This document shows, in pieces, positions 1 through 64,000 of a DNA stretch of 64,000 nt (the first letter of the stretch is position 1; every line of letters starts with the position of its first letter). Source of the stretch: Sphingobacteriaceae bacterium. Its GTDB lineage: Bacteria > Bacteroidota > Bacteroidia > Sphingobacteriales > Sphingobacteriaceae. The position numbers and the translations under genes are program-made. Where the stretch lies: the NCBI GenBank assembly GCA_029266635.1, contig JAQSWM010000008.1, forward strand, positions 1 to 64,000. Direction: 5' to 3'. Below the pieces are notes generated by a model. That model worked only from the letters and a program-made list of their open reading frames with translations. It did no database searches and was not told the origin of the DNA.

Positions 1-2
1 GT

Positions 3-3000
3 TTAAGCTTTGTTTAGCAACTTAATTGTTACCGGCCCAAGCAGCCCTGAGGGCAGCAGCTTATCAGTTTTTTTGAACACGATATTCGTGTTTGTCAGGC
101 GTTTCTCGGCTGGCTGGGCTGCATCGCCGATGAGCCGGTTTGGCCACTGATTGATCACTTCAATTTCAAGCTGATTCCCTGCCGGTTTCACAGCATCAGT
201 GATATCAACCATCCATGGCTCTGTCCACACAGTACCCAGATCTACCCCATTCAGCTTCACTCCTGCAATATCTTTAACCGTTCCTAACTCTAGGAACACT
301 TGCTTGCCGGAAGTTGCAACCGTTTGAAGATCAAAATTCTTGTGGTAAATCGCCTTGCCTGAATAATATTTAATACGCTCATCACCGCTCTTGCTCCAGT
401 CCGAAAGGCTATCGAATACAACCGACTCCGGTCCGCCCCATTTGGGATCAAAACTCACCTGCCATGCTCCTGTAAGCTCCTGAAGGTCACGCAAATTAGA
501 TTTATCCTGATAAAGCCATTCTTTACCTGTTGCCGCGATGTTCGACCGTGTGTCTGGAAAAACAACAAACACCGACTGAAAAGCCTCGAACTCAATAGCC
601 ACGCTTGTTCTGCCAGGCTCTGATGTGTAAACAGGGGAACTGAGAATAGCTCCCGTCACCGCATCCCACAATTCCGGCTTTCTTCCGCTGACCCGGAACG
701 TACAATTTGACCTTGCAGTCTCATTGTGTCGGTTCGTCAGAAAATATACCTCCGCCTGCGGCGTGGTGCGATGTATGAAATCGATAAAATTCTTCTCTCC
801 GCTATATTCAAAGTCAGGCTGGATGTTGTCTTTCAACAAAACATCTTTCAAACCCACGCCTTCAAACACTCGTCCTTTACCCACTCTATTCAACCTGACT
901 GCTTTTCCATCAATTTTCCCCCATAAAGCGTTCGCTATATTTCGAACTTCATCATCGCACTTAGGAAAATTCTTCAGCCCGCTATCGCTCAATGGACGCG
1001 GACTGACGATTGTAGCTCCGCCTTCTACTAACTCTTTGAGCTTTCTGGCTACCGGCACGGGCATGCGGCTTGTTTCGGGCATCACAAGCAAGCGATACTT
1101 CATCCCATCGGGGAGTACAATGAAACCGTTTCTGGTACTCAGGCGGGTTAACAGAACTTCTTCGTTGCATACGTCGTAATCGTACCCCCTTCCCAGCGAT
1201 GGGATTACGTGCTTATGTTCAACAAGATTTGGAGCCGAGTCGCCGTTGTAGAAAAGAACATCAGCCACGAACTTACCTGAACGAAGCAGATACTGGCAAC
1301 GGCCCACATAGTCGAAAAACGCTCCCGCCCTGCTCCACCATGTTACATTTGGGTTGAAGTGTGTGCCGGCACCATACTCGTAGCCGGGCATGCCATCGCT
1401 GGGGCGGCTTGCTGTTGAGGTATGTATGGCAATACGGTTAATGCCCTCACAGAACGCCCGGTCAAGTGCTTGTTTCAGCATTCCCGGAGCATCTTTCCAG
1501 TGCCGGTAACTCGTGAACGCTTCTGCGGAAGCAGTCTCTTTGCCGTAGATATGAGCAGCTGAAGATGTCATTTTTGTAACGAGGTTCTGCCCGTCGGGAC
1601 CGCCGACTAGCCGGGTTGCACCGAAGGATATCTCACTATCCAAACCACCCGGCTGATCATGATTGGTGCCCAGCCAGAACTCGCCCATCGGGAAATCGCT
1701 TCGCCCCAAATTCTTTAAACCATCAATACAAACAGTTGCAGAGCGGCTCGGCCCTGCCGACTCATTCTGCATCAAAATACCTTCGTTATGACAGAGTTCG
1801 CCGAAGCGCTTGTAGTGCTCATCAGCCATACAGTCAGCTAAGGTTTTCCGGTAATCAGTTAAGAAACGATCAGAAACTTCAGCGCTGCCGATCAAATAGC
1901 CAGAAAGTGCAGGCAGGTATGGCGTTGGGTCGTAGCCGCGATACTTTTCGAAAAAGCCTATAATGTTTTCCGTCCAGTTTGGAAAGCCATCCTCAAAACT
2001 ATCGTCGCAAAAGTATTTTGGTTTAGCTCCAACCTTTGCCGCCTCATCAACAAACAGCCTGCCTAACACATTGTAATGTATTTCAAGGCTTTTTCTATCA
2101 AACCAATCGATGGACAATCCATCCGCCTCAGGTTGAGCCACCATGAGCCGCGAGCCCGTCATGCGGTGCCCCGTTCTGATAATCGTCCATTTGCCCGGAG
2201 GAACCTCCCATTCTAAATGCCCATCTTTATCTACTTTTTTGGTGAGATCTATCACACTGGACAGTGGGATCGGTTTGTCTCCAGGCTCATTTTCCCATGG
2301 AAATAACGTCGGGCCAACTGCATCCGAAGCCCTCGACCAGCTGGAGGCATCCCGGTGATTAGTTTTCGCAGGAAGCACATATTTTCGTTCACCCGTTATG
2401 CGGTTATGTACCTCGTCGGTTGTTAAAAATGCAACAATGGCAGTATCGCGATAGTCGAGTTTCTCGAGCGGAAGGTCAATATAATCTTTGTAGCCGGGAG
2501 GGTTAAAAACGATATCGTACCCTACGCGGTTCCCCGGCAAAGGAAGTGTTTCCGAAAACTTTTTGCCACCGGTAACTTCCAATTTCGATTGCAAATACCA
2601 ACGCCCGGAATTCTTTGGCTCAATCCAGGGTCCGCCCATGCACCAGCCCGAGCAGAGGTTAATTCCCACCCCTATGTCGAGCCTTTTCGCCTCAGCCATT
2701 GCATGGCGATAGAGCTCCTTCCATTCATCCGACATGAACTTCACTCCCTGCGGGTAAGGAACGCCGCTAAGCCCTCCAGCCGAGTTGATCATCACAACCT
2801 CACTGATGCCCTTCTCTCTGAATTCCTGTAAATCGCGGGTAATCCCCTCTTTATCTACCCGCCCATTAAACCACCACCAATAGCAGCCAGATTTCGCAGA
2901 CTGTGGCGGATTAATGAAGTTTTTGGCGAGTTCGTTGTACTCAGCACTCTCAGCCTGAAGATTGCTCTTTAGAATACTGCCAAAACTGTTCGAATTAAGG

Positions 3001-3062
3001 ATAGCTGTTCCAGCTGTTGCAATAGAGCTTACCTGTATAAATTTCCTCCTGTTAAGAGCCAT
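3..3062 (-). CDS. GH106-family alpha-L-rhamnosidase-like enzyme, Tat-type leader
   Basis: A 1019-residue secreted glycoside hydrolase of the GH106 type. GH106 enzymes remove terminal alpha-L-rhamnose from plant or algal polysaccharides. The N-terminus carries a twin-arginine motif (NRRKFIQ, residues 4-10) and a short hydrophobic stretch, so export by Tat is likely. The central barrel region contains acidic motifs usual for the family (CDDSFEDGFPNW, then SAEAFTS). The last 170 residues form a GH2-like galactose-binding fold (TGAWQVSFDP, LNGVDLGTVW). It lies 9 bases after the GH78 gene, so the two are co-transcribed and are last in the visible operon. The exact linkage it attacks cannot be read from sequence. 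Family assignment is fairly sure, substrate is inference. Confidence 0.85.
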   Translation of the reverse strand: MALNRRKFIQVSSIATAGTAILNSNSFGSILKSNLQAESAEYNELAKNFINPPQSAKSGCYWWWFNGRVDKEGITRDLQEFREKGISEVVMINSAGGLSGVPYPQGVKFMSDEWKELYRHAMAEAKRLDIGVGINLCSGWCMGGPWIEPKNSGRWYLQSKLEVTGGKKFSETLPLPGNRVGYDIVFNPPGYKDYIDLPLEKLDYRDTAIVAFLTTDEVHNRITGERKYVLPAKTNHRDASSWSRASDAVGPTLFPWENEPGDKPIPLSSVIDLTKKVDKDGHLEWEVPPGKWTIIRTGHRMTGSRLMVAQPEADGLSIDWFDRKSLEIHYNVLGRLFVDEAAKVGAKPKYFCDDSFEDGFPNWTENIIGFFEKYRGYDPTPYLPALSGYLIGSAEVSDRFLTDYRKTLADCMADEHYKRFGELCHNEGILMQNESAGPSRSATVCIDGLKNLGRSDFPMGEFWLGTNHDQPGGLDSEISFGATRLVGGPDGQNLVTKMTSSAAHIYGKETASAEAFTSYRHWKDAPGMLKQALDRAFCEGINRIAIHTSTASRPSDGMPGYEYGAGTHFNPNVTWWSRAGAFFDYVGRCQYLLRSGKFVADVLFYNGDSAPNLVEHKHVIPSLGRGYDYDVCNEEVLLTRLSTRNGFIVLPDGMKYRLLVMPETSRMPVPVARKLKELVEGGATIVSPRPLSDSGLKNFPKCDDEVRNIANALWGKIDGKAVRLNRVGKGRVFEGVGLKDVLLKDNIQPDFEYSGEKNFIDFIHRTTPQAEVYFLTNRHNETARSNCTFRVSGRKPELWDAVTGAILSSPVYTSEPGRTSVAIEFEAFQSVFVVFPDTRSNIAATGKEWLYQDKSNLRDLQELTGAWQVSFDPKWGGPESVVFDSLSDWSKSGDERIKYYSGKAIYHKNFDLQTVATSGKQVFLELGTVKDIAGVKLNGVDLGTVWTEPWMVDITDAVKPAGNQLEIEVINQWPNRLIGDAAQPAEKRLTNTNIVFKKTDKLLPSGLLGPVTIKLLNKA

Positions 3063-3071
3063 AAATCTTTC

Positions 3072-5786
3072 TTAGTACACGAAATGATAGGTACCTGAGC
3101 CAAGGGTAAACTGTGTTCCGTTAGCCGCTTTGCTGATATCGCTGATGTTTTTCACCTGCGTAAGAGCGAGGCTGCCCTCCTTCAAATTTTCTGGAGTTAC
3201 GTCTGGTAAGATAACCTTAGCGCTGGTGTTTGCAGGAATAATAATGTCGTATGAATACTTATCTCCGCTTTTCTGCCATGATGATTTTATCTTACCGTAT
3301 AAGGTTTCAAGCTCAGCAGAGGCGTTTGTTAACCCACCGCCAGGCTGTGGAGCTATCACAATCTTTTTGTAGCCCGGAGCGGATTGGTCTCCGTTGATAC
3401 CCGTAACTGTGCGGTACATCCAGTCGCCGATTGCCCCGTACGCGTAATGGTTGAAAGAGTTCATCGAAATAGCCTGGAATGTTCCGTCCGGTTTTATGCC
3501 ATCCCAGCGCTCCCAAATTGTGGTTGCGCCTTTTTTAACGGGATACAGCCATGACGGGTAAGTATCCTGCAAAAGCAACTTATATGCTACGTCGTTGTAG
3601 CCGAATCGGGTGAGTACGTGGCAGAGATAAGGTGTGCCGAGGAAGCCTGTGGTCAGGTGATTTCCGTATGATGCGATGTTGTCTGCCAAACGTTTGGCGG
3701 CTTGCGCCCGAAGGTTTTCTGGAAGAAGATCGAAATTCAGCGCCAGAACGTAAGCTGTTTGCGAGTTTGACACCAATCTTCCCGACGGGGTAACGTACTC
3801 TCTTAAGAAAGCTTTCTTGATATCATTCAGCAAAGCCGAATACGTGGCTACATCTTCCTGCTTGCCTAACACAGTGGCTGCATTGATCAGATTTTGAGTT
3901 GAATAAGCGTAGAACGCCTGTGCAATGTAGAATTTATCGGTGATAGCAGCTTTGCCATCGCGATCGTCAGCCATTGTGTAAAACAGCCAGTCGCCGTAAT
4001 GAGGGCCACTGTTCCATAGATTATCTTTGCTGATGCTGCGGATGTAATCAACCCACTTCTTCATACTTCCGTATTGATTTGCAAGTAACTCTTTATCGCC
4101 ATAAGCCTGATAAAAATTCCAGGGAATGATAGTCGCCACATCACCCCAGCCCGCTGAGCCGGCGTTTTTCTTCTCACGCACATCCGGGATTACCACCGGC
4201 ACATTCCCGTTCTCATGCTGATCAGCTTTTAAATCCTGAAGCCACTTTGTGAAAAAGCCTGCAACGTTCATGTTATAAGCAGCGGTATTGAAAAACACTT
4301 CGGCATCTCCAGTCCAGCCTAAACGCTCATCCCGCTGAGGGCAATCAGTCGGCACATCTAAAAAGTTCCCTTTCTGTCCCCACTGAATATTGTGCTGTAG
4401 CTGATTGATCAAGGCATTAGATGTTGAAAAAGCACCGGTAGGCTTCATGTCCGAATAGATTGCCACTCCGGTCAACTTATTGCTGTCGAGCTTTCCGCTA
4501 TAGCCGCTAATTTTGATGTATCTGAATCCCTGGAAAGTAAAATGCGGCTCAAGCACATCTTCTTTGCCACCTGTTAATATGTACTTGTTTTCCTGCCGGG
4601 CTCCGCGAAGGTTATCTGTGTAGAAATTCCCCTCTTTGTCCAAGACTTCAGCATGATTGACGATAACCGTGTCACCGGCTTTTCCATTCAGCTTCAACTG
4701 AACCCATCCAACCATGTTCTGCCCGAAATCAGCAACCAGCTCGCCTTTTGGTGTCTTGAATATGTTAATAGGGCGTATTCGCTCGTGCTTCACAACTGCC
4801 GGTCCATCCGGAGCAACCAGGTTGTCCCGGCTGAAATCCATCACTTCAACATTCTGCCAGTTAGAACCATTCAGATTTGCATAAGCGGTTTTTTCCAGGC
4901 GGGCGTCGTACGTTTCGCCGTTGTAAATATCAGAAGCTCTTACCGGGCTGTTGAAAGTTGCCTTCCACGTGCCATCAGAATTGATGATTTCTTTGCTTCC
5001 ATCTGTGTGCTCAATCTCCAACTGATAAAGCAGAGCAACTTCTTTGCCGTACGTATTCCGTTTGTTCTTAAACTCCAGGTTGCCACGATACCAGCCATCG
5101 CCGACAGTCACAAAGGCAATGTTTGAACCGGACTTCAGGCACCCTGTTACATCGTAGGTTTGATATTGAAGGCGTTTGTAATAGCTGGTCCAGCCGGGAG
5201 TAAAGTAGTGGTCGCCGATGCGTTGCCCGTTTATTTTAGCTTCATAAAGCCCGTGCGCTGTAATGTAAAGCCTTGCCTGTTTGATCGGCTTGCTGACGCT
5301 GAACTGCTTGCCAAAAATCGGCGCAGGGCCGACCTTGCCATTTGTTTCTGTACTTGTCTGAATCCACTTTGCCGACCAGTCCGAAGGTTTTAACAAACCA
5401 TTTTCCCAGTAAGCCGGTGCGCTCCATTGCGACGCATTGCCATGATTATCCCAGGCACGCACCTGCCAGAAATATCGCTGCTTGCTTTTTACAGCTGAAC
5501 CAGCGTACTGAACATGTGCAGATTGATCTGATTTAACTTTCCCTGTCGTCCACAATTGATTTTTGCCATTGCTCAGATCTTGTGCATTAGTGGCAACCCT
5601 TACCTCGTAAGCAGTTTGCATGGTATTCCGCTCAGGCGATGATATTTTCCAGCTGAGTTTCGGCGCCGTATCATCAATCCCAACCGGATCTATTTTATAA
5701 TTGGTAGTAAGCTCAACTACCGACAGCTTTTGCGAAAAAGCCAACAACGGAGCGCCCAATAAGATAAAAAGCAGAATTCTTTTCAT
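3072..5786 (-). CDS. GH78 alpha-L-rhamnosidase
   Basis: A 904-residue alpha-L-rhamnosidase of GH78. The start was placed at the ATG at 5786, because it is followed by a proper signal peptide (MKRILLFILLGAPLLAFSQ); the open frame extends 53 codons further upstream but without secretory features. Domains in order are an Ig-like N-terminal module (about 25-135), a carbohydrate-binding jelly-roll region (140-450), the (alpha/alpha)6 barrel (from about 455) and a C-terminal beta domain. The barrel holds the hallmark DCPQRDERLGWTGD (481-494), where the Glu after Asp-486 is the expected acid, and a later NHYAYGAIGDW motif. It probably acts with the flanking GH106 enzymes on rhamnose side chains. It is preceded by a 172-base gap. 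Confidence 0.92.
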   Translation of the reverse strand: MKRILLFILLGAPLLAFSQKLSVVELTTNYKIDPVGIDDTAPKLSWKISSPERNTMQTAYEVRVATNAQDLSNGKNQLWTTGKVKSDQSAHVQYAGSAVKSKQRYFWQVRAWDNHGNASQWSAPAYWENGLLKPSDWSAKWIQTSTETNGKVGPAPIFGKQFSVSKPIKQARLYITAHGLYEAKINGQRIGDHYFTPGWTSYYKRLQYQTYDVTGCLKSGSNIAFVTVGDGWYRGNLEFKNKRNTYGKEVALLYQLEIEHTDGSKEIINSDGTWKATFNSPVRASDIYNGETYDARLEKTAYANLNGSNWQNVEVMDFSRDNLVAPDGPAVVKHERIRPINIFKTPKGELVADFGQNMVGWVQLKLNGKAGDTVIVNHAEVLDKEGNFYTDNLRGARQENKYILTGGKEDVLEPHFTFQGFRYIKISGYSGKLDSNKLTGVAIYSDMKPTGAFSTSNALINQLQHNIQWGQKGNFLDVPTDCPQRDERLGWTGDAEVFFNTAAYNMNVAGFFTKWLQDLKADQHENGNVPVVIPDVREKKNAGSAGWGDVATIIPWNFYQAYGDKELLANQYGSMKKWVDYIRSISKDNLWNSGPHYGDWLFYTMADDRDGKAAITDKFYIAQAFYAYSTQNLINAATVLGKQEDVATYSALLNDIKKAFLREYVTPSGRLVSNSQTAYVLALNFDLLPENLRAQAAKRLADNIASYGNHLTTGFLGTPYLCHVLTRFGYNDVAYKLLLQDTYPSWLYPVKKGATTIWERWDGIKPDGTFQAISMNSFNHYAYGAIGDWMYRTVTGINGDQSAPGYKKIVIAPQPGGGLTNASAELETLYGKIKSSWQKSGDKYSYDIIIPANTSAKVILPDVTPENLKEGSLALTQVKNISDISKAANGTQFTLGSGTYHFVY

Positions 5787-5958
5787 GAAAATCTTGTGAT
5801 TACAAAAGGTTATAAACTTGAGATATAAATATACTGCATCCCTTGCCCGATGGCTAACTTGAAGGGAACAGAACAAAATTATTACTAAACACAAATTAAA
5901 AATTGGTTTGCCTAAACTACAAAGCATCCATGAGCCGAGTATCATGTACTGTTATGCT
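5787..5958. other. Intergenic gap inside the hydrolase operon
   Basis: This 172-base AT-rich gap separates the GH106 gene (stop at 5959) from the GH78 gene. A minus-strand match to the Bacteroidota -7 box TAnnTTTG (TAATTTTG, 5874-5881) is present, but no TTG element was found at the usual spacing. An internal promoter is possible and unproven. Confidence 0.3.
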
Positions 5959-8900
5959 CTACTTGAAAAAATTCAGTACGACAGGGCCAACTAACCCGGA
6001 AGGATCAAGGCTCGAATCTTTATCGATGTACTTATAAGTCACAAAGGCCCTCCTCCCCGATTGCCGCTCAATTGGATTTGAAAGCCATGACGGGAACTTG
6101 CTGATATTTCCGTTCTTCTCGTAGGTAATGTCTGCCGGGAAACGTTCATCGCCAACCAGGCTGTTAGTCGCTGTATTAGTTACCACGATCTCCAGGCGGT
6201 TGCTGCCGGATTTCAAAAATTGCGTTATATCAACTTTATAGGGCGGCTTCCAGAGAAACGCAGCTTCCTGCCCATTCACGAGCACTTTAGCTATGTTCTT
6301 ATTTACCTCTCCCAGATTTAGCTCAACCTTTTCTGCGTTCAGTGCCGGGAGCTGAAACTCCTGGACACAATGAGCAGAGCCGGAAAAGTACTTAATACGG
6401 GGATCCTTGTTTTTAGACCAATCGGTTAAGCTTTGAAAGCTCGTTTTCAAGCTATCAGCTGATGAGCGGAATTCAACCTGCCATGTGCCGTCGAGCCGGA
6501 TAGTGTTAACCAATGAAATTGCTTTATAGGGCTGTGCTGTGGCTTTGCCTTGTTCCTTAAACACAACGAATGCGGAGCCGAGCGCATCAAAGTGCAAGGG
6601 CACCTCTATCTGGCCTTTGTTGACAAGCGTGTATGGCAGAGCGGTGCCGGTTCCTTTATCAGGATCCCAGAGTTCAGGCACCCGGTTGCTCACGCGAAAG
6701 CGAGCTTTTACTGAAACCTCACTCTTCTCATAATTAGCAAGAAAATAAAGATCGCTCCCGGCTGTTTGCCGGTGCACAAAGTTCACTTTAGCTGCTCCGG
6801 TGCTAGAAGCATAAACGAAGTCGGGTACAGAGTTTAGCTGCTTCAAAACCTGTTCTACGCCCGTACCTGAATAAACCCTGCCTTTTCCAAACACTCTTTG
6901 CTTTACCTTCTTTCCGTCAATGTTGCCCCAAACCTCATTGGCAATTTCCTTAAGGTTTTGATCTGCGTTTGCCTGATTTTGCAGCGATGGTGAAGCGCCT
7001 GGCTTTAAGCAAAGAACGTTAGCTCCCGCCGCCACGAGCCGTTTTACTTCTTTGGCTAACTCGGGCGTCATAGTTGTAACATCCTGGAACACCAGCAACC
7101 TGTATTGTGCCCCTGTCGGCAGGCAAAGCAAGCCGTTTTCAACCGTCATACGCTTAATTATATCTGTGTTTACGCCATCGTAATCATATCCTTCGGGCAG
7201 CTTGGGGTGAAGTTCCCAGGGAAGCCCCAGATAAGATGGAATTCCTTCGCCGGTGAAGTAAGCAATATCCTGAATACTTCTGCCCTGCCTCAGCATGTAC
7301 TGGCAGCGTGCAAAATAGTTGAACCAGCCCTGCGACTGGGAGAACCACGGATTCAATCTTTGCAGGTGATTTCCAAACTTGCTTAATGTAAATCCGGGAG
7401 CAATATCATAAGGCTGATGAACATAGGTGTGCATCACCAGGTAATTATTGCCGAGCGTAAATGCTTCATCGCCAATTTGCTTCAGATCGTATGGGGTTTT
7501 AGACCATAAATTCACATCGCCGCTGGTAAAAGACTCAGCACCGGACAGTGGGCGGCCATAGGTGTGAGCTACCGAGGAGGCATTTTTCACATCGGCACGA
7601 GCGTGGCCTTCGTTGGGCCAGAACTCGCCCATGGGAATGTCCAAATATTGTTGATAGCGCATTGGGTCGTAGAGGTAGTGCTGCATGCCCGAGCCCTCGC
7701 CCGACACCGTTACACCCCGTTCTTTAGCCATTCTGTACATGGTTCCCCAATAGTTTTCAGCAATAAGCTGCGAAACCGTGTTCCTAAAATCCCACAGGAA
7801 CTTATTTGATTCCTCGTATGAATCTACAACGTACCCTCCTGCAAGCACTGGCATGTAGGGAAGAATAGAATAGCCATTCCGCTTTTGAAACTCTTTTTCA
7901 AAACCTTCTGTCCAGTTTTGGATACCTGCCTCCCAGCTCTCCATTTGAATACAATCTAGTGGCCTGCCAAGAATCTTATTTGATAAATCGATAAACTTTC
8001 CCGTGTACGCATTAAAGTGTGTTTCTACAGCTTTTGCATCCATCTTATTGCACTCCAAACCCTTGCCCTCCTTTGTTGACGGGTTCACCACCCGGCCTGT
8101 GGAGGTGTAACCGATGCGCTGGATGATCCAGTCTCCCGCCGGCGCTTCCCAGTTGAGCACACCATCTTCATTCACTAATGAAGTTAGATCGATTTGCTTT
8201 CGGCTGTTTACAACTGAACCAGTCGGCAGGACTTCGTTAGTCGGAGCATTGAGCTCTTTCATAAAAGTGGTCTGGCTTTCATGCCTGATGCGTTTTGTCT
8301 CGCCGCTTTTAGGCTCCCACAGGTTCATTCTTGGAGAGCTGTAGAACCGGATAGTTCCGAAGTTGACGCTTTCCTGTGAAATGGGCACCGGCTTCATGGT
8401 TGATGCCTGGAACTTTATTGCTAATCTTACAAAACGGGCAGTGATTTTCGGAAAAGTGAAAGTGATCTGCTTGACTGCTCCTTCGGCTTTCAAATTTAGA
8501 GGCGAGGAATCAGCAACTTTAAAGAACTCACGTCCGTTGATTGAATATTCCAGTTCGGCGGCAGCTTCCAGGAATGGGTCAGCTTTAATCTGGTCAAAAA
8601 CGATACGTCTTAAATCTGTTGGTTTAGCAAAATCAACTGTTATGCTGGCAATCTTCCCTCCTTCAGCTTTTAAAAACTGAATGTTCGACCTGGCATCGTT
8701 GTCCAGGGCGGCTCCCGCATCTTTCACCAAAGTTGAGGCAACTATTTTAGCTTGGTGAATAGGTTTATCGTTCGGCAAAGCAGGAAATGCAGTTACTGCT
8801 ACATCTTTATAAATTGTTGTTTTCGACGGTGCCGGAAGTTTAAAGCTGAGGACCTTCCCTCCTGTCACAGTTGTATCTGACCAGGTAAGCACTTTCATAG

Positions 8901-9303
8901 ACTGCTCGGGCGTAATCCACGGGCCACCCGACATGCTCCAGCCATCGCTGTTGTAGATTCCGAACTTCATCTTAAGGCGATCAGATTCCTTCATCGCGAA
9001 AGCCACATCATCCCACCATTCATCGCTCATAAACTTTACCGGTCCCGGCTGGTAAAATCCCACGCTAAAGAAAAGTGTTCCGTTAATCCCCACCGATTTC
9101 ATGGTTTCGAGATCTTTAGTGATGCCACTTTTCGTGATGTTGCCGTTCAGCCACATCCAATACGTGATCGGGCGTTTTGAAGCGTCGGGCGTTTTGAAGT
9201 CCTGCAGCGATTGGCTATAGCTATTTGAAGCAGAAAAAAGCAAAAAAAGACCGGCAACAAGCGTGACCGGTCTTTTTAAAAATGGCATGTTGGACATTCT
9301 CAT
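5959..9303 (-). CDS. GH106-family glycosidase with F5/8-like insertion
   Basis: A 1114-residue secreted GH106-type alpha-L-rhamnosidase. The leader MPFLKRPVTLVAGLFLLF is a Sec signal peptide; three in-frame ATGs (9303, 9297, 9288) could start it and the sequence does not decide between them. After the first barrel strands (TYWMWLNGNIT) there is an inserted F5/8 type C/CBM32-like beta domain at about 190-310 (TVDFAKPTDLRRIVFDQ). The barrel follows with IQMESWEAGIQNW and SGAESFTSG, then a C-terminal GH2-like binding domain. It starts 3 bases after the GH97 stop, so translation is likely coupled. A terminator-like hairpin lies within its first 60 bases. Rhamnosidase activity is inferred from family. 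Confidence 0.85.
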   Translation of the reverse strand: MRMSNMPFLKRPVTLVAGLFLLFSASNSYSQSLQDFKTPDASKRPITYWMWLNGNITKSGITKDLETMKSVGINGTLFFSVGFYQPGPVKFMSDEWWDDVAFAMKESDRLKMKFGIYNSDGWSMSGGPWITPEQSMKVLTWSDTTVTGGKVLSFKLPAPSKTTIYKDVAVTAFPALPNDKPIHQAKIVASTLVKDAGAALDNDARSNIQFLKAEGGKIASITVDFAKPTDLRRIVFDQIKADPFLEAAAELEYSINGREFFKVADSSPLNLKAEGAVKQITFTFPKITARFVRLAIKFQASTMKPVPISQESVNFGTIRFYSSPRMNLWEPKSGETKRIRHESQTTFMKELNAPTNEVLPTGSVVNSRKQIDLTSLVNEDGVLNWEAPAGDWIIQRIGYTSTGRVVNPSTKEGKGLECNKMDAKAVETHFNAYTGKFIDLSNKILGRPLDCIQMESWEAGIQNWTEGFEKEFQKRNGYSILPYMPVLAGGYVVDSYEESNKFLWDFRNTVSQLIAENYWGTMYRMAKERGVTVSGEGSGMQHYLYDPMRYQQYLDIPMGEFWPNEGHARADVKNASSVAHTYGRPLSGAESFTSGDVNLWSKTPYDLKQIGDEAFTLGNNYLVMHTYVHQPYDIAPGFTLSKFGNHLQRLNPWFSQSQGWFNYFARCQYMLRQGRSIQDIAYFTGEGIPSYLGLPWELHPKLPEGYDYDGVNTDIIKRMTVENGLLCLPTGAQYRLLVFQDVTTMTPELAKEVKRLVAAGANVLCLKPGASPSLQNQANADQNLKEIANEVWGNIDGKKVKQRVFGKGRVYSGTGVEQVLKQLNSVPDFVYASSTGAAKVNFVHRQTAGSDLYFLANYEKSEVSVKARFRVSNRVPELWDPDKGTGTALPYTLVNKGQIEVPLHFDALGSAFVVFKEQGKATAQPYKAISLVNTIRLDGTWQVEFRSSADSLKTSFQSLTDWSKNKDPRIKYFSGSAHCVQEFQLPALNAEKVELNLGEVNKNIAKVLVNGQEAAFLWKPPYKVDITQFLKSGSNRLEIVVTNTATNSLVGDERFPADITYEKNGNISKFPSWLSNPIERQSGRRAFVTYKYIDKDSSLDPSGLVGPVVLNFFK
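9244..9277 (-). terminator. Terminator-like hairpin inside a signal-peptide coding region
   Basis: Perfect 11-base arms (AAAAAGACCGG at 9244-9254 and CCGGTCTTTTT at 9267-9277) flank a 12-base loop. On the transcribed minus strand the hairpin is followed by a T-rich run (TTTTTTTGCTTTTTT). It lies at codons 9-20 of the GH106 gene and 30 bases past the GH97 stop. It has the form of an intrinsic terminator or attenuator, but it also encodes a normal signal peptide, so chance cannot be excluded. Confidence 0.45.
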
Positions 9304-9306
9304 GAT

Positions 9307-11304
9307 TTATTGTTTAAATATCCGTGCTGCATAGCCACCACCTGGCGCAAGGCTAATGGTCAACTTTCTGTTCGCCGGGATGTCGATTATCTCATGCCTG
9401 TAATCAGTTGCATTTTTATCGGCATTAATACCGTCACGGAAAATTTCCGCTTTGTATGTTCCTGAGCCAAGGAAAGAGAGATCGAGTTCCAGATTACGCT
9501 TGTCCCAATTGGTCATTGATCCTACGTACCAATCATTGCCCTTCTTTCTGGCAATGCTGACGTAATTCCCAATCGATCCGTTAAGAGCAATAGTTTCATC
9601 CCAAACCTTGGGCACTGAAGAAATGTATTTGGTGCATTCAGGCTCAGCCATGTAGTTGGACGGGTTATCGCAAAGCATATTTAAAGGTGCTTCAAACACC
9701 ACGTATTCGGCGAGCTGGCGGCATCGCGTGCCCTGGCTCATCGGGTCTGACCAGACAGGATGGTAGTTCTTTTTGATGGAGTTGCGCATTGCGCCCTGAG
9801 TGTAATCCATCGGACCGGCAAGCATTCTGATGAAAGGAATGGTTACATCATAAGTTACCTGATCTACAGTATCAGCCGCCCACTTCATCTGCTCCAGGCC
9901 GTGCACTCCTTCAAAGTTTAACACGTTTGGATAGGTGCGGTTCAACCCGGTAGGCTTAAATGCCCCGTGGAAATCTGCCAGCAGCTTGTACTTTGCGCAT
10001 GTGCTTGCCGCACGATAGTAAAAGTCAACCATCGCCTGATCATCGCGGTCCATAAAGTCGATCTTGAAGCCTTTTACACCCATATCCGCGTAATACTTGG
10101 CAACATTCTCCATGTCTTTATCGAAAGCCTCATATCCTGCCCACAGAATAATATCTACATTTCTGGCTTTGGCATAATCAACCAGTTCTTTGATGTTGAT
10201 CTCAGGCACAACCTGAAGTAAGTCTGCTTTCAGGTTCACTGCCCAGCCTTCGTCAAGTATCACGTACTCCATATTGTACTTGGAAGCAAAATCAATGTAA
10301 TACTTGTAAGTATCGTTGTTTACACCCGATTTAAAGTCTACGCCCTTGATGTTCCAGTCGTTCCACCAATCCCATGCAACTTTGCCGGGCTTGACCCAGG
10401 AAATATCCTTAACCCTGGATGGAGAAGCGAGTTTGTAAACAAGATCATTATCTGCAAAATCTTTATCCGAAACCGAAACAGCCATAACCCTCCATGGGAA
10501 ATTTCTACTGCCACCGGACTTTGCGATGTAATCTTCACGGCTTGTAACCAAGCCTTGCAACTTATTATGCCCACCTTGTTGAATCGTTTTCGGCACAGAC
10601 GCAAACACTCCCGATAAGGATGTTGTGCCCACCTTATGATTGAGGTACATACCGGGATAACTTTCCAGATCGGCTTCTGTGATACAAAGCTTTTTGCCAT
10701 GCCCCGCTTCAACAACCAGTGGCAGAAATGCAAGTTTTTTCGGGTCCAGCTTAGAAAGCTTTGCAGTTGTATAGCGATTCTCAAACGAGTTAAAAAACTG
10801 CTGCTCAAAAGTTGATTCGATGCCTTTCTTATTCACAAAGGGAACAATAGCGTTCCGGTCTGTGCTGAAATTGAAGTTTGCTTCTTCTGCCTGTACGTTA
10901 AACTCCGCTTTTTTCGAGGTCGCAAAGCGATAGGCGACGCCTTCATTGTACGCTCTAAACGTCACACTGTAATCGCCCTTGAAATTCAGGGTCAGTTCGT
11001 TGTAGTTGTCTTTGATCTGTGTGCGTTTGTATAAGGGAGTATAAATGCTCTGATTGACATTTCGGGTCTGGTTGGACTTTACAGAAGGGTTTGCTCCCAG
11101 CACCTGCCCTCCCGAAAGGCTCATGGAAATTTCTGAACGATTTACAATGGTATCGCCTTCATGAAGTACCAGGTAATTTAGTTTGCTCTTGGTGTTTACA
11201 ATTGCTTTGAGTTTCCCGTCGGGCGATTTGATGGTGTACGTGCCTGGCTGTGCAAAAACGGCAGAAGATGCCGCGATCAGGACAAAAAATAATAGTGATT
11301 TCAT
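9307..11304 (-). CDS. GH97 family glycosidase, retaining alpha-galactosidase type
   Basis: A 665-residue secreted GH97 enzyme with a Sec signal peptide (first 19 residues, ending VFAQ). The N-terminal beta-sandwich (20-290) is followed by the TIM barrel (WDWWNDWNIKGVDF, 311-324) and a C-terminal beta domain. GH97 has two mechanisms: inverting alpha-glucosidases such as SusB and retaining alpha-galactosidases with an Asp nucleophile. Here the barrel carries GFKIDFMDR with Asp-416 and a later NFEGVHG with Glu-465. These are placed like the nucleophile and acid/base of the retaining type, so alpha-galactosidase or alpha-L-arabinopyranosidase-type activity is favoured. It follows a 173-base gap and is 3 bases ahead of the GH106 gene. 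Confidence 0.88.
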   Translation of the reverse strand: MKSLLFFVLIAASSAVFAQPGTYTIKSPDGKLKAIVNTKSKLNYLVLHEGDTIVNRSEISMSLSGGQVLGANPSVKSNQTRNVNQSIYTPLYKRTQIKDNYNELTLNFKGDYSVTFRAYNEGVAYRFATSKKAEFNVQAEEANFNFSTDRNAIVPFVNKKGIESTFEQQFFNSFENRYTTAKLSKLDPKKLAFLPLVVEAGHGKKLCITEADLESYPGMYLNHKVGTTSLSGVFASVPKTIQQGGHNKLQGLVTSREDYIAKSGGSRNFPWRVMAVSVSDKDFADNDLVYKLASPSRVKDISWVKPGKVAWDWWNDWNIKGVDFKSGVNNDTYKYYIDFASKYNMEYVILDEGWAVNLKADLLQVVPEINIKELVDYAKARNVDIILWAGYEAFDKDMENVAKYYADMGVKGFKIDFMDRDDQAMVDFYYRAASTCAKYKLLADFHGAFKPTGLNRTYPNVLNFEGVHGLEQMKWAADTVDQVTYDVTIPFIRMLAGPMDYTQGAMRNSIKKNYHPVWSDPMSQGTRCRQLAEYVVFEAPLNMLCDNPSNYMAEPECTKYISSVPKVWDETIALNGSIGNYVSIARKKGNDWYVGSMTNWDKRNLELDLSFLGSGTYKAEIFRDGINADKNATDYRHEIIDIPANRKLTISLAPGGGYAARIFKQ

Positions 11305-11477
11305 GTAATTGGTTGTTTTAATTCAGCGGAGGCTGCAGCCGTGAAATTATTGATTTAATTCACAAATGCAGAATTGCTCCGCGGATTTTCGCTGGGCAAT
11401 GCACCTACTTATCAGGTCTTGCCCATCTACAAAAAAGAAGCTTGGTATTCGGGTTCTTTATCAAGGGAGGTCATAAG
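11305..11477. other. Intergenic gap upstream of GH97
   Basis: A 173-base gap between the sulfatase stop at 11478 and the GH97 start. No full promoter or terminator could be recognised. It is, with 5787-5958, one of the two largest gaps inside the 33-kb block, so a secondary promoter here would be a reasonable guess only. Confidence 0.3.
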
Positions 11478-12935
11478 TTAGTTCGGTTTATAGAAAGGGC
11501 TTGGTGCGGGCAGTACAGCTTTAGTTTCATTTAGCCAGGTATTAAGCTTTTGCCTTAGCTCATTTGCTACCTGCGGCTGCTCCTTTATCATATTATGTTT
11601 TTCGGATATATCAGCCCGCAAATTGAACAACTCTTCGTTATCATCCTCGTACCACCTGATTAATTTCCAGTCGCCATCTATAACGGCAGAGCCTGGAACT
11701 CCGCCCTGGTGCGTCCCATAATGCGGGAAGTGCCAGAATAGCGGGCCTCTATCCATCTTCTTGCCCTTCAACAGTGGCACAAAGCTTTTTCCATCAAGAT
11801 TCTGATTAATCGCCTGACTGTTCCCGGTCATTTCAAGCAAGGTGGGGTAAAAATCAGTGCTGATAACAGAGTTGGTATTAACACTTCCTGCTTTCGTCTG
11901 TCCCGGCCATCTTATAATTAGCGGCTCCCGAATCCCGCCTTCATAAAGCCAGCCCTTCCCTGCTCTTAATGGCAAGTTAGAAGTGGGATAGCCTTCGCCT
12001 GTAGACAATCCACCATTATCAGAGAAAAACACGATGATGGTATTGTCGTACAAATTCGCATCTTTTAGCTTCTGCACTACTTTACCCACGGCACTGTCCA
12101 TTGCTTCTACCATAGCGGCGTACGTGGCATTGCTCTGCACCAGGCGTACCTTGCTTTGTTGTTCTACGCCAAACTCATCAGTAAGGCCAAGCCTCTGCCG
12201 TTTCGCTGTATATTTTTCCTCGAGATCCTTCCTGGCTTGCAGCGGTATATGAACAGAGTAAAACGGGAGATAGGCAAAAAATGGTTTGTCGTTGTTTGCA
12301 TCAATAAAATCAGCAGCCTCATTAGCCAGGCGGTCGGGCAAGTGCTCTCCCGGGGGACCGTCTGTCAGCATAGTGTTGCCATATGGCGAAAAATAGCTTT
12401 TTGGCATGCCTGAGCTATTGCCTCCTTTATTAATATCGAAACCCTGATACTGCGGCCAATACTTTTCAGCTTTTCCCAAATGCCACTTGCCTGCGATAAA
12501 AGTACGGTATCCTGCGTCTTTGAATGCTTCTGCCAAGGTGACCTCATCCAAGTCCAGATAAGTTTCATGAGCGGCTGGAAGCTTCTTTCGCGTTGAACTT
12601 TGCCTGCTCTTTGCAGTAATTTCATCCGGCTGTGCACCTCCCACGATGTCGGTGATCCTGGTAGTTGCAGGGTATTTCCCCGTCATAATACTTGCCCGCG
12701 TTGGCGAACACACCGGACACGCCGCATAGGCATTTTTAAACACCATCGATTCCTGTGCAAGCTTTTTGATGTTCGGTGTTTCGTAAAATGTAGTACCAAG
12801 AGGCTCAACATCTGTCCATCCCAGATCATCAATCAAAATAAATAAGACATTCTGCTTAGGCTGACGGCTAACCGACGACTGAGCAAAGGTGCTAAACGGG
12901 CAAACTGCAAGGAAAAGAATGAGAATCTGTTTCAT
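11478..12935 (-). CDS. Secreted arylsulfatase-type sulfatase (S1), Cys-type
   Basis: A 485-residue sulfatase of the S1 formylglycine family, exported by a Sec signal peptide (about 19 residues, ending TFAQ). The metal-binding pair Asp-36/Asp-37 (FILIDDLGW) is present, and the modification motif is C76-S-P-T-R80, the canonical CxPxR form that is converted to formylglycine. Later motifs GKWHLGKAEKYW and FFSDNGGLSTGEG complete the active site. It sits 17 bases behind the next sulfatase in the operon. The sulfated sugar it desulfates cannot be told from sequence. It requires an FGE or anSME maturase encoded elsewhere. Confidence 0.92.
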   Translation of the reverse strand: MKQILILFLAVCPFSTFAQSSVSRQPKQNVLFILIDDLGWTDVEPLGTTFYETPNIKKLAQESMVFKNAYAACPVCSPTRASIMTGKYPATTRITDIVGGAQPDEITAKSRQSSTRKKLPAAHETYLDLDEVTLAEAFKDAGYRTFIAGKWHLGKAEKYWPQYQGFDINKGGNSSGMPKSYFSPYGNTMLTDGPPGEHLPDRLANEAADFIDANNDKPFFAYLPFYSVHIPLQARKDLEEKYTAKRQRLGLTDEFGVEQQSKVRLVQSNATYAAMVEAMDSAVGKVVQKLKDANLYDNTIIVFFSDNGGLSTGEGYPTSNLPLRAGKGWLYEGGIREPLIIRWPGQTKAGSVNTNSVISTDFYPTLLEMTGNSQAINQNLDGKSFVPLLKGKKMDRGPLFWHFPHYGTHQGGVPGSAVIDGDWKLIRWYEDDNEELFNLRADISEKHNMIKEQPQVANELRQKLNTWLNETKAVLPAPSPFYKPN

Positions 12936-12952
12936 ATGTGGTTGGCAAAGTA

Positions 12953-14323
12953 CTATTTAACAGCTTTCTTCAACTTAGCGTACTGCGCTCTTAACTCCTC
13001 CAGCTTTTTGCGGTACTTTGGATCAGCAGCCAGGTTTGTCGTCTCCTTTGGATCTGTTTTAATACTATACAGCTCCTCGTAGTTGTGCTCGATGTACTTC
13101 GTATATTTAAAGTCCTTCGTCACCACTCCTTCTACGGGTGGCAACTGCGTGCTTTTACCATACGTGTGTTCATAAAAGAACTCAGTTCTCGGTGTTGTTT
13201 TGCCAGCCAGGCTGTGGCCCTGCATCCCGGCCGGGATTGGTGCTTTGGCAAGAGACAGGATCGTTGGAGCAATATCAACATTCAGTGCGATCTCGGTGCT
13301 CGGCTTTCCCTGCTGGCTAGTGGGCTTACGCGGATCGTAAATAATCAAAGGAACACGGATCGACTCCTCGTGCTCATACCACTTCCCTTCGAGCCCATGC
13401 TCACCTAGGTAAAACCCATTATCGCCCGAGAAGATGACAACAGTGTTTTTATCCAATCCGAGCTTTTTCAATTGAGCCATCATGTTCCCGATAACCTCAT
13501 CCACCCCGGTTATTAATCTGTAATAATCTTTAACGTGTGCCTGGTAAAGCTCAGGAGTTGAGAAAAATGGCTTCCAGCGGTCCCGTGCGATATTTTCATC
13601 AGTCCTGAAGAAATCGGGAAAACTGTTCCAGTACTTGGGGTCTGCTGTTTCAGGTTCCGGGATAATTACATCCTTGTACAAGTTCTTTAATCTGTCCTGA
13701 ACAATGTATTTTGAAGGTTTGCCATCCTGCTCATGCGGCGCTTTAAACCCTACGGATAAGCAGAACGGGCCTTTCTTGCCGAACTCGTTCAAAAATATTT
13801 CAATATCGTGCCCAACGCTGTCGGTGTTGTGTACTGTTTTGCCTTGCTTGTCTTTTAGCAGGTAATCAGGTTGTGTTTTGGGTGTACAGGTCCAGTAATC
13901 AAAATACTGCGAAGGATGGTTCTTCCCTACCCCGTACTTTCCGATAAATCCAAGTTTATAGCCCTGATCCTTTAAAACAAGCGGATAAGTTTGTTGCAAT
14001 TGCTCCGGCGTAAAGTCGGTGCCGAAATCATTGATTTTATGCCGGGATTCATATTGGCCACTTAATATTGTCGCCCGGCTCACGCAGCATATGGAGGTGG
14101 TTACATATGCGTTTTTGTACATCGTGCCACTGTTCGCAAGCTTATCAAGGTTAGGGGTTTTGATGATTTTATTTCCGGCCGCACCGAGTGCATCCCATCG
14201 GTGATCATCGGTAAGTACAAAAATGATGTTTGGCCGCTCCTGTGCAACAGCTGCTTTCGCCGCCACAAGCGTCGCCAAAATAAGTCCGTAAACTATTCTT
14301 TTCATGTTATTAGTTGCTTTCAT
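12953..14323 (-). CDS. Secreted sulfatase (S1) with atypical CCVSR motif
   Basis: A 456-residue S1 sulfatase. The start may be the ATG at 14323 or the one at 14305 (MKRIVYG), which gives a more compact signal peptide. Metal ligands Asp-39/Asp-40 (VLTDDHRW) are present. The modification motif reads C79-C-V-S-R83, with Val where the CxPxR consensus has Pro. The local sequence (TDDHRWDALG, SGDNGFYLGEHG) resembles the glucosamine-6-sulfatase-like branch, as does the sulfatase at 31570. It is 24 bases downstream of the isomerase gene and 17 bases upstream of another sulfatase. Fold is secure; efficient maturation with the altered motif is uncertain. Confidence 0.88.
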   Translation of the reverse strand: MKATNNMKRIVYGLILATLVAAKAAVAQERPNIIFVLTDDHRWDALGAAGNKIIKTPNLDKLANSGTMYKNAYVTTSICCVSRATILSGQYESRHKINDFGTDFTPEQLQQTYPLVLKDQGYKLGFIGKYGVGKNHPSQYFDYWTCTPKTQPDYLLKDKQGKTVHNTDSVGHDIEIFLNEFGKKGPFCLSVGFKAPHEQDGKPSKYIVQDRLKNLYKDVIIPEPETADPKYWNSFPDFFRTDENIARDRWKPFFSTPELYQAHVKDYYRLITGVDEVIGNMMAQLKKLGLDKNTVVIFSGDNGFYLGEHGLEGKWYEHEESIRVPLIIYDPRKPTSQQGKPSTEIALNVDIAPTILSLAKAPIPAGMQGHSLAGKTTPRTEFFYEHTYGKSTQLPPVEGVVTKDFKYTKYIEHNYEELYSIKTDPKETTNLAADPKYRKKLEELRAQYAKLKKAVK

Positions 14324-14347
14324 TTATTATTCAATACCCTTTTACCC

Positions 14348-15778
14348 TTAACAAACCTGAACTACGTTGATGCCGAGCAATTTTCCCAGCTTGTTGATCT
14401 TTGATGCAATGTGCCCAACGCCAATTGCACAATGGTGCGCCGGACCGTGTGAATTCCAGCTCTCCACAAAAGCTCTCGCTCCTATCGGAAAGCGGTAACG
14501 GCTGTTTGTATTGCCGATTTCGAGGATCGGGCCAGCCACTGATTCAGCCTCCGCAACCAAAAGCATCAGCTTTCCGTCGCTTGTTTCTACCACCGAAAGC
14601 AATGTTACCGGACCGTATTTTACTGTCATCTCAACCGACAGTCCGTTTCCAACTTTTCCATGGTAAACCTTCAGCGGCTTTACCTTTATTTTGCCTTCGG
14701 CGATGTCGAGGTGGCCCGGGCCATCGTGCCCCATCAGCACAACATCGTCTGCAAAATCCATGGCGTAGTATTCGGTGAATGAGCCGCCCACACCGAAGCT
14801 GTCCATGATCTTCATCGCCTGGGCGTTCTTGATCTCATATTCCCCTGCAACAGGGACGTTGTTAGCCGTGAGCAGAGAATTGCCGAGAATCACGGAGGTC
14901 ATGGTATCTTCATTCATCGGGTTGCCCGAGCCTTTGTGATAATAGGCCATTGAGCCGAGCTCGTATTTATCAACCAGTTTATCAAGGGCGACTGACGTTT
15001 TTGCCGCACGCCTCAATTCAAATTCTGAGCAGTCATCCTCAATATCAAAAACTTCCGAGAAGACGGAAAGCTTCTTCGTTACCTCTTCATCAGAAACCTG
15101 CTCCTTAATAGACGATAATTCATCCACCTCCACAATCTCAATGTGCCCTCCAAAAACCGCGTACTGCAGCGTGAGATCGGAATAAATGTCCAGCATACCA
15201 CTGTAATAATTCCCCATCACACCAAGGCGGTTGTGATACATGGTATGGGCGACCTTAGCTGCATCAATCCACTCTTGTACTTCGTTCCAGGTTTCAGGAT
15301 CGTTGTGAAGCGTTCCGGTGATCTGATAAAATGAAATAGCTGCACGTTTAAATACATTGGCAATCTCCGGCACCGGGCAAGCCGAGCAGTAGGCCAGCCA
15401 CTCGCCCGTCATCCGGGTACGGTCGCCTATTTTATTGAAAGTAGCGTAATCTATCGACGGCTCCGGAGCTAAATTCAGCACAATCACAGGCACTTTTGCA
15501 CGCCTTACAACCGGCAACACGGTGGATGAAAGTGCATACGTGGTCACATACAAAAACAGCAGGTCAACATCTTGTCGCCTGAACTCGTGTCCCGCATCAA
15601 AAGCCTTTTCAGGCGTATCAATCAGCCCGAGGTTTACGATCTCAGCTCCATAGCTCGCCAACCGCTCTTCCACAACAGAGACATATCCTTTTAACCTGTT
15701 CTCTAAGCCTTCGAACTGAGCCCAGTATGCCTCAAGCCCGATACCAAATAATCCGATCTTTAAATGATGTTTTTGCAT
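14348..15778 (-). CDS. L-arabinose/L-fucose isomerase-like protein, cytoplasmic
   Basis: A 476-residue protein without a signal peptide, so it acts in the cytoplasm, unlike its neighbours. It begins with a Rossmann-like segment (KIGLFGIGLEAYW, 7-19) and continues through motifs typical of sugar-ketol isomerases of the arabinose/fucose isomerase superfamily (LFLYVTTYALSS, GHDGPGHLDIAEGK). Such enzymes interconvert an aldose and a ketose after uptake. Within this locus a monosaccharide released outside, perhaps L-rhamnose or L-arabinose, would be a natural substrate, but that is inference. It lies 94 bases after the GH20 gene and 24 before a sulfatase. A distant, non-canonical isomerase is the best call. 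Confidence 0.65.
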   Translation of the reverse strand: MQKHHLKIGLFGIGLEAYWAQFEGLENRLKGYVSVVEERLASYGAEIVNLGLIDTPEKAFDAGHEFRRQDVDLLFLYVTTYALSSTVLPVVRRAKVPVIVLNLAPEPSIDYATFNKIGDRTRMTGEWLAYCSACPVPEIANVFKRAAISFYQITGTLHNDPETWNEVQEWIDAAKVAHTMYHNRLGVMGNYYSGMLDIYSDLTLQYAVFGGHIEIVEVDELSSIKEQVSDEEVTKKLSVFSEVFDIEDDCSEFELRRAAKTSVALDKLVDKYELGSMAYYHKGSGNPMNEDTMTSVILGNSLLTANNVPVAGEYEIKNAQAMKIMDSFGVGGSFTEYYAMDFADDVVLMGHDGPGHLDIAEGKIKVKPLKVYHGKVGNGLSVEMTVKYGPVTLLSVVETSDGKLMLLVAEAESVAGPILEIGNTNSRYRFPIGARAFVESWNSHGPAHHCAIGVGHIASKINKLGKLLGINVVQVC

Positions 15779-15872
15779 AAACTGTTAAGCGCAGCAGGAA
15801 ATACTGCACGATTTACAATGGTTGGCTAAAACTGAAAAAAAGTAAGCACAAGGCTGTCATGCACTGTTATGA

Positions 15873-17414
15873 TTAATCCCACTTGTAATCTGCTGGCACT
15901 TCAGAGCGCAAGCCGGGACCAAACTCATATCCCAGCTTCTCAAACCTGGATTTCTTGTCCTGCACAATCTTGTAAAAAGAAGCAAACGACATTAACCCGC
16001 CTTTATGCCACATCTGTTCCGAAAGCGCAAATATCCGTGGGAATACACGCTGATCAATCATTGACTCTGTTACATTGTTGTCTCCCCAAAGCGCTGCACT
16101 CATGCCCAAAACCAGGGGCTTGCTGCTTGATAGATTTGACGGATTTTTGTTGTAAGTATCCGAAATATCAAACGTGCGGCTTTCCTTGTAACCTTTCCAG
16201 GGCGTCACCGGGAAATTCAAATAGCTGTAGTAATTGGTTCCGCAAATAACCTCGTGACCTCTCGCAATTGCCTGCTCCAACCCGGTATTTTTATGCGCTC
16301 TCCAGTTCCACCAATGTATCACCACATTATCCGGCAGCTTGTAGCCTTCAGAATAAAGCACATCCTCCCAGAAGATGGCTTTCTTTCCTTTCGACTTTAA
16401 ATAATCAGCAATCTGCGCCGAGAAATACAGTTGCAATTCTCCGCTGTTTTTTAGGTTTTCACGCTTGATCAATGCCTGGCAGTCGGGGCATTTATCCCAG
16501 TTTCCCTTCGGAGCTTCATCGCCGCCCGTGTGGATGTAGGCAGATGGGAAAAGCGCACACACTTCATCCAGCACATCTTTCAGAAACTCCATTGTGTGGG
16601 GCTTGCCTGCGCAAAAGATATTTTGGGTGAAGCCGGCATCGCCCTTAATGTGAGTTGTATCGCCAAAACAGCTTAGCTCAGGGTAAGCAATAATGGCTGC
16701 TTCAGCATGTCCTGGCATGTCAATTTCGGGAACAACCGTAATGTTGCGATTAGCGGCGTAGCGGATGATCTCCCGCACATCATCCTGCGTATAAAATCCC
16801 TGCTGCTCTTTTCCCTGGCTCACAAAAGCGCCGGTACTGGTAAGCTTCGGATATTTCTTAATCTCAAGACGCCAGCCCAAGCCTTCGGTAAGATGCCAGT
16901 GAAAAACGTTCATCTTCATCATCGCCATCGCATCCAGGTACTTTTTAATCGTTGAGACTTTTTGATATTGCCGCCCTGAATCAAGCATAAAACTCCTGTA
17001 AGAATACTTCGGAGCATCCTCTATCAAAGCACAAGAAATGGTTGTGGAAGTACCTGATGGAAAGAGTTGGCTGAGCGATTGAAGTGCATAGAAGAAGCCA
17101 GCGTCCCCAGCCGCTGTAACTTTTATCTGTTTAGGCTGTACATCGAGCACATAGCCTTCAGCAGGGATATTTTTGTCGACAGTAAGGCTGATGGCACTCT
17201 TGCCTGATGTAACATTTACTGAAATACCACGAGCTGCCAACATGCTACTCAGATAACTGACAGCATAGCTTTTTGAATCAGGCACAGACACAGAAACCTG
17301 CTTGCCAAAGCTGAATGTACCCTTTTGAGCCTTCAAGCTTTGAGGCGTAGGAAGAATATGCTGGGCCTGCGATGCGGTGGAAAGAGCTAAAAGAATGATC
17401 AGGATAAAGCGCAT
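15873..17414 (-). CDS. GH20 beta-N-acetylhexosaminidase
   Basis: A 513-residue exported beta-N-acetylhexosaminidase. After the signal peptide (about 17 residues, ending ASQA) comes the small GH20b domain (to about 135), then the catalytic barrel from YSYRSFMLDSGR (138-149). The barrel has FHWHLTEGLGWRLEI (171-185) and the catalytic pair D299-E300 in HTGGDE, which perform substrate-assisted hydrolysis of terminal beta-GlcNAc or beta-GalNAc. It starts 3 bases after the GH106-like stop, indicating coupled translation. Its presence shows the target glycan includes N-acetylhexosamine. Family is certain; GlcNAc versus GalNAc cannot be decided. Confidence 0.95.
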   Translation of the reverse strand: MRFILIILLALSTASQAQHILPTPQSLKAQKGTFSFGKQVSVSVPDSKSYAVSYLSSMLAARGISVNVTSGKSAISLTVDKNIPAEGYVLDVQPKQIKVTAAGDAGFFYALQSLSQLFPSGTSTTISCALIEDAPKYSYRSFMLDSGRQYQKVSTIKKYLDAMAMMKMNVFHWHLTEGLGWRLEIKKYPKLTSTGAFVSQGKEQQGFYTQDDVREIIRYAANRNITVVPEIDMPGHAEAAIIAYPELSCFGDTTHIKGDAGFTQNIFCAGKPHTMEFLKDVLDEVCALFPSAYIHTGGDEAPKGNWDKCPDCQALIKRENLKNSGELQLYFSAQIADYLKSKGKKAIFWEDVLYSEGYKLPDNVVIHWWNWRAHKNTGLEQAIARGHEVICGTNYYSYLNFPVTPWKGYKESRTFDISDTYNKNPSNLSSSKPLVLGMSAALWGDNNVTESMIDQRVFPRIFALSEQMWHKGGLMSFASFYKIVQDKKSRFEKLGYEFGPGLRSEVPADYKWD

Positions 17415-17417
17415 AGG

Positions 17418-20400
17418 TTAGGGTTTAAGCGGCTGGGCGATAAATTCGATGATTTTAAAGTCTTCAGTCAAGCCATAATCAAGAACCTGGTATTTGTCTC
17501 CCGAAGGATAAGACTTGATGTTTTTCCATTGCCCGGGGCTTGCTACTCCCGGCTTTGGTGAATTGTGATGAGGTCCGAGAAGATTTTTGAGGCTGCCCAC
17601 TACTTCTACTTCCACGCGGTTCTTACCCGGTTTGAGGTATTCAGAGATGTTCAGCGTATTGGGTTCAGAAGATATAATGCCTGCCTCCTGACCATTCACT
17701 TTGACGGCAGCTACCGTTCCCTCCCACTTACCAAGCTGCACCTGGTACTCCTTGCCGGATTTTGGGAGGTTAACTTCTTTAACATACTTAACGCTCTGCC
17801 CATAGAGCGGCAAGCCCTGCGCTGCCCAACTGCCAAGCTTCAGCGGTTGCGGCTCAATGATTTGAAAACCTTTTGTTGCAGATGCGAGATTGAAGTCGCC
17901 TAATATGTAAACAGGCTCAATCTCAGCATAAATGCTCATCGGGTTCATGGCAAGGGATAAAGTGTTTTGTCCTGCTTTAAGATACTTGCCAATATCCAGT
18001 ACGCCGAAATCACGGTCAAGCCACCATTGATCCTTTATGGGCCTGAGCACATTGCCATTGACCATTATTTTACTCCACAACGAGCCCTGCTCAACCACCG
18101 CTCTGAACTTGCTAAAGTCAACCTTGTCGGCGATGTTAAAATGATAAATCGCTGTAAAGCCTGTGCCCACTTTGAAAGTGTCGCGGTCAACGTATTCGTT
18201 TTTGTATTGTACCTGATGGTCCCAGGGATCTCTGTTCAGCCCATGAAAATTAAATACCTGTAATGCGGCGGCGCCTACGTGCTGATCTTCCAGATGCTTT
18301 TCTCCAAAACTCACATCACAGAAATCAATCATCAGGGTATTTTCCCTGGGGCGAAGCACTTTTGCAGGCGCTGTTTTCACGATGCTTACATTAGCCGGGA
18401 CTTTATATTTCGACAGCCCCTCCTGCTTTTTATCAGCAATAAAAAACAATATACTTCCCGCGACAGGAATATCAAACCTGACAGATAAACCAGCCGGTTC
18501 TTTACTTTCCGGATAATCCAATATTTCGCCGGAAGGAAGATCCATCAGCAAGGCATCTGCGCCTGTTGCCTTGAACACGCCTTTAGCTGCACTGTTCATG
18601 CTTGCGTTGGAGAGAAAAACCAGTTGTCCGTCTTTCATTCTCCGCCGATGATGGTACAAGTTTCCACCAAGAGTATCGTTGGCCAAGGGAGATATGGTAA
18701 AATCTTTCGAAGAAAAATGTTCTTTAATAACAGTTGGGTTCAGCGCAGCAAACTGGTGAATATTTTTGCCGGGATTGTTGAAGCGCTGAAGTTCAGTATT
18801 TGATGAACCGTCAAGCATCTGCAGCCTTTCGAAGCCAAGCACCTTTCCACCCTTATCAGCAAAATCTTTCAGCAGTTTAAAGGTTGGCGAATCGATATTT
18901 TCCATCCCCGGAGGGATCACAACCGTACTGTATCTCGCCTGTCCCACTACAAATTTGCCGTTCTCTATGCGCCCATGATCTTTGATTATGTTCTCTGATC
19001 CGAGATCGTATTCCACTTGAGCTTTTTCCAGCGTGGTCACAAAGACCTGAAATTTGTTCCCTATATCTTTCAGCCTACCACCTTTTCTGCCATACACGTA
19101 ATACATCCATGCTGAGGTGGTGGGCTCGATGATCAGGATTTCGTTCTTCTGTTCTCCCTGCGAAAGCGCATAAGACAAGCGTTGGAAATATTCGTTAAGC
19201 GGCTTGTAATGCTCAAACCAGGGATTGTGATAGGAAAAACTCTGTGGATAATCATACTTGCGGGCGCCTGTAACAGTCATCCACGAAAGGTGTTGGTTCA
19301 ACAGATTTACTCCCAGCACAAATTCCCAGTCGCCTAACCTTTTCATGTCTTTGAACGTCAGGTCCCAACCGCCGCCGCCGTAGGTTTCGCTAAGTGTGCG
19401 CTTTTTATTGAGCTGATTGGCAACGCTCCGCAGCTCTTTCACCGACCTGATGTTTCCAAACTGGGCATTTACATCATCTTCCCTGAAGTTGTTGAACAAC
19501 ATGTCGATACCGGGATACTGGTGGAAAGCGTACATGGCCATATTGTCGGGCACATCGTCGGGACTGGGCCAGCCATGTTCCCAATAATGTCCGGTCCAGT
19601 TAAGATTATGCTTGTTGGTGTAATCAAACATCGGCTTCGACCAGCGATCAATGAAAAGTTGCGAGAGCGTTTCTACATAGTTGTGCCGCACCTTCTTCCA
19701 ATCGCCAACATCTTCAAAAAGCGAGGCAAGATTCGGCTGAAGATCATATCCCCAGCGCTGTTTAAAGGTGCTGAACAGGTCGGGAGTCCAGCGAGCCATA
19801 TTTGCGCCGCGGACCATAATGTTAGGCTCATCGGAAAATATCCCGGGAACAGTTTTGCCGAATTCATTTCCTGCCACCTTCTCATATCCCTTCATGGTGA
19901 CGTCTATGAACTTTTCGGTTACGCCTTTCACCATCAGATCAACGTAAGGCCAATCTGCCGGGCCAACCATTGCGGTCTGCTTGCTGTAGTTCAGTTTTGC
20001 GAAAAGATAGTAGTTTCCGGAAATGCCCTTGTATTGGCTGATCGTGGAGGTAATATCAGTGATGTTTCCGCCAGATTCTTTCAGGCATACAAAAATACTG
20101 TCGGTATTTGTGGGGAGGATGTTTCGCTTGCTTAGTTGCAGAAGCTGCCCCCGATTGTAGGATTCAGGCATCTGGGCAGGAACCAGGCCGCCGGCAAAGC
20201 CTGACGGATATGAATTTTCGTCATAGATCCAAACGTTGAGCCCGAGCTCTTTTCCCCGCTTTACCGTATACTGAAAAAGTTCATACCATTCCTGCGACAG
20301 ATATTCGGTAATGAGCCCCGGCCGCGGATGCACCATCACTCCACCAAAAGCCTTCGCCTTAAAGTCGAGCATCATGGAGTCTATGATCGGCTTTGTAACT

Positions 20401-20588
20401 TTCGTATTCCAGACCCACAGAGGCGCACTTCCATACTCCTTTGCGGGATGGGAGAAGTTTTTTCTGAATTGGCTAAAGGCTATTTCCGGATCTGGATCGT
20501 CCGGACTGTTTGTGAAACCTGTGGCTAACGCAAGCACAATTGTGCATAGCACCGTCAAACAAGAAAAGTAACGTGAAGAAAGGCTCAT
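17418..20588 (-). CDS. Divergent GH106-like glycoside hydrolase
   Basis: A 1056-residue secreted hydrolase. The ATG at 20588 was chosen over a TTG 18 bases upstream, since it directly begins the signal peptide (MSLSSRYFSCLTVLCTIVLA). The N-terminal barrel opens with a tryptophan-rich APLWVWN motif and GVMVHPRPGL, followed by IYDENSYPSG and IFSDEPN, and later ETYGGGGWD; acidic residues in these motifs are the likely catalytic ones. The C-terminal third holds two beta-sandwich modules (around 720-880 and 900-1030). It is related to the two other GH106-type proteins here but clearly divergent, and may act on another sugar. Confidence 0.75.
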   Translation of the reverse strand: MSLSSRYFSCLTVLCTIVLALATGFTNSPDDPDPEIAFSQFRKNFSHPAKEYGSAPLWVWNTKVTKPIIDSMMLDFKAKAFGGVMVHPRPGLITEYLSQEWYELFQYTVKRGKELGLNVWIYDENSYPSGFAGGLVPAQMPESYNRGQLLQLSKRNILPTNTDSIFVCLKESGGNITDITSTISQYKGISGNYYLFAKLNYSKQTAMVGPADWPYVDLMVKGVTEKFIDVTMKGYEKVAGNEFGKTVPGIFSDEPNIMVRGANMARWTPDLFSTFKQRWGYDLQPNLASLFEDVGDWKKVRHNYVETLSQLFIDRWSKPMFDYTNKHNLNWTGHYWEHGWPSPDDVPDNMAMYAFHQYPGIDMLFNNFREDDVNAQFGNIRSVKELRSVANQLNKKRTLSETYGGGGWDLTFKDMKRLGDWEFVLGVNLLNQHLSWMTVTGARKYDYPQSFSYHNPWFEHYKPLNEYFQRLSYALSQGEQKNEILIIEPTTSAWMYYVYGRKGGRLKDIGNKFQVFVTTLEKAQVEYDLGSENIIKDHGRIENGKFVVGQARYSTVVIPPGMENIDSPTFKLLKDFADKGGKVLGFERLQMLDGSSNTELQRFNNPGKNIHQFAALNPTVIKEHFSSKDFTISPLANDTLGGNLYHHRRRMKDGQLVFLSNASMNSAAKGVFKATGADALLMDLPSGEILDYPESKEPAGLSVRFDIPVAGSILFFIADKKQEGLSKYKVPANVSIVKTAPAKVLRPRENTLMIDFCDVSFGEKHLEDQHVGAAALQVFNFHGLNRDPWDHQVQYKNEYVDRDTFKVGTGFTAIYHFNIADKVDFSKFRAVVEQGSLWSKIMVNGNVLRPIKDQWWLDRDFGVLDIGKYLKAGQNTLSLAMNPMSIYAEIEPVYILGDFNLASATKGFQIIEPQPLKLGSWAAQGLPLYGQSVKYVKEVNLPKSGKEYQVQLGKWEGTVAAVKVNGQEAGIISSEPNTLNISEYLKPGKNRVEVEVVGSLKNLLGPHHNSPKPGVASPGQWKNIKSYPSGDKYQVLDYGLTEDFKIIEFIAQPLKP

Positions 20589-20649
20589 TGCTGGTTGATT
20601 GATCAATATTACTACAATTTGGCGTAGTTCTCAATCAGATAAGCGTGGA

Positions 20650-20922
20650 TTACTTTTTAGCCGCTAAGGCTTTTGCTCTGGAAGGCATTCCTTTACAGCA
20701 GCTCACGCCAGGCATTTTTGGCCCGTTCGCGAACTTCATAGTTGAATCCGGCTTGCTCTTCTGAGGCGCAGGCTTTGGTGCTTCGGCTTTCTTTTCAACA
20801 GAGGCAGTTTTACCATCTGTAGACTGACATGCAGAAATGCCAGCCACAAGAAAGGTTAGCGACAGATTTAGCGACAAACAAGCAAGCTTGAAGTATGGGG
20901 GAAATGATATTGATCTGTTCAT
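20650..20922 (-). CDS. Small lipoprotein ending in a CCKGMPSR motif
   Basis: A 90-residue protein I cannot assign to a family. Residues 11-31 are hydrophobic and end in a lipobox (I-S-A-C32), so the mature form is about 58 residues tethered to a membrane. A Lys/Pro/Ala-rich linker (43-60) leads to a C-terminal CCKGMPSRAKAL segment (75-86). The Cys-x3-Pro-Ser-Arg part resembles, with two extra residues, the CxPxR formylglycine motif of sulfatases. The gene sits 39 bases after a sulfatase and 61 before a GH106-like gene on the same strand, so it is a true operon member. It might be a metal-binding or maturase-interacting peptide, or the stub of a longer lipoprotein. Confidence 0.7.
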   Translation of the reverse strand: MNRSISFPPYFKLACLSLNLSLTFLVAGISACQSTDGKTASVEKKAEAPKPAPQKSKPDSTMKFANGPKMPGVSCCKGMPSRAKALAAKK

Positions 20923-20961
20923 TTGAGCAATGTTAATTATAATACGCAGTAATGTTCAGGT

Positions 20962-22560
20962 TTATTGCTTTTCAGGATTAAATCCCGGTTTTTCATAGTC
21001 TGTTTTCTCCACCCAGTTTGTGTTGATCTTTTCGCCTTTCATGTATCGTTCATAAAAGTTGATTACACGTGGCTCGCCGTAAGGATAGTTGTCGAACACC
21101 GAACCGTTGCCGAACATCCGCGGATCGCCCTGGCTTTTTAGTTCTTTTTCCATCTGGCTGCGCAACTCGGCTTTGATCTTCGCAAAAGCAGGATCGTTGG
21201 CCAGGTTCTTCATTGAGTATGGATCTTTATCCGTCTGGTACAATTCCTCTGCTCCTTTTTTCCCGAAGGACAGCTGCCACAGGTTGTGGTATTGCCCGTT
21301 ACGGTTTGCATTGAGGATTTCGGTTTTGGTTGGGCTGCCATCTGTATCCAGATAACCTGTTTCAGGATTTCCCGATGGCCACCGGCCTGGCTCGTAATTC
21401 ATTGCGTAAAAGAAATTGCCTTTCACAATGGCTCTGACAGGATAGCCCTGATCGTGCGGCCGTCCAATGTCTTCCCGCTCTCTGCCCAACAGCACATGGT
21501 CGCGTGATGGCGCAGGCTTAGCATTTGGCTTCAAATAGGTCAATAAAGACTTCCCGGTGATTGGCTGCATCTTGTCCGGCTTTACGCCTGCCGCTTCAAG
21601 GAATGTTGGCGCATAATCGATAAAGCTTACAAAGTCGTTTATCTTCCTTCCGGGCGATACCACATGCCCTTTCCACATCATCGCCAGTGGAAGGTGGTTA
21701 TCGTAGTCGTACATGTGGCCTTTAATACGTGGAAAAGGCATCCCGTTATCGGAAGTAATAACCACAATTGTATTCTCCAGCTCGCCTTTTTGTTCGAGGA
21801 TTGCCAGCATTTTCTGGATGTGCTTGTCAAAATGCTCTACTTCAAAAGCATAATCGAGCATGTCGTTACGCACCTTTTCGTTATCCGGCCAGAACGGTGG
21901 CACTTCAGCTATATCAGTTATTCTCTTGCTGCCCTTTGCTGCACCTGAGCCATATTCATATTCCCGGTGCGGCTCTCTCGAGCCAATCCAGAAGCAAAAA
22001 GGTTTCCCTTTCGGCTCTTTGCTTAGGAAATCTTCAAAGTTAGCGGCATAATCAATAGGCGAAATAGAGGGAGTTGGTGTTTGGGCCTTGATATTGCTGT
22101 ACTCCGTTCCGGTTAAAGAACGCGGTTTGCCGTTCACCATGCCCTGCTCGCCCGGCCCCCAACCCTTTCCTGTAAACCCAATGCGGTAGCCATTGCCTTG
22201 CAACTGCTCCATAAAAGTGATGAACTTTGCAGGATAGATAGCATTGTGATTTCCTGCTTCTTCCAACTGCCAGGAATTTCTTCCGGTCAGGATTGCTGCC
22301 CGCGAAGGTGCACATTTGGCGTTCGGCGTGTAAGCCCTTGTGAACAGCAGCCCCTCTTTGGCAACACGGTCGAACCCCGGCGTATTCACCCATTTGTTCA
22401 GCCCGAAACCGTAAGCGCCGAAATACTGAAATGATGCATCGTCAAAGATGCAGAACACAATATTGGGCTGTTTGGCTTTTGCGGATGGTTGAGAATGTGC
22501 CTTAAAGCTCAACGCAGATATTAACAGGATGGAAAAGCAAACTATCCTTTTCATAATCAT
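20962..22560 (-). CDS. Secreted sulfatase (S1), N-sulfoglucosamine sulfohydrolase-like
   Basis: A 532-residue S1 sulfatase with a Sec leader ending near AHSQ (23-24). Metal ligands are Asp-40/Asp-41 (CIFDDASFQYFG) and the modification motif is canonical, C83-A-P-S-R87, followed by AAILTGRNSWQLEEA. The DDASFQYFGAYG/CAPSRAAILTGR combination resembles the heparan N-sulfatase (SGSH) branch, though substrate is not proven. Two ATGs (22560 and 22554) could start it; the first overlaps the mutarotase stop in an ATGA arrangement, the second begins MKRIVCFS. Both indicate translational coupling with the mutarotase gene. Confidence 0.9.
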   Translation of the reverse strand: MIMKRIVCFSILLISALSFKAHSQPSAKAKQPNIVFCIFDDASFQYFGAYGFGLNKWVNTPGFDRVAKEGLLFTRAYTPNAKCAPSRAAILTGRNSWQLEEAGNHNAIYPAKFITFMEQLQGNGYRIGFTGKGWGPGEQGMVNGKPRSLTGTEYSNIKAQTPTPSISPIDYAANFEDFLSKEPKGKPFCFWIGSREPHREYEYGSGAAKGSKRITDIAEVPPFWPDNEKVRNDMLDYAFEVEHFDKHIQKMLAILEQKGELENTIVVITSDNGMPFPRIKGHMYDYDNHLPLAMMWKGHVVSPGRKINDFVSFIDYAPTFLEAAGVKPDKMQPITGKSLLTYLKPNAKPAPSRDHVLLGREREDIGRPHDQGYPVRAIVKGNFFYAMNYEPGRWPSGNPETGYLDTDGSPTKTEILNANRNGQYHNLWQLSFGKKGAEELYQTDKDPYSMKNLANDPAFAKIKAELRSQMEKELKSQGDPRMFGNGSVFDNYPYGEPRVINFYERYMKGEKINTNWVEKTDYEKPGFNPEKQ

Positions 22561-23708
22561 TTTGCTGAGAACTTGTAAATGGATGTGCTTTTGAACGTCT
22601 CTCCCGGATTCAAAATTGTTGATGGGAAATTCGCATGGTTAGGCGAGTCAGGGAAGTGCTGGGTTTCGAGGCAAAAGCCGGAGCGAAACTCGTATGTCTT
22701 GCCGCTGCGGCCCACGTCCTGCCCTTTGAAGAAGTTGCCTGAGTAAAACTGCAATCCCGGCTGGTCTGTATAAATATCCATCGATATGCCGCTCTTGATA
22801 CCGGTTATTGTAGCTGCATAATTCAATTTGCCCGGAGCACCATTCAGAACATAATTGTGATCATATCCCGTGGCATATTTCAGCTGCGGATCATTGTCGT
22901 TAATACGTGCGCCAATTGCCGTAGCCGTCCGAAAGTCGAAGGCGGTATTAGCAACATTTCTCAACTCCCCGGTAGGTATAAGGTTTTCATTTAGCGGCGT
23001 AAACTTATCAGCATTGATCTTTAACAGGTGATCGGTTATCTCTCCCGACCCTTCTCCGTTCATATTGAAAAAAGCATGATTGGTTAAGTTAACCACCGTT
23101 TTCTTATCTGTCACAGCTTCGTAGCTGAACTTAAGCTCGTTATTATCTGTCACCTCGTATTTTACTTTGGCAGTCATGTTTCCGGGGAAACCCTCTTCAC
23201 CATCTTTTGAAAAATAGCTGAGTGTTACCGAATTTGGCGTGCTCTCTACAAGCTTCCATAACTTCAAATTAAAGCCGTTTTTGCCGCCGTGCATGCTATT
23301 CACGCCACTGTTTACCGACAAATTATACGGAACTCCGTCAATGCTCATTTTGCCATCGGCGATACGGTTAGCGTAGCGCCCAATGGTACCGCCGTAGTAT
23401 TTGGCAGATGCCTTGATAAACTGCTTCACACTATCGAATCCCAGCACGACGCCTGTGGGGTTATTATTTTTATCCGGCACTATCAGTTCCACAAGCCTTG
23501 CACCGTAGCTGGTTACCGCCACCTGCATGTTGTTTTTATTCCGCAAATGGAACAACTCCGTTTGTCCGCCGTTTACCGTTTCTTTAAAAGCGGCCTTATT
23601 CGGAAGCAGGTTTGCTTGCGAAGGTTGTAAACGAGCTTTGCACGCAAAAAAGAATGCGCATGCAGTAATAGCTGATATTTTGGTAATTGTTAAAAATGAT
23701 TTTCTCAT
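22557..23708 (-). CDS. galM: Galactose mutarotase (aldose 1-epimerase), exported
   Basis: A 383-residue aldose 1-epimerase that interconverts alpha and beta anomers of free hexoses. The leader ends FFFAC (Cys-23), a loose lipobox, so it is exported and perhaps lipid-anchored. Family motifs are present: GRYANRIADGK, NSMHGGKNGF, NLTNHAFFN (catalytic His) and GFCLETQHFPDSPNH (catalytic Glu). It overlaps the preceding and the following sulfatase genes by 4 bases each (ATGA), forming a coupled trio. Exported mutarotases are common in Bacteroidota sugar loci, where they equilibrate sugars released by hydrolases. Confidence 0.92.
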   Translation of the reverse strand: MRKSFLTITKISAITACAFFFACKARLQPSQANLLPNKAAFKETVNGGQTELFHLRNKNNMQVAVTSYGARLVELIVPDKNNNPTGVVLGFDSVKQFIKASAKYYGGTIGRYANRIADGKMSIDGVPYNLSVNSGVNSMHGGKNGFNLKLWKLVESTPNSVTLSYFSKDGEEGFPGNMTAKVKYEVTDNNELKFSYEAVTDKKTVVNLTNHAFFNMNGEGSGEITDHLLKINADKFTPLNENLIPTGELRNVANTAFDFRTATAIGARINDNDPQLKYATGYDHNYVLNGAPGKLNYAATITGIKSGISMDIYTDQPGLQFYSGNFFKGQDVGRSGKTYEFRSGFCLETQHFPDSPNHANFPSTILNPGETFKSTSIYKFSAK

Positions 23709-25240
23709 TTGTTTAATGCCGGACGTGTTGCGTTTTGTAAAATGTAATTGATCCTTTCCGCCATCTGCTCCCCTGCCTTAGAATTTGCGTTTATGAGGTT
23801 GTGCTTTTCTCCGGGATCTGTTTGCAAGTTGTAGAGCTCGGGAGTTTGTGACAGGCCTGTGGCGATGTTTTTGTTCTTCAGCCAGTCGGGTGTGGGCTTG
23901 GTCTGAGCTGCGATATATTTCCAGTTTCCCTGGCGCAGAGAAAGAGTAAATGATTCCTCCAGCATTTCCTTACGTCCAACCTTCGTTTTGCCCAGCCAGG
24001 CATCCAGCATATCGAAGCTATCGGGAGCAGCCTTCGGACCTAGTTGCTGGCCTGTCAGCTTGGCAAACGAAGCAAAAAAGTCAACCTGATTAACCAATGC
24101 GTTGCTCACACCAGGCTTCACGCCGTTTGGCCAATATACAATTGTCGGTACACGAGTACCACCTTCGTAGGCACTGTACTTTCCACCTTTGAACGGACCG
24201 GCAGGCTTGTGATTGCCTACTAGTTCCTCTGCACGGTCATAATATCCATCATCCAGCACAGGTCCGTTATCGCTGCTGAAGATGATCATAGTATTCTTTT
24301 CTATGCCAAGTTTCTTTAAGGTTTTCATCACCTCGCCTGTCGACCAGTCCATCTGTGCAATGGCGTCGCCGCGTGAGCCCATTGTGCTTTTGCCCTTGAA
24401 GCGTGGATTCGGATCGCGGGGAACGTGGATATCGGTGAACGAGAAGTATAAAAAGAATGGCTTGTTCCTGTTCTGAGTAATGAAGGAATTCACATGCCCG
24501 ATCAGCACGTCTGCGATTTCTTCGTCTTTCCAAAGAGCGCTGGTGCCGCCATACATGTAGCCTATGCGGCTGATGCCATCAGTAATCGTATTGCTGTGTT
24601 GTGGGTCGCCTTTAAATTTTAACAACTCAGGATTTTCTGTTCCTGTAGGCCAGTTTCCAACCTTATGATCGTAATTCACTACGATGGGGTCTTTGGGATC
24701 AAGGTTTGCCACCTCGTGATTTTCTACAAATACGGTTGGAACCCTATCGAGAGTAGCCGGAACAAGGAAAGAATAGTTAAACCCAATTTCCAGCGGACCT
24801 GGTTTGATCTTGTCGTTCCATTTCGGATCGCCATCTCCCAAACCTAAATGCCACTTCCCGATCACGGCAGTTGTGTATCCCGCACGCTGAAGCATCTCTG
24901 GCATTGTGGGCGTACCCGGACGAATAAGTAAAGGAGCATCTCCCGGGAGGATAGCAGCATTATTTCTGAATGCATAGCTTCCCGTCAGCATGGAAAAACG
25001 TGAAGGCGTACAGGTAGCTGCGGTACAATGCGCATCGGTGAACTTCAATCCGTTCTTTGCCAAATAGTCTACATTCGGAGTCTTTACGCCTTTGGCGCCA
25101 TAACATCCCACATCGCCGTAACCAAGATCATCAATATAAATGATTATAATGTTCGGCTTGTTAGCCTTTGTTGTTTGCGCAGATAAGTGCCCTGCACATG
25201 CGATAAGAATTGCCGAGAAGAGAGTTATCCGTATTTTCAT
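23705..25240 (-). CDS. Secreted arylsulfatase A-like sulfatase (S1)
   Basis: A 511-residue S1 sulfatase with a Sec signal peptide ending around HLSAQ (18-22). Metal ligands Asp-37/Asp-38 (IYIDDLGYGDVG) and the canonical modification motif C77-T-P-S-R81 followed by FSMLTG are intact. GKWHLG and FSSDNGPVLDDGYYD complete the active site. Overall it resembles the arylsulfatase A group, whose members desulfate galactose or hexosamine esters. It begins 7 bases after the GH2 stop and its own stop overlaps the mutarotase start, so desulfation and beta-glycosidase action are expressed together. Confidence 0.92.
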   Translation of the reverse strand: MKIRITLFSAILIACAGHLSAQTTKANKPNIIIIYIDDLGYGDVGCYGAKGVKTPNVDYLAKNGLKFTDAHCTAATCTPSRFSMLTGSYAFRNNAAILPGDAPLLIRPGTPTMPEMLQRAGYTTAVIGKWHLGLGDGDPKWNDKIKPGPLEIGFNYSFLVPATLDRVPTVFVENHEVANLDPKDPIVVNYDHKVGNWPTGTENPELLKFKGDPQHSNTITDGISRIGYMYGGTSALWKDEEIADVLIGHVNSFITQNRNKPFFLYFSFTDIHVPRDPNPRFKGKSTMGSRGDAIAQMDWSTGEVMKTLKKLGIEKNTMIIFSSDNGPVLDDGYYDRAEELVGNHKPAGPFKGGKYSAYEGGTRVPTIVYWPNGVKPGVSNALVNQVDFFASFAKLTGQQLGPKAAPDSFDMLDAWLGKTKVGRKEMLEESFTLSLRQGNWKYIAAQTKPTPDWLKNKNIATGLSQTPELYNLQTDPGEKHNLINANSKAGEQMAERINYILQNATRPALNK

Positions 25241-25247
25241 TAGTCGG

Positions 25248-27659
25248 TTAATTGCTTTTTATAGTTACAGAAGCACTCTGCAGCCCCGGCGAAGTTGCCG
25301 TCAAGCTGATGGTGCCGGGTGTAGTTTTGGATTGTATGATGGCGAGTGCCAAGCCGTGAAACGCTTTGCGATAACTTGCCTTGAACGGGTCATGACTGAT
25401 GGGATCTCCATTGTCAACTCCGGCAATGAATGCCTGTCCGTTCAGCTTGAAAGAAACCAGGTTATCTGCATTGGGAACTAAATTGCCATCTTTATCAAGG
25501 ATTTTAACGGTTACAAACGACAAGTCTTTGCCATCTGCTTTTATGGATGAGCGGTCTGCCTGGAGCACGATCCTGACCGGTGTTCCGGCTGTTTTCACTT
25601 CTTTCGTTAAAACAACTTTACCATTTTTCCGCGAAACTGCTTTTAAAGCACCTGGCTCATAATTCATGCGCCACATCACGTGCAGATCATCACCCTCTTT
25701 CTTTTTTGTGCCCAGCGACTTTCCGTTCAGGAACAGTTCAACTTCATCAGCATTGTTATAGTAAGCCCAGACGTCGATTAGCTTGCCCGGCTCCCAATTC
25801 CAGTGCGGAAGGATGTGCAGGACAGGTGTATTGGTCCATTCGCTCTGATACATGTAGTAAACGTCTTTCGGGAAACCTGCAAGGTCAACTATGCCAAAAT
25901 ACGAACTTCGAGCGGGCCAGGAATATGGTGTTGGCTCTCCCAGATAGTCGAAGCCGGTCCAGATAAACATCCCCGAAAGGAAATCATATTTTTTATAAAC
26001 TTTCCAGGTTTCTTCGTGTGTAGAGCCCCATGGAACTGAAACGTTATCGTAAGCTGATACCGTAAAATCGGCGTTCATCGGTGCTTTGCTTCTTTTTCCA
26101 GCCCATCTGCGGATGCTGTCGGAAGGCATGTCGTAAACGCCACGTGTTTCTATTGCCGATGTGGTTTCTGAACCGATCAGCTTCTTGCCCGGAAACGTTG
26201 AAAGTGCGTCAGGCAAGTCTTTGATGTGATAATTGTATCCCACAACATCAACGGAGCCGGACTTTACGATTTGATTCTTTTCTGTAGGATCGTTGTTGGC
26301 TGAGGTAATCGGCCGGGTTTTATCTAATGCCCTAATCGTCGCTGCCAAATCTGATGCAATTCGGTAGCCTGTGCTGTCGGCTTGCTCCTTGATTTCATTG
26401 CCGATGCTCCACATGAACACAGAGGGATGGTTGCGGTCACGAAGGATTTGCGCTTGCAGGTCGCGAGTATGCCATTCTTTAAAGAACAGGTGGTAATCGT
26501 ACGGCTGCTTTGCCTTCTCCCACATATCAAAAGCTTCGTCCATTACAATGAAGCCCATTTTATCGCAAAGATCAAGCAGTTCCGGCGCAGGCGGATTGTG
26601 CGATGTGCGGATGCCGTTTACACCCATTCCCTTCAATATCTCCAGCTGGCGTTGCAGCGCCCGGGTGTTGATGGCTGCGCCCAGGGCTCCGAGATCATGA
26701 TGCATGCATACGCCTCGGATTTTCATGCGTTCTCCGTTTAAAGAGAATCCTTTTTCTGCGTCGAAATTGAAGTAGCGGAAGCCAAGAGGAGTTTCATAGC
26801 GGTCGGTTACAACCTTGTTCACCAAAACTTCAGTAACTACTTTATACAAAGCGGGCTTGTCAACGCTCCAGAGAATGGGATTGGCGACGTTAAGACTGGC
26901 ATGTGCAGTAGCATACTCCCCCGAAAGGCCTATCAAAGCTGATTGATTTCCCTGGATCGGCTTACCTGAAGGATCGTAAATTTTGGTGGTGATGATCACT
27001 TTGGCCGGCTTTCCTGTAGCGTTCCTGAGCTTAGTTTCCACGTTGACCGTACCCTGTTTGCTGCTAACAGATGGAGTAGTTACAAATGTTCCCCAATGAT
27101 CTACTGCAATTTTGTTGGTGGTTACCAGCCATACATTCCGGTAAATACCTGACCCTGAATAATATCTGGAGTTTGGCTGAAGTGAATTATCAACTTTAAC
27201 GGCAATGATATTCTTCTGTCCGTTAAACTTCAGATAAGGCGTTAGCTCGTACCTGAAGGAGATGTAGCCATTCGGGCGAAAACCGAGGTGATGGCCATTG
27301 ATCCAGACATCGCTTCTTTGATATACTCCGTCAAAATCAATGTAGATATTTGAGTTCCTCGACGCATCGGGAACTGTAAAGGATTTCCGGTACCAGCTGA
27401 TCCCGCCGGGAAGCGCCCCGCCCTCCGGCATGGCTGGATTATCCTTGCTGAAAGTGCCTTCTATGCTCCAGTCGTGCGGCAGGTTCAGCTTCCGCCACTT
27501 GGAATCGTCAAATCCTACAGTCTGTACATTCGCTGTATCACCGAGAAAAAAAGACCAGCCCGCATCAAAATCCTGCACCTTACGCTGAGCTTCCGCTGTG
27601 AGCGAAAACAAAAGGATAGTACAAGCAATAACATATGCAAGGCGGATTTTTTTCATCAT
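25248..27659 (-). CDS. GH2 beta-galactosidase-like glycosidase
   Basis: An 803-residue GH2 enzyme with a Sec signal peptide (first 24 residues, ending TAEA). Order: jelly-roll sugar-binding domain (27-182), Ig-like domain (about 185-295), TIM barrel (297-600) and C-terminal Ig-like domains including a BIg1-like module. The acid/base is Glu-422 (MWSIGNE) and the nucleophile Glu-498 (LIGSETTS). Beta-galactosidase is the usual activity in this group, but beta-glucuronidase or beta-mannosidase cannot be excluded. The ATG follows directly on the TAG stop of the upstream sulfatase, and a second ATG is the next codon. Confidence 0.92.
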   Translation of the reverse strand: MMKKIRLAYVIACTILLFSLTAEAQRKVQDFDAGWSFFLGDTANVQTVGFDDSKWRKLNLPHDWSIEGTFSKDNPAMPEGGALPGGISWYRKSFTVPDASRNSNIYIDFDGVYQRSDVWINGHHLGFRPNGYISFRYELTPYLKFNGQKNIIAVKVDNSLQPNSRYYSGSGIYRNVWLVTTNKIAVDHWGTFVTTPSVSSKQGTVNVETKLRNATGKPAKVIITTKIYDPSGKPIQGNQSALIGLSGEYATAHASLNVANPILWSVDKPALYKVVTEVLVNKVVTDRYETPLGFRYFNFDAEKGFSLNGERMKIRGVCMHHDLGALGAAINTRALQRQLEILKGMGVNGIRTSHNPPAPELLDLCDKMGFIVMDEAFDMWEKAKQPYDYHLFFKEWHTRDLQAQILRDRNHPSVFMWSIGNEIKEQADSTGYRIASDLAATIRALDKTRPITSANNDPTEKNQIVKSGSVDVVGYNYHIKDLPDALSTFPGKKLIGSETTSAIETRGVYDMPSDSIRRWAGKRSKAPMNADFTVSAYDNVSVPWGSTHEETWKVYKKYDFLSGMFIWTGFDYLGEPTPYSWPARSSYFGIVDLAGFPKDVYYMYQSEWTNTPVLHILPHWNWEPGKLIDVWAYYNNADEVELFLNGKSLGTKKKEGDDLHVMWRMNYEPGALKAVSRKNGKVVLTKEVKTAGTPVRIVLQADRSSIKADGKDLSFVTVKILDKDGNLVPNADNLVSFKLNGQAFIAGVDNGDPISHDPFKASYRKAFHGLALAIIQSKTTPGTISLTATSPGLQSASVTIKSN

Positions 27660-29645
27660 CTATCGTGATAATACGCTTGCGGGAACAGCAGCTCTTGCAA
27701 AAGCCGGACCTTTCCAGTCGAACGTAAGTGCATCTTTGCCGGCTGCTCCTTCATAGTAAATCTTAAATGGATGAAGACCTGCCTTCAATTTTATTGACCC
27801 ATGTTTTGTTGTTCCCGCTGCATAACCATAATCGGCATCAATAACAGCAGCTTCGTGAATGCGCAGGAACGCCTTTTTAGACGAGCTCAGATAGAAGGTG
27901 TAATCGCCGTCGGCAGGAGCATTGACATAACCTTCAATCAGGTAAATGTTGCTTCCGGCTTTCTTTATCTTTTGAATATCTACAGAATTGGCTGTGCCGG
28001 ATGCCTTCGCAGTTAAGCTACTAACGTTTGGCAGCCATGCGTAATTTCCGCTGAACGCTTTCCATGACACACCTTTAGAAACATTGTTTACCGATACCGC
28101 CGGAACAGCGGCATTATCATAAGGCCGGCTTGCTGCAGTATCTGCCCTGCGCACCTGCAACACCTTTTCTTTAAACAGTTTCTGAAGTTCGGGCATTGAG
28201 GCTGCTAAATTGTTGCTCTGGTGCGTGTCTTTTACGATGTTGTATATCTCAAAATCATCATCTGCAGACTTGATGTTGTAACGTAAGCCTACTAAATCTC
28301 CATTTCTAATCATTTGCATCTGCTGACGCGTGCGCCCACGATTATGTTCAGAAAACTCCGGATACGATGGCGTCTTGTTTCCATTCACATACTCAATGTA
28401 AACGAGGCTTTCTTTCTGCGTGCCTTTGCCCGTAAGCGATGGCAATAGCGAAACACCATCTGAATTTGCAGGAGCTGGCAGTCCGGCAGCAGCAGTAAAG
28501 GTCGGCAACCAGTCGTACGATATGCTTGGAGTGTTTACTACTTTATTGGCAGGTATTTTAGATGGCCAGCGAGCAATGACCGGCATACGTGAGCCACCAT
28601 CCAGCACGTCTCTTTTTATCCCATCGAACGGTCCAAAGCTGTTGAAGAAGTTGGCTTCGTAATCAGCATGCGGTTTTGGAAGGTAAGCCTCCACCGATGG
28701 CCCATTATCAGAACTGAATACGACAAGTGTGTTTTCGTCGATCTTAAGATCAGCTAAAAGTTTGAATAAATCTCCGATTGCATCATCAATCCGGTGAGTG
28801 CTTGAGGCATAGCGCTTATAGGTATCGGGCCAGGCAACTTCGGGAGTAGATGGATTGTTGTCGTGGTCGTAAGTTGCATTTGCATACTCCGGGTACGTGT
28901 ACGAATCCACCGTACCAACAGCTGTATTGATCATTTTGCCGGGTTTGCCCAGCCACTGCACGCCACCGTGTAAGCCGCCGCCTGCCGGGTAAGGACATGT
29001 TGGAAGCTCCAGCACCGCATGCGGAGTATCGTAGGCCAGGTACATAAAGAATGGCTGGGTTTTATTTTTTCCCTGTTCGTGAGTAGCTATCCATTTCTTT
29101 GCAGCCGCTGTCCAAAGATCGCCGGTATAGCATTTATCTAAACCTTTGCTCACTTCAGTTTTATTTTCCCAAACCTCTTTGGCACCACGGTAAACTCCTT
29201 CTACCGGGTAATGCTCATGACCGTCTCCGTGGCGCATATATCCATAGTAGTAGTCGAATCCGCGATTCAGCGGGTGCGCAGGCCAGTTGCCGCCTTTGGT
29301 TGCTTTGCCTGTCCCTTGCAAGCCCCATTTACCAATCGCAGCTGTTGCGTAGCCTGCTTTCTTCAGAACGTTTGCCAGGGTGTAATTATCAGCAAGAGCC
29401 TTATCAAACTGGTTATCACGAACATTGGCATGTCCCTGGCTTAGCCCGGTTAAAATGGATGCTCTTGATGGAGCACAAACGGGCGCAGCGCAATACTGTT
29501 GCGGAAGCAATGCCCCCTCAGCAGCCATTTTGTCAAGGTTCGGAGTTATTGCCCACGGCTCGCTCCTGTCGTTATTTTTTGCACGCTGGTTCTGGAAGCC
29601 TGTGAGTAGCAAGGCGATAGAAGAAAAATAGAAAACAGATTTCAT
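27660..29645 (-). CDS. Sulfatase (S1) lacking the N-terminal metal-binding segment, with PA14-like C-terminus
   Basis: A 661-residue sulfatase-family protein. The modification motif C57-A-P-S-R61 (then ASILTG), GKWGLQGTG and FSSDNGPSVEAYLP are intact. However, the hydrophobic leader (MKSVFYFSSIALLLTGF) runs straight into QNQRAKNNDRSEPW; the strand with the Asp-Asp metal ligands and the usual signal-peptide cleavage region are missing, so the motif falls about 15-35 residues earlier than in the other six sulfatases. An in-frame deletion is the simplest reading; only 19 bases separate it from the upstream gene, so no lost exon-like piece fits there. Residues from about 515 form a PA14-like domain (YLIEGYVNAPADGDYTFYLS). 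Confidence 0.85.
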   Translation of the reverse strand: MKSVFYFSSIALLLTGFQNQRAKNNDRSEPWAITPNLDKMAAEGALLPQQYCAAPVCAPSRASILTGLSQGHANVRDNQFDKALADNYTLANVLKKAGYATAAIGKWGLQGTGKATKGGNWPAHPLNRGFDYYYGYMRHGDGHEHYPVEGVYRGAKEVWENKTEVSKGLDKCYTGDLWTAAAKKWIATHEQGKNKTQPFFMYLAYDTPHAVLELPTCPYPAGGGLHGGVQWLGKPGKMINTAVGTVDSYTYPEYANATYDHDNNPSTPEVAWPDTYKRYASSTHRIDDAIGDLFKLLADLKIDENTLVVFSSDNGPSVEAYLPKPHADYEANFFNSFGPFDGIKRDVLDGGSRMPVIARWPSKIPANKVVNTPSISYDWLPTFTAAAGLPAPANSDGVSLLPSLTGKGTQKESLVYIEYVNGNKTPSYPEFSEHNRGRTRQQMQMIRNGDLVGLRYNIKSADDDFEIYNIVKDTHQSNNLAASMPELQKLFKEKVLQVRRADTAASRPYDNAAVPAVSVNNVSKGVSWKAFSGNYAWLPNVSSLTAKASGTANSVDIQKIKKAGSNIYLIEGYVNAPADGDYTFYLSSSKKAFLRIHEAAVIDADYGYAAGTTKHGSIKLKAGLHPFKIYYEGAAGKDALTFDWKGPAFARAAVPASVLSR

Positions 29646-29664
29646 GAGAAGGTATTTGAACTAA

Positions 29665-31560
29665 TTATTCTTCGTTTCCGAAGGTGTTTGGCACCATGCC
29701 GAGGCTTCCTAAGAAATCCAGGCTGGCGGCTTTAACATTGTAAGTGCTGCTTTTTTTCTGCCGAACATCTTTCATGGCAGCAACGAACGGTTGTTTGTCC
29801 GACACATACAGCAAGTAGTTGATCGTCATCAACGCAAGCATCTGATCATCGTTGTTAATAAAGTTGATCAGATTTTGAGCAGCGCTTTTGTCTTTAAAGC
29901 TTTGATAATCGATCGCGGATGCGGTGAGCGCCACTGGCGGATAAGCATCTTTCATCGCAGACTGTATAGCTGCTTTGTATGGCTTAAGCTCCTGGTCGTT
30001 TTGTGATCTTAAACCCGTAATAGCCCAGTAGCGCACAATATTATTTTTGCTTTTCAGGAAGTCAACCTGCTTTTTCGCGATAGCGGCTCCTCTCTGCCCC
30101 GACAGTTTTGCCGCAGCATAGATCTCTGCAATTGGGAAATTCGTATTGTTCTGGCGATACTCATATGGCGTAGTCGTTTCTGAGATCCGTGCGATTTCAT
30201 ATTCAGGAAGGAAGGACACATCTCTTGATTTCAGCACCTGCTCATCAAGTTGCTTGCGCATACGCTCCAAGACTTTTTGAGAAGCTGGATCGTTTGCCAG
30301 GTTTTTAGTCTCCCAGTAATCCTTGCTGATGTCGAATAAATATTCAGCAGGCCGGGGTTGAAAAAGGCTTTTCTGAAGTGGGTTTAGTTTGCCATCGACG
30401 AGGTCTTTCCGCATCTGCTGCTTGATTTCACCAATCTCCATGTACCGGATGTAGCGGGCTTCCGGCATAAAAGGCATGTAATTACGGGAGTAAACATATC
30501 GTCCGTCTGTGACGGTACGCACCATGTCGATGCCGTTATCAGAACGCTCGTTGGAAATTACAATATGGTCAGCCGGTTTGGTCCGCTTCTCGCCAATCAG
30601 CACACGCCCTTCCATATACTTTGGAATGTTGGCTCCTGCCAATGCAAGCATTGAGGGCGCCAAATCTTCAAAGTCTATCAGTTCGTCTGTAACTATTCCA
30701 CCAGTTTTCCAGGGAGAAAGGTCCTTGTACATTGGCGGGAACCAAACCACAAAAGGAACACGATAGCCGAGGTTAATTCCGTTGGTTTTTCCTCTCGGGA
30801 TACCCTCCCCATGATCTGCATAGCAGAAGATGATGGTACTGTCCATCAAGTTGTCTTTTGCAAGCCTTTCCAGCAAAGCACCGATCTTGTTATCCGTGAG
30901 TTTAATGGAATTGTAAACACGTGCAAATTGCTTGCGCATTTCCGGCGAATCCCTCAGAAAGGGCGGCATAGCAAAATCATTCTCGCCGATGCGGTCTGCC
31001 ACAGGGAGTTCGTCAATTACAGCTTTAACGTACTGAGGATAATCATAAGTCATTGTCCGCGACTGATGCGAATCCACGTAGTTGAACACAGAAAAGAACG
31101 GCTGCCCCGGCTTACGGTTCCACCAGCCTGCTTTGTCCGAGCTTTCGTTCCAGGCTTCTTTCACAAATGCCTTCGGATTGCGTACGTTATAATCCGTTTT
31201 CACATTATTGCTGGTGTAATAACCCGCCTGCTGCATGTAATAAGGAAAACCGTGCACAAACGAAGGCACCGGGTAATTGCTTCGGTGATAACCTGTTCCT
31301 GATTCGTACGACTTCAGCCCGGTGATCAGCGTAGTGCGGCAGGGTGAGCAAACCGTCGCTGTGGAAAACGCATTCGTAAACCGAACGCCATTTTTCGCCA
31401 GGTTATCAATTACAGGAGTTTTAGCATCCTTGTTGCCATAACATCCTATAAAATGCGGCGAAGTGTCTTCGTAGGTGATCCATAGAATATTGGGCTTTTT
31501 CTGCGAAAAAGCAGCCAAATGAAGGCAGAGTAGAAGCGCCGTTGCTTTAAGAATTTTCAT
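29665..31560 (-). CDS. Secreted sulfatase (S1) with C-terminal helical extension
   Basis: A 631-residue S1 sulfatase with a Sec leader ending AAFSQ (20). The first metal site reads Glu-31/Asp-32 (WITYEDTSPHF) instead of Asp-Asp, a variant also found in the heparan N-sulfatase-like branch. The modification motif is canonical, C71-S-P-C-R75. YADHGEGIPRGK supplies the second metal region. After about residue 480 comes an alpha-helical extension with HEAT-like character (AKKQVDFLKSKNNIVRYWAI), possibly for protein contacts. It starts 9 bases after the upstream sulfatase stop and precedes the metal-site-deleted sulfatase by 19 bases. Confidence 0.9.
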   Translation of the reverse strand: MKILKATALLLCLHLAAFSQKKPNILWITYEDTSPHFIGCYGNKDAKTPVIDNLAKNGVRFTNAFSTATVCSPCRTTLITGLKSYESGTGYHRSNYPVPSFVHGFPYYMQQAGYYTSNNVKTDYNVRNPKAFVKEAWNESSDKAGWWNRKPGQPFFSVFNYVDSHQSRTMTYDYPQYVKAVIDELPVADRIGENDFAMPPFLRDSPEMRKQFARVYNSIKLTDNKIGALLERLAKDNLMDSTIIFCYADHGEGIPRGKTNGINLGYRVPFVVWFPPMYKDLSPWKTGGIVTDELIDFEDLAPSMLALAGANIPKYMEGRVLIGEKRTKPADHIVISNERSDNGIDMVRTVTDGRYVYSRNYMPFMPEARYIRYMEIGEIKQQMRKDLVDGKLNPLQKSLFQPRPAEYLFDISKDYWETKNLANDPASQKVLERMRKQLDEQVLKSRDVSFLPEYEIARISETTTPYEYRQNNTNFPIAEIYAAAKLSGQRGAAIAKKQVDFLKSKNNIVRYWAITGLRSQNDQELKPYKAAIQSAMKDAYPPVALTASAIDYQSFKDKSAAQNLINFINNDDQMLALMTINYLLYVSDKQPFVAAMKDVRQKKSSTYNVKAASLDFLGSLGMVPNTFGNEE

Positions 31561-31569
31561 CGTCCGTAA

Positions 31570-33126
31570 TTATTGAGCGCCGTTGCTTTCAGGCTTTTCT
31601 CTCATCATATATGGAGGGAAAACCGCTGCCTTTGAGCCTTTCTCGTATCTTAAATTGTGCTGGCCGCCTCCTGTTGGAAGAAGCGGGATGTACATGCCGC
31701 CGGTTTTTTCCATGATATCAAACAGCTGTTTGGTCATATCGCGGACAATGCCCTGGTTCTCTTTGGTGCGAAACAGGTTGTGCAGTTCCTGCGGATCATT
31801 TTGAATGTCGTATAACTCATCGGTATCCCAAAGACCGGTGTAGTGGATCAGCTTGTAGCGGTCACCACGAAGTGCATGCATCGTAGGAGTTTGAGGGAAG
31901 CTTCGCTCCCAGAAATATTCATAAAGCAAACCGGTGCGCCAGTTAACGGCTTTTTTTCCTTCCAACTGTGGCAAAAAGCTTTGTCCGTCCATATAGGCCG
32001 GCGCTTTCAGGCCCGCAGCTTCCAGGATGGTTGGGGCAATGTCTATGTTGGCAACCACATCGTTAACCACGGTACGAGGCTTAATTATTTCGGGACAGTA
32101 AGCCAGCATTGGTACACGCATAGATGCTTCATAAGCCACACGCTTGTCAATCAGCCCGTGCTCGCCGAACTGGAAGCCGTTATCACCCATGTAAATGATA
32201 AGCGTGCTTTCTAATAAGCCTTGTGATTTGAGGTAGTCCATAACTTTCCCGATGGATGCATCCACACTGTACAGGGTTTCTGCGTAGCGCTTATAATACT
32301 CTTCGATATTCAGGTCGCTGTGATACGGAAAGTCGACGCCGTGCCATGAGTTCCGCTGATTTTGCAGCCACATTGGAGCATCGATGTGTTTGCTTGGGTC
32401 CATGCTGACCGGAGGCACAAACTTGTATCCTGCTGCCATTCCCTTATCACGCGGCGCAGGCAGGAAGTCGGAATGAACTCCCTTGTGTGATAAATACACC
32501 ATGAAAGGTTTGTTTTTATCCCGGTGCTGAAGAAAATCCAGCGCATATTCAGTCAACTCATCTGTGATGTACCCTTTCTGAGGCACATGCTTGCCGTTTA
32601 CGTTTAATCCGGCCGGCTTAGGAAAATAGCTTCCTTGTCCTTTGAATGAAACCCAGTAATTGAAACCACGTTGTGGATCGTCATGCTCGCCGCCGATGTG
32701 CCACTTGCCAATCATCGCAGTTTGATAGCCAATCTGCTGAAGGTATTGCGAATAGAATACAATGTCTTTCGAAACCGGATTCAGGTTATCCACTACTTTA
32801 TGCTTGTGCGCATAGATCCCCGTAAGGATAGATGCCCTTGAAGGGGAGCAAAGCGAAGTAGTGACGAAAGCGTTTGGCAGGTAAGCACCTTCCTTTGCCA
32901 GGCGATCCATGTTTGGAGTTTTAATAAACTCCTGCGCCTTTAAAAAGCCCATGGCGTCGAAGCGGTGATCATCTGTGAGGATAAACACCACGTTTCGCGG
33001 CTTGCCTGTACCCACTTTAACTAATTTCAGCGATCCGCCCGGCTGGCTAACAGGTGCATACTGCGCCGCAGTAAACAAAGGGCAAATCAACAAAATCGCT
33101 AAAAGGCGTTTGTAAGTATGTGTCAT
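31570..33126 (-). CDS. Secreted sulfatase (S1), first gene of the block
   Basis: A 518-residue S1 sulfatase. The ATG at 33126 was preferred to one 90 bases upstream because it opens directly on a signal peptide (MTHTYKRLLAILLICPLFTA). Metal ligands are Asp-52/Asp-53 (ILTDDHRFDAMG) and the modification motif C93-S-P-S-R97 with ASILTG is canonical. GDNGFQFGEHG matches the branch related to glucosamine-6-sulfatases, the same branch as the sulfatase at 12953. It is the promoter-proximal gene of the 17-gene minus-strand block and faces the plus-strand phosphodiesterase operon across about 250 bases. Confidence 0.92.
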   Translation of the reverse strand: MTHTYKRLLAILLICPLFTAAQYAPVSQPGGSLKLVKVGTGKPRNVVFILTDDHRFDAMGFLKAQEFIKTPNMDRLAKEGAYLPNAFVTTSLCSPSRASILTGIYAHKHKVVDNLNPVSKDIVFYSQYLQQIGYQTAMIGKWHIGGEHDDPQRGFNYWVSFKGQGSYFPKPAGLNVNGKHVPQKGYITDELTEYALDFLQHRDKNKPFMVYLSHKGVHSDFLPAPRDKGMAAGYKFVPPVSMDPSKHIDAPMWLQNQRNSWHGVDFPYHSDLNIEEYYKRYAETLYSVDASIGKVMDYLKSQGLLESTLIIYMGDNGFQFGEHGLIDKRVAYEASMRVPMLAYCPEIIKPRTVVNDVVANIDIAPTILEAAGLKAPAYMDGQSFLPQLEGKKAVNWRTGLLYEYFWERSFPQTPTMHALRGDRYKLIHYTGLWDTDELYDIQNDPQELHNLFRTKENQGIVRDMTKQLFDIMEKTGGMYIPLLPTGGGQHNLRYEKGSKAAVFPPYMMREKPESNGAQ

Positions 33127-33378
33127 ATGTATTCTGAAATTAATGCTTTTTGAGTGAAGAGGGCGAGCTGAAGATTGTTCTAAAGCAGTAGCCGGGAGAA
33201 TTTTCGCAATCTTCATTCAGGTATTCCGATATAATTGGAGGTTACGGAAGTAAAATTATGTTAAAATTGACATTGATGGTGTATCTTTTCTGATATAAAA
33301 TCAGCTGGCAGCGCTTGAAATGCAGCTTTGCGATTGAGTGGAACACAGAAACTGCTATATTGTGGCACTAATTTTAGG
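33127..33378. promoter_or_regulatory. Divergent intergenic region between two glycan operons
   Basis: About 250 AT-rich bases separate the divergent sulfatase and GDPD operons, so promoters in both directions are expected. On the plus strand a TTG (33334-33336), 19 bases, then TATATTGTG (33356-33364) partly match the TTTG/TAnnTTTG pattern; the second element is imperfect. No clear minus-strand box was found. No regulator gene is adjacent. Confidence 0.35.
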
Positions 33379-34149
33379 ATGGTGCATAAGAACCTCAAAC
33401 CTGCTTTTTACTTCTTGTTTTTCTTTCTGGGATGCTCTGCTGCAAGAGTGCAAACGACTCATTATACGGTGCAAAATGCACACTCTCATAACGATTATGT
33501 AAACCCACATCCCTTTGTCCTTGCTTTTGAGCAGGGTTTCGGCTCCATTGAGGCTGATATATTCCTGCGCAATAACGAGCTTCTGGTAGCGCACAACAAA
33601 AAGGAGATCAAACCTGAAAACACGCTGCGCAAGCTCTACCTCGATCCACTGGCCGCAGCTCTTAAAGCGAATCCATCGCGGAAGCTGAACCTGCTCATCG
33701 ACCTCAAAGACAATTACAAAGAAGTGCTGCCGGTACTTGTTGAACAATTAAGAGAATTGGAGCCTCTCTGCTCATCCGGAAACAAAAAAGGCAATCTCAC
33801 CATCCTGATAAGCGGCTCACGCCCCTCGCCTGCCGAATACAATAACTATCCCGCGTTCATCTTTTTTGATGATGACCTTGCTCTTCCGCACACTCCGGAA
33901 GAATGGAAACGCGTTGGATTGGTAAGCCTGAACTTTACAAAGTATTCCAAATGGGAAGGTAAATCAGAGTTGCCTGCGGGCGATAAAGCCGCATTGATAA
34001 AAGTAATTTCCGAAACCCACAGCAAAGGGAAGCCTATACGTTTTTGGGCTGCGCCCGATACAGAAAAAGCCTGGAAAGCACAGATGGATATTCATGCCGA
34101 CTATATCGGCACCGATAAGATAAAAGAGTTAGCAGATTTCCTCAACTAA
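33379..34149 (+). CDS. GDPD/PI-PLC-like phosphodiesterase lipoprotein
   Basis: A 256-residue exported phosphodiesterase-like protein. The ATG at 33379 was chosen because it begins a hydrophobic leader ending FFLGC (Cys-19), a lipobox-like site; the frame is open 17 codons further upstream. The conserved PLC-like barrel features are visible: His-35/His-37 (NAHSHNDY), Glu-58 and Asp-60 (SIEADIFL) and His-72 (LVAHNK). The family includes glycerophosphodiester phosphodiesterases and PI-PLC-like enzymes that split phosphodiesters. Its stop lies 4 bases before the next gene. The substrate is unknown, and loss of activity in this subgroup cannot be excluded. Confidence 0.75.
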   Translation: MVHKNLKPAFYFLFFFLGCSAARVQTTHYTVQNAHSHNDYVNPHPFVLAFEQGFGSIEADIFLRNNELLVAHNKKEIKPENTLRKLYLDPLAAALKANPSRKLNLLIDLKDNYKEVLPVLVEQLRELEPLCSSGNKKGNLTILISGSRPSPAEYNNYPAFIFFDDDLALPHTPEEWKRVGLVSLNFTKYSKWEGKSELPAGDKAALIKVISETHSKGKPIRFWAAPDTEKAWKAQMDIHADYIGTDKIKELADFLN

Positions 34150-34153
34150 ACAT

Positions 34154-34975
34154 ATGAACAAATACATTTCGTTTTCATTGCTGCTGGCGGCAACAGCTTT
34201 TCTTTCCTGTTCAAAAAAATTTACCCAGAACACACAGGCAGCAAAGTCTCGTACTGCCAACAGCATTCTTGTGATGACTTATAACATCCATCACTGCAAC
34301 CCACCTTCAAAGGAAGGCGTGATTGATGTTGAAGCGGTGGCAAATGTGATCAGGGAACAGAACCCAGATATTGTTGCCCTTCAGGAAGTGGATGTAAACA
34401 CTGACCGCTCGAAGGTGAATGAGGCGCAGCAATTGGCCGATAAAACCGGCATGAAATATTTCTTCGCCAAAGCTATCGATCATCAGAATGGCGAATATGG
34501 TGTAGCGATACTTTCAAAATACAACATTGAAGAAGGGACTGTACATAAACTCCCCATGGAACCCGGCAGCAAACGTGAACAACGTGTTCTCGCAACTGCA
34601 AAAATCACGTTAAAGGATGGCACTTCCATCCGCTTTGGCTCTACGCACCTTGATGCGGGCAGCAATCCAGTCGACCGCGAGTACCAGATCAAAGAGATCA
34701 ACCGGATCGCATCGGCAGAGACACTTCCCTTTATAATCGCCGGCGACTTCAACGCAGTTACAGGAAGCACGATCATCAATCAATTGGATCAGAACTTCCA
34801 GCGCAGCTGCACGGTTTGCGGGCCAACCATTCCTTCCGATAAGCCAAATAAGACAATCGATTTTATCGCGTTTAAGCCCAAGACCGGATTCAGAGCACTT
34901 TCAACCGCAGTAATCCAGGCACCGTATCCATCAGACCATTTACCTGTAACCGCCATTCTGGAATACACAAAATAA
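34154..34975 (+). CDS. Endonuclease/exonuclease/phosphatase-fold lipoprotein
   Basis: A 273-residue protein of the EEP (DNase I-like) metal-dependent phosphohydrolase fold. The leader ends FLSC (Cys-19), so the protein is probably lipid-anchored outside the cytoplasm. Motifs run in the family order: MTYNIHH (41-47), LQEVD (76-80, Glu-78 as metal ligand), STHLD, AGDFNA and SDHLPV (catalytic His near the end). The fold serves nucleases, neutral sphingomyelinases and inositol polyphosphate phosphatases. The membrane location and GDPD/GH89 neighbours make a lipid or glycolipid head group more likely than DNA, which is inference. Confidence 0.85.
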   Translation: MNKYISFSLLLAATAFLSCSKKFTQNTQAAKSRTANSILVMTYNIHHCNPPSKEGVIDVEAVANVIREQNPDIVALQEVDVNTDRSKVNEAQQLADKTGMKYFFAKAIDHQNGEYGVAILSKYNIEEGTVHKLPMEPGSKREQRVLATAKITLKDGTSIRFGSTHLDAGSNPVDREYQIKEINRIASAETLPFIIAGDFNAVTGSTIINQLDQNFQRSCTVCGPTIPSDKPNKTIDFIAFKPKTGFRALSTAVIQAPYPSDHLPVTAILEYTK

Positions 34976-34979
34976 GACA

Positions 34980-37193
34980 ATGAAGCTTTTCTTACATCGA
35001 TTTATACTGCTGCTGTTCCTTTTCCCACTAGCCGTTTCGGCTCAGGCCCAAGCAAACCAACAGGATAAACAAGCCGCGTACGCCCTTATCAAACGTGTTA
35101 TGAAAGGGAGTGCAAGCAAGTTTGAGGTCAATTATATCCCAAAGTCCGACGGGAAAGACGTTTTTGGGCTTGAAAGCAGCAAAGGCAAAATCATCCTCAG
35201 CGGAAACAACAACGTTTCTGTAGCAAGCGCTCTGAACTATTACCTGCGCAACTACGCACATTGCCTTATCTCCTGGAACGGCTCAAACCTCAAGCTGCCA
35301 AACCCATTACCGGAAGTTAAAGAAAAGGTGGTTAAGCAGTCGCCGTATCAGTTCCGGTATTACCTTAATTATTGCACATTCAACTATTCCATGAGCTGGT
35401 GGGATTGGAACAGATGGCAATGGGAAATCGACTTCATGGCGATGAATGGCATCAACATGCCGCTTGCCATAACAGGGCAAAACTCTGTTTGGAGTCGTGT
35501 GTACAAGAAAATGGGCTTTACCGACAAGGATCTGGAGAGCTTCTTCTCGGGACCCGCCTACTTCAACTGGTTCTTTATGGGAAACCTGGATGGCTGGGGC
35601 GGCCCGCTGCCCAAGAGCCACATGATGGCGCATGAGGAATTGCAGAAAAAGATTCTGGAGCGTGAGCGTTCGTTGGGAATGGATCCTATCCTTCCAGCCT
35701 TCACTGGTCACGTGCCGCCAAACTTTAAAGACAAATTCCCGCATGCCAAACTAAAGAAAACACATTGGTCAACCTTTCGGGATGTCTATATCCTGGATCC
35801 TGATGATCCGATGTTCATGAAAATCGGGAAATCATTTATAGACGAAGAAGTAAAAACCTACGGCACCAACCATTTCTACACCGCCGACACGTTCAACGAA
35901 AACACTCCGCCTACCAATGACTCCACCTACCTGAGCGACGTGAGCAAAAAGGTGTATCAGTCTATGGCTGCCGCCGATCCGAAAGCTACCTGGATTATGC
36001 AGGGATGGCTGTTCTACTACACCGCCAAATTCTGGCAGCCTACGCAGATCAAAGCTTTGCTGAACGCTGTGCCGGATGATAAAATGATCATCTTAGATCT
36101 ATGGTCGGAGAACCACCCGGTTTGGCAGCGCACCGATGCATACTACGGCAAACCGTGGATCTGGAACATGCTGCACAACTTCGGTGGTAATATCAGCATG
36201 TATGGCAGGATGGATGAAGTAGCATCGGGACCGATCAATGCTTTGCACGATCCAAAATCGGGCAAAATGGCTGGCATCGGGCTTACGCCGGAAGCCATTG
36301 AGCAAAACCCCGTTATGTACCAGTTAATGCTGGATAACGTATGGACAAACAAGCCCATCAATGTAGATACATGGCTGAAAGACTATGCTTTTCAGCGATA
36401 TGGAAAGCGGAACGCATCAGCAGACAAAGCCTGGGATATTTTACATAAAACGGTTTACACCGGAGGCATTCTCCCCGGTGGACCGGAATCTATTATCACC
36501 GCACGCCCAACATTCGGCACAGCGGCTAAAGGCACACGCATCAAGAAGTTCTACAAACCTGAAAACCTAGTACCGGCCTGGGATAACCTGATCGCGGCTT
36601 CTGCCGACTTAAAAACAGAAGGCTTCTGCTACGATCTGGTTGACCTCACCCGACAGGTGTTGGTAAATTATGCTGATACATTGCAGCGGCAGTTCGCCCA
36701 GGCATATGAGAAGAAAGATCTGGCAGGCTTTCGCAGGATCAGTGCTGCATTTATTGGCGTACTGGATGATACCGATAAGCTTCTCGCCACCCGCGAAGAC
36801 TTCCTCTTAGGCAAATGGCTGAACGCTGCTAAGAAGGTCGGCAACACACCTCAGGAAAAAGCCCTCTACGAAAAGAACGCCCGCAACCTCATCACCCTCT
36901 GGGGAGGCAAAGACGCCACGTTGGCTGAATATTCTTGCAGACAGTGGAGCGGGATGATCTCAGGATTTTACAAACCACGCTGGCAGCAATTCTTCAGGTA
37001 TGCAGATCAGCAGCTTTCTGCCGGCAAAGAGATAAACCAGAAAGAATTTGAAGAAAAGATTGTAGATTGGGAGTGGAATTGGATAAACAGCTCCGACATC
37101 TACAACGACAAGCCCGTGGGCGACGAAATAGAAATTGCCAACAGGCTCTACAAGAAATACATACCTCTAATACGAAAAGAATATCATCAGTAA
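34980..37193 (+). CDS. GH89 alpha-N-acetylglucosaminidase
   Basis: A 737-residue secreted homologue of NAGLU, which removes terminal alpha-linked GlcNAc. The signal peptide ends near AQAQA (21-25). The N-terminal domain (30-120) precedes the barrel, which has the family signature WWDWNRWQWEIDFMAMNGIN (140-159), then TADTFNEN with Glu-307 and LDLWSENHP with Glu-377, the likely catalytic pair, followed by the MLHNFGGN loop. A helical C-terminal domain completes the usual length. It starts 4 bases after the EEP gene. Natural substrates of the family include heparan sulfate and mucin-type alpha-GlcNAc caps. Confidence 0.95.
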   Translation: MKLFLHRFILLLFLFPLAVSAQAQANQQDKQAAYALIKRVMKGSASKFEVNYIPKSDGKDVFGLESSKGKIILSGNNNVSVASALNYYLRNYAHCLISWNGSNLKLPNPLPEVKEKVVKQSPYQFRYYLNYCTFNYSMSWWDWNRWQWEIDFMAMNGINMPLAITGQNSVWSRVYKKMGFTDKDLESFFSGPAYFNWFFMGNLDGWGGPLPKSHMMAHEELQKKILERERSLGMDPILPAFTGHVPPNFKDKFPHAKLKKTHWSTFRDVYILDPDDPMFMKIGKSFIDEEVKTYGTNHFYTADTFNENTPPTNDSTYLSDVSKKVYQSMAAADPKATWIMQGWLFYYTAKFWQPTQIKALLNAVPDDKMIILDLWSENHPVWQRTDAYYGKPWIWNMLHNFGGNISMYGRMDEVASGPINALHDPKSGKMAGIGLTPEAIEQNPVMYQLMLDNVWTNKPINVDTWLKDYAFQRYGKRNASADKAWDILHKTVYTGGILPGGPESIITARPTFGTAAKGTRIKKFYKPENLVPAWDNLIAASADLKTEGFCYDLVDLTRQVLVNYADTLQRQFAQAYEKKDLAGFRRISAAFIGVLDDTDKLLATREDFLLGKWLNAAKKVGNTPQEKALYEKNARNLITLWGGKDATLAEYSCRQWSGMISGFYKPRWQQFFRYADQQLSAGKEINQKEFEEKIVDWEWNWINSSDIYNDKPVGDEIEIANRLYKKYIPLIRKEYHQ

Positions 37194-37206
37194 CCACTAA
37201 CCAGAA

Positions 37207-38604
37207 ATGAACCGTAGAAATTTAATTAAATCGTTAGGGATCAGCTTAGGTGCCACAATCATCAGCACCGAAGCCTTGGGCAGGATAGCCAAAGACACTT
37301 ACAGCTATGCTATCCCCAAAAACCCTTTGCACAAACCATTCGAAAAAGCAGTAACAGCTATCACCTGCGGTGCAGGAAATCGTGGCAATGTGTATGGCGG
37401 TTTTGCAACCAAATTCCCCGGCGAGCTCGATATCATCGGAGTTGCAGAGCCTATCCCCTTCCGCAATGAGCGTTACGCCAAAACCCACAACATAGAACAG
37501 AATAATCGCTTCAATACCTGGGAAGATGTATTCAAACGTCCCAAGTTTGCCGACGCAGTAATCATCTCTATGCCCGATAATCTGCACTATGCACCCTGCA
37601 TGAAAGCGTTGGAGATGGGGTATGATGTGTTGCTGGAAAAACCTATTGCCCCTACCGAAAAAGAGTGCCGCGATATCCTCGCCATGGCGAAGAAAACCGG
37701 GCGCATTGTAGGTGTTTGCCACGTGCTTCGTTATGCTCCTTACTTCGTGAAGATGAAGGAACTGATTGCACAAGGAGCTATAGGCAGGGTAATGAGCGTG
37801 CAACATCTCGAGCCAATTGAGCATACGCATATGGCGCACTCGTACGTCCGCGGCAACTGGCACAACTCAAAAGAGACAACTCCTATCCTGCTGGCCAAAT
37901 CATGCCACGACCTTGACATCATTAAGTGGGTGATCAATAAACCGAGCAAGGAAATTATTGCCATGGGCGATCTTACCTGGTTTAAGCGGGAGAATGCGCC
38001 CGAGGGCAGCACCAACAGGTGTACCGAAGGATGCAAAGTGGAGCGTGAGTGCCCGTACTCTGCGATAAAAGAATATGTAGAGAGAGGCTCCCGCAACAAA
38101 GTCCTCGACATTCCTGATGACATGAAGGATAAAGACGAACGGAAGAACTTCATCATAAACAAACTAAACACAACTAACTACGGGCGCTGCGTGTACCGCA
38201 TGGACAACGATCAGCCCGACCATTATATCACAAGCATACGTTTTGCCGATGCCGTAACTGCCAACTTCTCCATGGAGGCTTTCGCCGGATATGCTGGAAG
38301 ACGAACACGCATTTTCGGTTCAATGGGCGATATTGTGGGCGATATGGATGAGTTGGTTGTTACCGATTTTCGCACACGCAAGAGTGTAACCCTCAAGCCA
38401 AAAGCAGAAGATGTGGAAGGCTATACAAATGCCGGCCACGGCGGCGGCGACTATAACTTAGCCCACGACTTTGTACAGGCTGTTGCGCATCAGGATCCTA
38501 AAATGCTTACTTCCACGATCGATGAATCTATAGAAAGCCACCTGATGGGCTTTATGGCGGAAAAGAGCCGGAAGACAAAAAGAGTAGAAGCGATTAAGGT
38601 GTAG
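37207..38604 (+). CDS. Gfo/Idh/MocA-family oxidoreductase, Tat-type leader
   Basis: A 465-residue NAD(P)-binding oxidoreductase. The N-terminus (MNRRNLIKSLGISLGA) is a Tat-like signal, which fits a cofactor-loaded exported enzyme. The Rossmann domain begins about residue 45 (ITCGAGNRGNVYGG) and carries the family EKP motif (LLEKPIAPTEKE). A cysteine-bearing segment (CTEGCKVERECPYSA, then GRCVYRMDND) is characteristic of one subgroup. Members oxidise sugars or inositol, and some (GH109 and 3-keto pathways) cleave glycosides through redox chemistry. It is the last gene of the operon, 13 bases after GH89. Confidence 0.88.
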   Translation: MNRRNLIKSLGISLGATIISTEALGRIAKDTYSYAIPKNPLHKPFEKAVTAITCGAGNRGNVYGGFATKFPGELDIIGVAEPIPFRNERYAKTHNIEQNNRFNTWEDVFKRPKFADAVIISMPDNLHYAPCMKALEMGYDVLLEKPIAPTEKECRDILAMAKKTGRIVGVCHVLRYAPYFVKMKELIAQGAIGRVMSVQHLEPIEHTHMAHSYVRGNWHNSKETTPILLAKSCHDLDIIKWVINKPSKEIIAMGDLTWFKRENAPEGSTNRCTEGCKVERECPYSAIKEYVERGSRNKVLDIPDDMKDKDERKNFIINKLNTTNYGRCVYRMDNDQPDHYITSIRFADAVTANFSMEAFAGYAGRRTRIFGSMGDIVGDMDELVVTDFRTRKSVTLKPKAEDVEGYTNAGHGGGDYNLAHDFVQAVAHQDPKMLTSTIDESIESHLMGFMAEKSRKTKRVEAIKV

Positions 38605-38834
38605 GTCGGACTACTTACACTGCCTATCCTCTACCGTCATTACGAGGAGGCACGACGTGGCAATCTCTGGGATTCCAGCACTGCCGCTAAACCGCATGTC
38701 ATACTGAGGAGGCACGACGAAGGAACTAAGTGTTGCTATTGACCAAGTTCCCTCTACGCCAACTGGCGGAGAGGGATGACATAAAGCTTAAGTTGTATGT
38801 TCGGCCGCTACCTTCAAGGTTTCACATTTAAATA
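38605..38834. repeat. Degenerate intergenic repeat cluster
   Basis: No gene. Two related units are visible: CGTCATTACGAGGAGGCACG at 38636-38655 with its continuation GACGTGGCAATCTC, and a shorter copy (GAGGAGGCACGACGAAGGA, 38706-38724). The same GAGGAGGCACGACGTGGC core recurs at 48921-48938. Inverted fragments (CCAACTGGCGGAGAGGGATGAC) lie between. These resemble dispersed non-coding repeats common between convergent genes in Sphingobacteriaceae. Confidence 0.6.
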
Positions 38835-38868
38835 AAAAAGGCTGCAAGATTAATCTTGCAGCCTTTTT
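38835..38868. terminator. Bidirectional terminator between convergent genes
   Basis: A perfect palindrome with 17-base arms: AAAAAGGCTGCAAGATT (38835-38851) and its complement (38852-38868). The A-run on one side and T-run on the other give a GC stem with a U-tract on either strand. It lies between the convergent oxidoreductase and GH27 genes and should stop transcription from both. Confidence 0.9.
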
Positions 38869-38889
38869 GCTTCTAATGGTTATACTTGC

Positions 38890-40122
38890 TTAGTTCACCA
38901 GCATATACACACAATCTCGGGGTTTGACCTGTACACTGATGGTATTGCTAAACTGCCCTAGGTCTTTTTTGTCATAAACATCCCGTACACTTACTTTCCT
39001 GTTGAAGCCCAGATCAGAAAGATTTACAGCAACAGTTTGGGTTTTCGCGTGGTCTCTGTTCAGGAACAGCACCGCTGCTTTTCCACCTTTTAACTTCTTA
39101 GTCCAGATCTCAGTATTTCCTATAACCTTCAGGCGTGTGCCTTGTTCGGTCGGGTCCTGGTTGATGGCAATCGCCTCCTTATTCATCACGATGTCTTTTT
39201 CATATTGAGGCATGTTCCTTGGATCGTCGCCGAGGAAGAGCGGTGCCGACATAATTCCCCAAAGCGCAAAATACATTTTCTGTTCGCTTGGTGTAAGGCC
39301 CTGGTCACCGGTAACCAACATCTCCGGATCATTCCAGTAACCCGGTCCCGCATACTGAGCAGATTTATTATTTTCATTGGCTATCCACATTACCGTTTTG
39401 AAGTTCCCCTTCGGAGCTACTGCAACCGAATCAAACGCGGCTTTTCCTACGTTCACTCTTGCCATGATATCAGGAGTTGTCCTCGACATGTTTCCCACCT
39501 CAGGATTCCAATCGCGGAACTGGTAGGCGCTTATGCTTAGCACAATATTCTTGCCGCTCTTTTTAAGGATGTCAGTCCAGCGGAAATAAGTTTCCTTAAG
39601 CAAATCTTCGTTCCAGCCTGGCGCATATTTACATTTATCAAGTTTGATGAAATCGAGCCCCCAGTCAATAAACTGCTGTATTTGCACCTGCTCGTGATTG
39701 AACCCGCCCACAGGGTCGCCACCGCAATCCTGAGTTCCCGGAACAGTGTGCAAACCAAACTTAAAGCCCTTGGAATGGGCATAATCAGCCAGCGCTTTTA
39801 TCCCGTGAGGGAATTTCTCAGGATGGGCAGCCAACTCTCCGTTGGGACCGAGCTTGGTATCCCGCCATCCGCCATCTACAACCACATAGTTGTAACCTGC
39901 ATCCCGCAATCCGTTGGCTGCCATTGCATCAATCACCTCACGCACCACGGCCTCATTCACATCTTTTTTGCCGAACCAGTTCCAACTATTCCAGCCCATC
40001 GGCGGTGTTGGAGCAATTCCCTGCAGCTTACGGGTGCCCTGCTTCTGGGCAATACAGCCTGTGTTCAGCAAGAATGCGATTGAAAATGAGTACAGAAGTG
40101 CTTTGAAAAGACGATTTTTCAT
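38890..40122 (-). CDS. GH27 alpha-galactosidase
   Basis: A 410-residue exported GH27 enzyme. The leader ends around LLNTGCIA (19-25), so Sec export or a loose lipobox at Cys-23 are both possible. The barrel starts with PTPPMGWNSWNWFG (38-51); the nucleophile is Asp-162 (FIKLDKCKY) and the acid/base is Asp-265 (GYWNDPEML). The C-terminal beta domain spans about 325-410. It removes terminal alpha-galactose, or related residues such as beta-L-arabinopyranose, from glycans. It stands alone on the minus strand with its own upstream gap, facing the GH89 operon across a terminator. Confidence 0.93.
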   Translation of the reverse strand: MKNRLFKALLYSFSIAFLLNTGCIAQKQGTRKLQGIAPTPPMGWNSWNWFGKKDVNEAVVREVIDAMAANGLRDAGYNYVVVDGGWRDTKLGPNGELAAHPEKFPHGIKALADYAHSKGFKFGLHTVPGTQDCGGDPVGGFNHEQVQIQQFIDWGLDFIKLDKCKYAPGWNEDLLKETYFRWTDILKKSGKNIVLSISAYQFRDWNPEVGNMSRTTPDIMARVNVGKAAFDSVAVAPKGNFKTVMWIANENNKSAQYAGPGYWNDPEMLVTGDQGLTPSEQKMYFALWGIMSAPLFLGDDPRNMPQYEKDIVMNKEAIAINQDPTEQGTRLKVIGNTEIWTKKLKGGKAAVLFLNRDHAKTQTVAVNLSDLGFNRKVSVRDVYDKKDLGQFSNTISVQVKPRDCVYMLVN

Positions 40123-40351
40123 ATTGGTTTGTTTCGGTATTAAATAGAAATCAGGTTCATTGCTGCAGTTGCGGATACCTGTTACAATAATTGCATAGAA
40201 TCCACATCAAAACCCCCTGTTTTTTGTCTAATATAAACTGTATTTTGATAATGGGGTTAATAGTTAAGAAGTTAAATTGTAAATGATCGGTTACCGAACG
40301 AAGCCCATTATTCAATACCCACTACTCTATACTCACAACCGAAAAATAAGA

Positions 40352-40359
40352 TAAATTTG
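40352..40359 (+). promoter_or_regulatory. Putative -7 box (TAAATTTG) of the polyprenyl synthase gene
   Basis: A full match to the Bacteroidota TAnnTTTG element ends 18 bases before the ATG at 40378. No TTTG was seen at the usual upstream distance. The box overlaps a TTG at 40357 that would otherwise extend the frame, which supports the ATG start. Confidence 0.45.
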
Positions 40360-40377
40360 CGCACCATCAATCAGGCT

Positions 40378-41352
40378 ATGCAATCTATATCCCAGCTACA
40401 GCAGCTCATTAATCAGGCAATTTCAGAAAAGCAGTTTAATGAAAACCCTACCGAACTATATGAACCCATCAATTACCTTATGTTGCTGGGTGGCAAGAGG
40501 CTGCGCCCGGTTCTGTTGCTTATGGCCACCGATTTATTTGGAGGAAGCGTGCTGAAGGCGCTCGATCCGGCTGTCGGGATAGAACTGTTTCACAATTTCA
40601 CCCTTATGCACGATGACATTATGGACAAGGCTCCTCTGCGCCGCGGGAAGGCCAGTGTGCATGCCAGATGGAATGAGAATATTGCTATCCTTTCTGGAGA
40701 TGTGATGTTTGTGGAAGCTTATACGCAGATGATCAAGGTTGACGATGCTATCCTGCGGGAGGTACTGGATATTTTCAGCATGACTGCCTCGGGTGTTTGC
40801 CAGGGACAGCAGATCGACATGAACTTTGAGCATGCGGATGGAGTCACCATTCCGGAGTATATAGAAATGATCAGGCTGAAAACAGCCATGCTTTTGGGAG
40901 GCAGCCTTCGCATAGGTGCGCTGATAGGCGGCGCCAACGCCGGGCAGGCGAAGTACCTTTATAGCTTTGGCGAGAACCTGGGCATCGCGTTCCAGCTTCA
41001 GGACGATATATTGGATGTGTACGGCGACCCGGATAAGTTCGGCAAACAAGTAGGCGGCGACATCCTATCTAACAAAAAGACCTTCCTCCACATCAAAGCA
41101 AACGAAATAGCCGAAGGGTTGGATGAAGAAGAACTTAACTTCTGGCGTAATCCGGAAAGCGGCAGCGGGACCGAGAAAGTAGAGGCGATTACCGCTATTT
41201 ACAACAGGCTCGGCGTGCGCCAACTCGCAGAAGAAGAAATGAACAGCTATGCCGAAAAAGCCCTTTTCGCCTTAGAGCAAATAGATGCTGACGCGGAGAA
41301 GAAACAGGCGTTGCGGCGCTTCGCTGAAGAGTTGCTTGTGAGGGAGAATTAG
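40378..41352 (+). CDS. Polyprenyl diphosphate synthase
   Basis: A 324-residue all-helical prenyltransferase that condenses isopentenyl diphosphate onto allylic diphosphates. The ATG at 40378 was chosen over a TTG 21 bases upstream. GGKRLRP (38-44), the first aspartate-rich motif DDIMD (79-83, followed by LRRG) and the second QDDILDVYGD with KQVGGDILSNKKT are intact. Phe-74 five residues before the first Asp suggests a short to medium product (FPP or GGPP), but chain length is uncertain. It is a housekeeping gene for quinone and cell-wall lipid synthesis and marks the return to core genome. Confidence 0.92.
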   Translation: MQSISQLQQLINQAISEKQFNENPTELYEPINYLMLLGGKRLRPVLLLMATDLFGGSVLKALDPAVGIELFHNFTLMHDDIMDKAPLRRGKASVHARWNENIAILSGDVMFVEAYTQMIKVDDAILREVLDIFSMTASGVCQGQQIDMNFEHADGVTIPEYIEMIRLKTAMLLGGSLRIGALIGGANAGQAKYLYSFGENLGIAFQLQDDILDVYGDPDKFGKQVGGDILSNKKTFLHIKANEIAEGLDEEELNFWRNPESGSGTEKVEAITAIYNRLGVRQLAEEEMNSYAEKALFALEQIDADAEKKQALRRFAEELLVREN

Positions 41353-41368
41353 AGGAAGAGCTTACTCT

Positions 41369-41911
41369 TTACTCCTTCACACTCTTAATCCTTCCCCGCA
41401 ACTCGTCGCTGTCAAAGCGATCGTAATACGTGACCGTAGTATTGCCGACAGACTTCAATTTACCTTTTAACTCGTCCCAGTCGAAGCGATCGTAATAGCT
41501 AAGCGGTGTACTGCCGATCGATTTGAGTTTGCCTTTCAATTCATCCCAACCAAACCTATCGTTATAGGTAAGGGTGGTGTTCCCAACCGACTTGAGTTTG
41601 CCACGCACTTCATCCCAGCTAAATTGATCGTAATAAGTGAGCGTAATGCCTCCAACCGACTTCAGTTTCCCATTGAGTTCAGAGCTATCAAACTCGTCAT
41701 AGTAACTAACCTGTCCACGTTCGTTTAGGGGCGAGTACTGAAGCAGCCTCCCATTGAGGCTGACAACAAACAGTACATCATCGCAGATAAATTCCACAGC
41801 ACGCACTGATGTGCCACGGTCGTTAAGCACCGGTAGTGGCTGATCCAGATGTTGAGCCATCACAGTAATCGAAGAAGTGAACAGCAGGGCTAAGATGACC
41901 TTAAATCTCAT
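41369..41911 (-). CDS. Exported protein made of 23-residue tandem repeats
   Basis: A 180-residue exported protein of unknown function with a Sec leader (ending VMAQ, 17-20). Residues 66-180 consist of a degenerate unit, four full 23-residue repeats (81-103, 104-126, 127-149, 150-172) and a partial last one. Each unit follows the pattern GKLKSVG-x-TTLTYYDRF-x-WDELK, with strong conservation of Gly, Lys, Tyr-Asp and Phe. The pattern suggests repeated beta-hairpins forming a small solenoid or propeller-like surface. It converges with the prenyl synthase 16 bases away and lies 124 bases downstream of the PHP gene. Confidence 0.75.
   Translation of the reverse strand: MRFKVILALLFTSSITVMAQHLDQPLPVLNDRGTSVRAVEFICDDVLFVVSLNGRLLQYSPLNERGQVSYYDEFDSSELNGKLKSVGGITLTYYDQFSWDEVRGKLKSVGNTTLTYNDRFGWDELKGKLKSIGSTPLSYYDRFDWDELKGKLKSVGNTTVTYYDRFDSDELRGRIKSVKE
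41372..41716 (-). repeat. 69-base tandem repeats within a coding sequence
   Basis: Coding tandem array with a 69-base period: four full copies plus partial copies at both ends. The copies differ by substitutions only, keeping frame, so they are protein repeats under selection and not satellite DNA or a CRISPR array. Confidence 0.8.
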
Positions 41912-42035
41912 AAGTTTTGAATTGGAAAGTAAATCTAAGCCAGCACAGATGAAAAGAAGATGAAATCTGCCGTTTCACCGTTTTGTTACTGATGACGAAC
42001 GCTGATGTGCGCTCATTCAAAACTCTCAATTCCAA

Positions 42036-43229
42036 CTATTCTTTCGAATCCTTCACCGCGATCTCCAGTTCCGTTTCCAGAGTCTTTTCGGGTGCCACGA
42101 GTATGTTCTCAACCGTCATCCTCAGGCTTATCTTAGCTGGATACTCCCAAACCGGATCCAGTGTGAATGTGGTAGTGCTGTTAGCCTTCAGCGTAATGCG
42201 CCCGTTTGGAACATCATCCAACTCATAATTTGCACGGCATATTACATCGTAAGGAATATCCGACTTATTCTCTATCCGGACTTCAAGCTGCGGCGACTTT
42301 CTCTTCTGCTTTTTGATTGCTGTTGCCACGAGCGACGCTTTAAAAAACGCCTCCGCTTCCGGCTTCCGGGCGATGATGACATTCTCGGTATAAACAGCCG
42401 TGCGCTTTGCAAGCAGCGCCTCCTTTACTGCAGCCTCCGATTTATCCTTCGCAAAGACAAGCGTCATCGGGCGGTGGTATGTTGCAGAGGGTGGTGGTAT
42501 GTCAGCATGTGCATCTGTACCCGAAGTCATTGTCAGGTTGTATTTTTCGGCCATTCTGTGAGCAAACACATTGTAATGTTGGCCGTTCACCACCTCCACC
42601 CCGCCCAGAATTCCTTTTGCCAGCAGTTCCTGATGAAAAGGCGTAAACAACTCATGGCTCTTTCCATCCCACCACGAGTAGTTTGGGTGATTGTAGATCA
42701 CAAAGCCGCCCTGCTTCTGAACCTCCAGGAACGGAGCCATCAGTTCTTCTTTAGTAGGATTTTCTTTCATAATGAACACCTTCTTGCTCGATGCAGTATA
42801 GCCGTACGGAAGCTTGTCGGCATTCTGAAGAAACAGTGCATTATTATGATAAGGCGGCACCCGCGGCGATATTTCTGCGCCTCTAATTACAAGCACATGA
42901 GTGTCCTCGGCAGCACTCACCCCCAGTTGGAAGGCGTGCTCCCGGTCGCGTTTAATTTCATCAGGATACTTTTCCATGTCGCTGTGTTCTGTAACCGAAA
43001 TTACATCCAGCCCATCGCGTTCAGCTTCATCAACACGCACCTTTGGCATCACATGTCCGTCTGAATAGGCCGTGTGCATATGGAAGTCGCATTTCAGCGT
43101 AACATATCCCGGAATATCCGGCACTTTTACTTTTGGGTTTCGGGGAATGTTCTGGGAAAAGGCCGTGAAACTTGTAGCCAGGATAATAAAGGAAAAGAGC
43201 AAAGTACGCTTGTGCGTGATCTGTATCAT
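42036..43229 (-). CDS. Secreted PHP-domain metallophosphoesterase-like protein
   Basis: A 397-residue exported PHP-domain protein. The leader ends TAFSQ (22-26). PHP metal-binding motifs are clear: CDFHMHTAYSDG (48-58, His-50/His-52), SVTEHSD (78-84), a later GAEIS, YNHPNYSWW and TSGTDAHAD. PHP proteins hydrolyse phosphate esters with three metal ions. From about 315 a beta-sandwich C-terminal domain follows (LEVRIENKSDIPYDV). An exported PHP protein with this tail recurs in Bacteroidota, with no known substrate to my knowledge. It has its own promoter-like sequence immediately upstream. Confidence 0.82.
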   Translation of the reverse strand: MIQITHKRTLLFSFIILATSFTAFSQNIPRNPKVKVPDIPGYVTLKCDFHMHTAYSDGHVMPKVRVDEAERDGLDVISVTEHSDMEKYPDEIKRDREHAFQLGVSAAEDTHVLVIRGAEISPRVPPYHNNALFLQNADKLPYGYTASSKKVFIMKENPTKEELMAPFLEVQKQGGFVIYNHPNYSWWDGKSHELFTPFHQELLAKGILGGVEVVNGQHYNVFAHRMAEKYNLTMTSGTDAHADIPPPSATYHRPMTLVFAKDKSEAAVKEALLAKRTAVYTENVIIARKPEAEAFFKASLVATAIKKQKRKSPQLEVRIENKSDIPYDVICRANYELDDVPNGRITLKANSTTTFTLDPVWEYPAKISLRMTVENILVAPEKTLETELEIAVKDSKE

Positions 43230-43234
43230 GTAGC

Positions 43235-43266
43235 CAAATATATTGGTATCAATGCTTATTATTCAA
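43235..43266 (-). promoter_or_regulatory. Promoter-like elements of the PHP gene
   Basis: On the minus strand TTG (43264-43266), 21 bases, then TATATTTG (43235-43242) match the Bacteroidota -33/-7 pattern. The -7 box ends only 5 bases before the ATG, so the transcript would be leaderless or nearly so, unless translation starts further in. Confidence 0.45.
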
Positions 43267-43527
43267 GTGAGGAAGTAACAATTTTACAATGCTGTAGTGC
43301 TCCAGCTTGCTGGCAGGAACATCCGTTTAAGGTTGCTGCCTCTCATGCATACGCCTGCCGCGAAGGCACTGTTTTCGCGGGAAACCTCAACAGCCTCGTC
43401 ATTCCGTCTGGTGCGAAAACTGAGCCATCCCGTTTGTAGACAAATTCCCTCTCTTGGCCGATTAATCCCGCTGGTAGCTTGCAATGCATAGTACATGGTA
43501 GTACTTTGGTGCTTTTATTAATAAAGA
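43267..43527. other. Non-coding intergenic region
   Basis: No convincing gene. It holds a hairpin with 7-base arms (CCGCGAA 43358-43364, TTCGCGG 43374-43380) and debris that resembles dispersed intergenic repeats. It should contain the promoter of the ABC transporter operon starting at 43528, but no full box is evident. Confidence 0.4.
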
Positions 43528-44418
43528 ATGGCACTAAAGATCAGCAACATCTCTAAAACATACTCCAACGGAGTTCAGGCACTCCGCAATGTTACCCTTA
43601 CTATTACTAACGGTATGTATGGATTGCTTGGGCCGAATGGTGCAGGCAAATCCACGCTTATGCGCACACTGGCAACCTTACAGGAACCGGATACCGGAAC
43701 CATCCATCTCGACGGGATTGATGTTTTGACACAAAAAGAGGAACTGCGCCAGACCCTCGGCTACCTCCCGCAGGAGTTTGGTGTGTATCCCAAAGCAAGT
43801 GCCCAAGACCTCCTCGACTACTTCGCCGTGCTCAAAGGCATAACAAACCGGGCATCGAGGAAAGAAGTAGTGGAGGCTTTGCTTAAACAAACCAATTTGT
43901 GGGATAAGCGCAGGCAGAAGCTCGGCGGCTTCTCGGGTGGCATGAAGCAGCGGTTTGGAGTGGCTGTGGCTCTCCTGGGAAATCCAAAACTGATGATCGT
44001 GGATGAGCCTACCGCAGGGCTCGATCCGGCAGAACGCGTGCGCTTTCTCAACCTCCTGAGCGAACTTGGCGAGAACAGCGTAGTGATCCTGTCCACCCAC
44101 ATCGTAGAAGACGTCACTGAGCTTTGCACACGCATGGCCATCATCAACAAAGGCGAAATATTGCAGGAAGCTGAACCTTTGAAAGCCGTAGCCGGATTGC
44201 AGGGAAAGATCTGGCGCCGCATCGTTGAGAAAAGTGCATTGCCAGCTTTAGAGCAGGGGTATAAGATCATCTCCACCAAGTTGTTAAGCGGCAAAACAGT
44301 GATTCATATCTACAGCGACACTGAGCCCGGAAAAGGCTTTGAGCAAGTGGCTCCGGACCTGGAGGATGTTTACTTCAGCACTATGGCAGGACAGACGGTA
44401 AACCAGGCTGCACAATGA
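43528..44418 (+). CDS. ABC transporter ATP-binding protein
   Basis: A 296-residue ATPase subunit. Walker A (GPNGAGKST, 36-44), the signature region (GGFSGGMKQR), Walker B (LMIVDEPTAGLDP) and the switch His (STHIVED) are all present. It overlaps the permease-peptidase gene by 4 bases (ATGA), so the two form one transporter. The group resembles exporters of the ABC-2/NatA class, with a C-terminal extension after about residue 220 that is common there. The transported compound is unknown. Confidence 0.92.
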   Translation: MALKISNISKTYSNGVQALRNVTLTITNGMYGLLGPNGAGKSTLMRTLATLQEPDTGTIHLDGIDVLTQKEELRQTLGYLPQEFGVYPKASAQDLLDYFAVLKGITNRASRKEVVEALLKQTNLWDKRRQKLGGFSGGMKQRFGVAVALLGNPKLMIVDEPTAGLDPAERVRFLNLLSELGENSVVILSTHIVEDVTELCTRMAIINKGEILQEAEPLKAVAGLQGKIWRRIVEKSALPALEQGYKIISTKLLSGKTVIHIYSDTEPGKGFEQVAPDLEDVYFSTMAGQTVNQAAQ

Positions 44419-47400
44419 AATTCCGGACCATCTTTCTTTTCGAATTTGGCTACCAGGTAGGGCGGCTTTCCACCTGGCTCTATTTAGCGGTCCTGCTCCT
44501 GTTCACTTTTGTGATGAACCTGATGGTGACTCCCGGCGATGGCGTGTACGCCAACAACACTTTCCACATCACTGCTATCACTATAATTGGAAGTTTAATC
44601 TGGTTGGTGATGAGCGCTTCCATTGCCGGCGAAGCAGCCGCACGCGACTCAAAGACACGTATGCATCCCCTCACCTACAGTGCCCCCGTCACAAAGCTTG
44701 ACTACCTTGGCGGGCGCTTCCTTGCGGCCCTTGCAATTAATGCTCTGCTCATACTTGCCCTGCCCATGGGTGTAATGCTTTCCTTCTACCTGCCCGGAAT
44801 AGAGGAAGGTCCAATGCAAGCATTCCGTCTTGCCCCATATCTCAATGTTTATTTCCTGATCGCTCTGCCCGGCACTTTCCTGGCGACAGCCCTACAATTT
44901 AGTTTTGCTGCACTCAGCCGGCAAGTAATGAGCAGCTATCTGGCCAGCCTCTTGTTAGCATTGGTCGCACAAATCATTGCTCTTACAGTAGCAAAGCTCT
45001 TCGGTAACTGGGATTTGGTTAAGCTGCTCGATCCTGTAGGCATTGCGGGAATTGTGGGCAGCGAACTGTCGACCTGGACGCCGACAGAAAAGAACACCCG
45101 CTTAGTTACGCCCGAAGGTATGTTTCTCTGGAACCGTGTCCTGTGGCTTAGTGTTGCCGGAGTTTCCCTGTGGGCCACTTACCTCCGCTTTGACTTCTCA
45201 AATACAGCAAGCAGCAGCTTTTGGAGCCGCTTCAGGCGGAAGCCAAAAGCACAAGCGCTAACTGTTTCCGAGGCGGCAACAGTCAGAACGGCTGCCCTTA
45301 AAGTACCGCAGGTTCAGCGAAACTTCGCTTTTGCAGGTTCTTTCAGGCAAACGCTCACCATCGCATCCGCATCTTTCCGGAAGATTGCCCGCAACCCTGT
45401 AGGGCTCACACTTCTCGCTGCTATTGCCATTGTGTCGGCGGCTTTCGGCAACAAGATCATCTCCCAGTTTGGGATTCCATTGATCCCGACCACCCAGCAG
45501 GTCCTGGCTTACCTCTCCGCCCCGCTAAGCAACATCAGCACTCCCTGGGTAGTTATCCCTTTGCTCATTATTTATTTTAGCGGGGAGCTTGTCTGGATGG
45601 AAAAAGACGCAGGCCTTGGCGATTTGACCGATGCATCGCCCGTTCCGGATTGGGTACTCTTTACAGGTAAATTTTTCGGGCTAAGCCTCATCATCCTGGC
45701 TTGGCTGTCAATGATGATGATTAGTGGTATTGCCATGCAGTTAATCTCCGGCTACCATAAGCTGGAGCCGGTTTTATACCTGCAGGTGCTTTTCGGAATT
45801 CAGTTTGTTGACTATCTCCTCTTCGCCGTGCTCGCCCTGGTGGTACATGTTGTGGTGAACCAAAAATACATTGCTTACTTGGTGATGCTGCTGGTGTTGA
45901 GTCTTATCGCCTATCCTTCCACCTTCGGAGTAGAGCACAACTTGCTTATTTTCGGAGCAGACCCGGGATGGTGGTATACCGACATGCGTGGATTCGGAAA
46001 TACTATCGGGCCGTGGCTGTGGTTTAAAGCTTATTGGATTGCCTGGGCTTTGCTGCTTGCTGTGATAGCGAGTTTGCTTTGGGCAAGAGGAAGAGAGCAG
46101 AGCCTGAAGCAGCGGATTAAACTGGCAAAGAGCCGCTTCAATCCTTCAGGTAAATGGCTGGCGGGCATTGCGTCAGTACTGACAATCAGCCTGGGAAGCT
46201 TCATCTTCTATAATACCAATATCCTGAACCAATACCATGACAGCTCAGATATCTACGCACAAAAAGCTGAATACGAACGCACTTACAGCAGGTACAGGAA
46301 CATCCCGCAACCGCAGGTGACGGCAACCAAACTAAACATGGAAATCTACCCCGACCGGCAGCAAGTGGACGTCCACGCAATCTATACTCTGGTAAATAGA
46401 GATTCAACAGCAATAAACTCTATCCACTTTGGAAGCATTGCAGGTATAGAACCTGTTGATATCCGGTTCAGCCGCCCCGCAAAGGCAGTGAGCCTGGACA
46501 AAAAACTCAGCCATTACATCTATGCGCTTAAACAGCCTTTGGAACCCGGAGCCTCAGTCCGGCTAAACTTTACTGTACACTCTAAACAACGTGGCTTCCG
46601 CCAAAGCGGCACAAACACCTCAGTTGTAAAGAATGGCACTTATTTCACCAATTACGATCTGCTTCCAAACATCGGCTACCAGGCTTACCGCGAACTGAAG
46701 GATGCTGTTATCCGAAAAATGTATAATCTTCCTTTCCGTCCTGAAGTCCCTTCTCTCTATGATGCCAATGCACGTAAGAAGGCTGTAAACCCCGACCACA
46801 ATGCCTTTGAGGCTATCATCGGTACAGCAGCCGACGAAGTAGCCGTTGCTCCGGGCACATTACTGAACACCTGGACAAACGGCGGGCGACGCTACTTTCA
46901 CTTCAAAACAAGTGCGCCTATCCGTGGCGAGTATTCAGTCCTCTCCGGGAAATACGCAGTAACAGAAAGCAAATGGAAAGATGTTGACATCCGTATTTAC
47001 CATCACCCGGGGCACTTCACGAACATCGGCCGGATGCTTCGAAGCATAAAGGCTTCACTGGAGCATAATACCAGGCAGTTCGGGCCTTATCCCTATAAAC
47101 ATCTCACCGTTGTTGAACATGGAGGTAGCGATGGCGGAGCAAGTTCTGAAGCGAGCATGATAGATTATGGAGAACAGTATGCGCTGATGGACCCTGATGA
47201 TAGTCCGACAGGTTTCGACCTCTCCTATTATATTTTAGCACATGAAGTATCGCATCAATGGTGGGGCGGTGCCGGACTAGCGCCTGCATATGTGGAAGGA
47301 GCCGGCGTGCTGGTGGAAGGGCTTGCAGTTTACACCGGCATACAGGTACTGGAGAAGAATTATAACGAAGGGCACTCCCGGCAATACCTCAGCTTCCTGC

Positions 47401-47999
47401 ATTCCGTCTATGAAATGCCACGCTCGCTGGCAACAGCTTCTCTGCTTCAGGCAAACGAGCCCTTTCTCTACTACCGCAAGGGCGGGCTCGCCATGTATGC
47501 TTTGAGCAGGTACATCGGTAAGGAAAAGGTAAATGCTGCTCTTCGGCAACTGCTTCAAAGGAACAAGTCGGGAGAGCTGCCCTTGGCAACTACGCTCAAC
47601 CTTTACGAGGAACTGCAAAAGGTTACCCCCGACTCATTGCATTCCCTCCTCGACGACCTGTTTAAAAAGAATCTGTACTGGCGCCTCAAAACAGAGAAAT
47701 TTGCAGCAAAGCAAACGGAAGCGGGCTGGCTGGTAACGATAAAGGTGCAGGCACAAAAGATGGTAGTTGACAGCGCAGGCAAGGAACATAAAGAGCCGAT
47801 GAATGATCTCCTGGAAGTAGGTATTTATGAAGCTAATGAATCCACTAAACCGATGTATCTCAAGATGCACCGAATCCGCTCTGGAGAACAAACCATACAA
47901 GTTACTGTCCCGAGAAAACCTGCACGAGGAGGCATTGATCCCAATATGCTGATGATAGATTTAAGAGTTGATGATAATTTGATGGAGATGGATGAGTAA
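44415..47999 (+). CDS. ABC permease fused to an M1-type (gluzincin) peptidase
   Basis: An 1194-residue membrane protein. The first about 600 residues hold some 12 hydrophobic spans in ABC-2 permease fashion, with a cytoplasmic Ala-rich linker near 270-300. After the last span (about 580-600) an extracytoplasmic part follows, with an M1 N-terminal-like beta domain and a catalytic domain carrying HEVSHQWW (His-943, Glu-944, His-947) and the third ligand Glu-968 in LVEGLAVY. The ligand spacing is 20 residues, two longer than in classical M1 enzymes. Such fusions occur in Bacteroidota, but substrate and purpose are unclear. Confidence 0.88.
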   Translation: MKFRTIFLFEFGYQVGRLSTWLYLAVLLLFTFVMNLMVTPGDGVYANNTFHITAITIIGSLIWLVMSASIAGEAAARDSKTRMHPLTYSAPVTKLDYLGGRFLAALAINALLILALPMGVMLSFYLPGIEEGPMQAFRLAPYLNVYFLIALPGTFLATALQFSFAALSRQVMSSYLASLLLALVAQIIALTVAKLFGNWDLVKLLDPVGIAGIVGSELSTWTPTEKNTRLVTPEGMFLWNRVLWLSVAGVSLWATYLRFDFSNTASSSFWSRFRRKPKAQALTVSEAATVRTAALKVPQVQRNFAFAGSFRQTLTIASASFRKIARNPVGLTLLAAIAIVSAAFGNKIISQFGIPLIPTTQQVLAYLSAPLSNISTPWVVIPLLIIYFSGELVWMEKDAGLGDLTDASPVPDWVLFTGKFFGLSLIILAWLSMMMISGIAMQLISGYHKLEPVLYLQVLFGIQFVDYLLFAVLALVVHVVVNQKYIAYLVMLLVLSLIAYPSTFGVEHNLLIFGADPGWWYTDMRGFGNTIGPWLWFKAYWIAWALLLAVIASLLWARGREQSLKQRIKLAKSRFNPSGKWLAGIASVLTISLGSFIFYNTNILNQYHDSSDIYAQKAEYERTYSRYRNIPQPQVTATKLNMEIYPDRQQVDVHAIYTLVNRDSTAINSIHFGSIAGIEPVDIRFSRPAKAVSLDKKLSHYIYALKQPLEPGASVRLNFTVHSKQRGFRQSGTNTSVVKNGTYFTNYDLLPNIGYQAYRELKDAVIRKMYNLPFRPEVPSLYDANARKKAVNPDHNAFEAIIGTAADEVAVAPGTLLNTWTNGGRRYFHFKTSAPIRGEYSVLSGKYAVTESKWKDVDIRIYHHPGHFTNIGRMLRSIKASLEHNTRQFGPYPYKHLTVVEHGGSDGGASSEASMIDYGEQYALMDPDDSPTGFDLSYYILAHEVSHQWWGGAGLAPAYVEGAGVLVEGLAVYTGIQVLEKNYNEGHSRQYLSFLHSVYEMPRSLATASLLQANEPFLYYRKGGLAMYALSRYIGKEKVNAALRQLLQRNKSGELPLATTLNLYEELQKVTPDSLHSLLDDLFKKNLYWRLKTEKFAAKQTEAGWLVTIKVQAQKMVVDSAGKEHKEPMNDLLEVGIYEANESTKPMYLKMHRIRSGEQTIQVTVPRKPARGGIDPNMLMIDLRVDDNLMEMDE

Positions 48000-48236
48000 G
48001 AGTAAAGACTCTTAGCTAGCCGGATAGGTGTCGCTGGTCAAAAATAACCATTGTTGTCCTCCCCCTTTATCCCCTCCAAAGGGGAACATGCGAGCTTAGC
48101 ATGTATAACGCATAACCAAAGATTAAGCTTTATGTCTACCCACGGGATAGGTGTCCCCCGCTGGCGGGGGTTGGGGGTGGATAACACGCTTGCAGGGAAT
48201 AACCTGTTGTAGTCCTCCGATTTTGAGAAAAGCCCA
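48000..48236. repeat. Intergenic repeats before efp
   Basis: No gene. Two copies of a GGATAGGTGTC unit (48022-48032, 48145-48155), a hairpin CCCCTTT/AAAGGGG (48062-48084) and a strong GC hairpin with 7-base arms (CCCCCGC 48155-48161, GCGGGGG 48164-48170) are present. They belong to the same dispersed repeat type seen near 38605 and 48826. Confidence 0.55.
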
Positions 48237-48244
48237 TATCTTAG
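48237..48244 (+). promoter_or_regulatory. Putative -7 box (TATCTTAG) of efp
   Basis: One mismatch to TAnnTTTG, ending 20 bases before the efp ATG. The same octamer stands 16 bases before the thioesterase gene at 60584. No upstream TTTG at the usual distance. Confidence 0.35.
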
Positions 48245-48264
48245 CTGCCTGAATTGAACAAACT

Positions 48265-48825
48265 ATGGCAAAAGCATCCGAAATCAAAACTGGAAATATT
48301 TTACGCTTCAACGGAGAATTGGTAACAGTTGAAGAACATGTACACCGCACCCCAGGCAAAGGCGGTGCTTTCTATCTCGGGAAATTCCGAAATATTAAAA
48401 CGGGAAAGATTGTTGAGGCCCGCCTGGCTACTGATGAACAGGTTGAAATTTGCAGGGTAGAGACAAACGACTACCAATATCTGTATGAAGATGGCGACTA
48501 TTTTGTGGTCATGGACAACACTTCTTTTGAACAATTTAATATCCCTAAGGCACTCTTTGGCCCTTCTGCCAGGTTTGTAAAAGAAGGCATGGACGTGATT
48601 GTCTCATTTGAAAGCGAAGAACCTATCATGGCCCAGGCACCCAACTTTGTGGAACTGGAAATCACCTACTCCGAGCCTGCTGTTAAAGGCGACACATCAT
48701 CGGGAGCTCAAAAAATGGCTACAACTGAAAATGGCATCGAAATACGCATTCCCTTGTTTGTGAACCAGGGCGATAAGATCAAAGTTGACACCCGCACAGG
48801 TGAATATGTGGAACGGGTGAAATAG
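48265..48825 (+). CDS. efp: Translation elongation factor P
   Basis: A 186-residue EF-P, the factor that rescues ribosomes stalled at consecutive prolines. The three beta-barrel domains are of normal length. The tip loop that reaches the peptidyl-transferase centre reads TPGKGGAF (29-36), with Lys-32 at the position modified in many bacteria; no modification enzyme lies nearby. The C-terminal EF-P signature region (NGIEIRIPLFVNQGDKIKVD) is intact. It stands alone between two repeat-rich spacers. Confidence 0.97.
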   Translation: MAKASEIKTGNILRFNGELVTVEEHVHRTPGKGGAFYLGKFRNIKTGKIVEARLATDEQVEICRVETNDYQYLYEDGDYFVVMDNTSFEQFNIPKALFGPSARFVKEGMDVIVSFESEEPIMAQAPNFVELEITYSEPAVKGDTSSGAQKMATTENGIEIRIPLFVNQGDKIKVDTRTGEYVERVK

Positions 48826-49270
48826 CTTCCGTGTAAATTGCTGTTAGACCGGGTTTTAGTTCTTGCTTTATTAACCGTCGTTGCGAAGCGGCACAGCTCC
48901 TGCTTTCTCCCCGTCATCGCGAGGAGGCACGACGTGGCGATTTCCGCGTTAAACCACTGCCCACCAACTTAATAATACTTGGTGAATTTTATCTCTATCG
49001 GTAAACTGCGCCTGGATGGTACTTGTTGGTGAAGACACCAACAAGGAAGAAGGTGTCAGTCTGAGCCTGTCGAAGACTGGTGTGGGCGGAATGCGTGTTA
49101 GTTGTAATCGCTCTTCCTTCGATCCGCCAGCTGGCGGATCAGGATGACGCTACGAGGGTGTCAGCCTGAGCGAAGTCGAAGCCTGAAAACGCCCGTCATT
49201 CCGGGCCCCGATCCGGAATCTCTGTGCACGGCCACCGTCGGGCAAACAGGCCCAAACCAAACTCACCTGC
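48826..49270. repeat. Repeat-rich spacer between efp and the HEPN-like locus
   Basis: 445 bases without a plausible gene. Contents: a degenerate copy (48875-48898) and a good copy (48912-48946) of the GAGGAGGCACGACGTGGC repeat; a hairpin with 10-base arms and 4-base loop (49022-49045, arms CTTGTTGGTG/CACCAACAAG); a perfect 20-base palindrome GATCCGCCAGCTGGCGGATC (49121-49140); two CTGAGC-type units (GTGTCAGTCTGAGCC and GTGTCAGCCTGAGCG); and GTCATTCCGGGCCCCGATCC near 49196. It reads as nested small mobile or REP-like repeats. Confidence 0.65.
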
Positions 49271-49456
49271 TTACTTCTTCAACTGAGCTATCATTTCCCT
49301 GAAACTCTCCAGCGCACTCTCCAGGTTCTCGGCAATCTCTTCTGCCAGCACATCCGGGTCAGGGAGGTTGTCCAGATCTGCGAGCGACTTATCAGCCAGG
49401 TGTTGTCTAAAGCCTTTAGCACATAAGTCCGGTATAAGTTGATTACTCTTGTACAT
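49271..49456 (-). pseudogene. Stub resembling the C-terminus of a type I DNA methylase (HsdM)
   Basis: A 61-codon frame whose product (acidic, ending DPDVLAEEIAENLESALESF) resembles the C-terminal helix region of type I restriction-modification methylase subunits; the catalytic N6-methylase domain is absent. The ATG overlaps the start of the divergent gene by two bases. It is most likely the remnant of a larger hsdM-like gene, though a short free-standing protein is possible. The homology call rests on pattern memory, not on an alignment. Confidence 0.45.
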
Positions 49457-50258
49457 GTCTTTATCTAACCGAATAGAGCTATTGTCACGTTTTGATGGTC
49501 CTGGGGTACCGCGGGTTGGAATTGAGTCAAAGTTTTCCCCGAAAGGGAATAATTTTGAAACTATTGAGGATCATCGAAAAGAAACTATCAGGATTCTTGA
49601 TGAGATATTCCAAGAAAGTAGAACGAATGCAGAGATACTAATTTACGAATTACCAATCCTGGACACTCACAATTCAGTGATTCTGCATTTATACGACGTA
49701 GCCTGCCAGTGCCTACTCTTCGGATTATACGGTGCAGCCAACATGCAGACCAGCATTCTCGGAGAGTTTGTTATCCGGTATACAATATTCAAAAAACAGT
49801 TCAAAAATGAAATCCCATTTACGTCCGCTAACTGGAAAAGAGTTGAGAATCTAAATTTTTCTGCTCTTCTGTGGAAATTAAGAGATGAAAAGTTACTATC
49901 AATTGAAGAAATAGAAATACTAGATACTTTCAGGAAGAATGTTCGGAATAACTACGCTCATTTTAAACTCAGTGATTTGGCAGGCGACTATGTATTTAAA
50001 AAGATGAAATTTAGGAACCTGATCACCCAAGAAGTTTTTGTTGATGATTTACCGGCATCAGTCCATCCTTTCTTTCAGATATTGTCTAAAAACAATATTG
50101 ACAAAGAGTCCGCTCTGGATAACTTGAAAATGATTGTCTCCATTGCTGTTAAACTGTTGTCCGACACGGGCGATATACTTCAATATCCTGTCAGCTCTAA
50201 AAACAAAAGTTTGGGGGTGAACCCTTCGTCTTCATCGCCTAAATACAGAAGCTCCTAA
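49455..50258 (+). CDS. Hypothetical AT-rich protein with a HEPN-like motif
   Basis: A 267-residue, mostly helical cytoplasmic protein of no recognised family. The ATG at 49455 was chosen; a TTG two codons earlier adds nothing. It contains RNNYAH (164-169) in a helix (DTFRKNVRNNYAHF), which matches the R-polar-x3-H form of the RX4-6H catalytic motif of HEPN ribonuclease domains. Base composition is clearly richer in A+T than its neighbours, suggesting transfer. The neighbouring methylase-like stub and dense repeats suggest a decayed defence locus. Defence function is inference. Confidence 0.6.
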   Translation: MSLSNRIELLSRFDGPGVPRVGIESKFSPKGNNFETIEDHRKETIRILDEIFQESRTNAEILIYELPILDTHNSVILHLYDVACQCLLFGLYGAANMQTSILGEFVIRYTIFKKQFKNEIPFTSANWKRVENLNFSALLWKLRDEKLLSIEEIEILDTFRKNVRNNYAHFKLSDLAGDYVFKKMKFRNLITQEVFVDDLPASVHPFFQILSKNNIDKESALDNLKMIVSIAVKLLSDTGDILQYPVSSKNKSLGVNPSSSSPKYRSS

Positions 50259-50450
50259 TTATCCTCATATATCGCCGCCACTATGCAATGGACAGGGCGT
50301 ACCTTCTCAGCACCGCCCTCACTTCTTTAAATCCTATTGCAGCGGCATCCTTTTGCCTTGGGGCAGCGGTGCAGGGACAAGCAAAGATACAGCGGAAAGA
50401 GGGAGTACCACATCGTACTGGAGGCACCGGAGCTTGCTTTTCTACAAAAA
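50259..50450. other. Spacer with no recognised gene
   Basis: Between the HEPN-like gene and the terminator of the glucosaminidase gene. Short frames occur on both strands but none has family features or a plausible start region. Confidence 0.4.
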
Positions 50451-50480
50451 AGAGCCTGCGCATTTTACAACGCAGGCTCT
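50451..50480 (-). terminator. Rho-independent terminator of the glucosaminidase-like gene
   Basis: Perfect 10-base arms AGAGCCTGCG (50451-50460) and CGCAGGCTCT (50471-50480) with a 10-base loop. On the minus strand the stem is followed by TTTTTT, and it lies about 45 bases past the stop of the gene at 50524. Confidence 0.88.
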
Positions 50481-50523
50481 GAATGGTTACCAACCTGAAA
50501 AACTACTTATACTTTACTAAAAA

Positions 50524-51135
50524 CTAAAGGCTTCTTTTACCTGCTGGTGCTGCACTGTTGTAAGCAAGTGTGATTTTTTCTTTATCACCTTTGATGGTGC
50601 GGTCAATACGGTCCAGGTAATCGCCTGTTTCAGAGTAAAACTTCTGAATGTACTCGCGATACGAATCACTGGTGTTTGATGGCAGTTTAGCGATGATGTA
50701 ACTTTGGAAAAGAGCATAATCTACTACTGAATCTTTCCAGTTGCGGTATTTCGCATGGTTTCTGTTTGTGCCTATCGCAGAAGTTGGCCTTTTACCCGCA
50801 ACCTTCATCCCAAACAGGTTATGATTCTCTTTGAACACATCGCTGGTGAAATTTCCGGTTTCCAATCTCGCCTGAGATAATACGGTTTCAGGATACTTGA
50901 TCTCCAGTTTTTTCATGAAAGCGAGCAAAGCCTGCTCAGAAAATGGTTCGTTCTCTGTAGCCTGGTTTAACTTTACAACTTCTGTAGCTTCCGCTGATTC
51001 TGCGGGAGCAAAGTAACGGCCACCGAAGTAGCTGAATATTGCGAGCAATACATACGCGATGTATTTTTTAGTGCTCTTCGCTTTTGTTTTGTTTTCGCTG
51101 CTGTTGATCGGGAAAGAACTTTTCAATTCGTTCAT
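50524..51135 (-). CDS. Membrane-anchored glucosaminidase-domain protein (GH73-like)
   Basis: A 203-residue protein with a single N-terminal membrane span (about 25-40) after a charged cytoplasmic tail, then a glucosaminidase-type domain. The motif LSQARLETGNF (86-96, Glu-92 as the likely acid) and NHNLFGMK are typical of peptidoglycan N-acetylglucosaminidases of the GH73/FlgJ type. It would face the periplasm and trim cell-wall glycan strands. It is monocistronic with its own terminator. The family is likely; no other wall gene is adjacent. Confidence 0.82.
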   Translation of the reverse strand: MNELKSSFPINSSENKTKAKSTKKYIAYVLLAIFSYFGGRYFAPAESAEATEVVKLNQATENEPFSEQALLAFMKKLEIKYPETVLSQARLETGNFTSDVFKENHNLFGMKVAGKRPTSAIGTNRNHAKYRNWKDSVVDYALFQSYIIAKLPSNTSDSYREYIQKFYSETGDYLDRIDRTIKGDKEKITLAYNSAAPAGKRSL

Positions 51136-51543
51136 AAATTTTGTTTTATAGGTTTGTGATTATGCGGCAATTGGTGGTTCAAGTCAAGTACCGCTGCTGA
51201 TTTTATCTATATTAAACGGGTATTGTTGCCCCTTATTTCAGGTAGAAGGCCATGGGTTGGCCATGGTTTGGAGACTCTATTTAGGAGGTACTATGCCGAT
51301 TCATTGCACTGTTTGTGTGTACAACCCCGGCACATCAAACCTGCTTTCATAACCCTTGCCGAACAGCATCTCAAATCAATTAACCATATTAAAGGAGTTT
51401 ATTTTCATCTTCACAATACAGCCCAAAACCCTTAACTTTATTGTTTAGGCGAAATGACGATGAGGAGCTTAGCGATAAGATCATTTTCATTTTATAGCTA
51501 CAGTCAGCCTCTGATGAGTGCAGGCGAATAACCAATTCTAACG
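51136..51543. other. Intergenic region between divergent genes
   Basis: About 400 AT-rich bases. A short direct repeat GGCCATGG occurs twice (51248-51255 and 51259-51266). No gene, tRNA or riboswitch-like fold was recognised. Promoters of the divergent glucosaminidase and PAP2 genes should lie here, but no complete box was found. Confidence 0.4.
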
Positions 51544-52305
51544 ATGCTGAAAATTAAGATGAGCTTAGGCCTGATCTGCCTGGCTGTGAGTTCCGCATTC
51601 GCACAGGCCGACAGCCTGAGTGCCGGAAGCGCCGGGCAGAAGCATTTCCATTTCACACAGGCCGCTGCTTTCGTGGCGCCAGCTGTTTTGCTCGGCTATG
51701 GCATTACAGCGCAGGAGTACAAAGCGTTTAAACGCGTAGACCTGAACGTACGTGCCGACCTCACAGAAGACTACCCTGGTTTTGTGAGCCACGTAGACGA
51801 CAGGTTGCAGTACATGCCCGTAGTCTCGGTGTATGCGCTGGGACTGGCAGGGATAAAAGGGAAAAACGATCTGCTGGATAAAACCGCCCTGTTCTTCATA
51901 TCGAATACCATTATGAGCGCTTCTGTTGATTTTATTAAAACGCAATCGCATAAACTCCGTCCGGATGGATCAGATTTCAGGGCCTTTCCTTCGGGGCACA
52001 CTGCCACCGCTTTCTCCGCTGCCGAGTTTATGGCACAGGAATATAAAGGCGTGTCGCCATGGTATGCTGTGGCCGGATATTCGATGGCCGCCACAACAGG
52101 TGCCCTCCGCATGTTGAATAACAAGCATTGGTTCAGCGATGTGGTAACCGGTGCCGGCGTGGGAATTTTATCAACCAAGGCAGCCTATTTTATTTATCCG
52201 AAAATCAAGAAGATGGTGTTTGGCAGTAAGGCAGCAGGGTTCGCGATGATGCCTTCTTACCAGGATCATGCCTGGGGATGTGGCTTGGTTTACAGGTCGA
52301 GGTAA
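51544..52305 (+). CDS. PAP2-family phosphatase
   Basis: A 253-residue exported or membrane-associated phosphatase with a Sec leader (ending AFAQ, about 18-21). The three acid-phosphatase/PAP2 signatures are present: KTQSHKLRP, FPSGHTA and a HWFSDVVTGAGVG segment with the catalytic His and Asp. Members remove phosphate from lipids such as phosphatidic acid or undecaprenyl diphosphate. The downstream helices are short, so it may be a periplasmic enzyme with few membrane spans. It stands alone. Confidence 0.9.
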   Translation: MLKIKMSLGLICLAVSSAFAQADSLSAGSAGQKHFHFTQAAAFVAPAVLLGYGITAQEYKAFKRVDLNVRADLTEDYPGFVSHVDDRLQYMPVVSVYALGLAGIKGKNDLLDKTALFFISNTIMSASVDFIKTQSHKLRPDGSDFRAFPSGHTATAFSAAEFMAQEYKGVSPWYAVAGYSMAATTGALRMLNNKHWFSDVVTGAGVGILSTKAAYFIYPKIKKMVFGSKAAGFAMMPSYQDHAWGCGLVYRSR

Positions 52306-52461
52306 TCCAACGCTCTTATGAACTTTATCTGCATATAGACAATTATCAAATCGCAGCTACCACCACCCTACTATCTCCCTTTCTCCATCGAAGGATGAAG
52401 CCACCTCCACTACACTACCGCTACGGGTTGAGCTCTGCAAGATGGCATTTCTGCTGCAGGC

Positions 52462-52492
52462 TTTAAATTGGCGACAAGAAAGCGTACCTTTG
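52462..52492 (+). promoter_or_regulatory. Promoter-like elements of the J-domain gene
   Basis: TTTA (52462-52465), 19 bases, then a full TAnnTTTG match, TACCTTTG (52485-52492). The layout fits the Bacteroidota housekeeping promoter with one mismatch in the -33 element. The ATG at 52559 lies 66 bases further. Confidence 0.5.
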
Positions 52493-52558
52493 CACGATTA
52501 TTTTCCTGGGCGGCATATCAACTATATACATCAGCGACAATAAATTACAATTTGAATT

Positions 52559-53008
52559 ATGAAAAAGATCGTTGATTACAGGAAGCTATTGGGAGTGAAT
52601 GAGGCTGTTGAATTGCAGGAATTAAAGACCGTTTACCGCAGCCTGATGAAAACCTGGCATCCTGATAAGTTTCAGGACAGCAGCGAAAGCAGGCTGGAAG
52701 CCGAGGAGAGAAGCAAAACGATTATTGAAGCTTATCACTTTTTAGTGAGCATTGCTCCGGAAACCCGCAACCAGTCGCTGGCTGAATATACCCTCACCAC
52801 AACCACTTCGAACATTCTTGATTTTGAATACAAATCGCAGGTATTAACTATCAACTTCTTAGACGGAAGCGTCTACGAATATTTTGATGTGCCTAAAGCA
52901 GTTTACGTAAAGCTCATCAATGCGGATTCGCCGGGAAGGTTTGCCCGCAGGCATATTTACAATGAATATGTTTACCGCAGCACCAGCAAGCTTGTTGCTA
53001 CTGCGTAA
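52559..53008 (+). CDS. J-domain protein with C-terminal KTSC domain
   Basis: A 149-residue cytoplasmic protein. Residues 5-65 form a J-domain with the essential HPD triplet (34-36, TWHPDKF), which stimulates DnaK-type ATPases. Residues about 90-146 form a KTSC-type small beta domain (INFLDGSVYEYFDVP, then GRFARRHIY), a module often found with nucleic-acid or ribosome-linked proteins. The pairing suggests a specialised co-chaperone that brings DnaK to a particular client. No DnaK gene is nearby. Confidence 0.85.
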   Translation: MKKIVDYRKLLGVNEAVELQELKTVYRSLMKTWHPDKFQDSSESRLEAEERSKTIIEAYHFLVSIAPETRNQSLAEYTLTTTTSNILDFEYKSQVLTINFLDGSVYEYFDVPKAVYVKLINADSPGRFARRHIYNEYVYRSTSKLVATA

Positions 53009-53174
53009 AAAACGTCTGAGTTTACCATCGCACCAGCTTAACACCAGTTTCAGTTCAGGTTAATACCAGCTTCAGCTGTTCTTCAGCTGAAATGGCTCAA
53101 AAAGGCGGTTTTGCTGAACAAGAACTGCACTACCTGAACAGGAGCTGAACAAACGTTCTGGAAACGGGCTTTTT

Positions 53175-55661
53175 CTATCTCCTCTTCACCCCTCTCACCG
53201 CCTCTGCCTCCAGCGGGTTTTCGGGCCAGGAGTGTTTGGGATAGCGGCGTTTCAGTTCCTTCCGCACCTCAAAATAGGCGTTCTCCCAAAAGCTGTGCAA
53301 ATCAGAAGTCACCTGCACAGGCTTGTAGCCGGGTGAAAGCAAATGCATCACCACGTTCTGCTTTCCTCCATTTACCCGTGGAGTATCCAGCAAGCCGAAT
53401 ACTTCCTGCAGGCGTACTGCCAGCACGGGGGCATCGCCGTAAGGAGAATAGCTGAGCTTAATTTCCGAACCGCTGGGCACGGTTATGTTCGCGGGAGCAA
53501 GTTGGTTGAGCAGCTTTTGTTGTTCGAAATTCAGCGAATGCTGCAACACATCCAGTAAGTTTATTTTCCTGAAATCTTCTGCCTTGCGAACCTGGGAAAG
53601 ATAAGGAGCCAGCCAGCTTTTATTATCCTGCAACAAAGCCGGGGTACTTACATCCGGCCAGCGTTGTTCCGGGTTCCAGGCACGCAGGCTCAGCACGCGA
53701 TTCTGCCATTGCTCAACCCGCTCATTGAAATCGAGCAGGCTCTCGCCATCATTCTTCACCGCTTCCGAGAGCGCATTTTCTACCAGCTGTGAATCGGGTG
53801 CAGCAATCGCTTTGCTCTGCAACACAATAGCGCCAATCCGCAGATCGCTGCTGGTTAGCAGTTGCCCTTTACGGCTATCCCAGCGGATATTCTGTATTTC
53901 CTCAGCCAGGTGTAGCAAGTCTTTGGGGTTGAGCGGAGCCGCCAGAAACACTTTCCCCTGCCCTTTCTGTGCGTCTAAAGCTGCAATAGCAAGCCATGGC
54001 TGCCGCGACAAATGATCCTCCCGGTCCAGCACAGCAGTTTGCCCGTTAGCCAGGGTGAAAAGCCCGGCTTTTGCCTCTTTGGCTGAAGCGATGCGTTCGG
54101 GATATGCGGACGCAAGCAACAGCCCCGCGACATAAGGATCAGTGGCAGCGTTATCGGCAGCAATGCCAAAAAGCTTGCGGTAAGCAGCCGCCGCCTTCTC
54201 GATCTTCTCCCACCTGCGATCCCGCCCCGCATCTTTACGGTAACGCCTGAGTTGTTCAACACGGTCATTCAGGTCGGCACCGGCACTAAGGCGGTCGAGC
54301 GGATCACGTTCTTCCAGCAAAGCGGCAATGTCTGTAGCCAACCCGAGTTTTCCCTTTTGTTCTGCGTGGATGAGCATGTTGGCTAAACGAGGGTGGCAGG
54401 GCAAAGCATGGATCTTTTTCCCGTGGGCGGTGATCTTCCGGTCTTCTATGGCACCAAGGCTCGACAGGAGTTCTTTTGCGCTGCTTACGGCTCCTGCCGG
54501 AGGATTGTTCAACCAGCAAAGTGAGTTCACATCGCTGATGCCCCATTCAAGCAGATCAAGCACAAGCGGCGCAAGGTCACTGTCGAGAATCTCGGGCGTA
54601 CGATATTCGGCAAGGCGTTGATGTGTAGCCGCCGACCACATGCGGTAACAAGTCCCTTCGCTTAGGCGCCCTGCACGACCGGCACGCTGATCGGCAGAAT
54701 CTATTGAAACCCGACCCGTTTTTAAGCCTGACAAACCCGTTCCCGGATCGAAGGCTGCCTTGCGGGAGAGCCCGCTGTCGACAACTATTTTGATGCCTTC
54801 TATGGTGAGCGAGGTTTCAGCGATGGAGGTGGCAAGCACGATCTTGCGTTTCCCATGCGGATCAGGCAATAAAGCAGCTTGTTGTTCGGCATGCGAAAGC
54901 TGTCCGTAAAGGCTGTAGATTGCAAAACCGCCTGTTAATTGTGTGAGCAATTCGGCGCATTTCCGGATTTCGCCCTGTCCGGGGAGAAAAACGAGCAAAT
55001 CACCTTCTTTTTCCTTTACTGCTTTCGCGATGGTGCGGGCGCAGGCTTCGGCTATCTGACGGATGTCGTGCTCACCGGTATAGATAATCTCCACCGGGAA
55101 CATCCTGCCTTTGCTTTCAACCACGCGGGCCTTGAGCATGCTTGCAAGCCGGGGCATATCCAGCGTAGCCGACATCACCAGCAGGCGAAGGTCGGGGCGC
55201 AGCACTTCCTGCATTTCGCGGCTGAGGGCAAGAGCGGTATCGGCGTGAATGCTTCGCTCGTGGAACTCGTCGAAAATGATCAGTCCCACATCCTCAAGCG
55301 CATTGTCGTTTTGCAGCATGCGGGTCAGGATTCCCTCCGTCACTACTTCTAAGCGTGTGTTTCGGGATATTTTATTGTCGAAACGAATACGATAGCCGAC
55401 AGTGTTTCCCACCTGTTCGCCTAAGAGTTCGGCCATGCGCCAGGCAATACTGCTGGCGGCAAGGCGGCGTGGTTCCAGCACAATGATCTTCTTATTGCCC
55501 AGCCAGCTTTCGTTTAACAAAGCCAGTGGAAGCAACGTGCTTTTTCCCGCACCGGGCGGAGCGCTCAGGATTAACGTGTTGTTTTCCTCAAAATGCTTTT
55601 GAACATCCGGGATGATTTCTGTTACCGGAAGTTTGCTGCTGTAGGGGTTGAAAATGGGCAT
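53175..55661 (-). CDS. hrpB: ATP-dependent helicase HrpB
   Basis: An 828-residue DEAH-box helicase. The ATG at 55661 was chosen over an upstream ATG 99 bases away, because a -7 box lies directly before it and the extra residues are not conserved-looking. Walker A (PPGAGKST, 35-42), DEFHER, SATLD and QRAGRAGR define the two RecA-like domains, followed by the HA2 and HrpB-specific C-terminal regions (LLSPGYKPVQVTSDL). HrpB is a widespread bacterial RNA helicase whose role is not fully known. It converges with the J-domain gene over 166 bases. Confidence 0.95.
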   Translation of the reverse strand: MPIFNPYSSKLPVTEIIPDVQKHFEENNTLILSAPPGAGKSTLLPLALLNESWLGNKKIIVLEPRRLAASSIAWRMAELLGEQVGNTVGYRIRFDNKISRNTRLEVVTEGILTRMLQNDNALEDVGLIIFDEFHERSIHADTALALSREMQEVLRPDLRLLVMSATLDMPRLASMLKARVVESKGRMFPVEIIYTGEHDIRQIAEACARTIAKAVKEKEGDLLVFLPGQGEIRKCAELLTQLTGGFAIYSLYGQLSHAEQQAALLPDPHGKRKIVLATSIAETSLTIEGIKIVVDSGLSRKAAFDPGTGLSGLKTGRVSIDSADQRAGRAGRLSEGTCYRMWSAATHQRLAEYRTPEILDSDLAPLVLDLLEWGISDVNSLCWLNNPPAGAVSSAKELLSSLGAIEDRKITAHGKKIHALPCHPRLANMLIHAEQKGKLGLATDIAALLEERDPLDRLSAGADLNDRVEQLRRYRKDAGRDRRWEKIEKAAAAYRKLFGIAADNAATDPYVAGLLLASAYPERIASAKEAKAGLFTLANGQTAVLDREDHLSRQPWLAIAALDAQKGQGKVFLAAPLNPKDLLHLAEEIQNIRWDSRKGQLLTSSDLRIGAIVLQSKAIAAPDSQLVENALSEAVKNDGESLLDFNERVEQWQNRVLSLRAWNPEQRWPDVSTPALLQDNKSWLAPYLSQVRKAEDFRKINLLDVLQHSLNFEQQKLLNQLAPANITVPSGSEIKLSYSPYGDAPVLAVRLQEVFGLLDTPRVNGGKQNVVMHLLSPGYKPVQVTSDLHSFWENAYFEVRKELKRRYPKHSWPENPLEAEAVRGVKRR

Positions 55662-55669
55662 GAAGAGCG

Positions 55670-55677
55670 CAAAGATA
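55670..55677 (-). promoter_or_regulatory. Putative -7 box (TATCTTTG) of hrpB
   Basis: A full TAnnTTTG match on the minus strand, ending 8 bases before the hrpB ATG at 55661; no TTG at the usual spacing. If used, the leader would be only a few bases long. Confidence 0.4.
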
Positions 55678-55723
55678 AAAAAGCAGGGATGCAATGAATC
55701 ATTAGCGTATCCGGGATTGCAGA

Positions 55724-57064
55724 CTAAGCAGCCAAAAATAACGACAGCACATACACACATCCCATCACGGTAAGGCCCATCAAAATACTTGCTACGGTGT
55801 ACACTCTGAGCATGGTTTTCATGTCTATCTCAGAAAACTTGGAGATTACCCAGAAGTAAGCGTCGTTGGCATGCGAGATCATCATTGAACCTGCTCCCAT
55901 TGCCAATACGCACAACAGCTTACCGTTCTCGTTATCCAGGCCCAAAGCGGGCAGCAAAGGCTGTATGATTGAGGCAGCGGTGATAATAGCCACCGTAGAT
56001 GAGCCGAGCGATGTCTTCAGGATTGAGGTAAGCAGAAAGGGAAACAAAATCCCGAGGCTTGCCAGCGGAAAAGAGCTATCAAAGTGATCTCCCAACTTAG
56101 TGGCTTGCAGCACAGCGCCAAAAGCGCCTCCTGCACCGATGATTACCAATATCCCACCTGCTTTCTCAACAGCATCATGCAATAATTTGCTGATACGTTC
56201 GCTGTTCCAGCCACGCCCGCAGTTAAAAGCCAGCAGCACACCAATTGCCAGTGCCATCACCGGATCGCCCAATGCCGAAAGCACTTTTTGCCAGCCGTTC
56301 AGGTTTGTAGCATCTGTTTCAATGAGAAGGAACGATTTGATCGCAATCAACGCAATCGGAACAATAATGGGCAGGAAGGCGTTGAGCGCTGATGGCCTGA
56401 ACGACTGATCAATTTCCTCGTGAATTGCAGAATCTTCCTCATGCACGTATTTTCTTCCTGCATAACTTGCCCACAGATAGCCCACCAACATTGCGGGTAT
56501 AGCAATGAGGGCACCAATCAGGATCAGCCTGCCAAACTCCACTCCTATTAGTCCTGCGGCTGCCGTTGCGCCGGGATGCGGTGGAATCAAACAATGCACC
56601 GAATACAATCCTGCTGCAAGGGAAACCGACATAGTCACAATTGGAACCCCGGTGCGCTTTGCCAAGGATTTGTTTAAGCCGCTCAGCACGATATATCCGG
56701 AGTCGCAGAAGATGGGAAGCCCTACTATGAAACCGGTTACGCCCATGGCCAAAGCAGAAAAGCGAGGAGGAACCTTGCTGAGAATGTAGTTGGCCATCAC
56801 AGCTGTGCTGCCGGTATGTTCGAGGATCACGCCTAATGTTGTGCCCAGCACAATGATGATCCCCAGCGACTTCATGATACCACCGAAGCCCTCCTTGACA
56901 GAAGAAATGACTTCCGGAACCGAAAGCTGCACCCCCAGGCCAACCACAAAACAGGCAAGGATCAATGCGAAAAAAGCATGGATGCGAAACCTGGTTGTGA
57001 GCAGTACGATGAAGGCAATGCCAATTACCAGAACGATGAGGATGTGCGCAAGGGAGCTTGTCAT
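55724..57064 (-). CDS. GntP-family gluconate/hydroxy-acid:H+ symporter
   Basis: A 446-residue integral membrane protein with about 12-14 hydrophobic spans. The GntP signature areas are present (GFGGIMKSLGIIIVLGT, PIFCDSGYIVLSG, PPHPGATAAAG). The family imports gluconate and related sugar acids with protons. It follows the glycerate kinase gene by 15 bases, so glycerate or a similar hydroxy acid is a sensible substrate, by inference. Confidence 0.93.
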   Translation of the reverse strand: MTSSLAHILIVLVIGIAFIVLLTTRFRIHAFFALILACFVVGLGVQLSVPEVISSVKEGFGGIMKSLGIIIVLGTTLGVILEHTGSTAVMANYILSKVPPRFSALAMGVTGFIVGLPIFCDSGYIVLSGLNKSLAKRTGVPIVTMSVSLAAGLYSVHCLIPPHPGATAAAGLIGVEFGRLILIGALIAIPAMLVGYLWASYAGRKYVHEEDSAIHEEIDQSFRPSALNAFLPIIVPIALIAIKSFLLIETDATNLNGWQKVLSALGDPVMALAIGVLLAFNCGRGWNSERISKLLHDAVEKAGGILVIIGAGGAFGAVLQATKLGDHFDSSFPLASLGILFPFLLTSILKTSLGSSTVAIITAASIIQPLLPALGLDNENGKLLCVLAMGAGSMMISHANDAYFWVISKFSEIDMKTMLRVYTVASILMGLTVMGCVYVLSLFLAA

Positions 57065-57079
57065 GCAACGAATTTAAAA

Positions 57080-58381
57080 CTATTCGGCGTCAATTAATGC
57101 AAGCATAATGTCCATTACGTTGGTTTGGGTTGCACCGGTTTTGATCAGCCCGCCTGCCTGTGAGAAGAAGTTATACGAATCGTTGTTTTCGAGATAAGCA
57201 TTGGCATTAAGCCCGAGTGCAGCAGCCTTCTTCATGATCTCTGCATTCACAAAAGCTCCCGCAGCATCTGTCGGGCCATCGGTCCCGTCTGTTCCTGCTG
57301 ATAAAAGAGTTATGTTCTGGTTTTCTCCTAATTCTATTCCTGCGGCAAGTGCCAGCTCCATGCTTCTTCCGCCTAAGCCATTGCCCTTAATGGTTACCGT
57401 GGCTTCGCCTCCCCACAAAAGGCAAACAGGTGAAGTGCTTTTAACTTCTTTTGCCTTTTGCACGATCATCTTTCCCAGGTCTTTCGCTTCGCCGTTAAGG
57501 GTGCTGCTGATTATGTGAGATTCGTAACCTAGCTCTCTGGCTTTTGCTGCGGCGGCTTCCAAAGCAATCTGGTTGCTTCCGATGAGGAAGTTGTGTGTGC
57601 TGGAGAAGCTGGTATCGCCTTCTTTGGGCGTGTCGGGTATTTTGCCTGCGCATCCATCCGCAATGTGCTTTGCTATAGCCTGTGGAACCTGCCTGCTGAG
57701 ATTGTACTTCTCCAAAACTTTATAAGCGTCACTAAAAGTACTCTTATCGTGAGCTGTTGGCCCGGAGCCGATCACATCTAAATCATCGCCTACCACATCC
57801 GATAAGATGAGTGAGAACAGCCTTGCAGGATGAATGTGCCGGGCAAGCTGTCCGCCTTTGATGTTCGACAGGTGCTTCCTGACGGTGTTCATCTCGTGTA
57901 TATCTGCTCCCGATTTCAGTAGAAGATCGTAAGTGTGTTGAACTTCCGTTAAACTCGAACCCTCAGGAAAATCAGCCAAAAGCGCCGAAGCACCGCCTGA
58001 GAGAAGGAAGATGACTATATCGTGGTCTGTTAAGCCCGCCGTAAGTTTCAGGATTTCTTCACTGGCGAGAACACTATTGCCGTCGGGGATTGGGTGGGCA
58101 GCCTCAATAAGCCTGATCCTGTTCAGAGGCAATCCATGATCATACTTCGTAACCACAATCCCACCGCTGATCCGATCACCCACAATCTTTTCCAAGGTTT
58201 GAGCCATCAATGCCGAGGCCTTTCCTGCCCCAATTACAAATATTCGCTGGTTAGGCTGCAGCTTGACTGATTGCTCGTCTATTTGCAGATGCGGCGCTTG
58301 CCAGGTGACATGCTTGTGAATAAGCGTGGAAGGTTTCACCGCTTCTACGGCATGAAGGAAGATTTGAATGGCGTGCGACAT
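57080..58381 (-). CDS. Glycerate 2-kinase (GckA/TtuD, MOFRL family)
   Basis: A 433-residue glycerate kinase, producing 2-phosphoglycerate from glycerate and ATP for entry into glycolysis. The ATG at 58381 was preferred over one 75 bases upstream, whose extension lacks family features. Motifs visible are VIGAGKASALMAQTLE, LLSGGASALL and the MOFRL-domain GGRSMELALAAG and AGTDGTDGPTDAAGA. The GntP transporter lies 15 bases downstream, so the two form an uptake-and-use operon. Confidence 0.92.
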   Translation of the reverse strand: MSHAIQIFLHAVEAVKPSTLIHKHVTWQAPHLQIDEQSVKLQPNQRIFVIGAGKASALMAQTLEKIVGDRISGGIVVTKYDHGLPLNRIRLIEAAHPIPDGNSVLASEEILKLTAGLTDHDIVIFLLSGGASALLADFPEGSSLTEVQHTYDLLLKSGADIHEMNTVRKHLSNIKGGQLARHIHPARLFSLILSDVVGDDLDVIGSGPTAHDKSTFSDAYKVLEKYNLSRQVPQAIAKHIADGCAGKIPDTPKEGDTSFSSTHNFLIGSNQIALEAAAAKARELGYESHIISSTLNGEAKDLGKMIVQKAKEVKSTSPVCLLWGGEATVTIKGNGLGGRSMELALAAGIELGENQNITLLSAGTDGTDGPTDAAGAFVNAEIMKKAAALGLNANAYLENNDSYNFFSQAGGLIKTGATQTNVMDIMLALIDAE

Positions 58382-58512
58382 ACGATTTAGCAGGCGTTGA
58401 GATTGACGAAGATAAAATTTAGAGGTTAAAGATTTGTTTCCTCCGTGGGAAACCAACTGACAGGCAAACGCTTTATCTTTATCGCAGGCCCAGATGATTT
58501 CCGTTGGGTTTT

Positions 58513-59127
58513 ATGAAAAAACAGATGAAGCTTGTACCAATAAGTTTAATGTATTTGAGGCTATTGCTGGGCTTTGTACTTGTGGTGTTGAGCATACTGC
58601 ACGTAGACGGTTTCAAAATCTTTGCTGTTGCAATCATCAGTGCGGGACTGCTCTCAGATATTTTTGATGGAATTATCGCCCGACGGCTAAATATATCCAC
58701 AGAGAAGCTCCGTCGGCTCGACTCCAGTATTGATCAGGTTTTTTGGTGCCTTGTAGCTATTGCCGCTTTTATTGAGCATCCTGCCTTCTTTTACGACAAT
58801 TACCTTAAGCTGATTTTCCTCATCGGTGCTGAAGCCCTTACGTACGTGCTTAGCTTTGCGAAATTCAGGAAAGAAGTTGCCACACACGCCATCGCCTCAA
58901 AGATTTGGACCTTGATCTTGTTTGCGGCTTTGATAGAGATATTATGGACAGGAACTTCCGGCTTAATATTCGACTTCTGCTTTTATGTGGGACTGGTAAC
59001 GAGATTGGAAATTATCGCAATTCTAGTATTATTGAGGAGCTGGACAAACGACGTTCCTACAGTTTATCACGCAGTTAGGCTGCGACAAGGAAAGCCGATA
59101 AAAAGACATAAACTCTTCAATGGATAA
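58513..59127 (+). CDS. CDP-alcohol phosphatidyltransferase family protein
   Basis: A 204-residue membrane enzyme with about six spans; the ATG at 58513 was chosen over a TTG three codons earlier. The CDP-alcohol signature begins SDIFDGIIARR and continues to RRLDSSIDQ; the Asp positions of the D-G-x2-A-R...D-x3-D pattern are kept, but the second Gly appears replaced. The family transfers phosphoalcohol groups to build phospholipids. The alcohol substrate is unknown. It stands alone, divergent from the glycerate kinase gene. Confidence 0.78.
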   Translation: MKKQMKLVPISLMYLRLLLGFVLVVLSILHVDGFKIFAVAIISAGLLSDIFDGIIARRLNISTEKLRRLDSSIDQVFWCLVAIAAFIEHPAFFYDNYLKLIFLIGAEALTYVLSFAKFRKEVATHAIASKIWTLILFAALIEILWTGTSGLIFDFCFYVGLVTRLEIIAILVLLRSWTNDVPTVYHAVRLRQGKPIKRHKLFNG

Positions 59128-59234
59128 ACTGATGAATGTAGAAACGGCAGTTGTCTTGAGATAGGCTCCGGTAATGGGCCGACTGATTTGCATAATTTTT
59201 ACCATCTTGATGCCGTTCTACTAGCAATTCGCCG

Positions 59235-60548
59235 ATGAAACAGCTCCTTCCCTTTCTTCTCCTGCTAACGTTCAGCTGTACGGCACAAAATAGATCGCCA
59301 AGGCAGCCGAGGCCAGCAGATGCTCCGGAGCAGGTGCTGCGCTATGAAGATTACAACTACATACCACAAATAAAATCGGTAGAGTTTTATAACCGAAGCC
59401 AGGAACAATCGCTGCCGGTTTACACATTAGGTTCGGGAGATGAATTGCTCCTCGGCTTCGACGACCTGAGAGCCGGTACCCGGAATTTTTCCTACAGCCT
59501 GGAACATTGCGATGCCGAATGGAACAGCAGCCGCATCTCTCCCATGGACTACATGGAAGGCTTCACAGAAGACCGCATCACTCACTACCGCTATTCATTC
59601 AATACGCTTCAGAAGTTCACGCATTACGAGTTAATTCTGCCAAACTTCAGCGTGAAGCCAAAAATATCCGGCAATTACCTCATCAAGGTCTATGAAGATG
59701 GCGACCCGCGGAAGCTTATACTCACCCGCCGCTTTTTCGTGGTGAACAGGATTGTTGGAATTGCCATGGAAAACACCCGTTCTAACAACATCCAGCATCG
59801 CGACGAGAGCCAAAAGCTTAACCTGCTTGTGAATACGGCACAACTGAATGTCCAGAATCCTTACCAGGATGTGCGTGTTCTGGTGATGCAAAACGGTCGG
59901 CCCGACAATGCGCAATGGGCAGGAAAGCCAACGTTTGTCCGACAGGCACAACTTGTTTACAATGATCTGCAGCGGCTCGACTTTGCGGGTGGGAATGAGT
60001 TCAGGCGATTCGACATACGCAGCCTGCGCTTCAGGAGCGAGCGGATTGCCCGAATAGACAAAGATTCCCTCAACACCGTCCACCTGCTTGCTGATCCCAG
60101 CCTTGCCAGCCAGAGCTACGCCTTCAACTACGATGAGAATGGCAATTTCTACATCCGCAACACAGATGGCCGCGACAACCGCACCGATGGCGATTACGCC
60201 CGCATCAACTTCACGCTGGCAGCCACTCCGCCCAACGTCGAAGGCAGCGCCTACGTTGTAGGAAAGTTCAACAACTATAAGCTGGAAGAAAGCAACCGCC
60301 TCACCTACAATTCCACCTACAAACGCTTCTACGGCTCATTGTACCTTAAACAGGGCGTGTATGACTATCATTACATGTGGGCAGATGCAAGCGGGAAAAT
60401 TACGGGTGAGACCGTTTTCGACGGATCACATTTTGAAACCAACAACGCATACCAGGCTTTCTTCTATTATCGCCGACCGGGCGCCCGGTGGGAAGAGTTG
60501 CTGGGTTTTTCGGAATACAGCCCCTTCGGCGGCACTCAAACACGCTAA
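59235..60548 (+). CDS. DUF5103 protein, type IX secretion plug family
   Basis: A 437-residue exported protein matching the DUF5103 family, now described as the plug of the SprA translocon of the type IX secretion system. The leader ends LTFSCTAQ, with Cys as a possible lipidation site. Family features are [12 protein letters not shown] near the start, [24 protein letters not shown] (split motif), [13 protein letters not shown] and YDYHYMW near the end. Other T9SS genes are not in the window. Assignment is from recalled family motifs. Confidence 0.82.
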
Positions 60549-60559
60549 ATCAATTTCTC

Positions 60560-60567
60560 TATCTTAG
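60560..60567 (+). promoter_or_regulatory. Putative -7 box (TATCTTAG) of the thioesterase gene
   Basis: Identical to the octamer before efp, one mismatch to TAnnTTTG, ending 16 bases before the ATG at 60584. It lies 12 bases after the stop of the DUF5103 gene. Confidence 0.35.
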
Positions 60568-60583
60568 CGGCAAATTTCCAATA

Positions 60584-61099
60584 ATGAATGCTGCTAAATC
60601 ACCTTCAGAATCGTTCGTGATCATGAACGAACTTGTTCTACCCAACGATACCAATACTTTGAACAATCTGATGGGCGGCAGGCTCCTGCACCTCATGGAT
60701 ATTGCTGCCGCGATTTCGGCTCAAAAGCACTCAAACCGCATCGTGGTAACAGCTTCTGTAGATAATGTTTCGTTTAAGCAGCCAATCAAATTAGGCGATG
60801 TGCTCACCATAGAAGCCAAAGTATCACGGGCTTTTACTACCTCGATGGAAGTGCGGCTGGACGTGTGGGCGCAGAATATCCCATCGGGGACTAAAGTAAA
60901 ATCGAATGAGGCTTATTATACGTTCGTAGCGCTGGACAGCGAAGGGAAAGTAATGCCGGTACCCGCACTGGAGCCGGTAACTGACATTGAAAAATCATTG
61001 TGGGAAGGGGCGCTCCGCCGCAGGCAGTTACGATTGATCCTTGCAGGAAAAATGCATCCTGATGAGGCTACTGAACTAAAAGCTCTGTTCTTTCCGTAG
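60584..61099 (+). CDS. Acyl-CoA thioesterase, hotdog fold
   Basis: A 171-residue cytoplasmic thioesterase. The ATG at 60584 was chosen, since the 96-base upstream extension overlaps the DUF5103 gene. It has the single hotdog domain with NTLNNLMGGRLLHLMDIAA, a family hallmark in which Asn and Asp contribute to the active site, and SVDNVSFKQPIKLGD. Members hydrolyse acyl-CoA of varied chain length. The 3' end forms half of a terminator-like inverted repeat. Confidence 0.92.
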   Translation: MNAAKSPSESFVIMNELVLPNDTNTLNNLMGGRLLHLMDIAAAISAQKHSNRIVVTASVDNVSFKQPIKLGDVLTIEAKVSRAFTTSMEVRLDVWAQNIPSGTKVKSNEAYYTFVALDSEGKVMPVPALEPVTDIEKSLWEGALRRRQLRLILAGKMHPDEATELKALFFP

Positions 61100-61123
61100 C
61101 TATCGCCACACAAAGAACAGAGC
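61082..61123. terminator. Terminator-like inverted repeat between convergent genes
   Basis: Perfect 12-base arms GCTCTGTTCTTT (61082-61093) and AAAGAACAGAGC (61112-61123) with an 18-base loop, overlapping the thioesterase stop. No strong U-tract follows on the plus strand. It separates the thioesterase gene from the convergent gene at 61143. Confidence 0.5.
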
Positions 61124-61142
61124 AGTATTTATTAAAGTCAGC

Positions 61143-61688
61143 TTAAAATTTAGCGTTAACAGCAGGGAGGCTCTTGACGGAAGAATCCTCTAAAGCAATA
61201 TCTGTCGATACAGCATAGGCAGCCAGTTTGCGCTGGATTTCCGGGTAGCTGGACGAAACGTTTTCAAACTTCTCTTTAGCGAAGAAGCTGTTAAAGAAAC
61301 CTCCAACGCCTGCGCCGCTCACAATCGAGCTAACAATCACAACAGGCAGTACCATGGTCGTTACGTTGCCTCTTGATTCCTGGTTATGGTAAAGCATTCC
61401 TCCGGCAGCTAAGCCTGCAGTTGTGCCAAGCAGCATGTTGTTGTTCAGGGCATTTTTGCTCCTGATCTTTACTTCGCTAACAGTATCCGCGTCAAAAAAA
61501 CGCATTGCACCGTTGCGGGCTTTGATAGAAAAACCTTCCTGGTTAGCTGCGGTAAGCACTCCGCTGTAACGAGTACCATCACTCGTGTGGATTACGGCTT
61601 TGTACTTTTTTGCTTTTTGCGCAAAGGCCTCAGTACCTGTTAAAGCTATGCCCAGGAACAGCAAGGCTAAAAAAACTGTTTGTTTCAT
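61143..61688 (-). CDS. Exported hypothetical protein with glycine-rich hydrophobic centre
   Basis: A 181-residue protein with a Sec leader (about 23 residues, ending EAFAQ). Residues 28-75 form a beta-rich segment (YKAVIHTSDGTRYSGVL, then GAMRFFDADTVSEVKI) resembling small Sm-like or PRC-like folds. Residues 84-130 are hydrophobic and Gly/Ala-rich, likely one or two membrane spans. I do not recognise the family. It lies 29 bases after the EVE-domain gene on the same strand and may be co-transcribed. Confidence 0.7.
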   Translation of the reverse strand: MKQTVFLALLFLGIALTGTEAFAQKAKKYKAVIHTSDGTRYSGVLTAANQEGFSIKARNGAMRFFDADTVSEVKIRSKNALNNNMLLGTTAGLAAGGMLYHNQESRGNVTTMVLPVVIVSSIVSGAGVGGFFNSFFAKEKFENVSSSYPEIQRKLAAYAVSTDIALEDSSVKSLPAVNAKF

Positions 61689-61717
61689 GTGGGGTATGTT
61701 GTGTGTTTATTTACGTG

Positions 61718-62125
61718 TTAATTAGATCCAAGTTCAAGTATCCGGTCAAACTCCTCTTTTTTGAGCGGCATGACCGATAAACGCCCCTGCCTGACTAATG
61801 AAATGTCTTTCAGTTGGCTGTCTGCTTTAATCTGCTCCAGCGTAACCGGAGTTTTCAGGCTTTCTACTGGCGATAAATCAACCACCACCCAATTTGGATC
61901 TTCTGTAGTTGGGTCCTGATAAAATTCTCTTACTACTTTGGCAATTCCAACCACTTCCTTACCGTCGTTGCTGTGATAAAAAAGCGTCAGATCACCTTCC
62001 TTCATTGCCTTCAGGTTGTTGCGTGCCTGGTAATTGCGCACGCCATCCCAAAAAGTACGGCCTTCTTTGCTAAACTTTTCCCAGCTATATTTAACCGGTT
62101 CAGACTTCACAAGCCAGTGGTTCAT
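61718..62125 (-). CDS. EVE-domain protein
   Basis: A 135-residue protein that is a single EVE domain (PUA-like). It begins MNHWLVKSEPVKYSW and has FWDGVRNYQARNNL, typical of the bacterial homologues of THYN1. EVE domains bind modified bases in DNA or RNA. The length is normal. It lies between the exported hypothetical gene and mnmE; the biological role in this organism is unknown. Confidence 0.92.
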   Translation of the reverse strand: MNHWLVKSEPVKYSWEKFSKEGRTFWDGVRNYQARNNLKAMKEGDLTLFYHSNDGKEVVGIAKVVREFYQDPTTEDPNWVVVDLSPVESLKTPVTLEQIKADSQLKDISLVRQGRLSVMPLKKEEFDRILELGSN

Positions 62126-62309
62126 TCAATAAAATATGTTGTGGGGAGGGTGCTCCGCCGTGTCTTCTAAACTCAAGGTAAAGTTGCCAAAAAGCAACGA
62201 TATTCTGAAACGAAAATTCATTGATGAAATTGTTTGAGAAATCTGGTTTCCAATGACGTGAGGTGATGTTGCTTTGAGATTACATTTGGCGGGGGGATGG
62301 CGAGGCTTA

Positions 62310-63701
62310 TTATTTTCCGATACAAAACTTCGAGAAGATATTTTCAAGAAGGTCATCTGTAGTAACGGCACCGGTTATTTCGCCCAGGTAGTACAATGCC
62401 TGCTTGATATCAAGCGCCAGGAAATCAGAAGTTATGGGATTTTCTATCCCTTCCAGCACCCGGTTAAGTGCGCCTTCGGTTTTTTGCAGTGCCTCCAGAT
62501 GGCGGATGTTACTCACCAGCACATCATCAGTGCTTATTTTGTGGAGGTTTACTTTTTCAAGGATGGCCTCCTTCAGTTCATCAATTCCTTCTGCGTTTTT
62601 TGCCGAAATATAAGCAAGGTCGAACTGCTTCAGCTTTCCCGAAAGCTCTTCTGTTAGCAAGTCTGACTTATTTACTACTGCAAGGAAAGGAATATTCAAT
62701 CCTCTGAGGTAATTTAATTGTTCGCTGATCTCATTCATGGTTTCAAGAGGATCAATCAGATAGATTACCAGCTTTGCACGCCCGATCTTCTCATGCGTGC
62801 GCTCCACGCCTATCGCCTCAATCTTATCGGCAGTTTCACGGATGCCCGCCGTGTCAATGAACCTGAAATTAACGCCGTGAATGATCATCTCATCCTCAAT
62901 GGTATCCCGGGTGGTGCCTGCAATTTCCGACACAATCGCCCTTTCTTCGTTCAGTAAAACGTTCAGCAGTGTAGATTTTCCGACGTTCGGTTTGCCCGCA
63001 ATTACCACTGGGACGCCATTTTTCATCACGTTGCCCTGTTCAAAGCTTCTGATCAGTTTATGCAACACATTGTTGATCTGATAGATCAAGCCCTTCAAAT
63101 CATCGCGGTCAGCAAATTCCACATCCTCTTCCGAAAAATCCAGCTCCAGCTCAATCATCGAAGCAAAATGGATGAGTTGCTCCCGAAGGTGCTGCAACTG
63201 TGTAGAGAACCCGCCCCGCATCTGCTGCATGGCCATCTGATGCGATGCCTGAGAGTTTGAAGAAATCAAATCGGCAACCGCCTCCGCCTGCGAGAGGTCC
63301 ATCCCGCCATTCAAAAATGCCCTCAGCGTAAACTCGCCCGGCTTCGCTGCCCTTGCGCCTTTTTTGATCAGCAGCTTGATAATGCTCTCAACTATGAACG
63401 GAGAGCCATGCGTAGAAATCTCAACCACATCTTCTTTGGTGTACGATTTTGGTGCAATGAACAAGGAAACCAACACTTCGTCGAGAATAGTTCCGTCTTC
63501 CTGAATGGTGCCGAAATGAATGGTATGCGAAGCTTGCTTGCTTAAATCCTTCCCTTTAAAAACAGAGTTGATGATGCCGACAGACTGCGGTCCCGAAAGG
63601 CGGATAACCGCAATTGCGCCCACTCCCGATGCTGTAGCCAGGGCTACAATTGTATCTGAAATAACAACAGAATTCGGGCTTGAAGCGTGAGTTTGCGACA
63701 T
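62310..63701 (-). CDS. mnmE: tRNA uridine-5-carboxymethylaminomethyl GTPase MnmE
   Basis: A 463-residue GTPase that, with MnmG, installs the cmnm5 modification at wobble uridine 34 of tRNA. The N-terminal tetrahydrofolate-binding domain (15-130), helical domain and inserted G domain are in normal order: G1 GKPNVGKS (236-243), DTAG, NKSD; the C-terminus is the conserved FCIGK with its catalytic Cys. MnmG is not in the window. The start ATG is at 63701. Confidence 0.97.
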   Translation of the reverse strand: MSQTHASSPNSVVISDTIVALATASGVGAIAVIRLSGPQSVGIINSVFKGKDLSKQASHTIHFGTIQEDGTILDEVLVSLFIAPKSYTKEDVVEISTHGSPFIVESIIKLLIKKGARAAKPGEFTLRAFLNGGMDLSQAEAVADLISSNSQASHQMAMQQMRGGFSTQLQHLREQLIHFASMIELELDFSEEDVEFADRDDLKGLIYQINNVLHKLIRSFEQGNVMKNGVPVVIAGKPNVGKSTLLNVLLNEERAIVSEIAGTTRDTIEDEMIIHGVNFRFIDTAGIRETADKIEAIGVERTHEKIGRAKLVIYLIDPLETMNEISEQLNYLRGLNIPFLAVVNKSDLLTEELSGKLKQFDLAYISAKNAEGIDELKEAILEKVNLHKISTDDVLVSNIRHLEALQKTEGALNRVLEGIENPITSDFLALDIKQALYYLGEITGAVTTDDLLENIFSKFCIGK

Positions 63702-63870
63702 AACTACAAAGTTCGGCTTTTGATATGAGATTCCAACAGGCCAGAATTATTTTGAAATTGTGCATGCACAAGAGCCCTTTCGGCATTTTTATTGTGCGCA
63801 AGCTCTAACGCCTTATCGCGATTGCATGGAGCAAACAAATTATTAACGAGCCGCTGCTAAAACCTGAATT

Positions 63871-64000
63871 ATGGAACCAGACAATTCGTATAAGGGCTTT
63901 ACGGGAACGGAAGACAGTTTCTTGCTTCACCTGGACCTTCGGGACAACGGTGAGTTGTTGAAACTGCTGGTTAGCCCGGTTGAAGATGATTTCGTGGTAA
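63871..64000 (+). CDS. Partial gene running off the right edge
   Basis: An ATG at 63871 opens a frame that continues without a stop to the window end, giving 43 residues (MEPDNSYKGFTGTEDSFL...). The start is acidic and soluble with no signal peptide. No family is recognised from so short a piece; whether this is the true start cannot be told. Confidence 0.5.
   Translation, partial: MEPDNSYKGFTGTEDSFLLHLDLRDNGELLKLLVSPVEDDFVV

Follow-up and report, generated by a model that had tools for sequence, protein, structure and literature searches.

The question raised by this locus is what its four closely packed genes take apart, and whether all four belong to one functional unit. Within the window (the complete 64,000-nucleotide stretch of Sphingobacteriaceae DNA that was analysed) the four open reading frames were confirmed at 33379-38604, all on the + strand and with intergenic gaps of 4, 4 and 13 nt, in agreement with the tight packing described in an earlier note. 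They encode: a PLC/GDPD-type phosphodiesterase of the HSHNDY family (gene 1; 33379..34149, 256 aa) and an EEP-fold phosphoesterase (gene 2; 34154..34975, 273 aa), both probable lipoproteins, a GH89 alpha-N-acetylglucosaminidase (gene 3; 34980..37193, 737 aa) and a Gfo/Idh/MocA oxidoreductase with predicted Tat-like export (gene 4; 37207..38604, 465 aa). In the ORF map a divergent intergenic region (33217..33378) separates the operon from a sulfatase locus on the - strand. Promoter and terminator scans gave scores that were not above those of shuffled sequences, and there was no Rfam match.

Gene 3 had been called an alpha-N-acetylglucosaminidase, and this prediction can be retained: the protein carries the full-length GH89/NAGLU domain set (PF05089/12971/12972; 494 + 293 + 91 bits, all above the Pfam cut-off), its closest solved relative is human NAGLU (4xwh, 560 bits), and both members of the human catalytic Glu pair (E316/E446) align with glutamates of gene 3 (E307 and E438). 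The complete domain set and the Glu pair are shared with Bt3590, CpGH89 and human NAGLU, but these enzymes act on heparosan or mucin-type glycans, whereas the phosphodiester-linked clade described below is known from sequence.

Gene 4 belongs to the Gfo/Idh/MocA family (PF01408) and starts with a twin-arginine N-terminus (MNRRNLIK), of which MNRR is invariant in 11 of 11 aligned orthologues (66-82% identical), so that its export is predicted and the earlier description as a Tat oxidoreductase appears sound. The protein has a Cys motif (C272, C276, C282, C328). A role as inositol dehydrogenase, an activity that the earlier note mentions for this family, is not a safe assignment: the IolG model (TIGR04380) gives 78 bits with a cut-off of 355, and UDP-GlcNAc 3-dehydrogenase scores slightly higher. 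The NAD-dependent Gfo-type glycosidases and glycoside 3-dehydrogenases (GH109/GH188 type, BT_2158/BT_2159) use the Gfo/Idh/MocA fold to act on glycosides. Gene 4 has this fold in common with them but scores far short of the cut-off of every named subfamily, including the BT_2158, BT_2159 and IolG models, and no PDB entry matched the Gfo alignment at E 1e-20. It may oxidise a GlcNAc or hexose residue at C3, or else a polyol.

Gene 2 matches the EEP domain (PF03372, 77.8 bits), its catalytic residues (N44, E78, D198, N200, D236, D261, H262) are invariant, and it bears a lipobox-like FLSC. Sphingomyelinase C comes after 4ruw, 3teb and nocturnin in the profile ranking, and by both profile and model the nearest matches of gene 2 are general EEPs, nocturnin and BT3783. 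The link to sphingomyelinases drawn in the earlier note was therefore not borne out, as neither the profile ranking nor the 50 best folds gave a similarity specific over other EEPs. Gene 1, previously labelled a PLC-like GDPD, has the corresponding barrel and catalytic residues, but no Pfam match over the cut-off: PF13653 (GDPD_2) stays sub-threshold (23.1 bits vs 27) and PF03009 is not matched. The AlphaFold model (pLDDT 91.6) is a PLC/GDPD-type TIM barrel, which is similar to the GDPDs 3no3 and 1t8q (TM 0.54-0.57, Foldseek) and to other barrels related to them. The conserved HSHNDY motif includes H37 N38 D39 and is followed by E58, D60 and a second His (H72); the invariant H37, E58, D60 and H72 would form the catalytic His pair and the metal-binding E-x-D, and a lipobox-like FLGC is present. 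The best structural match, the phage phi812 spike 9eul (TM 0.53), is a hint at most, and the literature search yielded no paper about it. Judged from the model, gene 1 is a divergent member of the PLC/GDPD type, and its fold gives its superfamily, not its substrate. Deriving the substrates of gene 1 and the EEP from their folds was rejected for both, since the structure matches reach superfamily level only. EEP and GH89 are families with broad substrates.

We then searched each of the four genes separately in 121 genomes of the family, taking occurrence within 10 kb as linkage. EEP and GH89 were linked in 11 places (0.27 expected), EEP and Gfo in 8 (0.15 expected) and GH89 and Gfo in 3 (0.08 expected), so that the first two linkages are about 40-50 times the chance level, these expectations being rough as genomes were treated as independent. 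EEP, GH89 and Gfo follow one another in this order in at least four more genomes (G047, G080, Mucilaginibacter aquatilis and Pontibacter harenae; loci L113, L114, L140 and L151, respectively), the pair EEP-GH89 is present in two further families of the class (G228, G152), and Cesiribacter has GH89-GH89-Gfo. EEP-Gfo pairs that are devoid of GH89 lie beside arginine genes in L119 and L120, and many Gfo copies sit among unrelated genes. Gene 1 was found near EEP or GH89 in the window's own genome only, and near Gfo in one further genome (G024). The conserved unit is therefore formed by the three genes EEP-GH89-Gfo, to which gene 1 is a local addition; the earlier proposal that the genes belong together stands for these three, and the four-gene unit was rejected because gene 1 is unlinked to EEP and GH89 elsewhere.

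The association extends to the phylogeny of GH89. Thirty-nine proteins were placed in a tree and labelled when encoded near EEP, Gfo, GDPD, Glp, PLD, metallophosphoesterase or glycerate genes. The label needs 3 changes, compared to a mean of 12.6 upon shuffling (0 of 500 shuffles were as low), with the proviso that one labelled row, the second GH89 of the window's genome (L251), is based on a weak GlpT-like match. The GH89 of the window is placed inside the fully labelled, starred groups. The second GH89 adjoins a 3-keto-disaccharide hydrolase. In the target of the cassette, alpha-GlcNAc and a phosphodiester are very probably linked to each other.

What else this target contains is suggested by the neighbourhoods of the relatives, in which the most repeated partners are glycerol-3-phosphate genes. 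SusC-SusD or SusC-SusD-DUF5689 often precedes the cassette (L113-L118, L140). The loci of closely related Gfo or GH89 genes include: GlpD-GlpT-SusC-SusD-DUF5689-Gfo-PLD-metallophosphoesterase-GDPD-GDSL-GlpR in Pontibacter burrus (L145), SusC-SusD-PLD-metallophosphoesterase-GDPD-GDSL-GH89-GlpR-GlpD (L130), GH89-GlpR-GlpD-GlpT-SusC (L252), GlpF-GlpK-GlpD-GlpR-Gfo-GlpT-GDPD (L124/L125), and the Glp-type loci of Rufibacter (L138/L142), which in addition contain GH36 and GH20 and, in L142, GH89. Gfo is followed by GDPD in L113 and has a GDPD-like gene on either side in L122, and glucosamine-6-phosphate isomerase-like genes are also found as partners. GlpT (TIGR00712) and GlpK (TIGR01311) of the related loci exceed the curated equivalog cut-offs. 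In 56 loci around more distant Gfo genes, which are from other taxa and thus a weak control, only GH20, GH97, SusD, sulfatase and GH2 were recovered, all rarely, and the other partners were absent.

These partners bear directly on the substrate that the earlier note had put forward, the glycosyl inositol phosphoceramides (GIPC) of plants or algae (GlcNAc-GlcA-inositol-P-ceramide). The gene families fit such a molecule on paper, the EEP profile does match sphingomyelinase C among other EEPs, and the PL8 lyases of two related loci may point to a uronic acid; yet the linked genes (GlpT, GlpD, GlpK, GlpF, GlpR, GDPD) serve glycerol phosphate instead, the 50 best structural matches of the EEP include no sphingomyelinase, and gene 1 is not conserved with the other three. 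A search of ten genomes gave no support for the route either: ceramidase (PF04734) was matched in 2 of the 10 and not in the window's own genome, and IolE (TIGR04379) was over its cut-off in none of the 10, the own genome included. The GIPC route was thus rejected, and we consider its chance of being correct to be very remote.

In the window itself no SusC/SusD surrounds the cassette, in contrast to the relatives, and GlpD, GlpT and GDPD are not beside it; they are found on another contig of the same genome (C1, ~506-517 kb; L253) in the order SusC-SusD-DUF5689-GlpD-GDPD-GlpT-GDSL, followed by GlpF-GlpK and GlpR. The SusD of this locus is 56-59% identical to the SusDs encoded directly upstream of EEP-GH89 in L115, L116 and L117, and a single SusD group comprises these EEP-GH89 loci and the Glp loci L130, L138, L142, L145, L256 and L253, which encode GlpD, GDPD, GlpT, GDSL esterase, PLD and metallophosphoesterase. 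Since the ligand to be imported is bound by SusD proteins, the shared group provides the strongest argument that cassette and Glp locus serve one substrate class. We infer that the two cooperate although they lie apart in this genome.

Our preferred reading, to which we lend roughly even credence, is that the EEP-GH89-Gfo cassette dismantles a glycan that carries alpha-GlcNAc and has glycerol phosphate as a building block, with a Gram-positive polymer of the teichoic acid type as the likeliest case. In the order of steps that we infer, the SusC/SusD complex with DUF5689 (here encoded on contig C1) would bind and import fragments, GH89 would take off alpha-GlcNAc, the EEP would cut phosphodiesters together with GDPDs, including the optional gene 1, and glycerol-3-phosphate would be taken up by GlpT and fed into central metabolism by GlpD.

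Several other neighbours show that polyglycerophosphate by itself does not account for the substrate in every host: GntP and glycerate kinase in EEP-GH89 loci (L117, L129, L235; glycerate kinase lacking GntP in L118), a PL8 lyase (L140, L233), a GH92 mannosidase (L233) and NAGPA, the alpha-GlcNAc phosphodiester glycosidase family, of which two genes flank Gfo in L128 and one follows a nearby SusCD in L171. The window has possible accessory genes on the - strand: a GntP-family permease (55724..57064) that is 62-65% identical to the GntPs adjoining EEP-GH89 in L117 and L129, the MOFRL/DUF4147 glycerate 2-kinase-like gene paired with it (57080..58456) and a putative PHP-DUF5001 phosphoesterase (42036..43229), whose 52% relative in Rufibacter ruber immediately precedes Gfo. 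The NAGPA and GH92 neighbours would also suit a different phosphodiester glycan (one with GlcNAc-1-phosphate side groups, a phosphomannan, or a eukaryotic GPI/phosphatidylinositol-derived glycan), with the EEP cutting and GH89 or NAGPA removing GlcNAc. The structural relative BT3783 is a mannosyl-6-phosphatase, and 28 of 29 EEP family members match the Pfam C-terminal domain of PGAP2IP, which is of the GPI-remodelling Cwh43 type; this match is one point for the first reading of the locus, under which a GPI- or PI-derived glycan may be the target. However, few loci have GH92 and few have NAGPA, the most repeated partners remain those of glycerol-3-phosphate, and no inositol breakdown enzyme was over its cut-off; we regard such a glycan as an unlikely target, though one to be kept in mind. 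BT3783 (PDB 4c1r) does illustrate that an EEP enzyme of similar fold takes part in glycan breakdown in Bacteroidota, in a yeast-mannan PUL, but it is 18% identical, is directed at mannan and has no GH89 or Gfo partner.

The immediate surroundings of the operon could be read otherwise, as seven sulfatases lie on the opposite strand, the nearest being SGSH_C-positive and 162 nt away. The operon would then be part of the divergent sulfatase/rhamnosidase locus or of glycosaminoglycan breakdown. The glycan attacked by GH89 would be sulfated or heparosan-like, Bt3590 of B. thetaiotaomicron being a GH89 that acts on heparosan oligosaccharides (PMC8225759), and the EEP would be an accessory phosphatase. 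However, a sulfatase was detected in none of 35 close-Gfo loci and in none of the mapped EEP-GH89 loci (same references); the sulfatase neighbourhood is therefore particular to the window's genome, and we find this explanation rather improbable.

The cassette could also serve mainly to scavenge phosphate, as a phosphate utilisation system in which GH89 and Gfo merely assist and which is not directed at any single polymer. In Flavobacterium, low phosphate induces SusCD loci (PUS/PusCD) with phosphodiesterases and a PhoA-PF13653 fusion (PMC8115612), and a relative of gene 1 is likewise fused to alkaline phosphatase; but GlpD, GlpK and the glucosamine-6-phosphate isomerase-like partners point to carbon use too, which leaves this reading highly improbable. 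In PUS, as in the cassette relatives, a SusCD-type transporter is grouped with phosphodiesterases/phosphatases, and the PF13653 domain of PhoA recalls the gene 1 fusion. The differences are that the available part of that paper describes no GH89, Gfo or Glp genes and that the cassette of the window is not beside SusCD. The cassette is thus related to PUL and PUS systems (PMC8115612), and its gene combination was not found described. GlpQ and PhoD hydrolyse teichoic acid in Bacillus subtilis (Myers et al. 2016, as cited in PMC11188070), and their fold types (GDPD and metallophosphoesterase) recur in the related Glp loci; the B. subtilis enzymes recycle the cell's own wall, whereas the present enzymes are predicted to be exported, beside an importer, by Gram-negative bacteria.

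No paper on a dedicated teichoic acid uptake locus in Bacteroidota was found in the literature searched, nor did a search on teichoic acid or GIPC utilisation in Bacteroides give a described locus. Any habitat of Gram-positive bacteria is rich in teichoic acids, which are phosphate polymers. We tentatively propose, with the balance still against it, that Bacteroidota possess loci dedicated to feeding on the teichoic acids of Gram-positive neighbours, composed of SusCD-DUF5689, EEP/GDPD/PLD/metallophosphoesterase, GH89/NAGPA, an exported Gfo and GlpT/GlpD. If true, the cassette would name both a food source and a phosphorus source, the GH89 clade together with EEP, Gfo and the SusD group would constitute a genome marker for it, and the role of the exported oxidoreductase would become a testable question.

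Some window genes have counterparts at loci elsewhere that carry members of the conserved EEP-GH89-Gfo cassette (Gfo being the Gfo/Idh/MocA oxidoreductase): a GH27 alpha-galactosidase (38890-40122, minus strand), convergent with the operon, of which the EEP-GH89 locus L115 holds a 31% relative; a PHP-DUF5001 protein (42036-43229, minus strand), whose 52% relative in Rufibacter ruber (L138) is the immediate upstream neighbour of Gfo; and a GntP permease with a MOFRL-type glycerate 2-kinase (55724-58456, minus strand), the same type of permease adjoining EEP-GH89 in loci L117 and L129. A short secreted-looking protein (41369-41911) contains a 69-bp tandem repeat in three copies (41399-41602).

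The large sulfatase/rhamnosidase cluster (3-33216, minus strand) encodes seven sulfatases, three GH106-type enzymes, GH78, GH97, GH20 and a GH2 that scored above the cut-off of the GalB model; it may extend past the assembly end, since window position 1 is the contig start.

In a relative, the gene 1-type (PLC/GDPD) domain is fused to an alkaline phosphatase (L131, 9256-11145), and the open frames of 600-660 aa in many relatives are possibly of the same kind. Outside the Bacteroidota, a 71% identical Gfo was recovered from the betaproteobacterium Undibacterium amnicola (L148, 9992-11389), reflecting either horizontal transfer or contamination. The second GH89 of the window's own genome (L251, G000:C7, 9466-12447, minus strand) is adjoined by a 3-keto-disaccharide hydrolase (PF06439), which hints at an oxidative route of glycoside cleavage that Gfo could serve.
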